Below are positions 1 through 62,922 of a stretch of 62,922 nucleotides of DNA, one piece after another. Below the pieces are notes generated by a model. The model saw only the letters and a list, made by a program, of their open reading frames with translations, searched no databases and had not been told where the DNA came from. The DNA is from Synechococcales cyanobacterium GL140_1_metabat_312 (GTDB lineage Bacteria > Cyanobacteriota > Cyanobacteriia > Leptolyngbyales > Leptolyngbyaceae): positions 1-62,922 of the forward strand of contig JANXWB010000036.1 of NCBI GenBank assembly GCA_025351345.1. The letters run 5' to 3'. How positions within the stretch are numbered: position 1 is the stretch's first letter; each line of letters starts with the position of its first letter. Made by a program: the position numbers and the translations under genes.

Positions 1-3000
1 TCTGTCATCTCAGCCACTGACATATTAATTACCGTTTGCTCTTGAACAACAATTTCCAACGCAGACCCAATTACCGTACCAATGCGTTCCCAATTGCTTT
101 GCAGCGCACCCTTTAAATAGGTTTCCCATTCAGTTTGATTCTCCGGCGATACCGTGACAATAATGCGCGCCCCGCCTTCAGCAAACATTGCATAATCCAA
201 ACAATGACTCGCACTAATCAATTCAACCAATGCGCCAATGTTGCCACCAATGCAGGACTCGGCCAAGGCTATGGCTAATCCACCTTCAGAGCTATCATGA
301 GCTGATTTAATCCAAGATTGTCGAATGCCTTCACGACAGGCCGCTTGTACCGATCGTTCCAACACGAAATCCACAACAGGCGGTTGACCTGCGGCAATGT
401 TTTGAATCGCCATCAAATACTCAGACCCACCAAAACTAATGGTATTTGCCTGGGCACTGGTCGGTAATCCTAAAAGGTAAATCCGATCGCCTTCCGTTCT
501 AAACCCTTGGCCTACGGCTTTACTAATGTCTTCAACAATGCCCACCATCCCAATCACAGGCGTGGGATAAATAGGCGTGGGATTGCCCTCGTCGTCCAGA
601 GTTTCGTTATATAGAGAAACATTCCCACCTGTCACAGGCGTATTAAATTCGCGGCAGGCTTCGGAGATTCCGGTGCAAGCATTGGCCAATTGCCAGTAGC
701 CGATCGGTTTTTCAGGGCTACCAAAGTTTAGATTGTCCGTGACGGCGATCGGTTCGGCTCCTACACAGGAAAGATTTCGAGCCGCTTCCGCTACGGCCAT
801 CTTCGCGCCTTCATAGGGATTCAGATAGACATAGCGCGGATTGCAATCTGTCGTGGCGGCGACTCCCCGCATCGTGGCAGGATGTTCAAAGGTTGCTTTC
901 TCGGTTTCATTAGCCAAAGCGCGCACTCGAACGATCGCCGCATCCGCCCCGCCGGGAAACAGAACGGTATTGTTTTGAACTTGATGATCGTATTGACGGT
1001 AGACCCACCGTTTGGATGCGATCGTTGGAGTATCCAAAAGCTTCAACAGCACTTGATTCCAAGACATCCCATCAATTCCGATATAGGTAGCCTTAGGTAA
1101 TGACTCCGGGTTCCAAGCCCAAGCTTTTTGCGCATACTCTGGGGGCGTGGTCATCAGTTCGCGTTCATAAATCGGCGTGTCGTCTGAAAGTGCGGTCGCC
1201 GGAACTTCTGCGGCAATTTCACCTTTGAACATGATGCGGACGATCGATTCAGCAATCACTTCTCCAGCAACGACGGCTTGCAGTTCCCATTTGTGAAAAA
1301 TATCAATCAGTTCCTGTTCGCGTCCCTTTTCAGCAACAAATAGCATTCGCTCTTGCGATTCCGATAGCAAATACTCATAGGGCACCATTCCAGTTTCCCG
1401 TGCAGGAATTTTATCGAGATCTAGTAAAATCCCAACGCCACCTTTTGCCGCCATTTCTGCGGTCGAACAGGTCAAGCCCGCTGCACCCATATCTTGCGCT
1501 GCTACAACGGCCCCGGTTTTAAAGGCTTCCAGACAGGCTTCAATTAGAGACTTTTCTAAAAATGGGTCGCCGACTTGAACCGCTGGTCGATCGTCAATGG
1601 ATTCCGCCGACAATTCTGCACTGGCAAAACTTGCGCCACCCATGCCATCGCGCCCGGTCGTAGACCCGACATATAAGACTGGATTCCCAATGCCCTTTGC
1701 ACCCGATTTGACAATTTCTGTAGTTTCCATCAATCCCAAGGCCATGGCATTCACCAATGGATTGCCACTATAGGCCCGATCGAAATACACTTCACCCCCG
1801 ATCGTCGGCACTCCGACGCAGTTATGGGTCACAATACCGGACGATGTGACAAACAAATGCGTATCATCAACCTCAATGTCGTAAACAGGAAGATTATTAA
1901 CCTCTTTCACTTCAATTTCACGCACTTTCACCACGGAAATGGTATCGGTTACTTGCTTAAATCTAGGAAAGGAATAACGATGACCTTGATACTTTTCCAA
2001 TGCAGTGACTAATTGTCGATCGCGAACCTCTGAGAATACCCCTGTCATAAGTTCTAAACCCGCCGCATTATTCACTTCAAGCTGCCACATAGGGTTCCGC
2101 AAGTATTCTCGTCCTTCGATCGTACACTTTTGTTCTGAACGGACATGAATTGAGGGCACAATTCCTAAGTTGTGTAGAAGAAGTAATAGTTGTTCAAATA
2201 GAATGCGACTAGTGCTAGCGTAGGAGATTTTTGCATGGCTACCATTTTTCGGAAATGTTAAAGAACCATCTCCCCGGAATAAACCTACGATTACTTGCCT
2301 AGTCAGATCAGAGGTCCAGTTAAAAATGAAGGCTGGCATTGCCTTGTCTTGTGCCGAATCTCCACATTTCCACCATTTTTTTAAGGCGGCTCCAATTAAC
2401 CAAGAAGTCGCATACACTGCGATCGTTGATTTGCGAATTTCCACACAAGGCCGTAGGCCAAGACGACTGAGTTGGATTTTCACATCTTCGACATACTCAG
2501 ACTCATGATGAGCAAAGGTGAAAATAATTTTATAAGTATTACCGTTCGCAGAGGTACACCCTTCTGCCAAGTAATAGCCTAATAATCGTGCAAATCCTTC
2601 ATCCGGCTGAATAACAGCTTTACAGTAATTCGCTTTACCTCGTTTGGTTAACGTCAGTTCCGATCGGTCAACCGCCATCAAGGATTCAAGTTGAAGGAAT
2701 AGGTCAAGGGGGAAGTATCCAGAACTAAGATAATGATGGCGTTTCACAGGAGACGCTTCGATCGCTGTTAACGCCGTTCGCAAAACTGCCGTAGGTTGCC
2801 ATGTCTCTGGCAAGTGAACACTAACTCCTATCCGTTCCTCAGGGTTTAGCATCTCTATCAGGTCGATCGCTTCAGCATCTTTTAAGACTTCTGGAAGCTT
2901 TGTCAACAAAGGTAGTGAATCACCTATTTTAACCGTGTGAGCCGGACAAGTATCCCAAGCTTGATGTGACCACAACATCATGGGATGATCACTTGTAACG

Positions 3001-3722
3001 CTTAATTCCCGTCCCATTGTGGTTTTGAAATGGAAGATCTGATTCGTTTGACGTTTGAAGAGACGACGAACGCGCTTCCAGCAACTCTGTTTCGTTTCAG
3101 GATCAACAGATAACGTTTCAACAGCTTCATGATCATCTAGCTCCCATGTGGTCTGACCTTGTGGTATGCGAGAATCCACAAAGTTGCTAATTGTATCGAC
3201 ATGAACCCCTAACCGATCGCGCCAAATCACTGTTTCACTACCGATCAAGCAATTTCCATAGTGAGAAATGCCAGACACCACGCCAGAGAAGAGTCTTCGG
3301 GTTTTTGCGTCTTCTAAAGATCCAAATCGCAAGGAATTCAAAACCGCGATCGGCCTGGCTCCCATGGTAAAAATATCGCGCAAAATTCCACCAACTCCAG
3401 TCGCAGCACCTTGAAACGGTTCGACGGCGGATGGATGATTGTGGGATTCGATTTTGAATGCTAGACGAATGCCCTCGCCCATATCGACAACTCCGGCATT
3501 CTCTCCTGGCCCCACGAGAACCCGATCGCCTGTGGTGGGAAAATTCTTCAGCAGAGGCCGCGAGTTCTTATAGCAGCAATGCTCCGACCACATTACCCCA
3601 AACATGCCTAATTCTGCTTTGTTGGGGTGCCGATCGAGCCGCCGCACAATTTCTGCGTACTCTTCCGGTTTAATCCCTTCTGATGCGATTTCGGCAGCGG
3701 AGAACGGGGAAGGCGTAGACAT
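1..3722 (-). CDS. purL: Phosphoribosylformylglycinamidine synthase subunit PurL, intein-containing, 3' end outside window
   Basis: Catalyses the ATP- and glutamine-dependent conversion of FGAR to FGAM in purine synthesis, normally with PurS and PurQ. The frame opens with ATG at 3722 and stays open to position 1, giving 1240 codons without a stop. Host-type sequence includes [20 protein letters not shown] near residue 50, [20 protein letters not shown], and later [18 protein letters not shown] and [17 protein letters not shown]. After HYGN (residue 157) comes a 477-residue insertion; the family motif resumes at [10 protein letters not shown]. Removing the insertion leaves about 763 host residues, close to full length for the long single-subunit form, so only a short C-terminal tail is missing. 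No strong Shine-Dalgarno was seen upstream; the start is chosen because the N-terminus matches cyanobacterial PurL. No ATG-to-stop frame is visible in the window only because the stop lies outside it. Confidence 0.95.
1821..3251 (-). mobile_element. In-frame intein with LAGLIDADG homing endonuclease domain inside PurL
   Basis: A 477-codon protein intron, expected to excise itself by protein splicing. Seen: Cys1 (codon 3249-3251) opening block A ([10 protein letters not shown]); block B around residues 81-92 with the T-x-x-H motif TSDH (86-89); LAGLIDADG motif 1, LLGYYLAEG, residues 223-231; motif 2, GLFRGDGS, residues 323-330; a block H-like stretch near 343-365; block [13 protein letters not shown] near 456-467; block G ending in His476-Asn477, followed by extein Cys+1 (codon 1818-1820). 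All residues needed for canonical Cys1 splicing (Cys1, block B Thr/His, penultimate His, terminal Asn, Cys+1) are present. Both LAGLIDADG motifs keep an acidic residue (Glu230, Asp328), so the endonuclease may be active. The insertion splits the conserved YGN-C-VGVPT loop of PurL, which fits the inteins' habit of targeting conserved catalytic segments. Splicing and cleavage activity are inferred. Confidence 0.95.
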
Positions 3723-3836
3723 AGAAAAACCTGTGAGAACTGCAACAGGCAATTATTCTGCCATCTTTTGGCACCGATTTCTACATTCACCTCTAACTCA
3801 TCCTTATCGGACTAATTAGAGGTGAGAGTTCAGGAT

Positions 3837-4952
3837 TTAAATCGGTTGATTTGTGGGATCGGATAAGGGACAGGTCGCTGATTTGTCGCCAGCCCAATTC
3901 GTAAATGTATTTTCGTCTTGATAATGCCTGGAGGTCGTCATTAACAATCGCCAAGCCTCACCCGCATCCAATAGATTGTATCGATCGGGATAATGGATTT
4001 TTAACAGCTCTTGAACCTTTGGATAGTAGTCAGAATTGAGTCCTGGAAAAATGTGATGTTCGGTATGATACGAGAAGTTGAAATGTAGCAGATCAAAGAG
4101 TTTAGGAACTCGCAGAGAAATACTATTAATCAATACATCATTCACACTAGTCATACGGCAGAGCATATGATTGGTATAGATATAAAACATCACGCCAGCA
4201 TAACCAATCCAAATCGGCAAAAAGTAACCCAGCAGCAATTTGACCGGATGAAATCCTAAGCTCGCCATAATGATCAAATGAATGCCTGCCATAATTAAAA
4301 CTTCAGCCGCGATCGATCGTCTATCCTTATCACTCACCTCAAATGCAACAACAGGATAGGTGGCCCCGCGCCGATTGAATAGCAATACAGAGGTCAAATT
4401 ACGAAAGGCATGTACACCCCAAGCATTTGCCATCCCAACAATCAAGACCAATGGATTTACATCAACCGATGGAACGAATGCATTTTGAATCCATTTTCCC
4501 CAAGTATTGGGTTGAGATTGGAGATAGTTCCGATCGGGATCGTCGATGGCGTTAGTCTTATTATGATGTTCACGATTATGAACGGCTTTCCAAAGCGTTG
4601 GAGGCATCCATAATAATGTTAATCCCAGTAGATTAATTACCCAACGCAATCGAGGATTTTGAATCGCACGACTATGCATTAAATCATGGCTGCTGAATAG
4701 CATAACGATGACGCTATTTCCCATGACAATTGCAAAGGGAATATACAACCACAACATCCACCAATTCCAACGATCGAGATAGCTTGCCATCGCCCAGCCA
4801 AGAACTAATATGGCTTGATTAATCAGCAATATCCAAAGCTTGTTACGAACGGGCAGAAAGGCTTCAGGGGGCAGATTGGGGCGAAGCTTTTTGGCATAGT
4901 CTGCTTGAGTTAGCCAAGGATTTAGTTCAGTATTTGGGATAATAGAATTCAT
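3837..4952 (-). CDS. Membrane fatty-acid desaturase family protein
   Basis: 371 residues with the three histidine boxes that bind the di-iron centre of membrane desaturases: HDLMH (89-93), HNREHH (125-130) and HTEHH near residue 296. Hydrophobic stretches lie at about 40-58, 66-87, 105-120 and 215-260, as expected for a membrane enzyme acting on lipid acyl chains with ferredoxin as donor. Box spacing places it in the general fatty-acid desaturase family; regiospecificity cannot be read from the sequence. It is divergent from a cyclopropane-synthase-like methyltransferase gene about 120 bp away, suggesting a shared control region and possibly a common acyl substrate. Hydroxylase or carotenoid-type activity in the same fold cannot be excluded. 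Confidence 0.88.
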   Translation of the reverse strand: MNSIIPNTELNPWLTQADYAKKLRPNLPPEAFLPVRNKLWILLINQAILVLGWAMASYLDRWNWWMLWLYIPFAIVMGNSVIVMLFSSHDLMHSRAIQNPRLRWVINLLGLTLLWMPPTLWKAVHNREHHNKTNAIDDPDRNYLQSQPNTWGKWIQNAFVPSVDVNPLVLIVGMANAWGVHAFRNLTSVLLFNRRGATYPVVAFEVSDKDRRSIAAEVLIMAGIHLIIMASLGFHPVKLLLGYFLPIWIGYAGVMFYIYTNHMLCRMTSVNDVLINSISLRVPKLFDLLHFNFSYHTEHHIFPGLNSDYYPKVQELLKIHYPDRYNLLDAGEAWRLLMTTSRHYQDENTFTNWAGDKSATCPLSDPTNQPI

Positions 4953-5074
4953 TAGATCTTGACAGTTTTTGGTTGAAATAGTTGGGTGAATCTTAAGCTA
5001 TCTTACAAACGCTTCAAATCTATTTTACTTAAGCTATCCTATCAGAATGTATGGACCAATTTATGGAGGTTACT

Positions 5075-6208
5075 ATGATTTCCCCTTCTATTGGACGAGC
5101 ACTTCAACGCCATATTCCCGCGATCGGTGACATTGATTCTAAAAGCCCCTTGGCTTATCGTCTTTCACGCGCAACTGTCCCTGTTATCAACACAGTCCAA
5201 ATGGCCGTAGCAGAGGCTTATATTAATGGCTTGGAGGTGCCAGATGCGGTTTTACGATCGTTATTTGATACCTGTATGCCTGTTTTCTTCAAGTACTTTC
5301 CTTCGCTACTTGCACCCTACGATTGGGTTTTGACCGAGACTCCTCATGTGGCGGAAGGATCTCGGGATTTGATGAAACTTCAGTATGACTTACCCCAAGG
5401 CATGTTGAATAGAATGTTGGGAGAGGGTTCATTAATTTATCCTAAATACAGTATGGGACTGTGGGAGAACGGGGCCGAAAATCTGGAACAATCTCAGATT
5501 CACATGATGGATGATATGATTGAAAAATTGGGAATTCAGGATGGCGATCGTATTTTAGATTTTGGCTGTGGTTGGGGCTGTGTACCCAATTATATTCTAT
5601 CTAAATTTCCGAATGTTCAAATGACAGGTTTAAATCTTAGCCATGAACAATGTGACTATATCCGCAATAAGATGACGGATTCGGAAAGTTATTTAAGTTC
5701 AGGACGTTTCCAACTATTTGAGGGAGATTTAAATGATGCTAGTTTCCCTGAACCGTTTGATAAAATCTTGTCTGTGGGCGTTTTCTGTCATGTTGGGAAT
5801 TTGACCCAGGCATTTCAGAAATTATCGACCTTTCTAAAGCCCTTAGGTAAGGTTTTTATTCACATTATCACCGTGCGGACTCCGAATAATATATCAAGTG
5901 CTTATACCCATAAGTATATTTTTCCCCATGGTCGATATTGGAATTTTGATGCGGTTCCAAACTGCGATCGGGATTTAAAAACAATCGATCGTTGGTATAT
6001 GAATGGCACCAACTATTCGCAGACTTTTGCGACTTGGCTCCAAAATTTTGATCGAGTTCAAGATGAAATCCGTAATTTAAATTATGGTATCGAATACGCC
6101 AGATTTCGTCGAATTTGGCGATTCTATTTGATCTGGTTTGTTGCTAATTTTGCCAGTTGTGATGGTGAAATCAATGGCAATGGTCAATATCTTCTAGAAC
6201 GTCGATAA
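5075..6208 (+). CDS. SAM-dependent methyltransferase, cyclopropane-fatty-acid synthase / coclaurine N-methyltransferase-like
   Basis: The C-terminal two thirds is a class I Rossmann methyltransferase: motif I ILDFGCGWGC near residues 158-167, then MTGLNLSHEQCDYIR, typical of the CFA-synthase group in which the product is cyclopropane or methyl-branched acyl chains. The segment before it (YPKYSMGLWENGAENLEQSQ) also resembles the coclaurine N-methyltransferase-like branch, so the acceptor could be an amine rather than a lipid. The ATG at 5075 is preferred because GGAGG sits 5 nt upstream (5065-5069); an in-frame ATG at 5051 would add eight residues. It diverges from a desaturase gene, which makes a lipid substrate attractive but unproven. 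A strong inverted repeat follows the stop codon. Confidence 0.8.
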   Translation: MISPSIGRALQRHIPAIGDIDSKSPLAYRLSRATVPVINTVQMAVAEAYINGLEVPDAVLRSLFDTCMPVFFKYFPSLLAPYDWVLTETPHVAEGSRDLMKLQYDLPQGMLNRMLGEGSLIYPKYSMGLWENGAENLEQSQIHMMDDMIEKLGIQDGDRILDFGCGWGCVPNYILSKFPNVQMTGLNLSHEQCDYIRNKMTDSESYLSSGRFQLFEGDLNDASFPEPFDKILSVGVFCHVGNLTQAFQKLSTFLKPLGKVFIHIITVRTPNNISSAYTHKYIFPHGRYWNFDAVPNCDRDLKTIDRWYMNGTNYSQTFATWLQNFDRVQDEIRNLNYGIEYARFRRIWRFYLIWFVANFASCDGEINGNGQYLLERR

Positions 6209-6215
6209 ATGATTA

Positions 6216-6294
6216 AATAATCCCGACCATCCGATCGCCTGAGAATCTATTACCCAACGGATTCTCGCATTGATAACTGTCGGGATTATTTTGA
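6216..6294. terminator. Bidirectional stem-loop terminator between convergent genes
   Basis: Outer arms of 12 bp (6216-6227 with 6279-6290) enclose a second 7-bp stem (6241-6247 with 6260-6266). The right outer arm runs into TTATTTT on the plus strand and the left into an A/T-rich tract, so it can serve the methyltransferase gene and the convergent prenyltransferase gene. Read by eye; no folding energy was calculated. Confidence 0.65.
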
Positions 6295-6300
6295 TTGAAT

Positions 6301-7197
6301 CTATTGCCAAACTCCCGCAATCATACCCGCCAATAAAATAAATCCGATCGCTACATTTTGCCGAAAACTTTCCCCATAAAACCGATGGGGAACCTTAATG
6401 TTCATTAATTGCACCGTCTGCCACGCCCAAATCCCCGACGAGATCATCCAGCACCCCCAGAAGGCCCAACCTAATCCCATCACTTGCCCGAGTTTCGCCA
6501 GAACCAACGCTGTCAGAAAATAAAATGTCCCGATCGCCGCTGGTGCCCATTTACCAAAAAACAATGCACTTGAGTTTATGCCCAATTTCCGATCGTCCTC
6601 CCGATCGCTCATGGCATACACCGTATCAAACCCCAACGTCCAAAATACAGTCGCCGTCCACAATAGCCAGGTCTCATTCCCCAAACAAACCGTCGCTGCC
6701 GGAGTCACCCCACAACTCACCGCACTCCAGGAAATCAACACAGCAAACCCCCAAGCGATCGCCAACACCAACTGCGGCACCGGAAACACGCGCTTCATCG
6801 CCGGATACAACACAATGACTGGAACCGCTGCCACGCAAAGCCAAACTGTCAATGCATTTAAAAAGAACGTCAATCCATAGGCACAGAGAAACCCCACCAC
6901 CATCACCACTACGCCCACTTTCACAGACAATGCACGGGACGCAAGGGGCCGATTTCTAGTGCGTTCCACTTTTGGATCAATATCGCGATCCCACAAATCA
7001 TTCACCACACAGCCCGCCGCACTCGTCACGATTGAACCCACCACCACCACCGCCACCAACAACCCCGGCGGATGTCCCTTAGCCGCCAAAAATAAAGCCC
7101 ATAGCGCAGGCTGCATCAAGATTAACCGCCCCTCAGGTTTATCCCAACGCAGTAGACGAACAATAGAGCTGAAAAGCGATTCAGAACGTAGAGACAT
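6301..7197 (-). CDS. ubiA: 4-hydroxybenzoate polyprenyltransferase (UbiA family, plastoquinone pathway)
   Basis: 298-residue polytopic membrane enzyme. It carries the two Asp-rich prenyl-diphosphate/Mg binding motifs of UbiA prenyltransferases: NDLWDRDID (66-74), followed by a conserved ERTRNRPLAS, and YAMSDREDD near residue 200. About eight hydrophobic helices are visible. In cyanobacteria this family attaches a solanesyl-type chain to 4-hydroxybenzoate as an early step to plastoquinone. The EGRLILMQPALWALFLA segment near the N-terminus is typical of the 4-HB subgroup, as opposed to chlorophyll synthase or homogentisate enzymes. It is convergent with the methyltransferase gene and divergent from the ppx gene, with about 170 bp between starts. 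Confidence 0.9.
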   Translation of the reverse strand: MSLRSESLFSSIVRLLRWDKPEGRLILMQPALWALFLAAKGHPPGLLVAVVVVGSIVTSAAGCVVNDLWDRDIDPKVERTRNRPLASRALSVKVGVVVMVVGFLCAYGLTFFLNALTVWLCVAAVPVIVLYPAMKRVFPVPQLVLAIAWGFAVLISWSAVSCGVTPAATVCLGNETWLLWTATVFWTLGFDTVYAMSDREDDRKLGINSSALFFGKWAPAAIGTFYFLTALVLAKLGQVMGLGWAFWGCWMISSGIWAWQTVQLMNIKVPHRFYGESFRQNVAIGFILLAGMIAGVWQ

Positions 7198-7370
7198 GAG
7201 CTTAAACAGGTGCTAGGGGGAAAGGGTCTATAGGCGCTAAGATACCTGAAAATGAGTTACTCAAGTATAAAAAAGAGACGACTCTGTGGCGTTTACATGT
7301 CTCAGATGTCCTGCTCTTGGATGGTCTGGTGGTGTCTCCTATTAGTTTTTTCCTTGGAGTCGATAATGCC

Positions 7371-8990
7371 ATGTCTGATACCCTCACTACGCCACCAACC
7401 GTCAAGCCTAGTCTTAAGGATCGAGACTCCATCGTGGCGGCAATAGACGTTGGAACCAACTCGATCCATATGGTTGTTGCCAAAGTTCAGCCTTCCATTC
7501 CAGCGTTTGTTATTATTGCCCGAGAAAAATCCACCGTTCGACTCGGCGATCGGGACAAAGTGACGGGAGACTTAACCCCAGCGGCCATAGAACGCGCTAT
7601 GACGGCACTCGATCGATGTTTGACGGTAGCAAAGGGACTTCAGGCTGAAGAAATTATTGCGGTCGCCACTAGTGCGGTGAGAGAAGCACCCAATGGAGCC
7701 GAGTTTCTAAAGGAAGTTGAAGCGCGGTTGGGGCTTTGGATTAATCTAATTTCAGGATCTGAAGAAGCACGGCGGATTTATCTGGGCGTGTTGTCCGGCA
7801 TGAGCCTCAACGATCGACCCCATTTGATTATCGATATTGGAGGTGGTTCGACAGAATTAATTTTGGGCGATGGTACAGAAGCGCGATCCCTCAGCAGTAC
7901 CAAAATTGGGGCCGTGCGTCTGAAGAACGAATACATTACTACTGACCCTCTTAGCAATAAGGAATTCACTGCCCTAACATCCTACATTTGCGGCATGTTA
8001 GAACGGCCCCTTGAGGAAGCCCAAGCTAAAATCAAACCCGGTGAACGTCTAAAAATGGTCGGCACATCCGGCACCATTGAAGCGATCGCAATCTTACAGG
8101 CCAAAGCCACAACCGGAAGTGTTCCTCAACCGCTCCACGGCTATGAATTTTCCACGCAAAACCTAAAGGATTGGATTGACCAGTTGCGCTATCTAAACTA
8201 TCGCGATCGGCTATTGATTCCCGGTATGTCTGAACGCCGAGCGGAGATTTTGTTGCCGGGTGCGATGATCTTGTTTGAAGTGATGACCCAAATGAAGGTG
8301 GATACAATTCAAATCTGTGAACGATCACTGCGGGAAGGCGTGGTGGTTGATTGGATGTTGACCCACGGATTGATTGAAGACCGATTGCGTTATCAAGCCT
8401 CAGTTCGTTGTCGAAGCGTATATGAAACGGCCCAAAAATTCAACGTCAATCTAGCCCATAGTGAACGGGTTGCCGAGTTTGCCCTTCAACTGTTTGACCA
8501 AACCCAGTCTCGTCTTCACGGTTGGGGAATTGAGGAACGCGAATTGCTGTGGAGCGCTGCGATTTTGCACAACTGCGGACATCATATCAATCACGCCGAG
8601 CATCATAAACATTCTTATTACTTAATTCGTAGTACAGAACTATTGGGATTCACAGAAGCCGAAATTCAGGCGATCGCAAATCTTGCCCGTTACCATCGCA
8701 AAAGTAATCCCAAGAAAAAACATGATGCCTACCGAACCATCCGCAGCAAACGCCATCGTAAAGTCGTTGATCAACTGAGTCCATTATTGCGATTAGCCGT
8801 GGCCCTCGATCGTCGTCAGATTAGTGCGATCGATCGAATTGAACTCATTGGGACCTCTCCAGTCATGCAACTCATCGTCCATCCCAAAGATCCCCAAGAT
8901 GATTGCGCACTAGAACTCTGGAGCCTTGAGAATAAGAAAACTAGTTTTGAAATCACATACCAAACGCAGCTCACAATCAAATTAGTGTAG
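7371..8990 (+). CDS. ppx: Ppx/GppA exopolyphosphatase family protein
   Basis: 539 residues. The N-terminal actin/hexokinase-like phosphatase region shows AAIDVGTNSIHMVVAKV near residue 25 and the second phosphate loop DIGGGSTELILG near residue 150. A C-terminal HD-like region (AAILHNCGHHI, then HAEHHKHSYYLI) follows near 405-425, the arrangement of full-length exopolyphosphatases and guanosine pentaphosphate phosphohydrolases. Likely removes terminal phosphate from polyphosphate, and/or converts pppGpp to ppGpp. The start at 7371 is chosen over an in-frame upstream ATG at 7317 because family similarity begins after it and GGAG lies at 7356-7359; the upstream 18 codons read as untranslated leader. 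It stands alone, followed by an S1-protein gene. Confidence 0.92.
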   Translation: MSDTLTTPPTVKPSLKDRDSIVAAIDVGTNSIHMVVAKVQPSIPAFVIIAREKSTVRLGDRDKVTGDLTPAAIERAMTALDRCLTVAKGLQAEEIIAVATSAVREAPNGAEFLKEVEARLGLWINLISGSEEARRIYLGVLSGMSLNDRPHLIIDIGGGSTELILGDGTEARSLSSTKIGAVRLKNEYITTDPLSNKEFTALTSYICGMLERPLEEAQAKIKPGERLKMVGTSGTIEAIAILQAKATTGSVPQPLHGYEFSTQNLKDWIDQLRYLNYRDRLLIPGMSERRAEILLPGAMILFEVMTQMKVDTIQICERSLREGVVVDWMLTHGLIEDRLRYQASVRCRSVYETAQKFNVNLAHSERVAEFALQLFDQTQSRLHGWGIEERELLWSAAILHNCGHHINHAEHHKHSYYLIRSTELLGFTEAEIQAIANLARYHRKSNPKKKHDAYRTIRSKRHRKVVDQLSPLLRLAVALDRRQISAIDRIELIGTSPVMQLIVHPKDPQDDCALELWSLENKKTSFEITYQTQLTIKLV

Positions 8991-9099
8991 TCAGTATAGG
9001 TAAGTCCAGCGGTTAGTTTATGTGATTCTCGCACCGTGCCGTAATACACTAGACAAACTGACTAAAAATCATCAACTCCTTATCATCAACTCCTTAGCT

Positions 9100-9993
9100 A
9101 TGGCTCAGAAAACTCCCGCAGCATCCCCATCTTTTTCGATGGATGACTTTGAAAAAGCGTTAAACCAACATGAGTACGCCTTTGCCAAGGGTCAAGTCGT
9201 CACCGGGAAAGCTTTTAGCTACGAAAGCGATGGCGCTCTCATTGATATTGGCGGGAAGTCTCCTGCATTTTTGTCCACCGACGAAGCCAGCGTCTATCGC
9301 ATTAATGACATCAGCTCGTTCTTACCCCTTCAAGAAGAACGCGAATTTCTAATCATTGGTGACCAAAATGCAGAAGGCCAAGTGACGGTCTCCATTCGTC
9401 AACTCGAAGAGCGAATGATTTGGGATGATCTGAAAGATATGCAGAAGACCGATCGGAGTCTGCAAGTTAAGGTGTTGGATGTCAATAAAGGTGGCGTTAC
9501 CGTCAATGCTCTTGGGTTACGGGGTTTCATTCCCCGATCGCAGCTCAACGAAAGAGAAAACTTAGAGAGCTTGGTGGGCAGTTCCCTCACGGCCTGCATT
9601 ATTGACCTCGACCAGAAGAAAAATAAAATTGTTCTATCCAACCGTCAAGCCAGCCGAGCGGTCAACATGAGCAAACTGGAGGTCGGGCAGCTTGTTGAAG
9701 GCATCATCACCAGTTTGAAAGTGTTTGGTGCTTTTGTAGAGTTTGAAGGTTGCACTGGCTTGTTGCATGTGAGCCAAATAAGCAAAAAAACAGTTGGTGA
9801 TTTGGAGAAAGTGTTCCAAGTTGGTCAGGTCATCAAGGCATTAGTGATCAACATCGATGAAGGCAAGGGCCGAATCTCGCTTTCAACAAAAATCCTAGAG
9901 CAGTACGATGGTGAGGTTTTAGATAATCTCGACAAGTTGATTGAAGAAGCTGATGCACGCAAGGACCGGGCGCGTAAATCGTTATTGGGCTAA
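9100..9993 (+). CDS. rpsA: 30S ribosomal protein S1-like RNA-binding protein (Rps1B type)
   Basis: 297 residues with three S1/OB-fold repeats: about 30-95 (GQVVTGKAFSYESDGALIDIG), about 112-180 (VKVLDVNKGGVTVNALGLRGFIP) and about 193-262 (GQLVEGIITSLKVFGAFVEFEG with LLHVSQIS). The short three-domain form is typical of cyanobacterial and chloroplast S1; the sequence resembles the second paralogue (Rps1B) found beside canonical Rps1A in cyanobacteria, which binds RNA and has been linked to SD-independent initiation. The ATG at 9100 (MAQKTPAA) is preferred to 9022, since the 26 upstream codons look like leader sequence. The gene is monocistronic by spacing. Confidence 0.88.
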   Translation: MAQKTPAASPSFSMDDFEKALNQHEYAFAKGQVVTGKAFSYESDGALIDIGGKSPAFLSTDEASVYRINDISSFLPLQEEREFLIIGDQNAEGQVTVSIRQLEERMIWDDLKDMQKTDRSLQVKVLDVNKGGVTVNALGLRGFIPRSQLNERENLESLVGSSLTACIIDLDQKKNKIVLSNRQASRAVNMSKLEVGQLVEGIITSLKVFGAFVEFEGCTGLLHVSQISKKTVGDLEKVFQVGQVIKALVINIDEGKGRISLSTKILEQYDGEVLDNLDKLIEEADARKDRARKSLLG

Positions 9994-10096
9994 TTAAATT
10001 CCCTAGTCCTCCTTTAATTACGGATCATCGTGGGGACTAAGGAAAATATTGATAACAAGATGGTTTAGGGTAGTTCAACGATCGTTTAAGGCAATC

Positions 10097-10954
10097 ATGA
10101 CAATTATTTGGGAATTAGATTTTTATTCGCGACCGATCGTGGATGAAAACAAGAAAAAGGTGTGGGAAGTACTGATTTGTGAAAGTCCGACAGACGTTGG
10201 AGCAGATGCTTCAAATCTTTTTCACTATGCCGAGTATTGTTCTAACTCTCAAGTGAATTCGGCCCAGCTCAGTCAAGCTATTGTTAAAGCGATCGATTTA
10301 GCTGGAACCACGCCCGATCGGATCCGGTTTTTCCGTCAATCCATGAACAACATGATTACGAAAGCCTGTTCGGATGCTGGAATTCCTTGCCAGCCCAGCC
10401 GCCGGACGTACATGTTGAATCAATGGATGAAGGAACGATCGTTGACGGTCTATCCCTTAGAAGAAGGCTATCAAGCGGGTTCCAATGCCGCTGTTTCATT
10501 TCCCTTGACGCCCCCGCAGCCTCTACAAGATGCCCTGCTCGCTCAGAAATGGGGTACGGTCGCATTGGAAGCTTCAGCGCTCTCGGAAATGGGAGACTGG
10601 AAAATTGATTTTGGTGAAGCCTACCCGATCGCTCAATTGGAACTTCCGCCGGATACCTTAGTTCCAGGATTGATCTTATATTCTCAACGATCGCTGGCAA
10701 TCGCAGCTTGGATGTCTGGTTTAGAGCTAGCCTCTGTACGATATGACATGCAAGATGGGCAGCAATTAGTTCTAGAGACAGGGGTCATCGATCGGTGGGC
10801 CTTAGCGCAGTTATTGAACATGCCGTTGCAAGCTGAAGCTCGACAGTTTGAAGATCGCAAAAAAGAAGCAAAGGGCGTACATTTTCTGGCGATTCAATCG
10901 AGTCCAGACTCAGAAGAGTTCGCTGGTTTTTGGTTGTTATTAGATGCGCAATAA
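10097..10954 (+). CDS. Tab2/Atab2 family RNA-binding protein (DUF1092)
   Basis: About 285 residues opening with IWELDFYSRPI and WEVLICES, hallmarks of the Tab2/Atab2 family. Later segments FFRQSMNNMITKACSDAGI and the C-terminal FAGFWLLLDAQ also fit. In algae and plants these A/U-rich RNA-binding proteins activate translation of photosystem I (psaB) and other thylakoid mRNAs; cyanobacterial members are conserved but less studied. The start at 10097 replaces an in-frame upstream codon at 10049 because conserved sequence begins here and AAGG precedes it. Followed 33 bp later by a glycosyltransferase gene on the same strand, so co-transcription is possible. Confidence 0.87.
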   Translation: MTIIWELDFYSRPIVDENKKKVWEVLICESPTDVGADASNLFHYAEYCSNSQVNSAQLSQAIVKAIDLAGTTPDRIRFFRQSMNNMITKACSDAGIPCQPSRRTYMLNQWMKERSLTVYPLEEGYQAGSNAAVSFPLTPPQPLQDALLAQKWGTVALEASALSEMGDWKIDFGEAYPIAQLELPPDTLVPGLILYSQRSLAIAAWMSGLELASVRYDMQDGQQLVLETGVIDRWALAQLLNMPLQAEARQFEDRKKEAKGVHFLAIQSSPDSEEFAGFWLLLDAQ

Positions 10955-10987
10955 TCCAACAGTCTAGACCCTGATCCATCCTTCATT

Positions 10988-11725
10988 ATGGCATCTTCCT
11001 CACTGACTCAATCCCGATTCCCCATCCTTGGAATTCCTGTCCATCTGCTCCCAAACACTGCTCAAACCCTAAAACAGCGGCTCGCCGATCGGCAAGGCAC
11101 CCATGTCGTGACGCTCAATGCTGAAATGACGATGCAAGGGCGCGATCGGTCGGAACTTTCAGACATCATCCATCGGGCCGAACTGGTCATCCCAGATGGT
11201 GCTGGCATTGTTCTCTATCTCAAGCTCTACGGCAAACGAGTCGATCGGGTTCCGGGAATCGAACTGGCGGAAGCTTTGTTGGCTCATGCCGCCATTACCC
11301 AAGATAGTATTTTCTTCTATGGCGGCGCACCCGAGGTCTCGGCTCAAGCAGCTAGTAGAATGACGGCCAAATATCCTGGATTACATATCATCGGTACCGA
11401 AAATGGTTACGTGAATCCTGATGATGAATTGTGCGATCGGCTCCAAAAACTCCAACCCCGAATGATTTATGTTGGTCTGGGAGTGCCTCGCCAGGAACTC
11501 TGGATCGACTCCGTGCGCCATCTTTGTCCCGATAGCATCTGGATTGGCATTGGTGGCAGTTTTGATATCTGGGCCGGAACCAAGACCCGCGCACCCAAAT
11601 GGCTCTGCGATCGTAATCTAGAATGGACCTATCGCCTTTATCAAGAACCGTGGCGCTGGAAACGCATGACTGCTCTCCCTAAATTTGCGTGGCGATCGAT
11701 TTTATATCGCATCACCGGAAAATAA
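10988..11725 (+). CDS. WecG/TagA/CpsF family glycosyltransferase
   Basis: 245 residues matching GT26 transferases that add N-acetylmannosamine-type sugars to lipid-linked intermediates: HVVTLNAEM, PDGAGIV, FFYGGAPEVS, YVGLGVPRQELWI and GIGGSFDIWAGTKTRAPKW, in that order and at family length. Acts at the cytoplasmic face of the membrane in extracellular or cell-wall polysaccharide synthesis; the acceptor cannot be named from this locus. The stop codon is two bases upstream of the ftsE start, so the two genes probably form an operon. Confidence 0.92.
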   Translation: MASSSLTQSRFPILGIPVHLLPNTAQTLKQRLADRQGTHVVTLNAEMTMQGRDRSELSDIIHRAELVIPDGAGIVLYLKLYGKRVDRVPGIELAEALLAHAAITQDSIFFYGGAPEVSAQAASRMTAKYPGLHIIGTENGYVNPDDELCDRLQKLQPRMIYVGLGVPRQELWIDSVRHLCPDSIWIGIGGSFDIWAGTKTRAPKWLCDRNLEWTYRLYQEPWRWKRMTALPKFAWRSILYRITGK

Positions 11726-11727
11726 TC

Positions 11728-12423
11728 ATGCACCCCGACCAAAAAACAATCAAGCCCCGCGTCATTCGTCTCGACAACGTTAGCAAAACCTACCGTAACG
11801 GTACCGCCGCCTTGCGAGACCTGACCATGGACATTTTTGCTGGAGATTTTTACCTGCTCACAGGCACCTCAGGCTCTGGTAAATCAACTCTGCTCAAACT
11901 TCTGTATGGTGAAGATCTGCCCAGCAGCGGTGATATTTGGGTGAATGATTATCATCTCAACACAGTCAAAGGCAACAAACTCGCCGAATTACGTCGCACC
12001 CTCGGCATTGTCTTTCAGGACTACAAGCTCCTGCCCCGCCGCACCGTATCTGAAAATATTGCCTTCGTCCTTTGGGCACAGGGCTACAGTCGCGCTGAAA
12101 TCGATCGTCGCCTCCCCCCGGCCCTAAAAATGGTCGGTCTCCAGCATAAAGCCACCAGCTTTCCAGAAGAACTTTCCGGCGGCGAACAGCAGCGCGTCAG
12201 TATTGCGAGGGCGATCGTCGCTACTCCCCCAATTCTGTTAGCCGATGAACCTACCGGAAACCTTGATCCTGATAACTCTCGCCAGATTTTAAATATTCTT
12301 AAACAGCTTAATAAGATCGGGGTCACCATCCTCATGTCTACCCACGACGAAGCCTTAATTCGCACCTCCGACTTACCTATTCTCCAACTCAGCAACGGCC
12401 AATTAAAACTAATTAACCGATAA
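11728..12423 (+). CDS. ftsE: FtsE-like ABC transporter ATP-binding protein
   Basis: 231-residue ATPase with Walker A GTSGSGKST, Q-loop FQDYKLLP, signature LSGGEQQRVSIARA, Walker B ILLADEPTGNLDP and switch His in MSTHDEA. The segments IRLDNVSKTYRNGTAALRD and DYKLLPRRTVSENIAF are characteristic of FtsE, which with FtsX couples cytoplasmic ATP hydrolysis to envelope hydrolases at division. It starts two bases after the preceding stop (ATG 11728); an upstream in-frame codon would overlap the glycosyltransferase gene and is rejected. No ftsX-like permease gene follows, so the partner must lie elsewhere. Membership in the close LolD/MacB group is the alternative. Confidence 0.88.
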   Translation: MHPDQKTIKPRVIRLDNVSKTYRNGTAALRDLTMDIFAGDFYLLTGTSGSGKSTLLKLLYGEDLPSSGDIWVNDYHLNTVKGNKLAELRRTLGIVFQDYKLLPRRTVSENIAFVLWAQGYSRAEIDRRLPPALKMVGLQHKATSFPEELSGGEQQRVSIARAIVATPPILLADEPTGNLDPDNSRQILNILKQLNKIGVTILMSTHDEALIRTSDLPILQLSNGQLKLINR

Positions 12424-12749
12424 AACTAAACAAGTAACGCTAGTTAAATAAAATTAAGTATTTTTGCTGCATACAACATTTTTAGAAAATTAATTTAGGT
12501 AGATCAACGCACGATAAATAGGGTGATCCCGCTAATAGAATTCAATTATCTATATACGCTGAAGTGCTTGCTAAGTTAATGATTGCAGTGTGTCAATCAA
12601 TTCTAAAGAGAATCTAAAGGCCCGATCGGGGATCGCGATCGCGGTAAGCATTGTGCCAGTAGTCTCAAGGAGATTTTATCATCAGAAAGCGATCCCCGGA
12701 CTTATTGCACAATAGTTGTGGCGTTCCAGCTCAGAACTCATCAACAACT
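12424..12749. other. Intergenic region without recognisable gene
   Basis: About 325 bp between ftsE and the small Cys-rich protein gene. A/T-rich in the first half, with HIP1-type CGATCGCGATCGCG near 12633-12648. No tRNA-like fold, strong hairpin or convincing coding frame was seen. Confidence 0.4.
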
Positions 12750-13148
12750 ATGAACAGTATCGATCCCCGAGATTACACTCTCCCAAAATCAGATCTTTTT
12801 GCGGACGAGTATTCCCCTACTACTATCGTCACATCGCTGATAGATTTGCTTTCAATAGATGACAAAATTACGCCGAATATCCCTCGGGAAACAATTGGTC
12901 GTAGTTGTCGCCACTGTCGTCATTACGTTCATGAAGGACGACGAGGCGGACAGTGCGAACAACTCAATGTTTCTGTCCAAAGCAGATGGGATGCCTGTGC
13001 ACTTTCACAAGCTATTTTTCTAGGTGACCCAATCCCATTTCTTCCGATCGTCGGGGCTACAAGCCCAGAGCACTGTGCGGCTGAGCTTAATCCTTACGAA
13101 TGCCCTAAGACCTATAAAACTAGAGTCGCCGTAACTTGCAATCGCTAA
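12750..13148 (+). CDS. Small conserved cyanobacterial protein with Cys motif, function unknown
   Basis: 132 residues from the ATG at 12750 (an alternative TTG lies at 12705). The core is SCRHCRHYVHEGRRGGQC followed by a WDACALS segment: four cysteines in the pattern CxxC-x11-C-x11-C, flanked by basic Gly/Arg residues. This suggests a bound zinc or Fe-S cluster, but no enzyme family is recognised. I recall similar CRxC...EGRRGG segments in cyanobacterial hypothetical proteins, so it is probably a real conserved gene. Its last four bases overlap the 3' end of the convergent gene at 13145. Confidence 0.65.
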   Translation: MNSIDPRDYTLPKSDLFADEYSPTTIVTSLIDLLSIDDKITPNIPRETIGRSCRHCRHYVHEGRRGGQCEQLNVSVQSRWDACALSQAIFLGDPIPFLPIVGATSPEHCAAELNPYECPKTYKTRVAVTCNR

Positions 13149-13606
13149 AGTTTTTCATGGGTGTAGGCATGTTGCTTGACGTTATCCTCTTGGCTCACCA
13201 AACGTTCGCCATTAAGAATCCGTTTTCGCTCCACTGAATATTTAAAGTCATCTCGTCGCTCCCCAACTGGCAGCAACGTCTGGGCAACTTTCCGAGCCTG
13301 ATAGGTCCGAGCCGCTGCGATCGCCCGCTCGATAAAGTCTTCACACCATCTTGAACCTTCCGGAAAACCCTCTGGACGAATTAGTTTTTCTCCTTGAACG
13401 ACAGCGTGAAAATCGGTTGCAAAGGCAAATTCATAAGAAGTGGGAATTCCCGCCACGATGGTCTCTAAGGTAGCTGAAGGAAGCGGCTCAATCACTTGGA
13501 CTGGAATTACTTCACCGTCTTTTTTGATAAAACATGTCGCCAACCCAAGAACCAAGTAGTTCAAGGATTCTGTGTTCTGGGAAATTGCAGCGCTAACACT
13601 GGTCAT
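13145..13606 (-). CDS. Conserved hypothetical protein
   Basis: 153 residues with no signal peptide or membrane segment. Contains LNYLVLGLATCFIKKDGEV, IEPLPSATLETIVAGIPTSY and a basic C-terminal third (RKVAQTLLPVGERRDDFKYS). Codon use matches the neighbours and CGATCG is present, so it looks like a native gene. I do not recognise a catalytic or binding motif. It is convergent with the Cys-rich protein gene, overlapping by 4 bp. Confidence 0.65.
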   Translation of the reverse strand: MTSVSAAISQNTESLNYLVLGLATCFIKKDGEVIPVQVIEPLPSATLETIVAGIPTSYEFAFATDFHAVVQGEKLIRPEGFPEGSRWCEDFIERAIAAARTYQARKVAQTLLPVGERRDDFKYSVERKRILNGERLVSQEDNVKQHAYTHEKL

Positions 13607-13651
13607 AAAAAACTCCTATTCCAAAGTAGTTTAATTCTAAAACGTAGATGA

Positions 13652-13870
13652 ATCAGACCTGATAAAACTGTTGAATTTCTTCGGGAATGGGGGCAACATA
13701 CTTATGCCGAACGGGGCCGTAGGAAACCCTTCTTGGGCGATTGGAACTGCGCTATGAATGACTACTATGGCGCGATCGCCTATCTTAACCACGAGTCCCA
13801 AGGCCATACTTATCTGCCGTTGTGGTGGCAAGCTGATGGTTGGCTGAAGAACTTATTGAAACTCTATTAA
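13652..13870 (+). pseudogene. Coding-like remnant, 3' end of an unidentified gene
   Basis: An open frame of 72 codons ending in TAA reads as strongly protein-like: TVEFLREWGQHTYAERGRRK, FLGDWNCAMNDYYGAIAYLN and LPLWWQADGWLKNLLKLY. It is preceded in frame by TGA (13649-13651), and no ATG, GTG or TTG occurs before an internal ATG (38 codons from the end), so the 5' part appears lost. Family unknown. It could instead be a very short gene from the internal ATG. Confidence 0.4.
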
Positions 13871-14037
13871 GGAAGTGCCTGAATGGAGAAGCTAAAATTA
13901 AATTTCCACAATTAACATCCAAGTAATTTATAAAGCCTTAGGAAATGATTGTGATCTCATCCTAAGGCTCTATAAATGAATAAGAATGATACTGAGGCAA
14001 ACAATTTAGAGGCGAAAGTAGTTTGGATTATTGTGAA
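13871..14037. terminator. Stem-loop downstream of the substrate-binding protein gene
   Basis: An inverted repeat at 13927-13976: AGCCTTAGGA (13934-13943) pairs perfectly with TCCTAAGGCT (13960-13969), extended by TTTATA/TATAAA around one mismatch. It lies about 60 bp after the stop of the minus-strand gene ending at 14038. No long U-tract follows, so it may be an mRNA-stabilising hairpin instead of a true terminator. Confidence 0.45.
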
Positions 14038-15354
14038 TTACTTAGATTTCACGTTGCCGAGCTTACCGATCGTGCCATCCTCTTTCACCGTCCAGATGTC
14101 ATAGCTACCAATCACGTCTCCATTGCCATCTAGGTCGACGTTTCCACTCGCGCCTTGGTAGTTAATTGGTTTTCCCGCTTTTAACAGCTTGAGACCTTCG
14201 CAGACATCCGTGACAGTCTCACCAGGACCATTGGCGACGGCCTTAAGTTTGCTTTGAATTCCTTCACCAGTATTTTTTCCAGACGCTTGAGCTGCCAAGA
14301 CTAAAAGTGCCGCTGCATCCCAGGAGTGGGCTGCGTAGGCTCCTACTGGCCGCTTTAGTTGGGCCTCCCAAATTTTGGTAAAGGTAGCTAGGGCGGTGCC
14401 ATCTGCGCCGGGAATAGTTCCGAGAACGCCCGCTGCAATATATTTACCATCTTTAGTTTGGCCGACTTTTTTAGCTAAATCATCAGAATACATGCCATCG
14501 GGGAGGAGGACTGGAATATTTTGACTCAGCCCCTGTTCGTAAGCAGATTTGAGTAAGAGGCTGCCGCTTTCAACATACATAATGGCCGCGACAGCATCCG
14601 GTTTGCTACCAAAGACCTCGGCAGCTTCGGTTTTTAGGGTAGTGGCTTTGGGATCGTAGCGAGTCGGTTTGGCCTCGTTAATGACAGTGCCGCCCAGTGA
14701 TTTGAAGGCTTTGATGAATTCTTGTTCAAAGCCTCTGCCGTAGTCGTTGTTAATCACGATCGTAGCGATTTTTCTGTAGCCTTTGTCGTAGGCAAGTTTG
14801 GCCATGGCAGGAGCTTGATAGGCATCCGATGGCGCAGTTCTAGCCCAATAGCCATTGAATTCCTTAGATTTTTTAGTGAGTTCTGGACTGGTACTTCCCG
14901 GCGAAATCATCATGACCTTGTTCCGAGAGGTGATAGCCGCTGCGGCCATCGATACTCCACTGGCAAACGATCCCACAACACCAGCAACTTTCTCAACATT
15001 GACCAGACGCGTGACGGCTTCAGTACCTGTGGTCGCATCGGTCTGGTCATCACTAGCCACTAAGGTCACAGGCTGACCATTCACCCCACCGCATTGATTG
15101 ACAGTATCAACTAACAACGGAACGGATGCGATCATTGGGCCGCCCAAGGATGCTAAGTCGCCTGTGGAAGGCAACAGAGAACCCAACTTGAGTTGTTTTG
15201 GATTTTCGACGGTGGTCGTAGACGTGGTTCCCGTCGTTCCTGTTTTTTGGGTTTCGGCTTCTTGACATGCGGCGGTGAGGATCCCGAGGCCCATCACTAG
15301 CCCTGTCACGATTAGGCTTCCTCTAACGCTCATTCCAGTTCTCTGCACAGCCAT
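14038..15354 (-). CDS. ABC transporter substrate-binding lipoprotein, branched-chain amino acid type (Peripla_BP_6)
   Basis: 438 residues from ATG 15354, which has GAGG eight bases upstream. A signal peptide ends in lipobox LTAAC near residue 30, so the protein is probably lipid-anchored in the periplasm. The mature part is a type I periplasmic binding protein: LKLGSLLPSTGDLASLGGPM, VVGSFASGVSMAAA, MMISPGSTSPELT, IVINNDYGRGF and a C-terminal AAHSWDAAALLVLAAQASGK. In cyanobacteria NatB of the neutral amino acid Nat-I system and related Leu/Ile/Val binders look like this; ligand identity is inferred only. No permease or ATPase gene is adjacent, so it works with components encoded elsewhere. An upstream in-frame codon at 15375 is less likely. 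Confidence 0.85.
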   Translation of the reverse strand: MAVQRTGMSVRGSLIVTGLVMGLGILTAACQEAETQKTGTTGTTSTTTVENPKQLKLGSLLPSTGDLASLGGPMIASVPLLVDTVNQCGGVNGQPVTLVASDDQTDATTGTEAVTRLVNVEKVAGVVGSFASGVSMAAAAITSRNKVMMISPGSTSPELTKKSKEFNGYWARTAPSDAYQAPAMAKLAYDKGYRKIATIVINNDYGRGFEQEFIKAFKSLGGTVINEAKPTRYDPKATTLKTEAAEVFGSKPDAVAAIMYVESGSLLLKSAYEQGLSQNIPVLLPDGMYSDDLAKKVGQTKDGKYIAAGVLGTIPGADGTALATFTKIWEAQLKRPVGAYAAHSWDAAALLVLAAQASGKNTGEGIQSKLKAVANGPGETVTDVCEGLKLLKAGKPINYQGASGNVDLDGNGDVIGSYDIWTVKEDGTIGKLGNVKSK

Positions 15355-15498
15355 AACACAAGCCTCACAACCCAAGTTCCAAATTTAAACCTAAGGTTAC
15401 AGCCGATCGTAAAGCTTGAAAAGCCCCATACCTTCTGAATGCACTAAGTAGCCGCGAATTAAACTATAACTCGCGGCTACTTAAACTCATCTACTTAA

Positions 15499-15587
15499 CG
15501 GAGAGAGAGGGATTCGAACCCTCGGTACGGATTAATCCATACAACAGATTAGCAATCTGCCGCTTTCGTCCACTCAGCCATCTCTCC
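15499..15587 (-). tRNA. tRNA-Ser (GCU)
   Basis: On the minus strand GGAGAGA pairs with TCTCTCC as the 7-bp acceptor stem, with discriminator G. The anticodon loop reads TTGCTAA (anticodon GCT), there is a long class II variable arm, and the T-arm is GAGGG-TTCGAAT-CCCTC. The 89-nt length suits serine tRNA. CCA is not encoded. Confidence 0.95.
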
Positions 15588-15726
15588 AAGCATTCCGACT
15601 TGAGTAATATATCAGAGATTTCTCTAAAAGTATAACAAGTCGGATAAAAAATTGTGAAACTGAAATTGTGTAATGGTGAGCGGTAAGAAGTTGAACTAAG
15701 TTGTCTTCTAGTTAACTCTCGTGTAA

Positions 15727-16824
15727 TTATCGAGCGGTGGTGGCTAGTGCGAGAAAGGCGAGAACGACATTAACGGTGTAGAACCAACCCACTATTTGAG
15801 TCTCGGTCCAGCCACTGAGTTCGAGGTGATTGTGATAGGGCGACATTTTGAAAAAGCGCTGGCCAACACCATCGGCATTTTTCGTCATTTTAAAATAGGA
15901 AACTTGAATAATTACCGACAGCGTTTCCCAAAGAAATAATCCGCTAATTAGTAATAATGCAAACAACGAATTGCTCATCAGTCCAACTGCTGCCAATGCA
16001 CCGCCCAGTGCTAAAGAACCTGTATCACCCATGAAAACCTTGGCTGGATTTCGATTGTGAGCTAAAAATCCAAGGCAAGCACCACTCAGACAGGCCGAAA
16101 ACGTCATCAGTTCAGGATGAATTGGAGCGGCAATAGCACCCATGCCGAGCATCGCTACAGCAACAGTTCCACCCGCCAAGCCATCGACTCCATCGGTCAG
16201 GTTGGTTGCATTACTTTCAGCAACTAGCGTAAAAGTTGCTAACCCCCAGAACAGCAGTCCCAGAGGAATCACCACTCCAAAAGGCAGGCTGATGTCTGTT
16301 GAGACGTGTCCGAACATCATCATCCAGAGACAAAACATGACAGCAAAGGCGATTTGCAACCCCATTTTGGTGCGGGGAGAAATTCCTTTGTTCGATCGGC
16401 GACGGATAATTTCCCAGTCGTCTGCAAATCCGATGCCTGCGTAGGCTGTTGTCAGGGTTGAAACGGCTATTGCGTTGGGGTGAAAGCCACTCAAAATGAC
16501 CGACAGAATAATGGCAACGGGAACAAAAAAGGCACCTCCCATCGTCGGAGTGCCTGTCTTCTTGAGATGAGATTGAGGTCCATCTTCCCGAATAATTTGT
16601 CCTGCTTTCAACGCACGCAACAGCGGAACCGCACCAACGCCAACTATCGCCGACACAAAACCACAGAGTACTAATGGAGCCGTCAAGGAGGCTGATGATA
16701 CGATCGATCGACTAGCCAATAGATCTAAAGCGACAGCCGTTGCTGTCATTCCCGAGGCTAATGAAACAAATAACCGAGTTCCTGAAAAACTTAGTGCTTG
16801 ACTAGTAATAAATTTCGCATCCAC
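15727..16824 (-). CDS. mraY: Phospho-N-acetylmuramoyl-pentapeptide-transferase
   Basis: 366-residue polytopic membrane enzyme that transfers phospho-MurNAc-pentapeptide to undecaprenyl phosphate, making lipid I of peptidoglycan. Family motifs in order: SHLKKTGTPTMGG, GFADDWEIIRRRSNKGISPR (Asp pair), ATNLTDGVDGLAGGT and HNRNPAKVFMGDTGSLALGG. About ten hydrophobic helices are visible. The start is taken as GTG at 16824 (V-DAKFITSQ), where cyanobacterial MraY begins; the longer frame to 16887 reads through CA-repeat DNA into an improbable Cys/Val-rich leader. Not clustered with other mur genes. Confidence 0.94.
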   Translation of the reverse strand: MDAKFITSQALSFSGTRLFVSLASGMTATAVALDLLASRSIVSSASLTAPLVLCGFVSAIVGVGAVPLLRALKAGQIIREDGPQSHLKKTGTPTMGGAFFVPVAIILSVILSGFHPNAIAVSTLTTAYAGIGFADDWEIIRRRSNKGISPRTKMGLQIAFAVMFCLWMMMFGHVSTDISLPFGVVIPLGLLFWGLATFTLVAESNATNLTDGVDGLAGGTVAVAMLGMGAIAAPIHPELMTFSACLSGACLGFLAHNRNPAKVFMGDTGSLALGGALAAVGLMSNSLFALLLISGLFLWETLSVIIQVSYFKMTKNADGVGQRFFKMSPYHNHLELSGWTETQIVGWFYTVNVVLAFLALATTAR

Positions 16825-17046
16825 AATCCGTACACTCACACAACTCACTACACACACACCACACAAGCAAGGATTGACTTTCCGCACTTAACTTGAAATT
16901 AACTTCAAACTAAGTTCAAAAAAATACAATCTAGCCAACCTAAATCATTATTTACTGGAACGATCGCTTAATGAAAACGGAACGATCTAGTAATTATTCT
17001 TTTGCTCATGTCTTCAAACGATCGGCGAATTTGGTTAGAAAGTAGA
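16825..17046. other. Intergenic region with CA-rich low-complexity tract
   Basis: Upstream of mraY, 16830-16869 is dominated by CACA/ACTCAC units on the plus strand (GT-rich on the mraY-sense strand). The remainder is A/T-rich. No gene seen. The tract falls in the probable mraY leader or promoter zone. Confidence 0.5.
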
Positions 17047-17307
17047 CTAGTCGTCCACATCACCTAAATCGTCGTCATCATCTTCTTCTTCGTAATCTGC
17101 ATCATCATTGCCCATCAAATCGTTGATCTCTTGTTCGTCATCAACGAAGTCAAAATCTCCAGGCTGACGAGCGCGAAGACGGCCTGCTTGCTCCAGCCAA
17201 TCTAGAATGGAAGCCTGCCGTCTCACCTCAAGAACCGCTGCGGGTTTATCCCGAGGCTCTTCTCGTAATGATGGGTTGTAAACTTCAAGTGCAATAATCT
17301 CTGTCAT
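17047..17307 (-). CDS. DUF3134 domain protein with acidic C-terminal tail
   Basis: 86 residues. The N-terminal part, YNPSLREEPRDKPAAVLEV followed by SILDWLEQAGRL, is the signature of the small cyanobacterial family DUF3134, whose function is unknown. The last 30 residues are almost entirely Asp/Glu (EEEDDDDDLGDVDD), giving a highly acidic tail that could bind basic proteins or metal. No membrane segment. The gene appears monocistronic. Confidence 0.8.
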   Translation of the reverse strand: MTEIIALEVYNPSLREEPRDKPAAVLEVRRQASILDWLEQAGRLRARQPGDFDFVDDEQEINDLMGNDDADYEEEDDDDDLGDVDD

Positions 17308-17531
17308 TAGCTGCTCTGAATGGATCTCACGAATTGACAGCAGAGGAGAAATCTGCTGAAAGTTAACCAGAGTTTATCACCGAGTTTGAAAATTGGCGCA
17401 TCGATCGCTAACTTTCTTGTACTTCTGCGATAAACAATAACTTCCAAAAGACTATACCTTGGATAGAGTGCGTCAAAAAGCATTCTATGGAACATCCAGG
17501 CTCCAATTTACATATCCCGTGAATTAATACA

Positions 17532-18134
17532 ATGCTGGAATTATTTGAACTGAAAAATAAATTGCTTCAAACGTTGAACCGTCAGCGCCAAGACCACCTT
17601 TGGCAAACTCCGCCCGAGTCTGTCGCAGACCTAAATCAATTGATTACCGATTTGGAAACTCAATCCCCAAGTCCGAGTCCATTGGATTCACCCTTATTGA
17701 TGGGTGAGTGGAGGCTGTTGTATACGACGAGTCGAGGAATTTTAGGACTCGATCGGATTCCGTTGACGGACTTGGGGCAGGTGTATCAGGCCATTCGGGG
17801 CGATCGGGTTTATAACGTAGCGGAAACGAAAAGCCTATTGGGAATAGAAGGTATTGTCGCGGTGGCGGCACGTTATGCCCGATCGGGCGATGTGCGAGTT
17901 CAGGTGACATTTCAACGATCGATTTTGGGGCTGCGGGCCATTATGGGCTATCAATCGGTGACAGCTTTTGTGGATTCATTAGAGGCAAAGTCTCGGGTTC
18001 TGGCAATCGATCTGCCGATTCCCGCGCGAAATGGGGGTGAGCCTCAAGGCTGGCTAGAAGTGACCTATTTAGATGAAACGCTACGGATTAGCCGGGGTAA
18101 TGAAGGCAGTATCTTCGTTCTGGTGAAAGATTAA
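17532..18134 (+). CDS. PAP/fibrillin family protein
   Basis: 200 residues with the plastid-lipid-associated protein signature: an N-terminal helix (LFELKNKLLQTLNRQ), then GEWRLLYTTSRGILGLDRIP, and the C-terminal GWLEVTYLDETLRISRGNEG with VLVKD. Fibrillins are lipocalin-like proteins that coat lipid droplets or thylakoids and respond to light and oxidative stress; cyanobacterial members are soluble or thylakoid-associated. No signal peptide. The nuclease gene that follows starts 56 bp later on the same strand. Confidence 0.9.
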   Translation: MLELFELKNKLLQTLNRQRQDHLWQTPPESVADLNQLITDLETQSPSPSPLDSPLLMGEWRLLYTTSRGILGLDRIPLTDLGQVYQAIRGDRVYNVAETKSLLGIEGIVAVAARYARSGDVRVQVTFQRSILGLRAIMGYQSVTAFVDSLEAKSRVLAIDLPIPARNGGEPQGWLEVTYLDETLRISRGNEGSIFVLVKD

Positions 18135-18189
18135 GCGTTGTGGTGAAAGATTTTGATGAGAGATTAAGTGTTTTGGGGAGAGATTAGCC

Positions 18190-18984
18190 ATGAAAATTTC
18201 TCAGGGAAATCTAACGACCTTAGATACTTGCCCCAGATTGTTTCAACATACGGTTTTGGAACAGTTAGCAGTGCCGCAGCGGGGCGAGGAGTGGGAGAAG
18301 ATGCAGTTGGGGAGTCAGTTTCATCAACTCATGCAACAACGATCGCAGCAGCTTCCGATCGCGGCAATCGCGGCGACTGATCCCGACTTAAAACGATGGC
18401 TTGAAGCTGTAGAGGCACAGTCTGCGGACCTTTTCCCAAATGCGGACGAGGCTTGGACTGACAGTGAGCATATACGTACGATGGATTGGAGGGGACATAC
18501 AATTGTGGGCGTCTATGACTACGTGGTGTTGCGATCGGATTCGGCGCAGATTTTGGATTGGAAGACCTATGGGAAACCCGTTGATTCCCGGCGGTTAGCG
18601 CAGAGTTGGCAATCGAGGCTGTATCCGTTCCTTCTGGCCAAGAGTAGCGATTATTCGCCCGATACTATTGAAATGCGGTATTGGTTTTTTCAGGGCGGTG
18701 ATGACGACCAGCCCCAAATGCTTCGGTTTCAGTCGAGTGCAGCGGCAATAGCAGAGACGACAGCCGCCTTAACTCAACGACTCATGACATTGGATTTGTG
18801 GCTGAAGGCTTATGAATTAATCGGTGAGTCATTTCCTCAGACGGAGATTCGACAAACCTGCGCAACCTGTAGCTTTGCAGTGCGCTGCGATCGGGTGAAG
18901 AGGTCTTTGGGTGAGTCTGAGGGGATGCAATTGGAAACGGCGTGGGATTCGATCGAGGAAATCCCATTAACCCAATTGCCGTAA
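18190..18984 (+). CDS. RecB-like PD-(D/E)XK nuclease with Cys cluster
   Basis: 264 residues. ISQGNLTTLDTCPRLFQH (first Cys at 14) and the C-terminal CATCSFAVRC (about 219-228) give four cysteines in the arrangement that holds a 4Fe-4S cluster in Cas4 and AddB nucleases. Between them lie GSQFHQLMQ (motif with His), GVYDYVVL (Asp) and ILDWKTYGKP (D-x-K), the active-site residues of the RecB-family PD-(D/E)XK fold. Likely a DNA exonuclease or repair nuclease. No cas genes or CRISPR repeats are nearby, so a Cas4 adaptation role is unlikely here. The gene converges on pyrD. Confidence 0.82.
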   Translation: MKISQGNLTTLDTCPRLFQHTVLEQLAVPQRGEEWEKMQLGSQFHQLMQQRSQQLPIAAIAATDPDLKRWLEAVEAQSADLFPNADEAWTDSEHIRTMDWRGHTIVGVYDYVVLRSDSAQILDWKTYGKPVDSRRLAQSWQSRLYPFLLAKSSDYSPDTIEMRYWFFQGGDDDQPQMLRFQSSAAAIAETTAALTQRLMTLDLWLKAYELIGESFPQTEIRQTCATCSFAVRCDRVKRSLGESEGMQLETAWDSIEEIPLTQLP

Positions 18985-18986
18985 CA

Positions 18987-20216
18987 TTACTTATTTCCCT
19001 TGACCGCCAGTCCAACCGCTTGATCCAAGGTATCGAGTCCGGCAGCATCAAGACGATCGACCAGCCCTTCCAAAATTCGACGCACCATAATCGGCCCGCC
19101 ATAGATCCAGCCCGTATAAACCTGAAGCAAACTTGCCCCCGCGATGATCTTCTCCCAAGCATCGTCCGCCGTAAAAATGCCACCTACCCCTACAATGGGA
19201 AACTGCCCATCCGTATGGCGATAAATTAACCGAATCACTTCAGTCGATCGTTCCCGAACAGGTGCACCGCTGATCCCACCCGCTTCATCTGCGATCGGAT
19301 TGCCCGTACGCGCCAAAATAGTGGTTTTCAGATTGTCTCGGCGGATGGTGGTATTCGTCGCGATGATCCCGGATAAGCCGGACTGACGAGCCAAATCCAC
19401 CACCGCTAACACGTCCTCATCTGCGAGGTCAGGTGCAATTTTTACCAAAATAGGTTTCCCGCTATGATTTTCCCCATTCAATGCCTCAAAAATCGGAGCC
19501 AACTGTTCAACACTCTGCAACGATCGGAGTCCCGGTGTGTTGGGTGAGCTGACATTTATAACAAAATAATCCCCCAGATCCCGCAGCCGCCGGAAACTCT
19601 CGCGGTAATCGTCCGCCGCTTCATCGAGTGGCGTAATTTTTGATTTCCCCAAATTAATCCCCAAAGGCATGGACTGCATCGGGCGATCGGTCTGCTTCTG
19701 GCGCGTTGTCAAACGATCGGCTAATGCCTGAGAGCCATGATTATTAAAGCCCATGCGATTCAAAGCCGCCTCGTCTTCAATCAGTCGAAAGAGTCGCGGT
19801 TGAGGATTTCCCCCTTGAGCATGTTGCGTCACCGTGCCCAGTTCAGCAAACCCAAAGCCAAAATAAGGCCAAATCGCCGCCGCTTGCCCATCTTTGTCAA
19901 AGCCCGCACTCAAGCCCATAGGATTGGCAAACTCTAGGCCAAAGGTCTTTTGATTGAGCCGATCGTTGGTAAACCCGTAAGTTTGGGTCATTTGGCTCAA
20001 CATTGCAGTGCGGACAAACGATGAGGCACCCAAATCTGTCCACTGTAACCACTGAAGCGTCTGCTGATGTAGCCATTCGGGATCAAGATTCAGGCCCGAA
20101 AACAGAAGCGGACGCAGCACCGAACGATAGAACTCTGGCAAGCAAAACTCCGAATTAAAATCATTTGATTCTATCAAATATCCTTTCGATTTGAGAGTGA
20201 CGTTCATCTTCGGCAT
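18987..20216 (-). CDS. pyrD: Dihydroorotate dehydrogenase (quinone), class 2
   Basis: 409 residues. Oxidises dihydroorotate to orotate with FMN, passing electrons to membrane quinone. Seen: N-terminal helical extension (FYRSVLRPLLFSGLNLDPEW) typical of membrane-associated class 2 enzymes; GLSAGFDKDGQ; FAELGTVTQHAQGGNPQPR; NVSSPNTPGLRSLQ (FMN and substrate contacts, with the catalytic Ser region); KIAPDLADEDV; and phosphate-binding GVGGIFTADDAWEKI. The first 25 residues are poorly conserved, so a slightly later start is possible. It ends 2 bp from the convergent nuclease stop. Confidence 0.94.
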   Translation of the reverse strand: MPKMNVTLKSKGYLIESNDFNSEFCLPEFYRSVLRPLLFSGLNLDPEWLHQQTLQWLQWTDLGASSFVRTAMLSQMTQTYGFTNDRLNQKTFGLEFANPMGLSAGFDKDGQAAAIWPYFGFGFAELGTVTQHAQGGNPQPRLFRLIEDEAALNRMGFNNHGSQALADRLTTRQKQTDRPMQSMPLGINLGKSKITPLDEAADDYRESFRRLRDLGDYFVINVSSPNTPGLRSLQSVEQLAPIFEALNGENHSGKPILVKIAPDLADEDVLAVVDLARQSGLSGIIATNTTIRRDNLKTTILARTGNPIADEAGGISGAPVRERSTEVIRLIYRHTDGQFPIVGVGGIFTADDAWEKIIAGASLLQVYTGWIYGGPIMVRRILEGLVDRLDAAGLDTLDQAVGLAVKGNK

Positions 20217-20516
20217 TGAGAAGTATTGTGTAAGTTAAAAAATAAAATTTGTAGAACTTTTACTTTTTGTTTGCCATATCCATAACAAACTCCATTTCAC
20301 TGACGACCAATAATTTGTGGCCACTTAATTTTATGGCTACGTAACAAATTTAATTACACTGACCCATTGAATTTAGCCAACTACGCCTACTAAGCGACAT
20401 TATCGGGAATACTAATTACATAGAAAGTATTCATCACCCTTCTCCTCAAGCCTCATTTCTAAAATCGTGTAGCAATATTGCTCATTTCCCGTTCACCCTG
20501 TCAATACTTTTGTACT
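20217..20516. other. Divergent intergenic region
   Basis: 300 bp between pyrD and the GAF protein gene. A/T-rich, with no gene or RNA recognised. Presumably holds both promoters; no clear -35/-10 pair stood out. Confidence 0.4.
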
Positions 20517-23393
20517 ATGGGTCCTCTTAAAGAGCCAAATCTGCAAGAACATAATCTCATTTTCCTAGGACAAGTCCTGCAAGGTTTGCAGGAAGCAGAC
20601 ACTGATGTGCTGTTGATTGAGTCCCTACTCAGCTACCTCAAAACCTCATTTCGTCAAGAGCATGAGCTGATTTGGTTGGGACTATACGATCGCGTAGATC
20701 ATCGTATCATCGGCAAAGGAGGCTGTCTTCCGGATATTCCTGAGGCTAAAAATGGGTCTACCAAATCCAATATGGGGAGAAATATATCCACTAGCTCTTC
20801 AGAAGGTCGGCTCAGTCCACTGACTCAAAAAATTGAGCTTCTATCGGGCGATATTCTAGAACAAGTCGTGATTCAGCAACGTCCTCTGGCCTTGGCTGAT
20901 TTACGGCAAGAAATGCGGGCGGGGGAATGGCGTAAGACGGCTCAGAAATATGATATTCAAGGCACCATGTTGTTTCCTCTGTGTCACCGCGATCGGTGCA
21001 TTGGTGTCCTTATTTTAGGCTCCCAGCGTTGGGGAACCTTTCCAGGAACACTAGAGAAAGCAACATTGAATATGGTTTTGGGGGCGTTTTCAGCCTCCAT
21101 ATCTCACTTGGAGTCAGAGTGGCAACGTCAGCAGCAAAAACGCCCTCATAAGCCACTGCTGAGTCATTTAGAAGTTGTTAGAGGTTTGCCTAATTTTGGT
21201 CGCCGACTGGAGGCCGTCATTGAAGAAGCCCATCAGTTTTTAGCCCCGTCTCGGACCAGTTTGTATTGGTTTGAAACCGAGAAGCGCTACTTCTGGCGAC
21301 GACTGACCAATCAAGCGCCAAGGGTTAAGGGCTTGCTGGACAACACGACAGCGGCTTCGGGCATCACGGCTCAAGAGATTAATAGCTTTTATCAACAACT
21401 GGTTCAAGATCAGATTGTGGCGATCGGGGAAGCCCACAGCTCGCTCAAGGCCGATGCCACCTCACGATTAATGCAACTGATTCGGGCACGATCGCTCCTA
21501 GCCGCCCCCATTCTTTATCAAAATCAATTGCTGGGCTTTTTGGCGATTGAGGGCAATGAACCGCGAATTTGGCAAGAGGAAGAAAAACAATATCTGCGGG
21601 GTGTGGGTCAGCTTATTGCCCTGATGGCTCCCTTGGAGAAAATGGAATCCGTCATCCAGCAAACCCAATTGGATCAGTCACTGACGGCTGAAATTGCCCG
21701 ATCGCTCTATAGTTCTGAAGATTGGAAGGTGACTCTGAACCGATCGGCAGAATTGTTGACCCATCGGCTAAAAGTTGAGCGCTTTATGGTGGTGGTATAC
21801 GATCGGGCTACAGGAAATTTTGAGGTGTGCTATCAGCATCAACCCCGCACTCGTCGAACTACTTTGATTCAGCTTCCGCCCTTAAGCGAGATGGATCTTC
21901 AACTTGTCGAGCGTAGCAACGAGGGGCTTACGATTGAAGATCTCGAAGATGACCTGCGACTTGCCTCGTGGCGCAATCTGCTCTGGAATCTAGGAGTGCG
22001 ATCGGTCTTATTGGCTACCACTTGTCCCGGCCATCGATTGGAAGGACTATTGCTGATATGTCATGACACTCCTCGGGCCTGGATGACTCAGGAAACCCAC
22101 TTAGTGCAATTAGTGGCCCAACAGCTCGGCGTAATTTTGAATCAGTGGCAGTTACAGCGCAAAGTGGAACAAGAGTCCAAACTGCACCAAAATACCCAGC
22201 GCGCCATTGAACTTATTCAGCGCAGTGACTCCATTGATGAACTAGAGCAAGTCGCCCTCAGAAGCATTTCTCAAGTTTTCACGGCCCAGATCACCTTTCT
22301 TGTTTCGTGGTTCCCTGGTCGTCGGACAGGACGGCTCGTATTGCCTGAAATTATTGATCGGCAATATCTACTGTTGCCTAATACCAAAGTCTCTGTTCAT
22401 GCCGATCCCCTGATTCGTATGGCCCAAGCGAATAATTCCGTCCTAATTTTCACCCCGGCCCAGATTCCTGGCGAAACCCGTCAGTGGCTAAATGCCCAGG
22501 GTATGGGACAAATTCTTGCGATCGCCTTACAGACCAATCCCGATAACGAATCCACCGGATTACTGTGTCTAGCGGTGCAAGATGAACGCCATTGGGATGA
22601 ACAGGCGATTAATACGTTCAGGGTATTAGCGAGTCAATTAGCCGCCGCCCGTCGCCACTTAAAACTAGAGTCTACGTTGCAGTCTGAACGGCTCAAACTT
22701 GAGCAAATTAGTTGGTATAAACATCGTCACCTTGAAGAACTCCATCGCAGTATTCAAGTGGGGATTCAGCGCCTAGTTGAAGCTGCCAAACCCACCACTC
22801 AAGATGCGTTAGCCGCCACTCGTAACCAACAAATCTTGCGCCAAATCGCGGAGGCCATGCCCCCCGTACAGTCGGCATTACTGAATGAAGTTTGGCAGCT
22901 CCAATATCGTCAAGAAAGTGTGCCGTTGTTGGGGGTTTTACGTCGATCGATCGATCGGGCCGATGTTTTACTAAAGCAGCGTCAGATCTGGTCCCAGGTT
23001 CACCAAGAGAGCAACCCGATTATTATTGCTGACATAAATAAATTAGAAATGGTGCTGTATGAAGTGATTTCCATTGCAGGGCAACGATCGGAGACTGGAA
23101 AGCGTATCGATATCTGGTGCCGTCAGTCCGATCCTCATTGGGTGGAAGTCGCGATTACGGATGATGGGACAATAGAATCTAGATTGATTAGAGAGCTAGA
23201 AGCCGCGCAACCGAATGATCCCCTCGCACCAAGCTTACTCAATCAACCGCCTGGAATGCACCTTGCAATTTGTAAAGAAGTTTTGCGGGCTATGGGGGCA
23301 GAACTTACCCTAACTCGCCTAGAGGATGGCCGCATTATGACGCGATTGATGTTGCCTGCTGCTCAAATGGGACGGGATGGGCAGTCGAGATAA
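20517..23393 (+). CDS. Multi-GAF signalling protein with degenerate kinase-type ATPase C-terminus
   Basis: 958 residues from ATG 20517. Three or more GAF-like units are visible, for example around 40-200 (FRQEHELIWLGLYDR ... IQGTMLFPLCHRDRCIGVLI), 225-370 (LLAAPILYQNQLLGFLAIEG), 390-540 and 560-720. No conserved chromophore Cys motif was identified. The last 170 residues resemble a histidine-kinase ATPase: NKLEMVLYEVISIAGQRS in place of the N-box, VEVAITDDG as G1, and MHLAICKEVLRAMGAELTL as G2 region. The N-box lacks the usual Asn in (L/I)xNA and the G-x-G loops are worn. No H-box (HELRTP-type) is present. Probably a ligand-sensing regulatory protein, not a working kinase. Confidence 0.7.
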   Translation: MGPLKEPNLQEHNLIFLGQVLQGLQEADTDVLLIESLLSYLKTSFRQEHELIWLGLYDRVDHRIIGKGGCLPDIPEAKNGSTKSNMGRNISTSSSEGRLSPLTQKIELLSGDILEQVVIQQRPLALADLRQEMRAGEWRKTAQKYDIQGTMLFPLCHRDRCIGVLILGSQRWGTFPGTLEKATLNMVLGAFSASISHLESEWQRQQQKRPHKPLLSHLEVVRGLPNFGRRLEAVIEEAHQFLAPSRTSLYWFETEKRYFWRRLTNQAPRVKGLLDNTTAASGITAQEINSFYQQLVQDQIVAIGEAHSSLKADATSRLMQLIRARSLLAAPILYQNQLLGFLAIEGNEPRIWQEEEKQYLRGVGQLIALMAPLEKMESVIQQTQLDQSLTAEIARSLYSSEDWKVTLNRSAELLTHRLKVERFMVVVYDRATGNFEVCYQHQPRTRRTTLIQLPPLSEMDLQLVERSNEGLTIEDLEDDLRLASWRNLLWNLGVRSVLLATTCPGHRLEGLLLICHDTPRAWMTQETHLVQLVAQQLGVILNQWQLQRKVEQESKLHQNTQRAIELIQRSDSIDELEQVALRSISQVFTAQITFLVSWFPGRRTGRLVLPEIIDRQYLLLPNTKVSVHADPLIRMAQANNSVLIFTPAQIPGETRQWLNAQGMGQILAIALQTNPDNESTGLLCLAVQDERHWDEQAINTFRVLASQLAAARRHLKLESTLQSERLKLEQISWYKHRHLEELHRSIQVGIQRLVEAAKPTTQDALAATRNQQILRQIAEAMPPVQSALLNEVWQLQYRQESVPLLGVLRRSIDRADVLLKQRQIWSQVHQESNPIIIADINKLEMVLYEVISIAGQRSETGKRIDIWCRQSDPHWVEVAITDDGTIESRLIRELEAAQPNDPLAPSLLNQPPGMHLAICKEVLRAMGAELTLTRLEDGRIMTRLMLPAAQMGRDGQSR

Positions 23394-23604
23394 TCCAGAT
23401 GACGCTAGATAGAGGATTTTAAGGCCAAAAAGATCTGAAAATGTCTAAATCTATGGCTCCGATCAACGAGAACCATTGAAATTTCGATCGCAATTGGAGA
23501 CTCTCCGGTTACACTGTTTTTCACTCCTTGTGCATTTTACAGTTTTTCGACAAGTGCCCTTATAAAAGGGACTAAATCGCAGTCTTCTTGATGACAGGTT
23601 TGTT

Positions 23605-24195
23605 ATGGTTCGCTCTGTCTCTCGCCCGCCCGCCCGCCGCACTCAGCGATTGTCTTCGTATACGTCTCAGCCGTTACGAGATGTTCCGAGTCAATTAATG
23701 CCCCGATCGCCTCACACTATTGGCCATGCATCCGATCAGATGTCTCCATCACTCCGATCGCCCATGCCTCGATTATCCACGCTCTTAAAGGGCCGATCGC
23801 TCCGATCCCCTCTCAAGGCAATGCCCAATCGGGTGCCACTTCCGGTCTGGCTGCGTGCCCTGAAAAAGATCGAAAATCTCTCCGTTGTTGTCGCCTTACT
23901 TTTAGTGAGTAGCACTGTTGTCACCTATGGCTGGGCGGTCTATTCTCAACAGCTTTGGGGAAAAAATTATGGTCGCCTTGACACCTTGCGACGTGACGAG
24001 AGGCAACTCTTGAAGGGCAGTGAATTGATGAAAAATGATATTGCTCGTCGCACTGATCCAAAACGGTATGGACTAGTGCCTCTGACTTCGGATCACATCG
24101 TGGTGATTCCCCCCGCCCCCCTTCGACCCGCGCGCTCCACTCCCAACATGGGTCCCGACCCCAAGGCTAAACCCATCACGCCGATCGGATACTAA
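23605..24195 (+). CDS. Single-pass membrane protein upstream of ftsI, FtsL-like by position and topology
   Basis: 196 residues. Basic, Ser/Pro-rich cytoplasmic N-terminus of about 90 residues, one transmembrane helix (SVVVALLLVSSTVVTYGWAV, about 93-112), then a short periplasmic region (QQLWGKNYGRLDTLRRDERQ with LLKGSELMKNDIARR) with weak heptad character and a Pro-rich tail. The gene ends 5 bp before ftsI. In many bacteria the gene before ftsI encodes FtsL, a small bitopic divisome protein with a periplasmic coiled coil; the order and topology here match, but sequence identity to FtsL is not evident. Function inferred. Confidence 0.65.
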   Translation: MVRSVSRPPARRTQRLSSYTSQPLRDVPSQLMPRSPHTIGHASDQMSPSLRSPMPRLSTLLKGRSLRSPLKAMPNRVPLPVWLRALKKIENLSVVVALLLVSSTVVTYGWAVYSQQLWGKNYGRLDTLRRDERQLLKGSELMKNDIARRTDPKRYGLVPLTSDHIVVIPPAPLRPARSTPNMGPDPKAKPITPIGY

Positions 24196-24200
24196 ACATC

Positions 24201-25970
24201 ATGGTTCGTCCCTATCCTTCTCGCCGACGATCGCTAACTCGACAACTTGCAGCATTGCCCACGGCCAAACCCACACTGCCCCGACTCCGCCTAGTGTGGA
24301 TGGTGTTACTCGTGAGCTGTGGATTATTGAGCATTAATCTGGTCCGACTTCAAGTCTTCCAGGCAGCTGATTTACTAACGCGAGCAAAACAGCAACAGAC
24401 AACTTTATTGAAACCGTTCACGCCACGTCGTTCGGTGGTCGATCGTAATGGCAACGCGATCGCCATTGATGAACAGGTCTATACGGTGTTTGTTCACCCA
24501 CGATATTTCGATAAAAAAACCAATCAAGAGGTCGCCAACTTGATCGCGCCGTTGGTGGATCAAAATCCGACTGAACTGCAAAAGAAATTTGATGCTAGCA
24601 AGACGGGGATCAAACTGGTAGAGCAGTTAGAAGAAAATACAGCCCAGCGAATTAAAGACCTTCGTATTGACGGCATCGACTTCATTCCTTCATCTCGTCG
24701 AGTCTATCCGCAACAAGACCTGCTAGCGAACATCATCGGCTATGTCGATCTCGATCAAAAAAGCCAAGGCGGCATCGAAACAACCTACGAGCATCTGCTA
24801 AAGCCCCTCGAAAAATCAGTTCGACTGAATAAAACAGGCAGCGGATCCATCCTACCCGAAGGCGTACCCAATGGATTTGTCCATCAAGATGATCAGCATC
24901 TTCAGTTAACGATTGATAGTCGGATGCAACGGGCAGTACAGGAAATTGTCGATCGGCAAGTCGCGACCTTTAAGGCAAAACGGGGTTTAGTGATTGTGAT
25001 GGATTGTGATGATGGATCTATTTTATCCATGGTCAACAGCCCCACATTTGATCCCAATGAATATTGGAAAGTCAAAGATTTGTCCGCGCTAAAAAACTGG
25101 GGTCTGACGGATTTGTATGAACCGGGATCGACCTTTAAGCCGATCAATGTTGCGATCGCCCTAGAGGCAGGTACCGTAAAACTGAGCGACCAATTTTATG
25201 ACTCTGGCACTATTGTGGTGGGAGGCTGGCCCATTAATAACTCAGATAATGCGGCGCGTGGGTCGCTGAGTTTAACAGACGTAATGCGCTACTCCAGTAA
25301 CGTGGGCATGGTTCGCATTGCCCAAACGATGAAGCCAGCGGTTTATTACAGTTGGTTAGAGCGTGTCGGTATGGCCCAATTTACGGGTATCGACCTGCCC
25401 TTCGAGGCCCAAGGCTACCTAAAATCGCGCCATACTTACATGACTTCTCCTATCGAAGCGGCGACCACTGCCTTTGGACAAGGGTTTTCCATTACCCCGA
25501 TTCAGCTTGCGAAACTTCATTCCATGTTGGCTAATGGCGGGAAAATGGTCACACCGCACGTGGTAAAAGGGCTTTATGACAGCCAAGGACGACCCTTTTG
25601 GCAACCGAAGCAGTCCCTGCCAAAGCAAATTTTTTCACCTAAAAATACCAAAGCGATCCTTCGGATGATGGAGGCGGTCGTCGATACTGGAACGGGGAAA
25701 GCAGCCCAAGTAGCGGGATTCCGAGTGGCGGGGAAAACTGGAACGGCACAAAAAGCAGCCGAAGGAGGAGGAGGCTATTCAGCGTCTCGATACATTACTA
25801 GTTTTGTGGGCATCTTTCCGGTGGACAATCCTCGGTATGTGGTGCTGTCTGTTCTGGATGAACCCCAAGGTCAAGCATACGGGGGAACTACTGCCGCTCC
25901 TATTGTCAGTGAAGTGATTAAGGTCGTCGCGGCGATCGAGCAAGTGCCCCCCAGTAAACCGGATCCTTAA
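24201..25970 (+). CDS. ftsI: Class B penicillin-binding protein, division transpeptidase FtsI (PBP3)
   Basis: 589 residues. An N-terminal membrane anchor (VWMVLLVSCGLLSINLVRL) precedes a PBP dimerisation region (KPFTPRRSVVDRNGNAIAID) and a transpeptidase domain. Active-site motifs: SxxK in EPGSTFKPI (Ser310), SxN in YSSNVGM (Ser365-Asn367) and KTG in GKTGTAQ (Lys512). Cross-links septal peptidoglycan in the periplasm. Length and motif spacing are normal. It probably forms an operon with the small bitopic membrane protein 5 bp upstream. Confidence 0.92.
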   Translation: MVRPYPSRRRSLTRQLAALPTAKPTLPRLRLVWMVLLVSCGLLSINLVRLQVFQAADLLTRAKQQQTTLLKPFTPRRSVVDRNGNAIAIDEQVYTVFVHPRYFDKKTNQEVANLIAPLVDQNPTELQKKFDASKTGIKLVEQLEENTAQRIKDLRIDGIDFIPSSRRVYPQQDLLANIIGYVDLDQKSQGGIETTYEHLLKPLEKSVRLNKTGSGSILPEGVPNGFVHQDDQHLQLTIDSRMQRAVQEIVDRQVATFKAKRGLVIVMDCDDGSILSMVNSPTFDPNEYWKVKDLSALKNWGLTDLYEPGSTFKPINVAIALEAGTVKLSDQFYDSGTIVVGGWPINNSDNAARGSLSLTDVMRYSSNVGMVRIAQTMKPAVYYSWLERVGMAQFTGIDLPFEAQGYLKSRHTYMTSPIEAATTAFGQGFSITPIQLAKLHSMLANGGKMVTPHVVKGLYDSQGRPFWQPKQSLPKQIFSPKNTKAILRMMEAVVDTGTGKAAQVAGFRVAGKTGTAQKAAEGGGGYSASRYITSFVGIFPVDNPRYVVLSVLDEPQGQAYGGTTAAPIVSEVIKVVAAIEQVPPSKPDP

Positions 25971-25994
25971 GGCGAATTCCCAAGAATAATCCAA

Positions 25995-26071
25995 CCGGAG
26001 GCCCCCAACCCCCAATTCTGAGGGCTTCGGAATATCTTATTCCCCCAAAGTTAGAGACCCGGGGCTTCCGG
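25995..26071. repeat. Long-range inverted repeat between ftsI and the sensor kinase gene
   Basis: CCGGAGGCCCC (25995-26005) pairs with GGGGCTTCCGG (26061-26071) at 10 of 11 positions, enclosing about 55 bp that holds a competing GAGGGCTTCGG segment. Could be a terminator for ftsI or a leader structure for the kinase mRNA; there is no U-tract. Confidence 0.35.
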
Positions 26072-26100
26072 CATATTCATTGTGAGAAATGGCATAAGTT

Positions 26101-27387
26101 GTGAGATTGCAAAATCATCCATTTCAATTTTTATTACGATTTGAATGGTGTCTACTGACGATCGCGGCCCTTGGTGAACTGATTCAGATCCCGCCGTTTC
26201 GAGTACCACGCGGTGTACCTCATGAACCCGGTTGGAATTTAGCAATTGTTTTGATTTTTGTTTTGACTAGTTTGCGATTGCCAAGCTCTAATTTGCGGCG
26301 ATATTCTGCGGTATCCTATGGTGCTTTGTTGGTGGGGTTGCTGGCGATCGCGGCTTTTGGGACTGGATTTAGGCTATTGCCGTTGATTTGTATTGTGGTG
26401 GTGTTGCGCTGTGGAGTGATGTTTGAGGCCAAGATTTCTTGGGTGTTGGCTGCTGTTACTTTTTTGACGGGAGCAGGGGCGCAGATTTATACAATTACTA
26501 ATTTTAGATTGCCTCAACTAGAGCAAATAGCACTACGACGAGCTGGACGGCTTGCGCCAGATATTCCTCCCGGTCTTTCGCGGATAGAAATGAATGAGTT
26601 TGTCGTATCGAGACTTTGGACTACGACGTTGAGTAGCATTTTGCTTTTAGGATTGGTATTACTTTTTGTGCAGGTATTATTGGGGACGTTGTTGGCGGAG
26701 CGTCGTAGTCGGGATGCTTTGGCCGGGGCAAATACTAAGTTACGTGACTATGCTCTTAGGGTTGAAACGCTGGCTACGCTTCAAGAACGGAACCGGATCT
26801 CTCGGGAAATTCACGATTCTCTGGGGCATTCTCTCACTGCATTTAATCTCCATCTTGCGGCGGCTCTTCGGTTATTAAAAAGTGACCCGGTGGAAGCGGA
26901 AGATTTGTTGAAGGAGGCAAAACGCCTTGCTTCGGAGACGTTACGATCGGTGCGGGAGTCTGTGTCTAGCCTACGATCGGAGGATCCGTTGAAATCTCAA
27001 CCGTTGACCATAGCTCTCGAACTGTTGCTGCAAGATTGGTCTAGATCTACCCAAGTTGTCCCGATTTGTGAAATTGATGCGATTCTAGCTAATTCTTTGC
27101 CGGAGTCGTTACGGGTTGCGATTTACCGAATTGTGCAAGAAGCGCTGACTAATATTGCAAAATATGCCAAAGCCAAAGCGGTGACAATTTGTTTGGAACG
27201 ATCGGGCCGAGATGTTCGATTGGGGATTCAAGATAATGGCGTTGGATTTGTCCGATCGCAGACTCAAAGCGGGTTTGGATTGCAGGGGATGGAAGAACGA
27301 TCGTTAGCGCTGAATGGGGTATTGACGATTACAACGGCGATCGGAAAAGGCTGTCGTATTGAGGTCTTATTTTCAAATCCAGACTAG
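26101..27387 (+). CDS. NarL/DesK-type sensor histidine kinase
   Basis: 428 residues, GTG start. The N-terminal 200 residues are a membrane sensor with several hydrophobic helices (for example ILIFVLTSLRLPSS, LGLVLLFVQVLLGTLLA) and no recognised periplasmic domain. The HisKA_3 dimerisation motif is QERNRISREIHDSLGHSL, with the His near residue 239. The ATPase shows QEALTNIAKYAKA (N-box), DNGVGF and GFGLQGMEER. Such kinases pair with LuxR-type response regulators, and one follows about 180 bp downstream on the same strand. The signal is unknown. Confidence 0.88.
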   Translation: MRLQNHPFQFLLRFEWCLLTIAALGELIQIPPFRVPRGVPHEPGWNLAIVLIFVLTSLRLPSSNLRRYSAVSYGALLVGLLAIAAFGTGFRLLPLICIVVVLRCGVMFEAKISWVLAAVTFLTGAGAQIYTITNFRLPQLEQIALRRAGRLAPDIPPGLSRIEMNEFVVSRLWTTTLSSILLLGLVLLFVQVLLGTLLAERRSRDALAGANTKLRDYALRVETLATLQERNRISREIHDSLGHSLTAFNLHLAAALRLLKSDPVEAEDLLKEAKRLASETLRSVRESVSSLRSEDPLKSQPLTIALELLLQDWSRSTQVVPICEIDAILANSLPESLRVAIYRIVQEALTNIAKYAKAKAVTICLERSGRDVRLGIQDNGVGFVRSQTQSGFGLQGMEERSLALNGVLTITTAIGKGCRIEVLFSNPD

Positions 27388-27566
27388 CCTAGATTGTGCC
27401 TAAACTATGATTTTGCGATCGGAATTAATTTAGAACCAGGGTTCCCTGGATGTCCATTTAGCTTTAGACCTTTTTCAATGCAGAATTGAGCAGTGAGGAA
27501 TTTTTAGAGGTGTTTCCTTGCTTTAATCATGCATTGTAACTTTAGAGTTAAATCTTAGGAAAGATA

Positions 27567-28271
27567 ATGATTCGAGTATTTTTAGTAGATGACCAAGCCT
27601 TGATTCGCCGTGGTTTACGGGCGTTGCTCAAGCCAGAACCGGACTTACTGGTGATGGGCGAAGCGGAACATGGTGGACTCGCACTCGCCGCATTAAATGC
27701 TCTGGACCCAATGGATCGACCTGACGTAATTTTAATGGACATCCGAATGCCTGTGATGGACGGTGTGGCAACAACAGGAGCTATTGTTTCGGCCTTCCCA
27801 ACTATTCGCGTGTTGATTTTAACCACATTCGATGATACCGAGTATGTGACGCAGGCGTTACAGGCAGGCGCAAGCGGCTATCTGTTGAAAGACACGCCCG
27901 CCGAGGAATTAGTCCAAGCGATTCAGTGGGTCAATAAAGGGTATACGCAACTGTCTCCAGGGTTAGCCCAAAAATTAGTACAGGATTCGCGAGTTTCTAC
28001 AGGGCCAGAACAACCTCCGTCAGTTTTTGAGCCAATAGAATCAGGAGCGTCAGGCTTGAATTCGATCGCGGCCCTCACTCCTCGAGAACAGGAAGTTTTG
28101 CAACTGATTGCCAGTGGATCCAGTAACCGTGAAATTGCGCAGACGCTTTATATTTCTGAAAAAACGGTTAAAAATCATATTACTAATTTATTAATGGGCT
28201 TGGGACTGCGCGATCGGACCCAAGCAGCAATTTACTACCATGAGAAAGTCTCGGGCTTAAAATCTCTTTAA
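27567..28271 (+). CDS. NarL/FixJ-family response regulator
   Basis: 234 residues: receiver domain (IRVFLVDDQ with the acidic pair Asp8/Asp9, phosphoacceptor Asp58 in VILMDIRMP, conserved Thr in LILTTFDD and Lys in YLLKDTP), then a linker and a LuxR-type HTH (LTPREQEVLQLIASGSSNRE, TLYISEKTVKNHITNLL) from about residue 168. Transcription factor activated by phosphorylation, most likely by the HisKA_3 kinase just upstream. Targets unknown. Confidence 0.93.
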   Translation: MIRVFLVDDQALIRRGLRALLKPEPDLLVMGEAEHGGLALAALNALDPMDRPDVILMDIRMPVMDGVATTGAIVSAFPTIRVLILTTFDDTEYVTQALQAGASGYLLKDTPAEELVQAIQWVNKGYTQLSPGLAQKLVQDSRVSTGPEQPPSVFEPIESGASGLNSIAALTPREQEVLQLIASGSSNREIAQTLYISEKTVKNHITNLLMGLGLRDRTQAAIYYHEKVSGLKSL

Positions 28272-28543
28272 TTCTAGCCAGAAGAATTGGGAAGGTTTGG
28301 CAATCTGATTTCAAAAAGATACGTAGAATTGCTAGTATTGTGAGCGGTAGAAATTTTTGATCATCTAAATTCTTATAGATCATTGTTTCCATGGGTAAGC
28401 ATTGAGACTAGTCTTAGTGATTAGTAGTTGCTCAATTCGATCGGCTGTAATGGTGGAAACGCCCTTGCAACGACTGAACCTGGTACGATGGGGTCCGATT
28501 ATTTTTCATTATCTCAAACGAGCTATTTAGAGAGGATAGATCC
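28272..28543. other. Leader region of metK
   Basis: 272 bp without a gene. The last 90 bases before metK contain short complementary stretches, but I could not match them to a known SAM riboswitch class. Nothing further recognised. Confidence 0.35.
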
Positions 28544-29764
28544 TTGCCACGTCAATATTTTTTCACCTCCGAATCGGTGACTGAAGGGCATCCTGATAAG
28601 GTTTGCGACCAAATCTCTGACACCATTTTGGATGCGTTGTTAGCTCAAGATCCGACTAGCCGAGTTGCGGCAGAAGTCGTGGTTAATACGGGACTTGTCC
28701 TGATTACGGGCGAAATCACCACAAAAGCAGATGTAAATTTCATCAAGTTAGTACGAGCTAAGCTGGCTGAAATTGGTTACACCATTGCAGACAATGGTTT
28801 TGCATCTGACAGTTGTGCCGTGCTAGTCGCTTTAGATGAGCAGTCTCCTGACATTGCTCAGGGGGTAGATAGTGCGTCTGAAACCCGTGTCCAACTGAGT
28901 TCCGAAGAACTCGACAAGACCGGAGCGGGCGACCAAGGCATTATGTTTGGGTTTGCCTGCAATGAGACTCCTGAACTCATGCCCTTGCCCATCAGCCTTG
29001 CTAACCGGATTGCTCGGAGGTTGGCGGAAGTCCGGAAGTCTGGCGAAGTGAATTATCTTCGTCCTGACGGTAAAACTCAGGTGACGGTGAAGTACGAAGG
29101 CGATCGGCCCGTTGCGATCGATACTATTTTGATTTCCACCCAGCACAACCCTGGTGTGAGTCAAGAGCAAATCAAAGCGGACTTGATGAAAGCGGTTGTG
29201 ATTCCTTGTTTTGCAGACTTGGATCTCAAACCCACCGAAGCGACTAAATTCCTTGTAAATCCCACGGGTATTTTTGTGGTCGGCGGTCCTCAAGGCGACG
29301 CGGGTTTGACGGGTCGTAAGATTATCATTGATACCTACGGCGGATATTCTCGTCATGGCGGCGGTGCATTCTCGGGTAAAGATCCAACAAAGGTCGATCG
29401 GAGTGCGGCTTATGCGGCGCGGCATGTGGCTAAAAACATTGTGGCGGCGGGTTTGGCTGACAAGTGCGAAGTTCAGTTGAGCTATGCGATCGGGGTTGCG
29501 CGTCCCGTGAGTCTTTTAGTTGAGACGTTTGGTACGGGCAAAATTGATGAAGACAAGCTGACCGACTTAGTGGAAAAACACTTCGAGTTACGTCCTCTTG
29601 GAATCATTCAAACCTTCAATCTGTGTAATCTTCCGAAGGATCGCGGTGGTCGCTTCTTCCAAGATGTGGCGGCCTATGGTCACTTTGGTCGGAACGATTT
29701 GGACCTTCCTTGGGAGAAGACAGATAAGGCGGAGTTGTTGAAAAAAGAAGCGGCAGCTTTGTAG
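28544..29764 (+). CDS. metK: S-adenosylmethionine synthase
   Basis: 406 residues; makes SAM from methionine and ATP. Signature motifs: [53 protein letters not shown] and [19 protein letters not shown]. The start is TTG at 28544, supported by AGAGG at 28531-28535 and by the family N-terminus beginning exactly here; no upstream ATG fits. Standard length, no insertion. Followed by a clear stem-loop terminator. Confidence 0.96.
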
Positions 29765-29824
29765 AACAATCCCCCAAAATCTCTCTTGGTAATGGGGACT
29801 AAGAGATTAATATAGCCCTGTAAG

Positions 29825-29866
29825 AAATCGGGAGGCATCCAAGTTGGGTAGCCTCTCGATTTTTAT
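29825..29866 (+). terminator. Rho-independent-type terminator downstream of metK
   Basis: ATCGGGAGGC (29827-29836) pairs with GCCTCTCGAT (29851-29860) with one G-U pair, flanked by AAA on the left and TTTTTATAG on the right. A diverged copy lies at 31601-31650 before the second J-WD40 gene, showing that the element was carried along in the tandem duplication. Confidence 0.65.
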
Positions 29867-29944
29867 AGTATTTCGTGAGATTTTGTGTCTTCCGGGTCAT
29901 GTACGGGAAAACTTAAAACAGATTGTAGTGGGAGCAAAGTCGGG

Positions 29945-31552
29945 ATGGAGACTGTTAACGATCGGGATATTGAGAAATTTTATAAAACGCTAGAATTGCC
30001 ATTGAATTCTTCCCAAGCAGAAGTAAAGGCAGCCTACCGATCGCTTGCTCGTAAACATCATCCCGATCGTTTCACCGGAGATCCCGACAAACTTAAGGCA
30101 TCCGAGGACCACCTTAAAATAATTAATACTGCTTACGCATTTCTAAAAACCTACGATCCGTCTACTCAGAAGGGCAAAAACACTACATCAAAATTCAATG
30201 TTGAGGTTCAGACCGCTAGAAATCCTGCCGATCGCACTCCTGCCGCTTTTGTTAGAGAAGCTCAGCGTTTTCAGGCAATGGGAAATCTTCAAGAAGCCTT
30301 GATGGCGCTGGATACCGCGATCGCCCTTGAAGACGATTACTATCCTGCCTACGACCTGCGTGGTGAAGTTCGCTTTGCTTTGGGGAATGCCTACGGGGCT
30401 GGAATGGATTTGAAGCGGGCAAAACATTTCCGGTGGGTATACAAAAGTGAGGGTCGATCGATCGAGTCTCCGACAAAATCCCAATCATCATCAACCTCAG
30501 AAACGTCGGCAAGAGATGCGGCTAAAGCTTCGGTAGATTCAGTCTTTAAAACTCAAACCCGATCGTCATCGTCGTCCACATCATCCAAGCAGCCCCAAAG
30601 TTCTCCCTCCTATAAACAGCCCACCCCAGAAAAATCTTCCGCTGCGTCTAAATCTCCAACACCGACTCCAACTCCAACTCCAAAAACTGTTCATCCGCAA
30701 CCCGAACTCCGTCAGGTTTTTCCAGGTCACGTAGATAGCATTAGTCAAATTCTGTTTGTTAACCGATCGATCATCAGCGCTAGTCATGATGGAACGGTAC
30801 GAATTTGGTGTGCGGAAACGGGAATTCAGCAGGGTTGTTTGACTGTGGGTGCTGCGGTCACAGCGATCGCAACCAGTCCCAACTCTAATCTGTTTATCAC
30901 AGGCGATCGGAGTGGTAAAGTCAAAATGTGGAATTTGGTTGATTACAAACTGATTCGATCAATTCCTTTACATACAGGAAAAGTTACTGGAATTCATTTC
31001 ACCCTGAATGGCAAAGGCTTTGTGACAACCGGAGAAGATGGGATTCTAAAAATCTTTCAACTGAATCCTGCCTCTCTGCGTCACACGCTTCAAATTTCAA
31101 ACGTCCCTATTTTTTGTTCAGCCTTGATGGGCGATCGTATCTTCACCGCCAGCGCCGACTCTCAACTCAGAATGATCGTCCAAGGCAACATCAATCATAC
31201 CGAACCGCTCTCCTCACCCCTGTCTAAAACCATGGCGGTAAATACCGATCGAAAATGGATCGCAATTGGGGACGATCGGGGTTCTGTCCATTGTTTTGAT
31301 GCCCAAGGCAATCTGCATAAAAGTTTTGTAGGATGTCCAGGTCGAATTCAATCCGTCAACTTTCTGTCTTCTGGCAAGAAATTACTCGTTGTCGGAGAAA
31401 CTCCCCTAATCAAAATTTGGGATACGACCACTTGGAATATATACACTGAATGGAAAGTCTTAGGTACAGGACAATTAACCACTGCACAGGTTCAAGGAAA
31501 TCAAATCGCGATCGCCCAAGGCAACAGCCTCCAACTCTGGCAACTCCCCTAA
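29945..31552 (+). CDS. J-domain / TPR-like / WD40 propeller protein, copy 1
   Basis: 535 residues from ATG 29945. Residues 6-70 form a J domain with the Hsp70-stimulating HPD motif (KHHPDR, 36-41) and RSLARK. Residues about 95-160 form two TPR-like helix pairs (FQAMGNLQEALMALDTAIAL, YDLRGEVRFALGNAYGAGMD). A Ser/Thr/Pro-rich linker (PTPTPTPTPK) leads to a WD40 propeller from about residue 255: GHVDSISQILFVN...SASHDGTVRIW, ITGDRSGKVKMWNL, TTGEDGILKIFQL, ASADSQLRMI, IGDDRGSVHCF, VGETPLIKIWD and a closing LQLWQLP. The J domain predicts recruitment of a DnaK; the propeller probably selects a partner. No catalytic domain. An in-frame upstream start at 29885 is less likely because the paralogue also begins here. 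Confidence 0.88.
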   Translation: METVNDRDIEKFYKTLELPLNSSQAEVKAAYRSLARKHHPDRFTGDPDKLKASEDHLKIINTAYAFLKTYDPSTQKGKNTTSKFNVEVQTARNPADRTPAAFVREAQRFQAMGNLQEALMALDTAIALEDDYYPAYDLRGEVRFALGNAYGAGMDLKRAKHFRWVYKSEGRSIESPTKSQSSSTSETSARDAAKASVDSVFKTQTRSSSSSTSSKQPQSSPSYKQPTPEKSSAASKSPTPTPTPTPKTVHPQPELRQVFPGHVDSISQILFVNRSIISASHDGTVRIWCAETGIQQGCLTVGAAVTAIATSPNSNLFITGDRSGKVKMWNLVDYKLIRSIPLHTGKVTGIHFTLNGKGFVTTGEDGILKIFQLNPASLRHTLQISNVPIFCSALMGDRIFTASADSQLRMIVQGNINHTEPLSSPLSKTMAVNTDRKWIAIGDDRGSVHCFDAQGNLHKSFVGCPGRIQSVNFLSSGKKLLVVGETPLIKIWDTTTWNIYTEWKVLGTGQLTTAQVQGNQIAIAQGNSLQLWQLP

Positions 31553-31725
31553 AAAATAAACCTCAGAGATCTTGTAAAATGAGAAATTAATTTACTCCTA
31601 TAAAGAATTGGGGGCATTCGAGTTGTGTGGCCTCTCGATTTTTATAATGTTCCTATGATTTTTGAGTGTTGGGGGTCACATACGGGGGAAACTTAAAAAT
31701 AAATGGTAATGGGAGCAAAACTAGG

Positions 31726-33267
31726 ATGAAGGACGTTACCGATCGGGATATTGAAAATTTTTATAAAACACTAGAATTGCCCTTAAATTCTTCCCAATCA
31801 GAAGTAAAAGCAGCTTACCGATCGCTTGCTCGTAAATATCATCCCGATCGGTGTTCTCAAGATCCAGTTAATTTAAAAGCCTCTGAAGAGCAATTTAAAA
31901 TTATTAATACAGCTTACGAATTTCTCAAGACCCATAAACCCACAACACCCAAAGCCGCACCCAAAGAATATCGGAATTCCGTTCACATACAATTCCCTAG
32001 TAATCCAACTAACTTTCCTACCAAAGTTCATCGTAAGGGCACCCAAGCAGATCAATCTCCCTCGGGGTATTTCTATGAAGCCCGCCGTCTGAAAGCTTTG
32101 GGGGATCTCGAAGAAGCTATCATGGCATTAGATAACGCGATCGCATTGAAAGACGACTATTATCTCGCTTACGAATTACGTAGTGAAATTTATCTCGCCT
32201 TGGGCAATGACTTCGGATATAGACTGGATTTGCGTCGGGGAAAACATTTTCGGTGGAAGCAAACGGGTAAAGATCGTCCGCCTGTCACCTCCAAATCTTC
32301 AAAAGAAAAATACAGCAGTCCATCTCCTCAAAAACCTCCCGCAGTAAAAGTCACCGTAGAGACAAAACCTCCAGAACCTAGACCGCCGCAGTCTAAACCA
32401 CTTCAGAAACAAGCCAAAGATCTACACACCTTTGTAGGTCATGTAGACACCATCAGCCAAATGCTCTTTGTGAACGGATCGCTCATTAGTGCTAGTCACG
32501 ATGGTAGTGTCAGGATTTGGAATGTAGAGACGGGAGCGTTACAGGGCTATTTCATGGTGGGAGCAGAAGTTACAGCGATCGCCGCTAGCGCCAAGTCCAA
32601 CCTCTTGATCACAGGCGATCGTAGAGGACAGATCAAAATGTGGAATCTTCAGCAACAAAAACTAATCCGATCGTTACCACTTCATACCAATGCCGTAACC
32701 GGAATCCACATTAGCCCGAATGGCAATGGCTTCACCACCACGGGCGAAGATGGCGTAGTCAAAATGTTTCAGATCCAACCCGCATCACTTCTATACAGCC
32801 TTCAATTTCCCAATTTCCCAATTTTTAGCTCAGGCATTCTAGACGATCGCATCTTCACTACCAGCGCAGACTCCAAGCTCAGACTGATTGCCAAGGGGAA
32901 AATCAGAAGAGAAGAACTCCTCTCATCTCCACTATGCAAGTCAATGGCCGTAAACCCGGCTCGAAAATGGATTGCGATCGGAGACGATCGAGGGTCAGTG
33001 GATTGTTTTGATATCAATGGAAATCTGCTCAAGAATTTTGCGGCATTTTCTCAAGGTGCCATTCAGTCCATGAGTTTTATCACTAGTAACGATCAATTAG
33101 TGGTCGCAGGCGAAAAAGGTGCAATTAAAGTCTGGGATATAAAAAACTGGGATTTAGTAACAGAATGGAATAACAGTGAGCATCCTGTAACCACGATCGC
33201 CGTACATAATGATGGAAAAATCGCGATCGCCGACCAACAGACAATCCGCCTCTGGCAACTTCCCTAA
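31726..33267 (+). CDS. J-domain / TPR-like / WD40 propeller protein, copy 2
   Basis: 513 residues from ATG 31726. Same architecture as its upstream neighbour: J domain with KYHPDR, TPR-like helices (LKALGDLEEAIMALDNAIAL), a shorter Pro-rich linker (PPEPRPPQSKPLQK) and a WD40 propeller from about residue 235 (GHVDTISQMLFVN, SASHDGSVRIWNVETG, ITGDRRGQIKMWNL, TTGEDGVVKMFQI, IGDDRGSVDCF, VAGEKGAIKVWDI, IRLWQLP). The J domain and propeller are very similar to copy 1, while the linker has diverged in length and sequence, as expected if it is only a tether. Both HPD motifs are intact, so both copies should be functional co-chaperones. Confidence 0.88.
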   Translation: MKDVTDRDIENFYKTLELPLNSSQSEVKAAYRSLARKYHPDRCSQDPVNLKASEEQFKIINTAYEFLKTHKPTTPKAAPKEYRNSVHIQFPSNPTNFPTKVHRKGTQADQSPSGYFYEARRLKALGDLEEAIMALDNAIALKDDYYLAYELRSEIYLALGNDFGYRLDLRRGKHFRWKQTGKDRPPVTSKSSKEKYSSPSPQKPPAVKVTVETKPPEPRPPQSKPLQKQAKDLHTFVGHVDTISQMLFVNGSLISASHDGSVRIWNVETGALQGYFMVGAEVTAIAASAKSNLLITGDRRGQIKMWNLQQQKLIRSLPLHTNAVTGIHISPNGNGFTTTGEDGVVKMFQIQPASLLYSLQFPNFPIFSSGILDDRIFTTSADSKLRLIAKGKIRREELLSSPLCKSMAVNPARKWIAIGDDRGSVDCFDINGNLLKNFAAFSQGAIQSMSFITSNDQLVVAGEKGAIKVWDIKNWDLVTEWNNSEHPVTTIAVHNDGKIAIADQQTIRLWQLP

Positions 33268-33278
33268 AAAATAAACCC

Positions 33279-33300
33279 CAGAGATCTTCTAAAATCTCTG
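33279..33300. terminator. Stem-loop after the second J-WD40 gene
   Basis: CAGAGAT (33279-33285) pairs with ATCTCTG (33294-33300), a perfect 7-bp stem 12 bp after the stop. The matching segment behind copy 1 keeps the left arm (CAGAGATCTTGTAAAAT) but has lost the right arm, so only the distal unit ends in a hairpin. Confidence 0.5.
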
Positions 33301-33356
33301 AGGCTTAAAACCACTTCTTATTCCTGCTTCACAAGAGGAACTTAGGGCGATCGAAT

Positions 33357-33959
33357 CTAGACTACGGGAGGATTCAATCCAGAATGCGGACGGCGAATCA
33401 CCTGATCAATCAACCCATAGACCGTTGCTTCCTCAGCAGACATAAAGAAATCACGCTCCGTGTCCTCTTGGATTTTCTCCAACGGCTGACTCGTATGCTC
33501 CGCCAATAGACCATTCAAACGGCTCTTGATATACAAAATTTCCTTCGCCTGAATCGCAATATCCGTCGCCTGACCACTCGCCCCGCCCAAGGGTTGGTGA
33601 ATCATAATTCGGGAATGGGGCAAACTCATGCGCTTACCCTTCGTCCCCGCGCTCAACAAAAACGCCCCCATTGATGCCGCAAAGCCCACACAAATCGTGG
33701 AAACATCAGGGCGAAGCTGCTTAATCGTGTCGTAAATTCCCATGCCTGCCGACACTGAACCGCCGGGAGAATTGATATATAGATAAATATCCTTCTCAGG
33801 ATCTTCAGACTCCAGAAAAAGTAACTGCGCCACAATTAGGTTTGCGACTTCCGAATCAACCGCAGACCCGAGGAAAATAATGCGTTCCCGCAACAGGCGC
33901 GAATAGATGTCAAAGGCGCGTTCTCCGCGACCCGATTGTTCAATTACGGTAGGAATCAT
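33357..33959 (-). CDS. clpP: ATP-dependent Clp protease proteolytic subunit
   Basis: 200 residues from ATG 33959. Serine peptidase that forms the double-heptamer chamber fed by ClpC or ClpX. Catalytic triad: Ser96 in GFAASMGAF, His121 in MIHQPLGG and Asp170 in DTERDFFMS. The N-terminal [20 protein letters not shown] is the standard ClpP start, so the open frame further upstream (to 34121) is taken as leader. Cyanobacteria carry several clpP paralogues plus clpR; the intact triad shows this is ClpP, not ClpR. It diverges from gyrA. Confidence 0.95.
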
Positions 33960-34351
33960 TGGCTGTGCCTGTGCGTTCTGGATGACTGAAAGTACTGGTT
34001 TCGATCGTACTGCTTTCCATTGTAGCGAGTGCCTGCAATTCCGCAAAAGTCGGAAAACCGATAGAACTTTTTGGACGGTAATTGGAGCGGCAAGAGTTTG
34101 AATTTCAAGCCGATGGATCACAATATTCAGAATCTCACTACTTTAAAAGCTGAAACCCTTACAGGGACTAATATTGAGCCACTCTAAAAAGCTCCGTTTT
34201 TATGGTAAAATGAAGTGGTTCAAACAAGCAAACAGCGTCTATAATTAATCGCCTACTAAGTTAGGCCAAATCCGTTCCTAGAAAGGCTTAAAATCAGGCA
34301 TTTCGACCGATCGAACCAATTTACGACCCTGCTTCTGGAGTATCTCTTTAT
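33960..34351. promoter_or_regulatory. Divergent clpP-gyrA control region
   Basis: About 390 bp with no supported gene. A candidate gyrA promoter has -10 TATAAT at 34240-34245 with a weak -35-like GTTCAA at 34218-34223 (16-bp spacer). GGAG at 34337-34340 is the likely gyrA ribosome binding site. An open frame upstream of clpP in this stretch lacks family similarity. Confidence 0.4.
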
Positions 34352-37036
34352 ATGACCTTTTCTCAAGACACGCCGAACGTGGAACGCATTGTTCCGACTG
34401 ACTTGCGCAACGAGATGCAGCGGTCATACTTGGAATACGCCATGAGCGTCATTGTCGGTCGTGCCCTTCCCGATGCTCGCGATGGACTCAAACCCGTTCA
34501 CCGTCGTATTCTCTACGCGATGCATGAATTGGGCTTGGCCTACGATCGTCCCTTTAAAAAATGCGCCCGCGTCATCGGGGAAGTGCTGGGTAAATATCAC
34601 CCCCACGGCGACCAATCGATTTACGATGCCCTCGTGCGGATGGCCCAAGACTTTTCCATGCGTGCCCCACTGATTGACGGCCACGGGAACTTTGGGTCGG
34701 TCGATAATGACCCGCCTGCTGCCATGCGATACACCGAGTCCCGCTTGACCTCATTGACAGCTCATGCGTTATTGCAGGACATTGAATCCGAAACCGTAGA
34801 CTTCGTAGACAACTTTGACGGATCTCAACAAGAACCCACCGTTCTACCGTCCCGAATTCCCCAGCTTTTGGTCAATGGTTCCTCTGGAATTGCTGTGGGT
34901 ATGGCGACCAATATTCCACCTCATAACCTCGGCGAAATTATCGATGGATTGATGGCGCTGATTCATAATCCTGAGATTACCGACATTGAACTCATGCAGT
35001 TCATTCCCGGTCCTGATTTCCCCACAGGTGGTGTGATTAATGGAAAATCAGGAATTCGTGAAGCCTATACCACCGGGCGCGGTTCCGTTGTCATGCGTGG
35101 TGTTACTGCCATTGAAACTCTAGAGCGACGCGGCGCACCCGATCGTGAAGCCATCATTGTCACTGAGTTGCCCTACCAAACCAACAAAGCCGCTTTAATT
35201 GAAAAGATTGCTGAATTGGTGAATGACAAAAAGCTCGAAGGGATTTCTGATATTCGCGACGAAAGCGATCGGGACGGAATGCGAATTGTAATTGAACTCA
35301 AGCGCGACGCATATCCCCGCGTTGTAGTGAACAATTTATATAAGCAAACGCCTATTCAATCTAGCTTCGGCGCGAACATGTTGGCTTTGGTAGACAATGA
35401 GCCACAAACCCTGACGCTGCGTGCCTTTCTCGTTACCTTCCTGGATTTTCGGATTGAAACCATTGCGCGGCGAACTCGCTATCAATTGCGTAAAGCCGAA
35501 GAACGTGATCATTTGCTGCAAGGGTTGTTGACGGCCCTCGCGAATTTGGATTCTATTATTGCCTTAATTCGTCGATCGGCAGATTCAGCGATCGCCAAGG
35601 TTGAACTCATCGAAACCTATGCATTATCTGAGTTTCAATCTGATGCAATCTTGCAAATGCAATTGCGTCGTCTCACGGCATTGGAAGCCGGAAAGATTGA
35701 ACGAGAGCATGATGATTTAATGGTTCAGATTACTGATTTGCAACATATTTTGGCAAATCGCGATCGGATTTTGACAATCATTACGGAAGAAGTTGCTGAA
35801 ATCAAGAAAAATCACTCAACGCCTCGTCGTACGCGAATTGAGCAAAGTGAAAATGAATTGATGGACGAGGATTTGATTGCTAATGAAAAATCCGTCATTT
35901 TAATTACCGAGCAAGGCTACATTAAACGAATGCCCGTCGATTCTTTTGATGCTCAAAGCCGCAATACGCGTGGGAAAGCGGGTGCGAAAATGAAGGTCGA
36001 TGATGCGATCGACCATTTCATTACCTGCTGCGATCATGATGTAGTGATGCTATTCAGCGATCGGGGCGTAGTTTATGCCCTTAAAGCCTACCAAATCCCC
36101 ATTTGCTCACGGATTGCCCGAGGTACACCGCTCGTCCAGTTGCTCCAAGTTACAAACAAAGAGAAAATTACCTCAGTCGTTCCCGTGAGTGAATTCCGAG
36201 ATGATGTTTATCTTGTGATGTTGACCAAGAAAGGATTTATTAAAAAATCTGCCCTCACAGCCTTCGGAAACATTCGTGCTAATGGGTTGATTGCTATATC
36301 TCTAGAAGAAGGGGATCAATTGCGCTGGGTGAGTCTTGCGACCGCCGCAGACAGCATCATTGTTGGGTCAAGCCAAGGCCGATCGATTCACTTCCGGGTC
36401 AACAACGAGCAATTGCGCCCCTTGGGCCGTGCAACTCGTGGGGTCCGATCGATGAATCTGAAAAAAGATGATAGTTTGGTCGGAATGGCAATTGTCTCTA
36501 GTCAAATTTTGGCAGAGTATGCCGCATTGCTAGAAGCCGGAAGCGATGATGAAACCACTGAAGATCTTCCAGAGGACAAAACCAGAGGCCCATGGATTCT
36601 GATTGTCACCACAGGCGGACTCGGAAAACGCGTTCCCGTTAGCCAATTCCGTTTGCAAAACCGGGGCGGTATGGGTATTATCGCAACGAAATTCCGTAAA
36701 AAAGGCGATACGCTTGCGGCGCTGACGATGGTGAATGAAGACGAAGAACTAATGATCGTCACCCATCGCGGTATTATCATTCGTCAACTTGTCAATGCCA
36801 TCTCGAAACAATCTAGACCTGCGACGGGCGTGCGCTTGCAGCGTTTGGATGATTCGGATGCGATTAGTGCAGTGGCAGTTGTGCCATTAACGGGCGAAAG
36901 TGCTGAACTTGATGAAGACGGCGATGAGCTAGATCCGGACGCGAGTGATGCTGTCGTTGATATCGAGGTTATGGAAGAGACGGTCGCCGCCTCTGATATG
37001 GATGATGTGGATGATATGGCTGAAGACGAAGCTTAA
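34352..37036 (+). CDS. gyrA: DNA gyrase subunit A
   Basis: 894 residues. The breakage-reunion domain carries the catalytic Tyr127 in AAMRYTESR, with [20 protein letters not shown] and [20 protein letters not shown] upstream. The C-terminal DNA-wrapping domain shows the repeated blades of GyrA (for example [51 protein letters not shown]). The last 45 residues are strongly acidic ([20 protein letters not shown] followed by [13 protein letters not shown]). Conserved intein insertion sites around the active-site Tyr are uninterrupted. Its own promoter lies in the clpP-gyrA gap. Confidence 0.96.
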
Positions 37037-37054
37037 AACAAATGCATAAACGTG

Positions 37055-37090
37055 ATTAGGATTCTGAGTAGTAATGTTCAGAATCTTAAT
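37055..37090. terminator. Stem-loop between convergent gyrA and Rpn-family gene
   Basis: ATTAGGATTCTGA (37055-37067) pairs with TCAGAATCTTAAT (37078-37090), 13 bp with one G-U. Lies 18 bp after the gyrA stop and 9 bp from the stop of the minus-strand gene, so it could serve both. A/T-rich flanks but no long U-tract. Confidence 0.55.
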
Positions 37091-37098
37091 TACGATCG

Positions 37099-37950
37099 TT
37101 ATTTAAGATCTGCTATTTCCTCTAATGTTAGATCTGTCATTTCGGAAATACTCCGATCGTCCATTACACCAATCAGCCGTCGTGCAATCTCAATTTTTGT
37201 TTGTTCGATCCCTTGTTCGATCCCTTGTTCGATCCCTTGCTTTAGCGCCTTAACGATCGCACCTTGCTGGTCTTGAATAAAAAATGATTGATGTTCTAAT
37301 TCATCCAACTCTTCACGAGTCAATGTTGCTCGATTTGCAATCTCAAATGCTTGCTGAATTTCCGTAACATTTCCCATAATCTGAGGAACTACACTCAAAT
37401 CTGGTGCGTGTTGCATGAAATAAATCCACTTATCCGTCAGACTTTTTAGTTCATCAAGTGGAACCTGGAATTTCGGCAATTCTAGAAAAACAAGCTGTAA
37501 ATCACCGCTCAAATAATCAATCAAACATTCCTTTTCTTTCAAAACAAATCGAGAAATTGGGCGGTCTATTTCTGGAAACATCTCAAAATTGGTGATCGTC
37601 AATGCAATTACAGGACTCAGTTCGGTGTATTGTTCACCTTTGTCGAGCTGAATTGAGTAAGCTTTAGCGGCATTGTAGAGAATTCGTTTTTCAAAGCCCT
37701 CAACATTCAAGACCTGCATTTCAATAATAACGGTTTCGCCGCTTTGAAGTATGGCTCGAACATCCAGATAAGTATCTTTTACCCCACGGATTCGAGGCGA
37801 TAAATAGGGATCAAGAATTGTTAGATCTTTAACAATCGACTGACCTTCATAAAGAATTCCGTTCAGAAAACTGATCAAAATTCCATGGCTTTGTCCAGAG
37901 CCAAAGATCTTCTTAAATGCAAAATCTGTTTTTGGATTGATAAAGATCAT
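37099..37950 (-). CDS. Rpn family recombination-promoting nuclease / putative transposase (PDDEXK_2)
   Basis: 283 residues opening with INPKTDFAFKKIFGSGQS and FLNGILY, the classic start of Rpn/PDDEXK_2 proteins. The nuclease core follows: DTYLDVRAILQSGETVIIEM with Asp...ExQ in place of ExK, then YNAAKAYSIQLDKGEQYTEL. Family members are Mg-dependent DNases that raise RecA-independent recombination; many are linked to mobile DNA or phage defence. Near residue 240 lie three copies of GIEQ encoded by a perfect 12-bp tandem repeat. No inverted repeats or target-site duplication were seen, so the gene is not marked as an insertion sequence. Confidence 0.85.
   Translation of the reverse strand: MIFINPKTDFAFKKIFGSGQSHGILISFLNGILYEGQSIVKDLTILDPYLSPRIRGVKDTYLDVRAILQSGETVIIEMQVLNVEGFEKRILYNAAKAYSIQLDKGEQYTELSPVIALTITNFEMFPEIDRPISRFVLKEKECLIDYLSGDLQLVFLELPKFQVPLDELKSLTDKWIYFMQHAPDLSVVPQIMGNVTEIQQAFEIANRATLTREELDELEHQSFFIQDQQGAIVKALKQGIEQGIEQGIEQTKIEIARRLIGVMDDRSISEMTDLTLEEIADLK
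37201..37236. repeat. Three perfect 12-bp tandem repeats in the Rpn-family gene
   Basis: TTGTTCGATCCC occurs three times head to tail. On the coding (minus) strand it specifies Gly-Ile-Glu-Gln units, keeping frame. Such a repeat can change copy number by slippage without a frameshift. Confidence 0.85.
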
Positions 37951-38025
37951 GATTTAGCGTTTTCACAGATTAACCAGTTCATATCTAGGGTAGCAAACTT
38001 GATGATGAGTTCGTTGCGCAACAAA

Positions 38026-38054
38026 TTGGAGAGGGGCCGCAAATTCTCTATAAT
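38026..38054 (+). promoter_or_regulatory. Candidate sigma-70-type promoter of the M16 gene
   Basis: TTGGAG (38026-38031) and TATAAT (38049-38054) are separated by 17 bp and lie 30 bp upstream of the GTG start. Good match to the housekeeping consensus; read by eye. Confidence 0.5.
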
Positions 38055-38084
38055 TAAAACATTACGTTGTGAAGGAAACGCCCT

Positions 38085-39392
38085 GTGACCGTTCAAGATA
38101 AAGAAAGATCCGTTTCCTTTGAAATTTTTCAGGCCATGAATCGATCGGTCCACCGTACAGTTTTAGCCAATGGAATTGTCCTAATTGTCACCGAAAACCC
38201 ATCCGCCGACATCGTTTCAGCACGAATGCTAATGCAGGGCGGGCAGCGGTTTGAAGCAAAACCTGGTGTAGCCCATCTGGTGTCCTCACTCCTGACTAAA
38301 GGAACCATAAACCGATCGTCCTTTGAAATCGCAGAACAAGTTGAAGCCATCGGAGCAGGTCTCGGTACTGACAGTTCTGTGGATCACTTTCAAGTCACGG
38401 TCAAAACCGTATCCGCTGACTTTGGCGGCATCTTGGCATTGGCGGGAGAAATCATGCGATCGCCCTCATTTCCAGACGAGGAAATTGAACTAGAACGAAA
38501 ACTAACGCTCCAAGGAATTCGATCGCAACAAGAACAGCCGTCTAGTGTAGCCATGAATAAATTGAGGCAGGCGTTTTATGGCGATCATCCTTACGCAGAT
38601 TCAGGACTAGGAACCGAAGAAAGCATAGCGAATCTGACGCGGGACGATTTGCAAACCTATCATCAGCAAATTTTCCGGCCCGACAATTTAGTAATTAGCA
38701 TTGCCGGACGCATTACTGTCCATGAGGCTCAGCAGCAAGTTTCCCGCGTCTTCGGAGATTGGAATGCGCCCGATGCTCCATTTATAAAGCCATCACTGCC
38801 TGCCATTGCTCATAGTCCAAAAACTATCATTACGCCTCAAGATACCGCACAATCGATCGTTATGGTGGGATATTTAGCCCCCGCGATCAAGCCAGACAAA
38901 TCTGACTATGCTGCGTTGAAGTTGCTGAATAGTTATCTTTCGGGTGGATTGTCTAGCCGACTGTTTGTGGAATTGCGGGAACGACGCGGCCTCGCCTATG
39001 AAGTGTCGGCGTTTTATCCCATGCGGCTCGATACGTCGTTTTTTGTGGGATATATTGGCACAGCTCCAGAGAATACGGCAACGGCGCTGGATGGATTACG
39101 ATCGGAACTGCATCGTCTGACGGAAATCACGTTAACAGAACTCGAACTGCAAACCGCAAAAGATAAATTTCTCGGTCAATATGCGCTGAGCAAACAAACC
39201 AATGCTCAATTGGCCCAGACCTTTGCTTGGTATGAAATGTTGGGCTTGGGCTTGGAGTACGACGATCGGCTTCAAACGGAAATTAAGAGCCTAAGTGCAG
39301 AAACACTACGAACGACAGCCAAGCGAGTTTTCGGGCAGCCCTATATTTCAATTTTGGGACCAGAAGCAGGGTTGGCCACGTTGGACTGTTAA
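38085..39392 (+). CDS. M16 family peptidase homologue lacking the HxxEH zinc motif
   Basis: 435 residues, GTG start. The fold signature is clear (LANGIVLIVTENPSADIVSA, PGVAHLVSSLLTKGT, LGTEESIANLTRDDL, GYLAPAIKPDKSDYAALKLL). At the zinc site, active members have HxxEH; here the segment reads HLVSS, so Glu and the second His are missing. The C-terminal SSRLFVELRERRGLAYEVSA keeps the Arg/Tyr pair. In two-subunit M16B peptidases one subunit carries HxxEH and the other the R/Y pair, so this is probably the non-catalytic partner; no catalytic partner gene is adjacent. No signal peptide is evident. Confidence 0.85.
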   Translation: MTVQDKERSVSFEIFQAMNRSVHRTVLANGIVLIVTENPSADIVSARMLMQGGQRFEAKPGVAHLVSSLLTKGTINRSSFEIAEQVEAIGAGLGTDSSVDHFQVTVKTVSADFGGILALAGEIMRSPSFPDEEIELERKLTLQGIRSQQEQPSSVAMNKLRQAFYGDHPYADSGLGTEESIANLTRDDLQTYHQQIFRPDNLVISIAGRITVHEAQQQVSRVFGDWNAPDAPFIKPSLPAIAHSPKTIITPQDTAQSIVMVGYLAPAIKPDKSDYAALKLLNSYLSGGLSSRLFVELRERRGLAYEVSAFYPMRLDTSFFVGYIGTAPENTATALDGLRSELHRLTEITLTELELQTAKDKFLGQYALSKQTNAQLAQTFAWYEMLGLGLEYDDRLQTEIKSLSAETLRTTAKRVFGQPYISILGPEAGLATLDC

Positions 39393-39440
39393 TCTCAGAT
39401 TAGAAATCGAAAGTTATCTACGATCGCACCTCCCAACCCA

Positions 39441-42158
39441 TCACTTCTCCCCCGGTGCCCAAGGCCCAACAACACTCTCCCCATTCTTCTCTTTCTCTGC
39501 GACTTCCAAATTCAGTGCGAGTAGTTTCTCTAGGAGGTCGTCGGTTTTGCTGAAGCCGTAAGCTTTGAGTACGAGGTCATCTAGGGTTTTGTTGAGTTTG
39601 GCGAGTTGGCTGGCGCTTTCGTGGAAGTATTCGTTGTAGAGTTTGGTGATTCCCCATTGTTTTTTCTCCATTTGTTGGCTGCGGTATTCGTGAAGGTCGA
39701 TCGCGGTTTGGCGGATAGCTTCGATTTGTTTGGCAGTTGGGGTTTGCGGGAAGGAGAAGGTTTCAAAACAGGTGTTGTGGGTGTAAGCAATGTCGGCTTT
39801 TAGTGTTGATTTTTGAGCGTGCATCCAGGTGCGATGAACATTAGATGTCAGTATTCCAAATACATAAAAGTCATCAGAAACAACAGCCTTCGTCTTATTT
39901 CCTGGCAACCAATCTAAAGAAGAAGGAACGAAGATTGCCCATTTTGAAACTTCTGGCACTGCAAAGTATTGGGAAAGAGGTTCGATCGCCTTTCTCAGCG
40001 CTGGACGTTTCTCACCATATTTCCACCAATTCACTTTTGTGACTTCTCGACGATTGTTATCACGTTCGGGTTTGACGTAAGTTTTAACATGAGCAAATGG
40101 CAATTTATAATCACTGGCATCTTCAAGAGGCATATCGTTGAAATCAATAATCCATCGATCGGGCTTTCCGTTAACTTCTTGAGCTAGATTTGCGCCCATG
40201 GAAAATAGTTTGAGAACTTCTTGATTTTTACGATCGGCTTTGATCCAATCATTCACTTGTGCCTCAGTAATAATAAAACCCTTTCCGACTGGAATCACGC
40301 CTTGAAAGCAATAATTTAGATTAGCTTTTAGTCGATCGGCTTGACTGACATCAGTTTCGCCTTGCAATGATGAATTGATTTTTGAAACTTCCTTGTTGTC
40401 GAGATAGAAAATCAGAGGCGTTTGTTTGCTCCAATTGGTTATGCTAACGTGAACTTTTGCTTCTCCTGACCAAACCTGTGTTGAAACCGCATCGTGAATA
40501 ATTCCCCCATTGGCTGTCACATAGTCGAGCGCAGCTTTTCGACTTTTGCCTTGACTAATTGAGTTTGTTGCAACTAGTCCAGCACGACCAGCCTCACCCA
40601 AATTATCTTGTGCTAGCCGAAACCAATATGAACAAAAATCAACCGAGTCATTAACATCAGGAAAATGCTTGAAAACTCTATCGATATAGCCATCGCCCAA
40701 ATTCATTCGCATATGCTTCCCACCCAAAAACGGCGGATTCCCAATAATCGCATCTGCCTTAGGCCACTCCGTAAATAACGCATCAGCACAAACAATATTT
40801 TGATCTAATGAATCCAACGGCAACGCAGGCTGATCTAAAATTCCAAAATTATCGATCGCAATCTTCCGCGCAATCATTAGCGTCACCCGCGCCAACTCCA
40901 CCGCAAACGGATTCAAATCAATCCCAAAGAACTGCAACGGCGTAACAAACCCGATCGCCATTTGTTCACGACTTCCCCGCCGCCGCTCCGAAATCTTATC
41001 GAGTAGCAACCGCTCAATGCGTTTCAGTTCCAGATAAGCCAAATACAAAAAATTTCCACTCCCACAAGCCGGATCAAGCACCCGATAATTCTGTAATTCA
41101 AGCTGAAGCTGATTTAGTTCCCCGATCGTAAGCGCCGCCTCAATCCGCTCCTCCCAAAATCGACTAATCGTCGGACGCACAATCTTCATAATGTCCACCT
41201 CCGACGTATAGTGCATTCCATGCTTATGGCGCTCAACAGCACTCGCCGTCCCCTCAAAAATATTGCCAAAAATAGCAGGCCGCACCCGACTCCAATCCTC
41301 CAACGCCGCCACTTCCAAAATCTTGAGTTCATTTTCGGTTAGCTCGATCGGATGCACCCGTTCAAACAATCCCCCATTGAAATACTCCACATCCTTATAG
41401 CGACCCGCAGGCGTAATCCCCGGCGTATTCATCGCCAAAAACAATCCCCCCAACACATCATAGGAACTCTTCTTCTTCTCACCCAAACAATCCTGCACAC
41501 AACTCACAAACAAATCTTTCGGCAACAATCCGCGATCCTCCGCAAACATCGCCAACACGCATTGCAATACAAACCGCTGCGCCACCAAATCATCAAATCC
41601 CTCCCGTTTTCCACGCACCTTCAGCATCTGACACAGTTCCCCCATGCGCTTCCCAGCCTTTTCCGTAATCTCCTGTTGATTGTTCCGAAACACAGGTTTA
41701 CGAACGCTGGACTCCATAAACGCAAACGCACTGGACGCACGGCTAACAAACTGATCTAACCGCACCATATCCACAGGCGTATCCACTTGGATATTAAAAT
41801 CGTAAATCCAAAACTCATCAAAATTACACAGCACCACATACTGCGATCGAGGAATCTGAAACATCCAATATTGCAACGCCTGCGCATAATGCTTACTCAG
41901 ATCCTCGCCCTTCTTCTTCATCTCAATAATCACCCCCGGCAGATTCCCCGGCACCCACACCAAATCCGCAAACCCCATCTTCCCCGTCTTGCTGCCCTTC
42001 TTAATGCGTTTTTCCATCACCGCACCCGCAGCGATCGCATCCGCATACCCAAACGCCTGAAAAAACCGATTCAAAAACGTCTGCGAATCACTCTTCTCAT
42101 CCTTCAACCCCTGACAAGACGACACAAACAATTCAAGAGATTCAGAAGTCGCAGGCAT
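39441..42158 (-). CDS. MmeI-like (type IIL) restriction-modification enzyme
   Basis: 905 residues, close to MmeI (about 920). The N-terminal nuclease domain has the PD-(D/E)XK pattern Asp65 (GFADLVW)...Glu79-x-Lys81 (GVIIEMKKKG), preceded by QTFLNRFFQAFG and followed by LSKHYAQALQYW. A helical linker joins an N6-adenine methyltransferase: motif I LDPACGSGNFLYLAYLEL near 360, QFFGIDLNPFAVELARVTLM, and motif IV GNPPFLGG near 475. The C-terminal third (from about 600) should hold the target recognition domain. A single polypeptide that both methylates one strand and cleaves at a distance; the recognised sequence cannot be read. No separate methylase or specificity gene lies nearby, consistent with this type. 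Both catalytic centres look intact. Confidence 0.85.
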   Translation of the reverse strand: MPATSESLELFVSSCQGLKDEKSDSQTFLNRFFQAFGYADAIAAGAVMEKRIKKGSKTGKMGFADLVWVPGNLPGVIIEMKKKGEDLSKHYAQALQYWMFQIPRSQYVVLCNFDEFWIYDFNIQVDTPVDMVRLDQFVSRASSAFAFMESSVRKPVFRNNQQEITEKAGKRMGELCQMLKVRGKREGFDDLVAQRFVLQCVLAMFAEDRGLLPKDLFVSCVQDCLGEKKKSSYDVLGGLFLAMNTPGITPAGRYKDVEYFNGGLFERVHPIELTENELKILEVAALEDWSRVRPAIFGNIFEGTASAVERHKHGMHYTSEVDIMKIVRPTISRFWEERIEAALTIGELNQLQLELQNYRVLDPACGSGNFLYLAYLELKRIERLLLDKISERRRGSREQMAIGFVTPLQFFGIDLNPFAVELARVTLMIARKIAIDNFGILDQPALPLDSLDQNIVCADALFTEWPKADAIIGNPPFLGGKHMRMNLGDGYIDRVFKHFPDVNDSVDFCSYWFRLAQDNLGEAGRAGLVATNSISQGKSRKAALDYVTANGGIIHDAVSTQVWSGEAKVHVSITNWSKQTPLIFYLDNKEVSKINSSLQGETDVSQADRLKANLNYCFQGVIPVGKGFIITEAQVNDWIKADRKNQEVLKLFSMGANLAQEVNGKPDRWIIDFNDMPLEDASDYKLPFAHVKTYVKPERDNNRREVTKVNWWKYGEKRPALRKAIEPLSQYFAVPEVSKWAIFVPSSLDWLPGNKTKAVVSDDFYVFGILTSNVHRTWMHAQKSTLKADIAYTHNTCFETFSFPQTPTAKQIEAIRQTAIDLHEYRSQQMEKKQWGITKLYNEYFHESASQLAKLNKTLDDLVLKAYGFSKTDDLLEKLLALNLEVAEKEKNGESVVGPWAPGEK

Positions 42159-42420
42159 AAAACATTACTTGTGCATAAAACGATCGCAAGTTTGTTATAC
42201 CTCACTTAGCGCTACACCGCACTTAGAAGAAGCTTTGCCACTTGCCGATCGAATCTTCGCCCTTTATGGGGAAATGGGATTTTTGCGAGAGCTATTCAAA
42301 CATCTTCTAAATCAATTCAAACTATACTTTTTTTCCAATGCCGATCGTTCCTTTTTCAATTCACCATTCACTATTCCATTACGGTGCCCAATTATCTCAA
42401 TTATTAAGGGGCATATTCTA
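42159..42420. other. Intergenic region, nothing firm
   Basis: About 260 bp between the R-M gene start and the stop of the carboxypeptidase gene. A plus-strand stretch near 42210-42300 reads as plausible peptide (EEALPLADRIFALYGEMGFL) but continues into the antisense of the next gene; treated as unsupported. Confidence 0.3.
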
Positions 42421-43782
42421 CTAGTTTCCAATAACAATATTCCGTTCCGGCGCACCCAACCGACTCTCGGACGTGGTGACGCTAGGGGTTGGTGTGATTG
42501 TTTTTGAACGCGAGTCAGGCTTGCCCCAGTAAGTTTGGAGCTGGTTTAGTAGAATATCTTGCTGATTTCGCAGATCATTGATATTTGTGCCACGATTTAT
42601 AATCGAAAACCAAACGAGGCCACGCTTTTTAGTTGGCATCACTCCAGACAGCGCACTTACTTCATTCAAACTTCCAGTCTTAACCACAGCATTTTTTGGA
42701 ATATTCCGATCGATCAATGTCCCCACATCCATCCCCGAAACCGGAAACAAATCAGACACCGTAAATCCATTCCGTTCCGCATACCGGGCGATCGCGCTGA
42801 ACATTGTGGTCGTCGCATGGGGTGCAATCCGATTTTCAGTTCCCAGTCCTGACCCATTAATCAATTGAATCTCACTGGTCGGCAATGATGCCGCAGAGGC
42901 CGCCTTTTGTTTCGTGGGTTGAGAACCACCTAAAAGTTGAGATAGTGTTTCCGCCATAACATTATTGCTATAAACATTCATGCGTTTCACCAACTGTAGC
43001 AGCGGCAAAGACTTGTGTTGGACAATGGTACGGGCGTTGGGCACATCCCCCAGGCGAACACTACCCTTTATGGCGATCGTCGGCTTTGCGGGCTTGGATT
43101 TTAGTTGACTACTTTGACCATATTGATCCTCCAGATCCACAGGCCATGTTTTTGAGTTTAAAACTTGAAACAAAAGCGCGCCTGCCTTGGCTGGATTAAC
43201 CTCAAAGTTCATCATGAAGTTACCTGAAATCACTAAATCCCCAGAGATCTGCTGGATGCCTAATTGATTCAAGGTATTACCTAACGCGATCGCCTCCTCC
43301 CACACAAACATCGCATCCCCGCCGCCCAAAATCACCAAATCCCCTTGTAAAACTCCATTCTGAATCGGACCCGTGACCGCGATCGTGGTGTCAAATTGAT
43401 GCTGTGGTCCCCAGGTTTCAAGCGCCGCCAGTGACGTGGTAATTTTTGTCAGAGAAGCCGCAGGAATTGGGATTTTGCCTTGATTTTCCACCAGCACTGA
43501 AACACCGGATTGGAACCAGATACCTTGTTCGGATGGATTCAATCCTTGGGCTTTAAGAGTGTTGAGATAACCTTGCACAATCTTGCTTGCCGTCGGATCT
43601 TCATCACCTGCAAGTGCGGTCCAGGGCGTATTTTGTAAGACTGTAACCCCCACGGATTCGGGCAGTCTTAGTTCCTGCATCAGCTCAGGTTTGGCATTAC
43701 CGAAGCCATTGAGTAACATACTGAACGGTACGAGGCTACCTAAAACAGAGAAATATGAAACAGAGAAATTGAAACGCGACAT
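42421..43782 (-). CDS. dacB: D-alanyl-D-alanine carboxypeptidase/endopeptidase, PBP4 (S13) family
   Basis: 453 residues. The N-terminal hydrophobic segment (SVSYFSVLGSLVPFSMLLNG) acts as signal or anchor. Active-site motifs: SxxK in ASLTKITT near residue 103, SxN in YSNNVMAE near 273, and KTG in VKTGSLNEVSALSG near 376. The large insert between SxxK and SxN is typical of S13 enzymes. Trims or cleaves peptidoglycan cross-links in the periplasm. The gene is divergent from the CCB-type gene, with their 5' ends 45 bp apart. Confidence 0.9.
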   Translation of the reverse strand: MSRFNFSVSYFSVLGSLVPFSMLLNGFGNAKPELMQELRLPESVGVTVLQNTPWTALAGDEDPTASKIVQGYLNTLKAQGLNPSEQGIWFQSGVSVLVENQGKIPIPAASLTKITTSLAALETWGPQHQFDTTIAVTGPIQNGVLQGDLVILGGGDAMFVWEEAIALGNTLNQLGIQQISGDLVISGNFMMNFEVNPAKAGALLFQVLNSKTWPVDLEDQYGQSSQLKSKPAKPTIAIKGSVRLGDVPNARTIVQHKSLPLLQLVKRMNVYSNNVMAETLSQLLGGSQPTKQKAASAASLPTSEIQLINGSGLGTENRIAPHATTTMFSAIARYAERNGFTVSDLFPVSGMDVGTLIDRNIPKNAVVKTGSLNEVSALSGVMPTKKRGLVWFSIINRGTNINDLRNQQDILLNQLQTYWGKPDSRSKTITPTPSVTTSESRLGAPERNIVIGN

Positions 43783-43826
43783 TGCAAGGTATAAAAAGAA
43801 GGGAATTCGCTACTGGGACAAAGGGT

Positions 43827-44495
43827 ATGGCAAAGCCTGATCAGAATCAAGTTATTCGACAACTTCCGATCGCTGCTGGAATGGTGGCGGGTCTACTTCT
43901 CTTTGCCAATCGCCTCCTGACGGTCCAGTTGACCGAGACCCAATCCCGATCGGATGCGTTGGGTGTCATTGTCTGTGCGGTGTTGATTTTGGTGGGACTG
44001 TTGTGGGAGCGTGTGCAGCCGAAGGTTCCGGATAGTGTGGAATTGTTGGGCGATGAATGCTTTGAGTTTAAACCGGAGTTATCGGAAAATTTACAAGCAG
44101 AATTGGCCTGGGCTTCCCACATTTTGTTAACTAATACGCTGACCCGATCGTTGGTCTTAGTCTGGGATGGAGACGTGTTGTTGCGTCGTGGAATTTTGCC
44201 CACTGAGTCGAAAGTAGTTCCTGGAACCATAGTAAACCGCGTAATTGACAAACAAAAAGCAATCTATTTAGTCGATTCAAACAAATATCCCGGAAAAATC
44301 GAATTTAATTACTTGCCTGAAAATGCCCAAGCTGTAATCTGTCAGCCGATCGCCCCCAAAGGAGTATTAATCCTCGCCTCCAATGCCCCGCGCAGTTACA
44401 CCCAACAAGACGAAAATTGGATCACCGCGATCGCCCAAAAACTTAGCTACGTCTTAACTCAAGAATTCGGCAGGGAGATTAAATCATGCGATTAG
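43827..44495 (+). CDS. Cofactor assembly of complex C subunit B (CCB2/CCB4-like)
   Basis: 222 residues from ATG 43827. Two N-terminal transmembrane helices (IAAGMVAGLLLFANRLL and ALGVIVCAVLILVGLLW), then a soluble GAF-like domain (SLVLVWDGDVLLRRGIL, AVICQPIAPKGVLILASNAP, WITAIAQKLSYVL). This layout matches the CCB2/CCB4 proteins of the CCB pathway that attach haem c(n) to cytochrome b6 of the b6f complex at the thylakoid membrane. An in-frame upstream ATG at 43782 lies inside the divergent promoter and is rejected. Its last 10 bp overlap the start of the next gene. Confidence 0.82.
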   Translation: MAKPDQNQVIRQLPIAAGMVAGLLLFANRLLTVQLTETQSRSDALGVIVCAVLILVGLLWERVQPKVPDSVELLGDECFEFKPELSENLQAELAWASHILLTNTLTRSLVLVWDGDVLLRRGILPTESKVVPGTIVNRVIDKQKAIYLVDSNKYPGKIEFNYLPENAQAVICQPIAPKGVLILASNAPRSYTQQDENWITAIAQKLSYVLTQEFGREIKSCD

Positions 44496-46408
44496 AAATA
44501 GTTATGTTCACGATCGCAACGATATTGATCCTAGTGACCTCAGCCCGAATCGCCAATCGAATCTTTCCCTATCAGCCCTTGCAATCACTACTCAGTTTTT
44601 TGAGCGCATTTTGGATCATCATCACCCTATTGCAGTTAGTGATGGGAGTTTTTGGAGAACTGAACCCGATCGGCCTGTTATCCTCGGCGGTGGCCCTCAG
44701 TGTAGGGGAATTTCTCCAGTCTCGAAGGTGGGCTGTACCCGTGCGGGAAGGTCAAAAAGAACCGATCGTAATGCTCAGTCCTTTGGGAATTGGGGTAACA
44801 ATAGCCCTAGGATTTTTAGGATTATTACCCTTAACAACAATGCTCAACGACGCTTGGACCCAAATCCGATCGGTCCATCCTTTAAGTTGGGATGTCGTCA
44901 GCTATCACTTACCCAATGTCGTTACCTATTTACAAGCGCAAACTTGGTGGAAAATAGAAGGCACCTATGGCCACTATCCCGGTGGAAATGAATTACTCAA
45001 TTTATGGAGTATGGTTTTCCTGCGAAACGATGCATTATTGGGTTTGACAACTCTGACATTAGTGGCAGGATCATTACTCGCAACAGTGGTAATTTTCAAT
45101 CTAGTTGTCCCCATCCGATCGGCCTTCTGGCGAGGAATCATCTCCGTCGGTCTTGTCCTAGGCTTACTCAATCTTTCAGAGTTTCAAAATCTCATTTTTG
45201 ACATTGCTCGAAACGACGTAACAATGTTGTTTTGGGAGTTAGTCATCCTATGGGCATTTTTGAAATCTAAAACCCACACACAGAATTGGTCGCTTGTTGT
45301 CGGAATCGCTCTCGGATTACTGATCGGCACTAAGCCAAATGGACTATATTTTCTAATCGCAGCTCTAGTCTTAAATATTATTTTTAGCAATTCAGAAAAC
45401 CAAGAATCAATCACCGATCGCATCCGATCGGCATTCCTGAAAATACTATTACCCGCACTCGCTATAGGTTGTGGCTGGTATGCACGAAATCTAATCCAAA
45501 CTGGGCAACTCACTCCTATCGATCAACTCAAAGCCGCCACTGACCTCAGCATTCTACAAAGCATAACCAATCCCCAACTCTATAAATTAAATGTCCCATT
45601 CATTATCCTAATCACCGCGATAATAGCATCTCTACTTCCCCTTATAATCGCCGCAGTTCAATCATCACGATCACCATCCCGGTCGCAATTACTATCCATC
45701 CCCTTAATCCGATCGATTCCTTTAGGACTCCAAATTGTTGCGGCTTGGAACTTGAGCGCCATTGTGGCTTTAGTTCTCACCCCAAGCGGTGCGGGCTATT
45801 TGGCGGGATCAGGAAAAGTTTTCCTAATTCAAATTCGATACAGCGCCGTCATCATGCCACTCACTGGAATTCTATTAGTTTATGCCTTGACAATTTTGTT
45901 AGAAAAAGCCTTACAACCTTCGCCCTGGATCGATCGACTCCAAAAACGATCGATTCCACTCCGATCGCGCCTACCCTTACTTATTTCCGGCAGTATTGCA
46001 ACAATGCTTATAGTCCTACAGTCCACAACCGATCGACCTTTAGTGGGATTACCGGGACACGAAGGATTGATTTTTCCCATGGGTCAACAGCAAAGCATGG
46101 TCTATCGCTGGGTACAAAATAATGTCAAAAACTCCGTCATCTATTCAATAGGTCTACGGCCTTATGGATTGGTGGGTGAGAATTTAAATAATCAGGTAAT
46201 CGATCGGCTTGGCTCCACAGGTTGGACTTTAGCCGAAGGTTTGCCCATCATCAAAAACAACCGCGTCGAATTTATAGTCTTGTGTGTTGATCCGTTCGAT
46301 CGAACAACTCCACCCGGACTCAAAGAACTCATGCAACAACCCACCAAATTCCAATTGGTTTACAACGACGCCCTAAGCGCGGTCTTTAAAGTAAACACTA
46401 ACGGTTGA
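44486..46408 (+). CDS. Polytopic membrane protein, probable GT-C-type glycosyltransferase
   Basis: 640 residues with about 11-12 hydrophobic helices. After the third helix a conserved-looking extracytoplasmic loop reads HPLSWDVVSYHLPNVVTYLQ and YGHYPGGNELLNLW. An acidic residue in the first large loop next to a Tyr/His-rich motif is the pattern of lipid-linked-sugar glycosyltransferases (GT39/GT83 and related). Later loops contain DIARNDVTMLFWELV and GTKPNGLYFLIA. The C-terminal soluble part (about 540-640) is short. Overlaps the CCB gene by 10 bp (ATG within TCATGCGATTAG), so translation is probably coupled. Donor and acceptor unknown. Confidence 0.65.
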   Translation: MRLEIVMFTIATILILVTSARIANRIFPYQPLQSLLSFLSAFWIIITLLQLVMGVFGELNPIGLLSSAVALSVGEFLQSRRWAVPVREGQKEPIVMLSPLGIGVTIALGFLGLLPLTTMLNDAWTQIRSVHPLSWDVVSYHLPNVVTYLQAQTWWKIEGTYGHYPGGNELLNLWSMVFLRNDALLGLTTLTLVAGSLLATVVIFNLVVPIRSAFWRGIISVGLVLGLLNLSEFQNLIFDIARNDVTMLFWELVILWAFLKSKTHTQNWSLVVGIALGLLIGTKPNGLYFLIAALVLNIIFSNSENQESITDRIRSAFLKILLPALAIGCGWYARNLIQTGQLTPIDQLKAATDLSILQSITNPQLYKLNVPFIILITAIIASLLPLIIAAVQSSRSPSRSQLLSIPLIRSIPLGLQIVAAWNLSAIVALVLTPSGAGYLAGSGKVFLIQIRYSAVIMPLTGILLVYALTILLEKALQPSPWIDRLQKRSIPLRSRLPLLISGSIATMLIVLQSTTDRPLVGLPGHEGLIFPMGQQQSMVYRWVQNNVKNSVIYSIGLRPYGLVGENLNNQVIDRLGSTGWTLAEGLPIIKNNRVEFIVLCVDPFDRTTPPGLKELMQQPTKFQLVYNDALSAVFKVNTNG

Positions 46409-46423
46409 ATTCTTAATTCCCCT

Positions 46424-46479
46424 TTATTTTCTTATTTTTTAGATTTTCTAATTCCCTCTTATCAAGGGGGATCGGGTCT
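46424..46479. repeat. Dispersed intergenic repeat, copy A
   Basis: A TTATTTTCT...TTTTCTAATTCCC block followed by AAGGGGGATCGGGTCT resembles 50068-50134 after raf1, where TTATTTTCTAG...TTTTCTAGTTCCC is followed by AGGGGGATCGAGTCT. Both sit directly downstream of plus-strand genes and contain CCC/GGG complementary stretches able to form a hairpin. Confidence 0.5.
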
Positions 46480-46521
46480 AGCATCACAACCCTAATTATC
46501 AAAAATCCTCTAAGATGCTCT

Positions 46522-48525
46522 CTAAGATGCCATGGCCACGATCGGAATCGTAAAGTGAAACGCGCTGCCCTGACCTTTTCCAGCCGACTCCGCCCAAATT
46601 TGTCCGCCCCAACCATTCACAATCTGCCGACAAATCGCAAGACCAAGGCCCGTTCCGCCCACACTCCGCCGTAGGGATCCCTCCTCCTGATAAAACCGCT
46701 CAAACACAGCTTCTAATGAAGCTGGATCAATACCACGACCCGTATCCGCCAACACTACTTCCAACATATGTTGAACGCCCTGAGTAACGGACTCATTCGG
46801 CGATTGCACAGCCCGAATCCGAATATGGCCCGTTGCATCTGTAAATTTGCACGCATTGTCCAAAAGCTTTGAAAGCACCTCCACCAGCCATTCTCCATCC
46901 ACCTGAACCAAGGGCAACAACTTTGGAATCTCCACCGATATTGTCGGCAACTTAATCCCATAGCGGCTTTGTAGACTACTCAGTGCCAAATCAATACATT
47001 CTTGCAAAGGCTGCGCCTCCACCCGCCACTCTACCCGACCACTTTCCAAACGAGATAACGTCAAAAAGTCCTGAATCAACTTCCGCATTCGATCGGCATC
47101 TTCCATCGCCGCATCCAACATCACCTGACGTAATTCTTGCGGCATATCTGGTTCTGTGGCCAAACTTTCCAAACACACCTGAATCGTCGAAAGCGGTGTC
47201 CGTAACTCATGTCCCGTAATCGCAATTAGATTACTGCGCGTGCGTTCAAGTGCTTCAAGCTGTTGATTGAGATCTTCTAAGTTTGCAAAAGACTCAGCCT
47301 GAATTAATGCTGTCCCCACTTGATTTGCGATCGCATTTACCAAGTCCAGTTCACTTTCATTCAAATTCTGGGATCGATGATAATGAAGTTCAATTACGCC
47401 TAAAAGCCGATTTTGGTGAATCACCGGAACCATTAACCAACTGCAAATCTTGCCCGTGGTCGATAAGCTCTGAAGGGTGCGCAAAGACTCAGAATCAAGC
47501 GGAGTATCTTTGAGGTATTGGGCTAAATTAGGCACAAATACTAATGTCTGTGTCGTGACAATTTGTTGAAAAAATGGATTGGAGGCTAGGTTCCAGCTCA
47601 TGCCCAACAGCGACGGAATCGACTGATCATCAATCCGATCGTCATCCCGTAGCGGCACCTCATTCGTCACTCCCAAAAATTCATGACTCAGCTTCACCAA
47701 GGCATTCCCCGCTCTCGCTCGATAAATCAAACAGCGCGACGGCATCAGCACCTGTCCCAATTCTTGGGTCCCCACCTGAAGCACTTCTTCAGGATCCAAC
47801 GACTCCCGAATTGCCGCTGTCATCAAATTTTGTAAACGCTCCTTCCGTTCCCCTTCTGCGATCGATCGGTACGCCTTCGAGAGCTTGTACTGTCCCGCCT
47901 GCAAATAGGTCACAAGTCGTTCTGAAAACGGATCCGCCACAGACGGTTTGAATCCCTTGAGAGTCTCGCGGTTCAGCTTTGCGAGCGCCTTGCCGACTTT
48001 GCTGGCTAGTTCCGGTCGATAACTTAAAATTCGTTGAAGCAGCAGTTCAGCAGACTTGTTGACTATTTCACGATCGAAGGTCCAAATTCCCTCAAACCGA
48101 CGACCTTGGTCCACATGCAACACGCCCTGATTGCTCTCATCCCCCAAGCGTTCCCGACAAATCAAACAGGACGCATAGCCTTTTCCCAGAACCACCAAAT
48201 GCCATTCCATCGCCAACCCATCCTTCGGATCAAAGGCGATCGTTTCGTACTGTTGCGATCGATTTTTGAACTCCGTCTCTGGAGCCGCCAACACATAAAC
48301 CTGATCGCTGCGTTCCGAAATCCTTACATAGCGATGCGCTTCTTGATTATAAAACCGTTCCCGCTGAAAACTTGCAATCACCAGCGGTTTATCTGACCCG
48401 GCTAAGACCTGATCCTCCATGGCATGAGATAACGCCGTCATGGAGGACTTGAAATACGTATGGGGATGAATCTGCTGAGATAGTGCCGCAGATAAATCAT
48501 CCAATAGCGAAGTTGAGATAATCAT
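46522..48525 (-). CDS. Sensor histidine kinase with DICT and GAF domains
   Basis: 667 residues from ATG 48525. Residues 1-230 form a DICT sensory domain (SLLDDLSAALSQQIHPHTYF, MTALSHAMEDQV, LVVLGKGYASCLICRERLG). About 240-420 is a GAF domain (LMPSRCLIYRARAGNALVKL ... LMVPVIHQNRLLGVIELHYH). Then a short coiled coil, HisKA with phosphoacceptor in ITGHELRTPLSTIQ, and HATPase_c with LLDNACKFTDATG, DTGRGIDPAS and GGTGLGLAICRQIVNGWGG. All kinase boxes are intact. DICT domains in cyanobacteria are associated with light-responsive signalling proteins; the input here is unknown. No response regulator gene is adjacent, so it is an orphan kinase. Confidence 0.9.
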   Translation of the reverse strand: MIISTSLLDDLSAALSQQIHPHTYFKSSMTALSHAMEDQVLAGSDKPLVIASFQRERFYNQEAHRYVRISERSDQVYVLAAPETEFKNRSQQYETIAFDPKDGLAMEWHLVVLGKGYASCLICRERLGDESNQGVLHVDQGRRFEGIWTFDREIVNKSAELLLQRILSYRPELASKVGKALAKLNRETLKGFKPSVADPFSERLVTYLQAGQYKLSKAYRSIAEGERKERLQNLMTAAIRESLDPEEVLQVGTQELGQVLMPSRCLIYRARAGNALVKLSHEFLGVTNEVPLRDDDRIDDQSIPSLLGMSWNLASNPFFQQIVTTQTLVFVPNLAQYLKDTPLDSESLRTLQSLSTTGKICSWLMVPVIHQNRLLGVIELHYHRSQNLNESELDLVNAIANQVGTALIQAESFANLEDLNQQLEALERTRSNLIAITGHELRTPLSTIQVCLESLATEPDMPQELRQVMLDAAMEDADRMRKLIQDFLTLSRLESGRVEWRVEAQPLQECIDLALSSLQSRYGIKLPTISVEIPKLLPLVQVDGEWLVEVLSKLLDNACKFTDATGHIRIRAVQSPNESVTQGVQHMLEVVLADTGRGIDPASLEAVFERFYQEEGSLRRSVGGTGLGLAICRQIVNGWGGQIWAESAGKGQGSAFHFTIPIVAMAS

Positions 48526-48739
48526 TCCGCTGGACAAGGCAAACAACCAAAAGAACAATAAAAACTTGAATTTCTATTGTATCTGCTGACTTTGGTCTCC
48601 TCATCGCTTTGATAGCAGAAGCTTTACATATCGCAATACTTGCTATTCAACTCTAACCACTATCTAACCCTTAGTATCGATCGGGAACATCAATTAAAAA
48701 AGCATGGAACTCTGCAATCCCATGCTTTCAAAATATATA

Positions 48740-48812
48740 TGGAGCCAAGCGGGTTCGAACCGCTGACCTCTGCAATGCCATCGCAGCGCTCTACCAACTG
48801 AGCTATGGCCCC
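48740..48812 (-). tRNA. tRNA-Ala (GGC)
   Basis: Minus-strand fold: GGGGCCA pairs with TGGCTCC (one G-U) plus discriminator A. The D-arm is AGCTCAGTTGGTAGAGCG, the anticodon loop ATGGCAT (anticodon GGC), and the T-arm GCGGTTCGAACCCGC. 73 nt; CCA not encoded. Confidence 0.95.
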
Positions 48813-48920
48813 TCTGGTTGTTATATTGCCCTGAACTAGCAAGCGAAGTCAAGAGATTTTAAAATTCAGATGCCCCCGCTTCGATGTTAGGGTGAGTATC
48901 GATCGTTGTAATAAAACCCT

Positions 48921-50012
48921 ATGACTGACACAAACCCCACGAACCCCACCGATCCTACAACTCTCGACCCGGCTCAAGCCGATGAATTGATTCTCTCCCT
49001 GCGTCGCAAGATGGGAACCTGGGTGGATTGGGCCGAGGCTTGCCAAAAACTCTCGAAAAGTGGTTACAACGATCAAGCTATTTTTGAAGCTACTGGATTT
49101 GAAGCGATTCATCAAAACCAAATTATGGTCGCCGTCCAGGTTTACCAATCCATTATCAGTGTTGGAGTCTCGCCGGAGACCGTGGCTCATTTTGGCTATC
49201 GTGCCTCAGACGTACTCTACGAATTCAGAATGCTCTCTCCTGTCGAACGTGCCGCTGCTGCTGACTTCGCTGCCGATCGTAAAATGGATATGGATGAAGC
49301 ACGAGAAATGGGCAAAGCTGTCAAAGATTTCTCCCGAATTAACCAGCCGGCCTCAGAATTTTCTAGCCATCCCGGCGATATTTTGGCTTACTTTGCTTGG
49401 CGCGCTGCAAAACAAAAAACCGATCTTCAAGCCCGATCGGTCCTAATTGCCCGAGCGTTAAAATACGTCCAATCCGTCCCCGCTCGCCGACAAATTGAAG
49501 CCTTACTAATCGACTTCACCCAAGTCCCAGAAAAACTAGCCCCTCGGCTCCCGGCCTACCGCATCGAATCCGACGAAGAACTTCCCACCGTTCTCCCCGT
49601 CATTGGGGTTATGCCTCTGACAAAGGCTGATTTTCAAGCGCCGCCGCTCTATGATGCAGAAGAACCGTTTGGATTGGTACGATTTACAGGTTCGGGGGCA
49701 TACGTGGCCGTTCCAGGCTACCAAGTGATTCGCAACTTGTCCGACCCGATCGCATTCTTAGTCGATAGTGACAAATTGCCCACCCGACTTCCCGGCACCC
49801 AAGAACAAGTTTTGATTGTGGTCGATCGGGACGATCGGACTTGGAAAGAAGATTGCTACTTTGTGATTGCCGATGCCGAGAATCAATTGCAGTTGAACTG
49901 GTTTGAATCCGCGCCTGAAACGCAAATCTTAGGCCGAGTCATTCTATTGCTCCGTCCAAAAAAGGTACTAGATGAGGCATACACCAAAGAACTATGGCAG
50001 TTTGAAGAATAG
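48921..50012 (+). CDS. raf1: RuBisCO accumulation factor 1
   Basis: 363 residues. The N-terminal helical domain starts after a Thr/Pro-rich leader: ADELILSLRRKMGTWVDWAE, ATGFEAIHQNQIMVAVQVYQ, YRASDVLYEFRMLSPVERAA; then a linker and a C-terminal beta dimerisation domain (PLYDAEEPFGLVRFTGSGAY, VVDRDDRTWKEDCYFV). This is the Raf1 layout: a dimeric chaperone that braces RbcL dimers during Form I RuBisCO assembly downstream of GroEL/ES. Full length, no oddities. Monocistronic by spacing; the RuBisCO genes are not in the window. Confidence 0.94.
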   Translation: MTDTNPTNPTDPTTLDPAQADELILSLRRKMGTWVDWAEACQKLSKSGYNDQAIFEATGFEAIHQNQIMVAVQVYQSIISVGVSPETVAHFGYRASDVLYEFRMLSPVERAAAADFAADRKMDMDEAREMGKAVKDFSRINQPASEFSSHPGDILAYFAWRAAKQKTDLQARSVLIARALKYVQSVPARRQIEALLIDFTQVPEKLAPRLPAYRIESDEELPTVLPVIGVMPLTKADFQAPPLYDAEEPFGLVRFTGSGAYVAVPGYQVIRNLSDPIAFLVDSDKLPTRLPGTQEQVLIVVDRDDRTWKEDCYFVIADAENQLQLNWFESAPETQILGRVILLLRPKKVLDEAYTKELWQFEE

Positions 50013-50067
50013 AAAGGCAATCTCCTGAATCCTCCTTAATACGGGAGTTAACAAGGGAGACTAATCG

Positions 50068-50134
50068 TTATTTTCTAGATCTTCCTTATTTTCTAGTTCC
50101 CCCTTTTTAAGGGAAATTTAGGGGGATCGAGTCT
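50068..50134. repeat. Dispersed intergenic repeat, copy B
   Basis: Related to 46424-46479. Contains TTCCCCCTTTTTAAGGGAAA, itself a near-palindrome, then AGGGGGATCGAGTCTTTTGATCCC with GATC...GATC symmetry. Located between convergent raf1 and the CNNM/CBS gene, so a terminator role is possible. Confidence 0.5.
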
Positions 50135-50163
50135 TTTGATCCCAACAAAGAACTTAAAAAACT

Positions 50164-51525
50164 CTAATCACTCTCAAGGACGATCGGCTCTAACCGTCTA
50201 ATTTGAATTTGGTCCAATCGAGGCCCAACTGAAGTAATCACTGTTAGTTCGCAATTCCCCTCCTGCAACGTCTCCCCTTCCCCTGGAATCCGCTGCCATT
50301 GATACAACAAAAAACCGCCCAACGTATGATACTCATCCGAAATTGGTAATTGCACCTTTAAGACTTCATTCACAGTCTCAAGCGAAAGCTGCGCCTGGAC
50401 CATAAAGGTATGGGCATCAATCCGTTGAATCAAATTTACCGTCTCCATTTCATTCTCTGGCGATTCTCCAATGATTTGCGTAATCAAATCCTGAATCGTC
50501 ACCAGCCCCGCCGTACTCCCAAATTCATCTACCACCACCACAATGTGATGTCGCGATCGTTGCATTAAGGTCAACAACTCACCCAGTGCTGTATATTCCG
50601 GCACAAACCGAGCAGGCCGAATCCAAGGCTGAATCGGACTATCCAAAATTAAAGTTCCCTGTACCAGCGGTTCGGCTAACTCCTTCAAATGAATCACCCC
50701 ACACACATCATCCACTGATTCAGAAATGACGGGATAACGTGAGTGATGACTACGAGAAACTTCATCCAAAAGATCGCGAACCGTGGCCGCAATATCGATC
50801 GTAATCATATTAGTCCGACGAATCATCACCTGATTGGCTTTTACGTCGGTGAACTCAAATACATTACTAAGTAATTCTCGTTGTTCTTCAACTAATCCCA
50901 TCGATTCACTTTGTGTTTCAATCATGAGCTGAATCTCTTCAGACGTGACTTGGTTATACCAACCTTGTCCCGTATAGCGAATCCCAATCAACCGCAACAA
51001 CAACTGCGTGGATTTATTCAAAATCCAAATAAATGGATGGAAACATCGAGCAATCACACTACTTAACGGCGCTAATGCTAATGCAATATCTTCCGCATAT
51101 AGCAACGAAATTGACTTCGGGCACAATTCACCCAAAACAATTTGCACATAGGCAATCAACAAAAATGCGATCGGTACAGAACAAGATCGCGTCAAAGTCT
51201 CTAACCAAGTCTCCGGCAAAAATGTTATCGATCGAATTCCCAATCGAATCACATTTGCCATCGTACTTTCACCAATCCACCCCAACGCTAGACTTGACAT
51301 CGTAATCCCTAACTGCGTCGTTGATAGCAATCGATCGATACCAATCTGCAACTCTTGCACCGTCTGAGCCTGCAAATCTCCCGCATCTACCAACTGGCTA
51401 ATCCGCGATCGTCGCACCGAAACGATGGCAAACTCCGTCATCACAAAGAATGCATTGATCAATATCAATACCAAAATGGAAAGCAAACGGCTACCCACTT
51501 CAGAAGGAGACAGGGAAGGCAACAT
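50164..51525 (-). CDS. CNNM/HlyC-CorC family membrane protein with CBS pair
   Basis: 453 residues from ATG 51525. An N-terminal CNNM transmembrane domain with 3-4 helices (LSILVLILINAFFVMTEFAI, SVRRSRISQLVDAGD, TQLGITMSSLALGWIGE, VPIAFLLIAYVQIVLGELCP), a pair of CBS domains (MIRRTNMITIDIAATVRDLL ... HHSRYPVISESVDDVCGVIH; MQRSRHHIVVVVDEFGSTAG), and a C-terminal CorC_HlyC domain (YHTLGGFLLYQWQRIPGEGE). The family is linked to Mg/Co homeostasis, probably as Na-driven Mg exporters; the haemolysin name is historical. The frame extends upstream to 51576 but conservation begins at the chosen Met. Confidence 0.88.
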   Translation of the reverse strand: MLPSLSPSEVGSRLLSILVLILINAFFVMTEFAIVSVRRSRISQLVDAGDLQAQTVQELQIGIDRLLSTTQLGITMSSLALGWIGESTMANVIRLGIRSITFLPETWLETLTRSCSVPIAFLLIAYVQIVLGELCPKSISLLYAEDIALALAPLSSVIARCFHPFIWILNKSTQLLLRLIGIRYTGQGWYNQVTSEEIQLMIETQSESMGLVEEQRELLSNVFEFTDVKANQVMIRRTNMITIDIAATVRDLLDEVSRSHHSRYPVISESVDDVCGVIHLKELAEPLVQGTLILDSPIQPWIRPARFVPEYTALGELLTLMQRSRHHIVVVVDEFGSTAGLVTIQDLITQIIGESPENEMETVNLIQRIDAHTFMVQAQLSLETVNEVLKVQLPISDEYHTLGGFLLYQWQRIPGEGETLQEGNCELTVITSVGPRLDQIQIRRLEPIVLESD

Positions 51526-51613
51526 GAGGGAAGTTAGAATGAATTCTGACGTACTAAATTTGGGTTGATATACCATTAAATTAATGGCTAAATTAGTGGT
51601 TCCTATTTAATAA

Positions 51614-52291
51614 TTATTTAACGGGAACATCTAAAACTTCCAGTTGTATTTTTTTGTCTGGATAGTCAGAGATCTGTAAGGAAACTTTACTCGCATTTGC
51701 CAACAAACCATTAGAGACCTTCACCGTCCCCGTCACCCGATCGCTCCTTGGCGCAAGTTCTTGGGGAAGCCCTGTCGTTTCAGCATTCAAAATCCGACCT
51801 TGATCATCTCTAACGGTCAAATTGCTATATAGAAAATTAACCGCTTGGGCACTGTCATTTTTCAGCGAAACATCGAAACTTACCGTATCTTCTTGGCGAC
51901 GAATCGCTGTTACTTCGATCGTCACCTCTTTATCTTTACCCGTATAAGGAAACTGGTGATTCGTCTTTTGCGCTTCAGGCATTTCCTTAATCCCATCCTT
52001 TTGATCCAGGGTCAGATCCGGCTTTGCTCCAGCTTTTAGACTACTATTAACTTTTTCTTTCGCAGCTTTCAAAATATCTTCTTCCCTGAGAAGTGTGATT
52101 TCTGCCTGACCCGAAGTCCGTTTCTGAGAATTTTCGCCGCTTGATGCCTTATTAGGCCGACTATCCGGTTGACGAACTCCTTTTAGAGCCTCAGTCCCTA
52201 TTGAAAACCCACCCGTAGAACTCACAACACCCGCACTCACCATCAAGAACAGAAGTACAAAGGTAAATGTCGCTGTTGAGTTGAGTTTCAT
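51614..52291 (-). CDS. Hypothetical exported or membrane-anchored protein
   Basis: 225 residues. An N-terminal hydrophobic segment (FTFVLLFLMVSAGVVSS) suggests a signal peptide or anchor. Next comes a polar, Lys/Ser/Glu-rich region, then a beta-rich domain from about residue 120 (EVTIEVTAIRRQEDTVSFDV, NFLYSNLTVRDDQGRILNAE, VTGTVKVSNGLLANASKVSL), resembling the immunoglobulin-like DUF4352 type of extracytoplasmic module. No catalytic motif. Function unknown. Lies 38 bp beyond the CNNM gene frame on the same strand and could be co-transcribed with it. Confidence 0.7.
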   Translation of the reverse strand: MKLNSTATFTFVLLFLMVSAGVVSSTGGFSIGTEALKGVRQPDSRPNKASSGENSQKRTSGQAEITLLREEDILKAAKEKVNSSLKAGAKPDLTLDQKDGIKEMPEAQKTNHQFPYTGKDKEVTIEVTAIRRQEDTVSFDVSLKNDSAQAVNFLYSNLTVRDDQGRILNAETTGLPQELAPRSDRVTGTVKVSNGLLANASKVSLQISDYPDKKIQLEVLDVPVK

Positions 52292-52500
52292 TAGATTAAG
52301 GAGAAAAGTGGTTGAATCGAAAAATCATGCTTTTTCTGCATTTTCATGATGATTGTATACTTAGACATCAGGAGCGACTCAGCTATTTTTGAAGAAGTCA
52401 ACTCAACTTTTTGAGCATAAATTTTCTGATTCTAATTCGGCTATTTTACGTTACACTACTATAAACACATTACTAGCATTATCTAGAGTGTCATACGTTT

Positions 52501-52573
52501 CCAGGGTTGGCCGAGCGGTTTAGGCAACGAGCTCATAATTCGTACCAGACGGGTTCAACTCCTGTACCCTGGA
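52501..52573 (+). tRNA. tRNA with CAU anticodon, probably tRNA-Ile2 (lysidine type)
   Basis: CCAGGGT pairs with ACCCTGG, discriminator A. The anticodon arm is ACGAG-CTCATAA-TTCGT (anticodon CAT) and the T-arm ACGGG-TTCAACT-CCTGT. The D-loop GAGCGGTTTAGGC and the CTCATAA loop resemble chloroplast and cyanobacterial tRNA-Ile(CAU), whose wobble C is modified by TilS to read AUA; it lacks initiator features such as three G-C pairs at the base of the anticodon stem. Elongator tRNA-Met is the alternative. The SWIM protein gene starts 26 bp downstream. Confidence 0.85.
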
Positions 52574-52599
52574 CTTTTAATTAAAAACCTACTGCAAAA

Positions 52600-53463
52600 A
52601 TGCGATCGTATCGGCATTCCGAACCATCAGATACAGCGGACTCAGAGGATCAATATTCCATCGCCATTGCCCGTGAATGGTGGGCACAACGTTGGGTTGA
52701 TGTGCTGGAATCCTTTGGATTCAGACAACGAATGGCGCGGGCACGGAACTACGCAAAAGACGGAAATGTTCTGAGTTTAGAATTTCACAATGCCAGCGTC
52801 GTTGCTGTCGTTAGCGGATCCGCGCCTGAACCCTACAATGTCCGATTCCAAATCGAACCCTTTACGGACGAACAGTGGGGCTATATTGTTGAATCGTTGG
52901 CAGAACAAGCTCTATTTAGCGCTAAGCTCTTGTCCGGCGAAATGCCTCAAAATATCGAAGAAGTCTTTACTGCCAACGGTTTAAGTCTGTTTCCCTTCAA
53001 TCAATTCGACATTATTAGTGAATGCGATTGTCCGGATCCAGTCAATCCCTGTAAACATATTGGCGCGGTCTATTACTTACTGGGCGATCGGTTTGGGGAC
53101 GATCCTTTCGTGTTATTTCAACTCCGAGGCCGCACCAAAACCGAAATCATTCAAGCCTTGCGCGATCGGCGAGCCATACTAAGCGGAGACGATGGAACAT
53201 TACTGGATAATGACACAACGATACAGCCGATCGATGCTGACACCCTACCCCATCCCGACTCCATCCGTGCCTTTTGGTCCTACCATCAGCCGATCAATCC
53301 CAGCTTAATTTTCTTATCTCCTTCTAGCGACAGCGTCCTAGACCTGATGGGAGTTCCCCGCCAGATGGATTCCAAAACCGCCGCTACTTGGATAGACATG
53401 ATCCGCGATCGTCACGAACAAGTCAGCACCGCCATCATCACCCAAACCCTAGAAAACCTATAA
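52600..53463 (+). CDS. SWIM zinc-finger domain protein
   Basis: 287 residues. The SWIM motif [12 protein letters not shown] (CxC...CxH, near 143-154) is followed by the usual [12 protein letters not shown]. The N-terminal half ([40 protein letters not shown]) matches the stand-alone SWIM proteins that in many bacteria neighbour SNF2 helicases. Predicted zinc-dependent DNA- or protein-binding role. No SNF2 gene is present in the window. No signal peptide. Confidence 0.87.
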
Positions 53464-53551
53464 CTCTCAATTCCGCACTCTAAATTCGATCGAATTGATC
53501 CCGTCACGGCGTAGACTTGATAGAAGTTTTTTTAGAAGTAGATTTGATCCT

Positions 53552-54280
53552 GTGCGAAAGATTATTCTTGCTGGCAATTGGAAAATGTTCAAAACCCAAG
53601 CCGAAACTATCGAGTTTGTGCAGGGGTTCAAATCGCTTGTGGATGATGCCCCGAGCGATCGTGACATCGTTCTTTGCGTGCCCTTTACGGATCTTGGCAT
53701 CCTATCCAAAACCCTCCACGGTAGTCGCATCCAAATTGCGGCGCAGAATGTCCATTGGGCTGAAAATGGTGCTTATACGGGCGAAATATCAGCGACAATG
53801 CTGCTCGAAATCGGGGTGCGCTACGTGATTATTGGCCATAGCGAACGTCGTCAACTTTTCGGCGAGACCAATGAGACGGTTAACTTCCGACTTAGAGCAG
53901 CTCAAGGCGCAGGGCTGAAACCTATTTTATGTGTTGGCGAAACTAAGCAGGAACGCGATGCCGGGAAAGCAGAAGCGGTGATTTTTGAGCAGTTGGCTAA
54001 GGGGTTGATCGGGGTTGATCAGACTAATTTAGTGATTGCTTACGAACCAATTTGGGCGATCGGAACGGGAGATACCTGCGATGTGACGGAAGCCAACCGG
54101 ATTTGTGGCGCTATTCGCAGCAAGCTAAATAAGTCGGACGTGTCGATTCAATATGGCGGCTCAGTGAAGTCCGACAATATCGATCAGATCATGGCTCAGC
54201 CAGAAATTGATGGGGCATTAGTCGGTGGTGCGAGTTTGGATCCTGAAAGTTTTGCCCGCATTGTCAACTACGAGGCTTAA
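53552..54280 (+). CDS. tpiA: Triosephosphate isomerase
   Basis: 242 residues from GTG 53552, giving the standard N-terminus [11 protein letters not shown] (Lys11 in the active site). Other catalytic parts: IIGHSERR (electrophilic His), [11 protein letters not shown] (base Glu and start of loop 6) and IQYGGSVK (phosphate loop). Interconverts DHAP and glyceraldehyde-3-phosphate in the Calvin cycle and glycolysis. The longer frame from 53495 adds 19 residues with no family match and is rejected. Followed by a long inverted repeat. Confidence 0.96.
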
Positions 54281-54289
54281 TAACGGGTT

Positions 54290-54360
54290 TGTACAACGAT
54301 TAGCTAAGCCAACAGTTTCGACCGCTTGGATGATTCTGTTGGTGAAGCTGTCGTTGTACA
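54290..54360. repeat. Long imperfect inverted repeat between tpiA and exbD
   Basis: TGTACAACGA, AGCT and CCAACAG on the left are answered by CTGTTGG, AGCT and TCGTTGTACA on the right, giving a 71-nt interrupted hairpin with the outer 10 bp perfect. Lies 9 bp after the tpiA stop and about 140 bp from the convergent exbD stop. No U-tract; it may be a terminator, an mRNA 3' stabiliser or a small RNA. Confidence 0.6.
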
Positions 54361-54498
54361 TATCGTTTCGTTTTATGTACACCCGCAAATAAATTGTAGA
54401 AAACCCGCCCCACATACGGCCTCTAAGCTTGAATTCAACTTGTCCACAGAATCTTTGAATCTCAGATGGACGCTCGGGATAGCTACAGGTTCAATTAG

Positions 54499-54906
54499 CT
54501 ATTTTTTAGTTGCGATCGCCACCTTAATGCCATCAATCTTCTTCACTTGATCTAGCACTGCCACAACGTTTCCGTGAGTAACTGCAGTATCCGCATTAAT
54601 AATCACCACCGTTTGCTGTGTTGCACGCATAAGCGATCGGACATTGGATTCCAATTGATCTAATGGAATGGTCTGCTTATTTAATGCCAGCGTTCCATCC
54701 GGCATTACGGTTACATTCACACGAGTTTGTTGTTGTGATTGCGATTGTGCAGCTTTCGGTAAATTTACAATCAATCCTTCCGATTTTGTCAGATACAAAG
54801 TAGACATAATAAAAAATGTCAAAATTGCAAACACCACATCCATCAACGGAACAAGTGTCGTCGAAACCTCAACCGGACGATCGAAGTCTTGGGGAGTACG
54901 CATCAT
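54499..54906 (-). CDS. exbD: ExbD/TolR-type biopolymer transport protein
   Basis: 135 residues. Short cytoplasmic N-terminus, one transmembrane helix (VPLMDVVFAILTFFIMSTLYL) containing the essential Asp used for proton transfer, then a periplasmic domain (VNVTVMPDGTLALNKQTIPL, VVIINADTAVTHGNVVAVLD). Works with ExbB to convert proton-motive force into movement of TonB. The start codon overlaps the exbB stop by 4 bp, so the pair is translationally coupled. Genomic position beside tonB and a TonB-dependent receptor favours ExbD over TolR. Confidence 0.92.
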   Translation of the reverse strand: MMRTPQDFDRPVEVSTTLVPLMDVVFAILTFFIMSTLYLTKSEGLIVNLPKAAQSQSQQQTRVNVTVMPDGTLALNKQTIPLDQLESNVRSLMRATQQTVVIINADTAVTHGNVVAVLDQVKKIDGIKVAIATKK

Positions 54907-55574
54907 GAGACTTCTGCTCCAATGCTATTAAAACTACTATCAACAAAACTATTCTCTAACCGACAGCGATGAATCAATTCCATTTGACCACCACATTCTT
55001 CAATCAACGTCATTTGACTCTGATAAGCACTTCGGAAAATAGTGACCGTCACAAGTGCGATCGTCGCCACTCCAATCCCCGCTGCCGTCGTAATCAATGC
55101 CTCTGCAATTCCTGCCGATACTACACCACTCTTCGTGCCGCCAACATCTCCAATATTCAAACCACTAAAGGCTTGAATCAGTCCCATCACTGTCCCGAGT
55201 AATCCCAGCAATGGCGCTAATCCCACAATCATTTCATACCAATTCATAAACCGTTTTAATCCCGGAATTTCCGATCGTAATTCTGCTTCCATTGCTAAAC
55301 GAAAGGTATCTGTACTCGGATTTCGCAATTGTAATGCGGCCAACATAATACGAGATAACGGTAAATCTAAATTTCGTTGAGCCTTCTCTGCGGCCAATTC
55401 TGGTTGCTGTTGATACAACGTAAGCAACTCTTTTGCAAACTTCGGTTGACGCTTTGTCAGTTTCAACCAAAATTTACCTCGTTCGATCGCCGACGCTATT
55501 ACAAAAATAGAAAATCCCAGTAGAGGAAATAATACAATTCCGGCTGTTGTGAACAATAAACTGAAAAATCCCAT
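54903..55574 (-). CDS. exbB: ExbB/TolQ/MotA-family proton channel
   Basis: 223 residues with three transmembrane segments: N-terminal (FTTAGIVLFPLLGFSIFVIA) and a C-terminal pair (WYEMIVGLAPLLGLLGTVMG, GIAEALITTAAGIGVATIAL). LGTVMGLIQAF and the conserved polar residues of GIAEALITTAAG line the proton path in this family. The cytoplasmic loop between helices 1 and 2 has the typical length. Divergent from tonB, with 55 bp between starts, so the two transcription units probably share a control region. Confidence 0.92.
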   Translation of the reverse strand: MGFFSLLFTTAGIVLFPLLGFSIFVIASAIERGKFWLKLTKRQPKFAKELLTLYQQQPELAAEKAQRNLDLPLSRIMLAALQLRNPSTDTFRLAMEAELRSEIPGLKRFMNWYEMIVGLAPLLGLLGTVMGLIQAFSGLNIGDVGGTKSGVVSAGIAEALITTAAGIGVATIALVTVTIFRSAYQSQMTLIEECGGQMELIHRCRLENSFVDSSFNSIGAEVS

Positions 55575-55629
55575 GGTGATTACAATATGTTTACTACTGG
55601 AGTGGATTATGCTACATTGCGATTGTTAA

Positions 55630-57138
55630 ATGCAAGCATCTCTCAATAATATAACTTATCCTAGTTCACTTCAAACTCCCATGCAGATGTCAATAATCTC
55701 TGAAACTCCTGTTCAATCAGCATTGCATTATCGTCAGCAAGAAGTAAAACAGCAACAGAAACTTTTTAAGTTGACATTTCCAATTGCATTGGTCTTGCAT
55801 TTAGGTGCGATCGCGGGGTTTACTAATGTCTCTCACCACATCGCAACTGATCCCGCTCAGGACGAAGTGGAAATTGTTGCTGATGAGAAAATTGAACCCA
55901 AACTAGATCTATCTCAGGTTAATCCAAATGGTCAAAGCGGTGACTTGGCGGGTGGTGGTGGCGGTAGCTCTCGGTTCTCACTTTTACAAACCGCTGGCGG
56001 GACTAAAGATGGAAACAATATTGCAGCATTAGGAAACCCATTTACCGTAACCTCTAGTGAGACCCTTCCACAAATACAGCCCGAAATGGCGACCATGCCT
56101 GTTGAAAGTACTCCAGAAGATGCGATCGAACCTGAGAAAAAAACGCGACCAGAAAAATCAGTTGAGAAAAAGGAGAAATCTACTTCAAATGTTTCTAAAA
56201 CTGATGAAAAATCTACTCAGAAGACACCTTTTACTCCAACTACAACAAATCCTGGACAATTGAATGGAGAGAAAGGCGGGAAAGGAACCAAAGGAAATCC
56301 AAACGGTGGAAAGCTAAATCCAAATGCAGCAGCAGGTGCAGGAACAAGTGGTGGGTCAGGAAATGGAAGGGGAAATCAAAATGGTAGTGGAAGCAATTCA
56401 AATGGAAAGCAACCCGGAACCCCAGGAAGTCCGTCCACAACAAAACCCGTAGTAAATCCAATCCCAGTTTCTTCGGTCCTTCCGAGCGTCCCTAAACAAG
56501 AACCCAAAACTCAACCCATTCAAAAGAAAGAAGCCCGTAAATGTATTGAAAATTGTGGTCTTGATAAGTATCTAGGTTCTGAAGGAAGTTTACGGATTAG
56601 ACAAGAAATTGACAAAGACGGTAAAGTAAATCCGGTTTTAGTTACAAGTAGCGGAGATCAAGAACTCGATCGGAAAGCGCTAGAAGCAATGAAAAATCGA
56701 CGATATGAAACATCTGAATCCGACACAACGAGCAATATCCGAGTCACATCCCAACAGGAAGGATCTGACTTTCAACGAGAACAAGACGAGCGCCGTCAAC
56801 GCAGACAATCAGAACAAGACGCGATCGCCCGTCAACGCGCCATTCAAGAACAAGAAGCCCGTAAATCTGAACCTGTTGTCGAACCTGCTATCGAACCTGT
56901 TGCACCTGCACCGACTAAACCAGCTCCTGAGCTTATTACACCAGTCTCTGAACCTGTTGCACCCGTTACGCCAGTCCCCAAGCCAGTCCCCGAGCCTGTC
57001 GCAGAACCTGTTGCACCAGCACCAGATCCGATCGCAGAACCCATACTGCCAGCGCCTGAACCCGTTGCGCTGCCAGATCCCGCACCGATCATCGTAGAAC
57101 CCGCCCTCGTGGCACCCGCTCCAAACCCAGTACCTTAG
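55630..57138 (+). CDS. tonB: TonB-like energy transducer with long Pro/Glu-rich C-terminal tail
   Basis: 502 residues. N-terminal cytoplasmic segment, one transmembrane helix (LTFPIALVLHLGAIAGF, about 50-66) with the His typical of TonB in the helix, then a Gly/Asn-rich and Lys/Glu-rich spacer (GEKGGKGTKGNPNGGKLNPN). The TonB C-terminal domain is recognisable at about 315-360: LRIRQEIDKDGKVNPVLVTS, SGDQELDRKALEAMKNRRY. It is not terminal: a charged helix (REQDERRQRRQSEQDAIARQ) and about 90 residues of Pro-Val-Ala-Glu repeats (EPVAPAPTKPAPELI, VPKPVPEPVAEPVAPAPDP) follow. In ordinary TonB the Pro-rich region precedes the domain. Likely partner of ExbBD and the receptor encoded downstream. Confidence 0.85.
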   Translation: MQASLNNITYPSSLQTPMQMSIISETPVQSALHYRQQEVKQQQKLFKLTFPIALVLHLGAIAGFTNVSHHIATDPAQDEVEIVADEKIEPKLDLSQVNPNGQSGDLAGGGGGSSRFSLLQTAGGTKDGNNIAALGNPFTVTSSETLPQIQPEMATMPVESTPEDAIEPEKKTRPEKSVEKKEKSTSNVSKTDEKSTQKTPFTPTTTNPGQLNGEKGGKGTKGNPNGGKLNPNAAAGAGTSGGSGNGRGNQNGSGSNSNGKQPGTPGSPSTTKPVVNPIPVSSVLPSVPKQEPKTQPIQKKEARKCIENCGLDKYLGSEGSLRIRQEIDKDGKVNPVLVTSSGDQELDRKALEAMKNRRYETSESDTTSNIRVTSQQEGSDFQREQDERRQRRQSEQDAIARQRAIQEQEARKSEPVVEPAIEPVAPAPTKPAPELITPVSEPVAPVTPVPKPVPEPVAEPVAPAPDPIAEPILPAPEPVALPDPAPIIVEPALVAPAPNPVP

Positions 57139-57365
57139 CCTAATCCTACTGATTTTTAGTTCTGTGCCATCAATTCTCGCTTTTCTAGAATGGTTGTGAT
57201 TGAACGTAACTTCTAGAAACAATTCCATTAAATAGAATCATATCAAACACATTAATACTCAGTGGGACTTGGCGTGTAATTCATTGCAAATTTTGTTGAG
57301 AATTAGTATCATCTATCTTGATTAGCCATCAACTGCTGCTGATCCAAAATTCCTGACATCGACCC

Positions 57366-58361
57366 ATGACCCTCAGTATCTCCCAGCCTGCTTTTGATGA
57401 ATTGTTAGGGGAAATGACTGCGATCGCCCCCACAAAGCATCCCGATCTCCAAGACAATCAGGACCAAATCTATCAATATTCTCCGACGCTTGGTAAAGGA
57501 AAACGACGCACCATTAGATTGCGAGACGGCTTGGAACTAACCTTAGGAAACCTGCATCTCAACGATCGTATCCTAACTACCAGCCCTGAGCGAATATCAG
57601 AGGGCATTGAATACCATCTTCATTTATCAGGAGAACATCAGGACAATCGAGGGCTGATTAGTTCGGGTGAGTATGGTTTGTATGGCGAAGGTTTAGCACT
57701 AAATACCACCTTTGACTGCTCGTCGCGAGAGCCTCTCCTGGGTGTAGACGTATGGATGGATGCAGCCCTATTTCGCAGCTTTGTTGGTGACGCCGATCGT
57801 CAACTACCTACAGCCTTACAGCCCTTGATTCGCCCGGTTGAACAAGTTCAGTATGCGCGCATGGGTAAAGCCACTCCCCAGATGCAGACCGTGGCGCGGC
57901 AAATTCTGCAATGTCCCTATCAAGGCATCGCAAAACGGATGTATCTGGAGGGAAAAGCTCTAGAACTAATCAGTATGATGGTTGCAGAGGAGATAGAGAT
58001 AGCCGAACATTAGTCCATTCAAAGACTTAAGGCCGATCTCGTCGATCAGGTCCATCATGCTAAAGATATTTTGCTCCAACGAACCGCGAATCCCCCAACC
58101 TTGGCAGAACTAGCCCGACTCTCAGGACTAAATGAATACAGCCTAAAGTGCGGATTTCGACAGGTCTTCGGCATGACTGTATTTAGCTACTTGCATGATC
58201 ACAATATGAAACAAGCCAAACAACTTCTCCAGACCGGGGCTTGGAAGGTCGAAGAAGTTTCACAGATGGTGGGATATGCCAATCTAAGTGCGTTTGGACG
58301 CGCATTTCGTAAGCAGTTTGGACAGAGTCCTCGGGACTGTCGCTTAAAGGTATCGGTTTAA
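57366..58361 (+). pseudogene. AraC/PchR-family regulator interrupted by an in-frame TAG
   Basis: Read through, the frame has 331 residues, the usual length of PchR/YbtA-type regulators of siderophore uptake. The first part (57366-58013, 215 residues) is the N-terminal sensing domain (IRLRDGLELTLGNLHLNDRI, SGEYGLYGEGLA, CPYQGIAKRMYLEGKALELI). TAG at 58011-58013 stops it; the same frame continues with IQRLKADLVDQVHHAKDILL and two helix-turn-helix units (LAELARLSGLNEYSLKCGFR, VEEVSQMVGYANLSAFGRAF) to the stop at 58361. No frameshift is needed: one base (for example CAG to TAG) explains it. As written, the product lacks its DNA-binding domain unless the HTH part is translated separately or the stop is suppressed. 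A sequencing error is possible. Confidence 0.85.
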
Positions 58362-58385
58362 GCCGAGGATATTACCCGACTGAAT

Positions 58386-58440
58386 CATAGTAAATAATAC
58401 TCCGTTCAAGCATAGTAAATACTCCGTTTCGGCATAGTGA
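58386..58440. promoter_or_regulatory. Triple direct repeat upstream of the TonB-dependent receptor gene, candidate operator
   Basis: CATAGTAAATA begins at 58386 and 58411, and a third CATAGTGA at 58433, spaced 25 and 22 bp (about two helical turns). The first two units also share ACTCCGTT. AraC-family regulators often bind direct repeats near the promoter they activate, and the AraC-type gene ends 25 bp before the first unit. Regulator and promoter assignment are inference. Confidence 0.5.
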
Positions 58441-58572
58441 CGATCGATTTTGTCAGATAACTTCACTGTATTCTAATTGAGAACTAACTTCATTAAGTAG
58501 GTAACTGTTGATCTGATGAGATTGCAGTGAGATTTATTGGGTGACTCGATTTAACGTGTGTGGAGATTATCA

Positions 58573-60837
58573 ATGAACGGTTCACGAATGGCGATGGGTT
58601 TGTTTTGGGTTTTGCTTTTGACAGGTGTTGAGGTTGCACAGGCAAATGATGCTAATCAAGGCGTTGTTGAGTCTCTGAAGGGAGCGCAGTCGATCGACCA
58701 GTTTAAGCATTCATCAATGCGAGCAGTGGATTTGTTGGCTCAAACCCCAACGCCCAAACTAGCACCAACTCAAAACTCGGGGAGACAACAGCCTGAAGAC
58801 GAGGAAGAACTCACGGTGACAGGCACCCGAGAAAGAGGTTCGGGTTATCGGGTACCCAATTCTTCCACCGCCACTGGAACCGATGCACCCATTTTAGAGA
58901 CACCGTTTTCCGTACAAGTCATACCCAAAGATGTGATCCGAGATCAGCAAATTACTCGAATTGAAGATGTCCTCAGAAATGTCAGTAGTGTCAATATCTC
59001 TGGTACTGATGGCGGAAGGGGTGCCAACTTTAGTGTCAGAGGCTTCGGGGGCAGTTTCGGGGCACGTACGCCAATGCTCAAGGATGGTTATCGTCAATAT
59101 GGTAGCTTCCAAAGCATTCCAGAAGTGGCGAATCTAGAACAGGTTGAAGTTCTAAAGGGACCCTCTTCAATTCTATATGGGGCGATTGAACCGGGAGGCA
59201 TCATTAATTTGGTGTCAAAACAACCCCTGTCAGAACGTCTTCGAGAACTAGAGCTTCAGGTCGGCAGCAGTGGGTTATTAAGAACTTACGTTGATTTAAC
59301 TGGCCCTCTGACCCCAGAGAAAAATCTCCTTTATCGCTTAGGCATTCTATATAAAAATGAAAATAATCCACGAGGGTTTGAAACTCTGACCAATCTGGTT
59401 TCTGTAGCACCATCGTTGACTTGGAAAATTAGCGATCGGACCAAACTCAATTTCTCCTTAGAATATACTTACAACAAAGGCCCCGCCGACTTCGGAATTA
59501 CTAAATTTGGTACAGGTGTCGCCCCCATCCCGCTAAATCGGACCATCAATAATCCAGATGACTCCATTGTCACAAAGAACCTTAGTTTGGGTTACAGCCT
59601 GGAACATGAATTTAATGACAACTGGAAAATCCGTAATGGGTTCCGCTATCTGCGTTATGACATTGACTACAGCGTCGTGGCATTACCATTTATCATCGAC
59701 GGAGCAAACGTTACCCGTTTTTATGCCGATCAAGATTCCGTCAGCAACTCATACTCGTTCAATACCAGCGTTGTGGGTAAATTTTCAACGGGTTCTGTAA
59801 AACATACGCTAACGTCCGGCATTGACCTGAATCGGTCTACCCAGAACGTCATCACACTCTTTGATATAGCCAACCCATCGACCATTGATATTTTTGCTCC
59901 AGATTATAATTTTGTACCCAAGCCACTGCGATCGTCCTTGCCCCTGTTTGCAAATGCGGATAACAACTCAACGCGACTAGGGGCTTACTTGCAAGATCAA
60001 ATCTATCTAAAAGACAACCTAATTTTGGTCGCCGGATTACGCTATGACACAATCACTCAAACCAACACCACCGCCGAAACAGATTTCGCCGATAAAAGTG
60101 AATCAACCAAGGTCTCTTCTGCTGTTACCCCACGAATTGGCTTAATCTATCGGCCTATCAAAGAAATGTCCTTGTTCGCCAGCTACTCCCAGTCCTTTAA
60201 CCCCAGTAGTGGAACCACAGTATCCGGCGACATTCTGAAGCCAGAGCGCGGCCAGGGCTTTGACCTTGGAGTTAAGACAGAATTATTGAATCAGAAGCTC
60301 CTTGCAACCTTGACCTACTTCAATATCACCAAAAATAACGTTGGAGTGGTCGATCCAAGCTTTCCACTGTTCTCAACAGCTGTTGGGCAACAAAAAAGTC
60401 AAGGTGTGGAGCTAGACGTTACGGGAGAACTGGCTCCCGGCTGGAAAGTGATTGGTTCCTATGCCTACACGGATGCCAAGGTTTCAGAAGATACGACACT
60501 GGAGAATGTGGGTAAGCAGTTCTCGTCGGTGCCCAAACATTCCGCCAGCCTATGGACAACCTATGAAATCCAAAAGGGCAGCCTGAAAGGATTAGGCTTT
60601 GGGGCTGGGGTAAATTATGTCGGCGATCGATTCGGAGATTTAGCCAACACGTTCAAGCTAGGGGACTACCTAACGGGCAATGCAGCCATTTTCTACAACC
60701 GTGATAACTATCGCTTCGCTTTGAATTTCAAAAATATTGCCAATGTTCAATACATTGAATCTAGCACGGGAAGCGAAGGTGGAATTGATCCGGGCGCACC
60801 CTTTACAGCGATCGCTTCATTGACAGTTAAGTTTTAG
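58573..60837 (+). CDS. TonB-dependent siderophore receptor
   Basis: 754 residues from ATG 58573, with GGAG at 58561-58564. Signal peptide MGLFWVLLLTGVEVAQA; TonB box EELTVTGT near residue 85; plug domain (PFSVQVIPKDVIRDQQITRI, EQVEVLKGPSSILYGAIEPG, GIINLVSKQP); then a 22-strand barrel ending with the terminal aromatic residue (TVKF). The plug motifs match the siderophore group (FhuA/FpvA-like) rather than the B12 group. Outer-membrane import of ferric siderophore driven by TonB-ExbBD encoded alongside. No periplasmic binding protein or ABC transporter genes appear in the window. The AMIN domain common in cyanobacterial receptors is absent or very short. Confidence 0.93.
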   Translation: MNGSRMAMGLFWVLLLTGVEVAQANDANQGVVESLKGAQSIDQFKHSSMRAVDLLAQTPTPKLAPTQNSGRQQPEDEEELTVTGTRERGSGYRVPNSSTATGTDAPILETPFSVQVIPKDVIRDQQITRIEDVLRNVSSVNISGTDGGRGANFSVRGFGGSFGARTPMLKDGYRQYGSFQSIPEVANLEQVEVLKGPSSILYGAIEPGGIINLVSKQPLSERLRELELQVGSSGLLRTYVDLTGPLTPEKNLLYRLGILYKNENNPRGFETLTNLVSVAPSLTWKISDRTKLNFSLEYTYNKGPADFGITKFGTGVAPIPLNRTINNPDDSIVTKNLSLGYSLEHEFNDNWKIRNGFRYLRYDIDYSVVALPFIIDGANVTRFYADQDSVSNSYSFNTSVVGKFSTGSVKHTLTSGIDLNRSTQNVITLFDIANPSTIDIFAPDYNFVPKPLRSSLPLFANADNNSTRLGAYLQDQIYLKDNLILVAGLRYDTITQTNTTAETDFADKSESTKVSSAVTPRIGLIYRPIKEMSLFASYSQSFNPSSGTTVSGDILKPERGQGFDLGVKTELLNQKLLATLTYFNITKNNVGVVDPSFPLFSTAVGQQKSQGVELDVTGELAPGWKVIGSYAYTDAKVSEDTTLENVGKQFSSVPKHSASLWTTYEIQKGSLKGLGFGAGVNYVGDRFGDLANTFKLGDYLTGNAAIFYNRDNYRFALNFKNIANVQYIESSTGSEGGIDPGAPFTAIASLTVKF

Positions 60838-60876
60838 GCGATCGTTCTTTTAACCATTCACCTTGAGATTTTTACG

Positions 60877-61530
60877 ATGAAACTACGCCTACTTTTATTG
60901 TTTCCTTTAGTTAGTGGTTTTATTGTGGCCTGTGAGTCTACAACGACAGCACCACCCTCGACTAATGAATCTGTTCTTGTTCCCGCGCAGGCAGTTCCAG
61001 TCCAATCGCAATCCACCCAATTGCAATCTGTTCAACCGATCGCTCAAATCATTTCACCCAATGCCTACAAAGTGCCTTACTTGGGCTACGACGGCATGTT
61101 TATTCTGAATGCTGACCAAGAAGGTTCGCTCAAAGATCCGCGCAACCCTAAGAGAATTGGGATGTCAAAAATGGAGACCGTTACGTTTTACAAAAATGCG
61201 ACGGGACAAGAGGCGATCGCCCGTAACTGCGAATACACCTATATGGGGGCAGCGGGAGATCCCAAGTATTACAAAGAATTCAAAGCAAGTTGGGATCTAT
61301 TTGAATTAGTTGCCGATGAAAAGCAAGATTCAAACTGTAAGCAATTTCGGTACCTCACGGTAACAGCACCCCATGGTGAACCAGCACATATGCATGTTCG
61401 GTATGGCGGTGAGCAGTCCAGTTTTGAAGTCCTGCTGAAGATGAGCGGTGAGAAAAAAGATGAGGCAAAGTTTAGCCCTTGGTTTGCTACATACTGTGCG
61501 GGTGGTAAATCAAAATGCGGTAAGGGATAG
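60877..61530 (+). CDS. Putative lipoprotein of unknown function in the TonB island
   Basis: 217 residues. Signal peptide with lipobox FIVAC (Cys near residue 19), then a Thr/Pro/Gln-rich linker of about 45 residues and a compact domain from about 68 to the end. Recognisable segments: YLGYDGMFILNADQEGSLKD, ETVTFYKNATGQEAIARNCE, SNCKQFRYLTVTAPHGEPAH, MHVRYGGEQSSFEVLL. Five cysteines in the mature part and His residues at PHGEPAHMH hint at metal or haem handling, but no family is recognised. Located 39 bp after the receptor gene and 50 bp before the PepSY gene, all on one strand, so it is probably part of the same operon. Confidence 0.75.
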   Translation: MKLRLLLLFPLVSGFIVACESTTTAPPSTNESVLVPAQAVPVQSQSTQLQSVQPIAQIISPNAYKVPYLGYDGMFILNADQEGSLKDPRNPKRIGMSKMETVTFYKNATGQEAIARNCEYTYMGAAGDPKYYKEFKASWDLFELVADEKQDSNCKQFRYLTVTAPHGEPAHMHVRYGGEQSSFEVLLKMSGEKKDEAKFSPWFATYCAGGKSKCGKG

Positions 61531-61579
61531 CGATCGTCATTCAGTACTGTTTCCACTTCTTAATTTAGGAGCATTTGTT

Positions 61580-62716
61580 ATGAAGTCGCTAAAGATCCGA
61601 AATGTTGTGTTCAGCATTCATCGCTATATTGGGTTACTGGTTGGCTTAATCATTTTAATTATCGGTTTGACTGGAAGTCTACTGGTATTTGAACATGAGA
61701 TAGATGACTGGGGAATTCAACAACGCTTTGGCTATGTCATTCCTCAAGAACAAACCCTCTCAGCAGGAACGCTAGTAAAAATAGTAAGCACTGCCTATGC
61801 AGATTATCCAGACTGGAAGGTGGGACAGGTTCAGATGACATCGGGTTCAGAGTTCTATACCGTTCGACTAAACCGCCCAGATAAGACACAGTGGGAAGTC
61901 TTTATCAATCCCTACAATGGGAAAATCATGGGCGATCGGCAACGTGATACTGCTTTGTTCAGCCGCGTATTAAAGCTACACTATCAGCTACTTGCTGGCG
62001 ACATTGGCATGAAAATTGTTGGGGTTGCCGCTTTGTTTCTCTGTATTTTAAGTATTACCGGAACGATACTTTGGTCGGGTTGGCGCAAGTTCTTTCTGGG
62101 ATTCAAAATCAAGTGGAATTCGCATCCAAAGCGTGTCAATTACGATATTCATAAAGTTGCAGGAATTATAACAGCAGGCTTTCTCGGGGCGATCGCATTC
62201 ACTGGTTTTTGCTGGAATTTTCATGATCAAACCTATCCCGCTATTTATGCGTTGACACTGACCCAAGAAACGCCGAACGTTCATTCTATTGTGATTCTAG
62301 GTCAGCCACCCTTGGGATTAGATGAGATTATTTCCCGATCGAATCAGGCGCTTCCCGGTGCTGTAAATACTTACATCACTCTTCCTGGTCAGCCGGATGG
62401 CACGATCGAGATTTATAAGAAATTGCCCAGAGACACCGAAGACTTTAATAGTTCAGTCAAACTCGATCAGTATAGTGGCAAAGTTTTGTCGGTCAAAAAT
62501 GCGAACAATGCAGGGTTAGGCGATCGTGTTCTGAGATCTTTTACGCCCATTCATTACGGAACCTTTGGAGGACTTCCGACTCGCATTCTGTATGTCTTTG
62601 TCGGATTCGCTCCTACTGTTCTTCTAGGTACGGGATTCGTCATGTGGCGACTACGGCGCCTAGGAAAACCAACAGGAGAAAAGGGTAACACTCTAGATCC
62701 CAAACTAGTGCCTTAA
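61580..62716 (+). CDS. PepSY-associated transmembrane protein, probable ferri-siderophore reductase
   Basis: 378 residues from ATG 61580, which has TAGGAG 8-9 bases upstream; an overlapping earlier frame start at 61448 lies inside the lipoprotein gene and is rejected. Four transmembrane helices with conserved His-bearing ends: SIHRYIGLLVGLIILIIGLT, LHYQLLAGDIGMKIVGVAAL, YDIHKVAGIITAGFLGAIAF and a C-terminal YVFVGFAPTVLLGTGFVMW. A PepSY-like periplasmic part lies between. This is the FoxB/PiuB-type architecture, in which haem-liganding histidines in the helices support reduction of imported ferric siderophores. Position after a siderophore receptor supports this role; the electron donor is unknown. 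Confidence 0.85.
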   Translation: MKSLKIRNVVFSIHRYIGLLVGLIILIIGLTGSLLVFEHEIDDWGIQQRFGYVIPQEQTLSAGTLVKIVSTAYADYPDWKVGQVQMTSGSEFYTVRLNRPDKTQWEVFINPYNGKIMGDRQRDTALFSRVLKLHYQLLAGDIGMKIVGVAALFLCILSITGTILWSGWRKFFLGFKIKWNSHPKRVNYDIHKVAGIITAGFLGAIAFTGFCWNFHDQTYPAIYALTLTQETPNVHSIVILGQPPLGLDEIISRSNQALPGAVNTYITLPGQPDGTIEIYKKLPRDTEDFNSSVKLDQYSGKVLSVKNANNAGLGDRVLRSFTPIHYGTFGGLPTRILYVFVGFAPTVLLGTGFVMWRLRRLGKPTGEKGNTLDPKLVP

Positions 62717-62770
62717 GCCCAATTTCACTAGTTTTCAATAAACATTAACACTCAATTGCAATCTCTGTCC

Positions 62771-62922
62771 TTAATTATTGCCGATCGCCAAAATTCCCAA
62801 ACTATTACTCAATGCCGCGTCGATTGCCGTCATATCTGAACAATGTCCTATTTTTTTAATAAAAGCATGTTCCTTAATTGTCGCCAGATTATCCGTCATC
62901 ACCACCGAATCCATCATTAATC
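62771..62922 (-). CDS. 3' end of a probable MazF/PemK-type toxin gene, 5' part outside window
   Basis: The minus-strand frame entering from the right edge reads DSVVMTDNLATIKEHAFIKK, then IGHCSDMTAIDAALSNSLGI, ending at TAA (62771-62773). The pattern V-M-x-D-x-x-x-T followed by IG-x-x-x-DM-x-x-(I/V)-D-x-AL-x-x-x-LG matches the C-terminus of MazF/PemK mRNA endoribonucleases. About 49 codons are visible, so the catalytic N-terminus and any antitoxin gene cannot be checked here. Convergent with the PepSY gene, 54 bp apart. Confidence 0.7.
   Translation of the reverse strand, partial: LMMDSVVMTDNLATIKEHAFIKKIGHCSDMTAIDAALSNSLGILAIGNN

Follow-up and report, generated by a model that had tools for sequence, protein, structure and literature searches.

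The window analysed here is a 62,922-nucleotide stretch of Synechococcales cyanobacterium GL140_1_metabat_312 (contig JANXWB010000036.1). Within positions 29825-33300, two genes lie in tandem on the + strand, and each encodes a protein with the same domain order: an HPD-bearing J domain, a two-repeat tetratricopeptide (TPR) region, a predicted disordered linker, and a predicted seven-bladed WD40 propeller. Both reading frames are uninterrupted (535 codons in copy 1 and 513 in copy 2, with no stop inside), and the two proteins are 52% identical over their full length. The likely ATG starts used below are our choice; the open reading frames as listed begin at an upstream GTG while homology begins at the internal ATG. 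The features of the locus are as follows:

29823..29864, + strand: terminator-like hairpin 3' of metK, ahead of the copy 1 gene (core 29830-29858; fold -25.6 kcal/mol, z -8.0)
29945..31552, + strand: copy 1, J-TPR-linker-WD40 protein (535 aa, stop counted in the coordinates)
29960..30151, + strand: J domain of copy 1 with its HPD preserved, residues about 6-69 (Pfam DnaJ at 12-69; helices 6-15, 24-37, and 47-69)
30239..30448, + strand: pair of TPRs in copy 1, residues about 99-168 (four helices by AlphaFold2; TPR profile match)
30467..30691, + strand: copy 1 Ser/Pro-rich linker, predicted disordered, residues 175-249 (pLDDT < 50)
30704..31543, + strand: WD40 propeller of copy 1, predicted to have seven blades, residues 254-533 (28 strands; Pfam WD40)
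31553..31580, + strand: flank 3' of copy 1, identical at 26/28 bases to the flank 3' of copy 2, with the hairpin broken off after its first half; duplication junction
31602..31643, + strand: decayed version of the metK hairpin between the copies (core 31610-31637; fold -12.6 kcal/mol, z -1.9)
31726..33267, + strand: copy 2, J-TPR-linker-WD40 protein (513 aa, stop counted in the coordinates)
31741..31932, + strand: J domain of copy 2 with its HPD preserved, residues 6-69 (Pfam match and AlphaFold2 model)
32059..32265, + strand: copy 2 TPR pair, residues 112-180 (four helices by AlphaFold2)
32269..32406, + strand: copy 2 linker, predicted disordered, residues 182-227 (pLDDT < 50)
32416..33258, + strand: WD40 propeller of copy 2, predicted to have seven blades, residues 231-511 (28 strands; fold matches)
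33276..33303, + strand: intact hairpin 3' of copy 2, before the convergent clpP (fold -11.2 kcal/mol, z -4.4)

Pfam DnaJ (cut-off 27.8 bits) recognized the J domain in copy 1 (E 8.6e-12, 45.4 bits) and copy 2 (E 4.4e-16, 59.2 bits), and the HPD motif is invariant in 16/16 rows of the J-TPR alignment, both copies among them. Matches to DnaJ family models were confined to this part of the proteins (e.g., TIGR02349 positions 2-71 and 1-55 of 354), with scores of 41.9 and 51.0 bits against the NCBIfam cut-off of 377.2 for DnaJ proper (type I), and no DnaJ_C or zinc-finger model appeared among the best 25 Pfam matches of each protein (41 and 59 families were hit by the two). A preliminary description of this DNA had held that both proteins keep HPD and carry a propeller in place of the DnaJ substrate-binding region; both points were confirmed, no client-binding domain having been detected by these models. 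With an HPD J domain present and no G/F region, zinc finger, or C-terminal DnaJ domain detected, the proteins most likely fall into class C (type III). The genome contains three full-length Hsp70 genes (C47, C95, and C66) and two partial matches.

The helices behind the J domain are TPRs by profile: the J-TPR profile matched consensus TPR proteins with a best whole-sequence E of 6.9e-64, a value summed over many repeats, and a best single stretch shown of 1.2e-6. A role of the TPR pair as a clamp for the Hsp70/Hsp90 tail, of the HOP or DNAJC7 type, was dropped, the carboxylate-clamp Lys/Asn/Asn being found in 0/16 rows at the three columns that we take to be equivalent to the HOP positions. 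For the propeller, Pfam WD40 gave E 4.9e-21 in copy 1 and 2.3e-24 in copy 2, and AlphaFold2 predicted 28 strands, i.e., seven blades, in each; the full models, built from 5-row alignments, reach moderate confidence (mean pLDDT 77.5 and 75.9, pTM 0.56 and 0.54). Among solved WD40 folds, the best ten matches of the copy 2 model include WDR5, LIS1, WDR61, and other propellers; scaled by target length, TM was 0.79-0.89 in nine of them and 0.43 in the tenth, whose chain is much longer, and scaled by query length it was 0.49-0.53. The composition of J domain, TPR-like helices, and propeller first read from the letters is therefore supported for both proteins by Pfam, the TPR profile, and the structure models.

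The interpretation of the pair as a tandem duplication also stood, because flanking DNA was copied along with the gene. Between the copies lie the decayed hairpin, which aligns with the metK-copy 1 spacer and represents a footprint of the duplication, and one half of the hairpin that follows the gene itself; the bases of the latter in its intact form were also found 3' of the single gene of a close relative (G001). Each of three same-genus genomes shows one gene at this locus, one with an internal stop (the copy 1-like gene of G001) and one running off its contig. The timing of the event depends on the part compared: the J-TPR tree groups the two copies (92/50; the bootstrap had not settled), whereas in the WD40 tree (98/93) and the joined tree (96/75) copy 1 pairs with the gene of G003 and copy 2 lies outside. 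If these last two trees are followed, the duplication would predate the split from G003, and copy 2 would have been lost later in G003 and G001. Identity between the copies is 78.5% in the 5' block, including the non-coding spacer, versus 67.8% in the propeller block, and where both copies encode the same residue, they use the same codon in 36/54 cases in the J part versus 98/196 in the TPR and WD40 parts (Fisher p 0.032). Either partial gene conversion or conserved regulation would explain this higher 5' likeness.

Taken together, the two genes are most likely tandem paralogues that encode class C J-domain proteins, members of a cyanobacterial family that would bring DnaK to a partner bound by the propeller. 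The J domain may stimulate one of the three full-length Hsp70s to hydrolyse ATP. The propeller, possibly together with the TPR pair, may bind one folded partner or complex, and the flexible Ser/Pro linker would act as a tether, so that DnaK would be loaded onto this partner or one of its neighbours. After the duplication, both copies have kept the architecture, and the same or closely related partners appear most plausible. As a whole, this reading, drawn from sequence and predicted structure, is considered likely to be right.

A different division of the work, in which the copies serve two distinct partners through diverged propellers and linkers, is rather unlikely. It is favored by the low identity (only 52%) together with a dS of 1.4-1.6 outside the J region, near saturation, which indicates that both copies have long been retained, and by the unequal length of the linkers. 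The preliminary description had likewise noted that the J and propeller parts are alike while the linkers differ, and had taken the latter to suggest two related targets. The first part of this claim holds (60.7% identity in J-TPR and 57.8% in WD40, with large alignment gaps in the linker), but differing linkers are no argument for two targets since they diverge freely between orthologues as well: in comparisons of copy 1 with the G001 and G002 genes, dN/dS was 0.485 and 0.413 in the linker versus 0.12-0.27 in the J, TPR, and WD40 parts (0.04 in one 22-codon TPR piece), making the linker the least constrained part of the protein. Between the copies, the loops that we assigned to the top face from WD40 topology are about as alike (59%) as the strands (63%), and the lower identity of the presumed bottom loops (42%) does not differ significantly from that of the top loops (p 0.085), which in any case hold structural motifs of WD40 domains. 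Moreover, only one gene, resembling copy 1, is seen at the locus in the close relative G001, where the second copy is thus missing.

Fusions of J and WD40 domains had been regarded as rare, and a survey of architectures across cyanobacteria did not support this view. The J-TPR-WD40 fusion was found in 15/42 genomes of the order, this genome counted, two of the 15 being broken by a stop or contig end, while 27/42 had no such long frame. Across the phylum, it was present in at least 20 of the 386 genomes sampled, this one included and one of the 20 with an internal stop, and it reaches distant cyanobacterial families; this lower bound comes from the J-TPR profile with nine candidates scored per genome, which superseded an earlier whole-protein search with three candidates per genome that was dominated by ordinary WD40 proteins. 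Among the best 80 of 528 relatives, a simple WD40 pattern placed J and WD40 in one frame only in L030 (the L029 gene is that of G001, interrupted by its stop), and 0/138 matching plasmid records spanned 80% of the query at one place. No functional study of the fusion was found in the literature searched, in agreement with the initial statement that it is uncharacterized; J-TPR-WD40 is thus a recurring and apparently unstudied architecture.

The patchiness of this distribution within the order would also suit a fast-diverging, marginally useful family in the course of being lost, with the tandem as an accident of little function. The stem branch of the subfamily is long (1.34 changes per column), the internal stops in G001 and G150 imply that the gene is dispensable or misassembled there, and at a second locus in the genus the propeller, present in one species (C338), is missing in three genomes (C17, C401, and C412) that keep the J-TPR part. 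However, dN/dS in the folded domains is well below 1 (0.18-0.22 between the copies), both copies retain intact frames and HPD, and the family extends to distant lineages, all of which make such decay improbable. Least probable is that the propeller is a client, with J and TPR helping a WD40 scaffold that carries the output to fold or assemble: the second locus shows that the two halves are separable and WD40 proteins are common in cyanobacteria (PMC5587647), but three genomes retain the J-TPR part without a propeller as a short gene that is still intact, suggesting a propeller-independent function that better fits a recruiting module.

Recruitment of Hsp70 to a particular partner by the J-TPR-propeller fusion is probably its role. 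The J-TPR part was also found joined to a basic tail or to membrane-like stretches. More speculatively, it may be a chassis whose exchangeable C-terminal address modules (propeller, membrane helices, basic tail, or none) direct DnaK to particular structures, with the propeller version as a dedicated recruiter to one conserved cyanobacterial complex; by duplicating it at one locus and shedding the propeller at another, the genus could have rebuilt, among close relatives, the way in which work is divided between J proteins with and without an address. Inference of function from gene neighbourhood was given up: across 16 loci compared no pathway was indicated, and none is named here because the neighbourhood is not kept beyond the genus, save for G192 and G398, which have several neighbours in common, including a J-TPR-only gene adjoining the fused gene, and a few single pairwise matches (such as G017/G014, with one shared gene read as obgE, L025/L027, L169/L188, and L022/L186).

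Several known systems resemble parts of this arrangement. In Nostoc punctiforme, DnaK1/DnaJ3, which act in type IV pili and polysaccharide, likewise pair a dedicated DnaJ with one of several DnaKs in an organism with 14 DnaJ homologues, while neither WD40 nor TPR occurs in the main text of that report (PMC9239167). The cyanobacterial WD40 proteins, with their kinase, caspase, and other associations, belong to the same propeller class, which is enriched in cyanobacteria. According to PMC5587647, genes next to WD40 genes in cyanobacteria often have products with an associated DnaJ domain; no description of a J-TPR-WD40 protein was found there, and the term TPR does not occur in its main text. 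DNAJC3/p58IPK (PDB 2y4t), matched by the J-TPR profile with E 8.8e-28, also combines TPRs and a J domain in one protein, but at the opposite end (J stretch at residues 382-443 of 450); it has a role in the endoplasmic reticulum and is not known to carry a propeller. J-domain proteins decide where Hsp70 acts, and in class C this target is supplied by other domains. In the literature searched, no characterized class C member with the order J-TPR-WD40 was found; the copies share with the class the HPD J domain and the restriction of DnaJ models to it, and differ in that the extra part is a TPR pair with a seven-bladed propeller, a common docking platform in eukaryotes. A bacterial family with such a propeller on a J domain would offer a tractable way to study how a folded docking module steers Hsp70. 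The genus lends itself naturally to comparison, since it includes a single propeller gene, a tandem pair, and a syntenic gene that either has or lacks the propeller, which opens the role of the propeller to testing by swaps between close relatives.

The tandem J-WD40 pair lies on contig 30 of the 3.85-Mb source genome, the contig that makes up the window, in the following setting, in which the names of the three flanking genes are readings of their translations:

28544-29764: metK, preceding copy 1
29945-31552, + strand: copy 1, 535 aa from the ATG where homology begins
31726-33267, + strand: copy 2, 513 aa from the ATG where homology begins
33357-34121: clpP, convergent with copy 2
34352-37036: gyrA, beyond clpP

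The two products are 52% identical over their full length, and both DnaJ and WD40 were matched by Pfam in each, with the HPD motif kept in both. In the AlphaFold2 models, built from a shallow input alignment of 5 rows (mean pLDDT 77.5 for copy 1 and 75.9 for copy 2), each copy starts with a J domain of three helices, followed by four TPR helices, a linker of low confidence and 28 strands, which are predicted to make up a seven-bladed propeller. The best fold matches of the copy 2 model were solved WD40 propellers, and, when solved structures were searched with a profile of the J and TPR parts (J-TPR profile), matches were obtained to J domains as well as to consensus TPR proteins. These results bear out the preliminary description of tandem genes joining a J domain, TPR-like helices and WD40. 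Because DnaJ family models aligned to the J part alone, neither the zinc finger nor the client-binding C-terminal domain was detected by them in either copy, as expected from the earlier remark that a DnaJ substrate-binding region is missing.

For the most part, the spacer before copy 2 can be aligned to the spacer between metK and copy 1, and it holds a decayed copy of the terminator-like hairpin found after metK (-12.6 vs. -25.6 kcal/mol for the intact one). The 3' flanks of the two copies share 26 of 28 bases, the hairpin being intact after copy 2 and its counterpart halved after copy 1. This pattern marks a tandem duplication that took in the spacer together with the gene, in line with the duplication first proposed. 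The 5' block, including non-coding spacer (29765-30151 vs. 31553-31932), is 78.5% alike between copies and the propeller block 67.8%, a difference that gene conversion could explain, as could conserved regulation.

Within the genus, represented by four genomes, the tandem is seen in the source genome alone, one gene being found at this locus in each of the other three (G001, G002 and G003). The G003 gene is complete, that of G001 has one internal stop, and that of G002 runs off the contig end, beyond which a second copy could lie. By sequence, the G001 gene resembles copy 1 (identity of its two pieces 89% and 88% to copy 1, 62% and 55% to copy 2) and has an intact 3' flank of the copy 2 type, as expected if copy 2 had been deleted there by recombination. 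When the J, TPR and WD40 blocks were joined for a tree, the pair, the G003 same-locus gene and a gene of another cyanobacterium (G408) grouped in a single clade (100/99) with a long stem; trees gave conflicting answers on whether the duplication predates or follows the G003 split.

Other differences from G001 were observed in the window. An MmeI-type restriction-methylation protein of 905 aa (39441-42158, - strand) is a presence/absence difference between these close relatives; in G001, M16 and S13 peptidase genes lie just 12 bases apart at the counterpart (L023:14968-14981). A PDDEXK_2 nuclease-transposase family protein (37099-37950, - strand) carries a short EQGI repeat close to the C-terminal end, and its G001 relative is 12 residues longer.

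Between copy 1 and the G001 and G002 pieces, dN/dS was 0.26-0.27 in the J domain, 0.12 in the TPR (with a single 22-codon piece at 0.04) and 0.14-0.15 in WD40, vs. 0.41-0.49 in the linker; between the two copies, the domains gave 0.18-0.22 and the linker 0.38. Hence the domains of both copies appear to be held by selection, and the linker is loosely constrained, between copies as between orthologues. The earlier inference of two related targets from the differing linkers therefore falls. Top loops of WD40 propellers contain the WD40 motif residues. Between-copy identity was 59% in top-face loops, 63% in strands and 42% in bottom loops, with loop classes assigned by us from the general WD40 topology; the top-bottom difference was not significant (p 0.085).

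A second locus of the source genome holds a further J-TPR gene, its third:

G000:C17:7722-8273 (source genome, contig C17; locus L189): propeller-less J-TPR protein, 184 aa

G001 and G002 have the same short form there; in G003, the syntenic gene (contig C338; L204:9077-10606) encodes a 509-aa J-TPR-WD40 protein. No propeller remnant was found by tblastn beside the short gene in G000, G001 and G002; at locus L206, the tblastn match extended about 60 residues past the TPR into the linker region. As same-family relatives carry the fused form, the simplest reading is that the propeller was lost in the common ancestor of G000, G001 and G002.

A survey of J-WD40 architectures across cyanobacteria, as proposed in the preliminary description, showed that the form is not very rare, which does not support the initial view of J-WD40 fusions as rare. 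Among 42 genomes of the order, 16 were matched by the J-TPR profile (E 1e-25), the source genome and its three genus-mates among them; 15 of the 16 have the fused form (complete in 13, with a stop in G001 and contig-cut in G002); the match in G010 is too close to a contig end for classing. In an even sample of 386 genomes across the phylum, with nine candidates scored per genome so that counts are lower bounds, at least 50 were matched and at least 19 of these, source genome included, have the full form; G150, with an internal stop, brings this to at least 20. About half of the 30 other matches were read, and these are propeller-less J-TPR proteins, some short with a basic tail and some with membrane-like stretches as judged by eye; the remaining frames span 156 to 446 aa. 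At two loci (L182:5833-6570 and L183:5384-6460), such a hydrophobic stretch replaces the propeller. A short J-TPR gene (~200 aa) adjoins the fused gene in six genomes (G192, G398, G094, G404, G150 and G322), both sequences having been read for G192 and G398, where a J-TPR-basic-tail gene is the adjacent one and neighbours are shared (L184:8788-11010 and L185:9061-11239). Besides an ordinary J-TPR-WD40 protein, G412 encodes another that is very divergent (498 aa, L207:2999-4495).

With regard to function, the J domain would most likely activate one of the three full-length Hsp70s encoded in the source genome, and the propeller would hold a single partner, to which the action of DnaK would thus be directed; none of the compared gene neighbourhoods points to that partner. 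Carboxylate-clamp residues were present in 0 of the 16 rows of the J-TPR alignment, at TPR columns that we presume to be clamp-equivalent, so binding of the Hsp70 tail by the TPR in the manner of HOP is not to be expected.

In cyanobacteria, association of the DnaJ domain with the genes next to WD40 genes is reported to be frequent, and the accessible part of that source does not feature the J-TPR-WD40 fusion (PMC5587647). WD-40 proteins are among the heat-responsive proteins of Spirulina, with no J fusion among them in the portion available (PMC2743650). In Nostoc punctiforme, a DnaK1/DnaJ3 pair is described, among 14 DnaJ homologues (PMC9239167). The literature, in which subscription papers were scarcely covered, gave no study on the function of any J-TPR-WD40 protein, which agrees with the initial view of the fusion as uncharacterised. 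J-TPR-WD40, apparently unstudied so far, is a real and recurring architecture within the well-known class C J-domain proteins.
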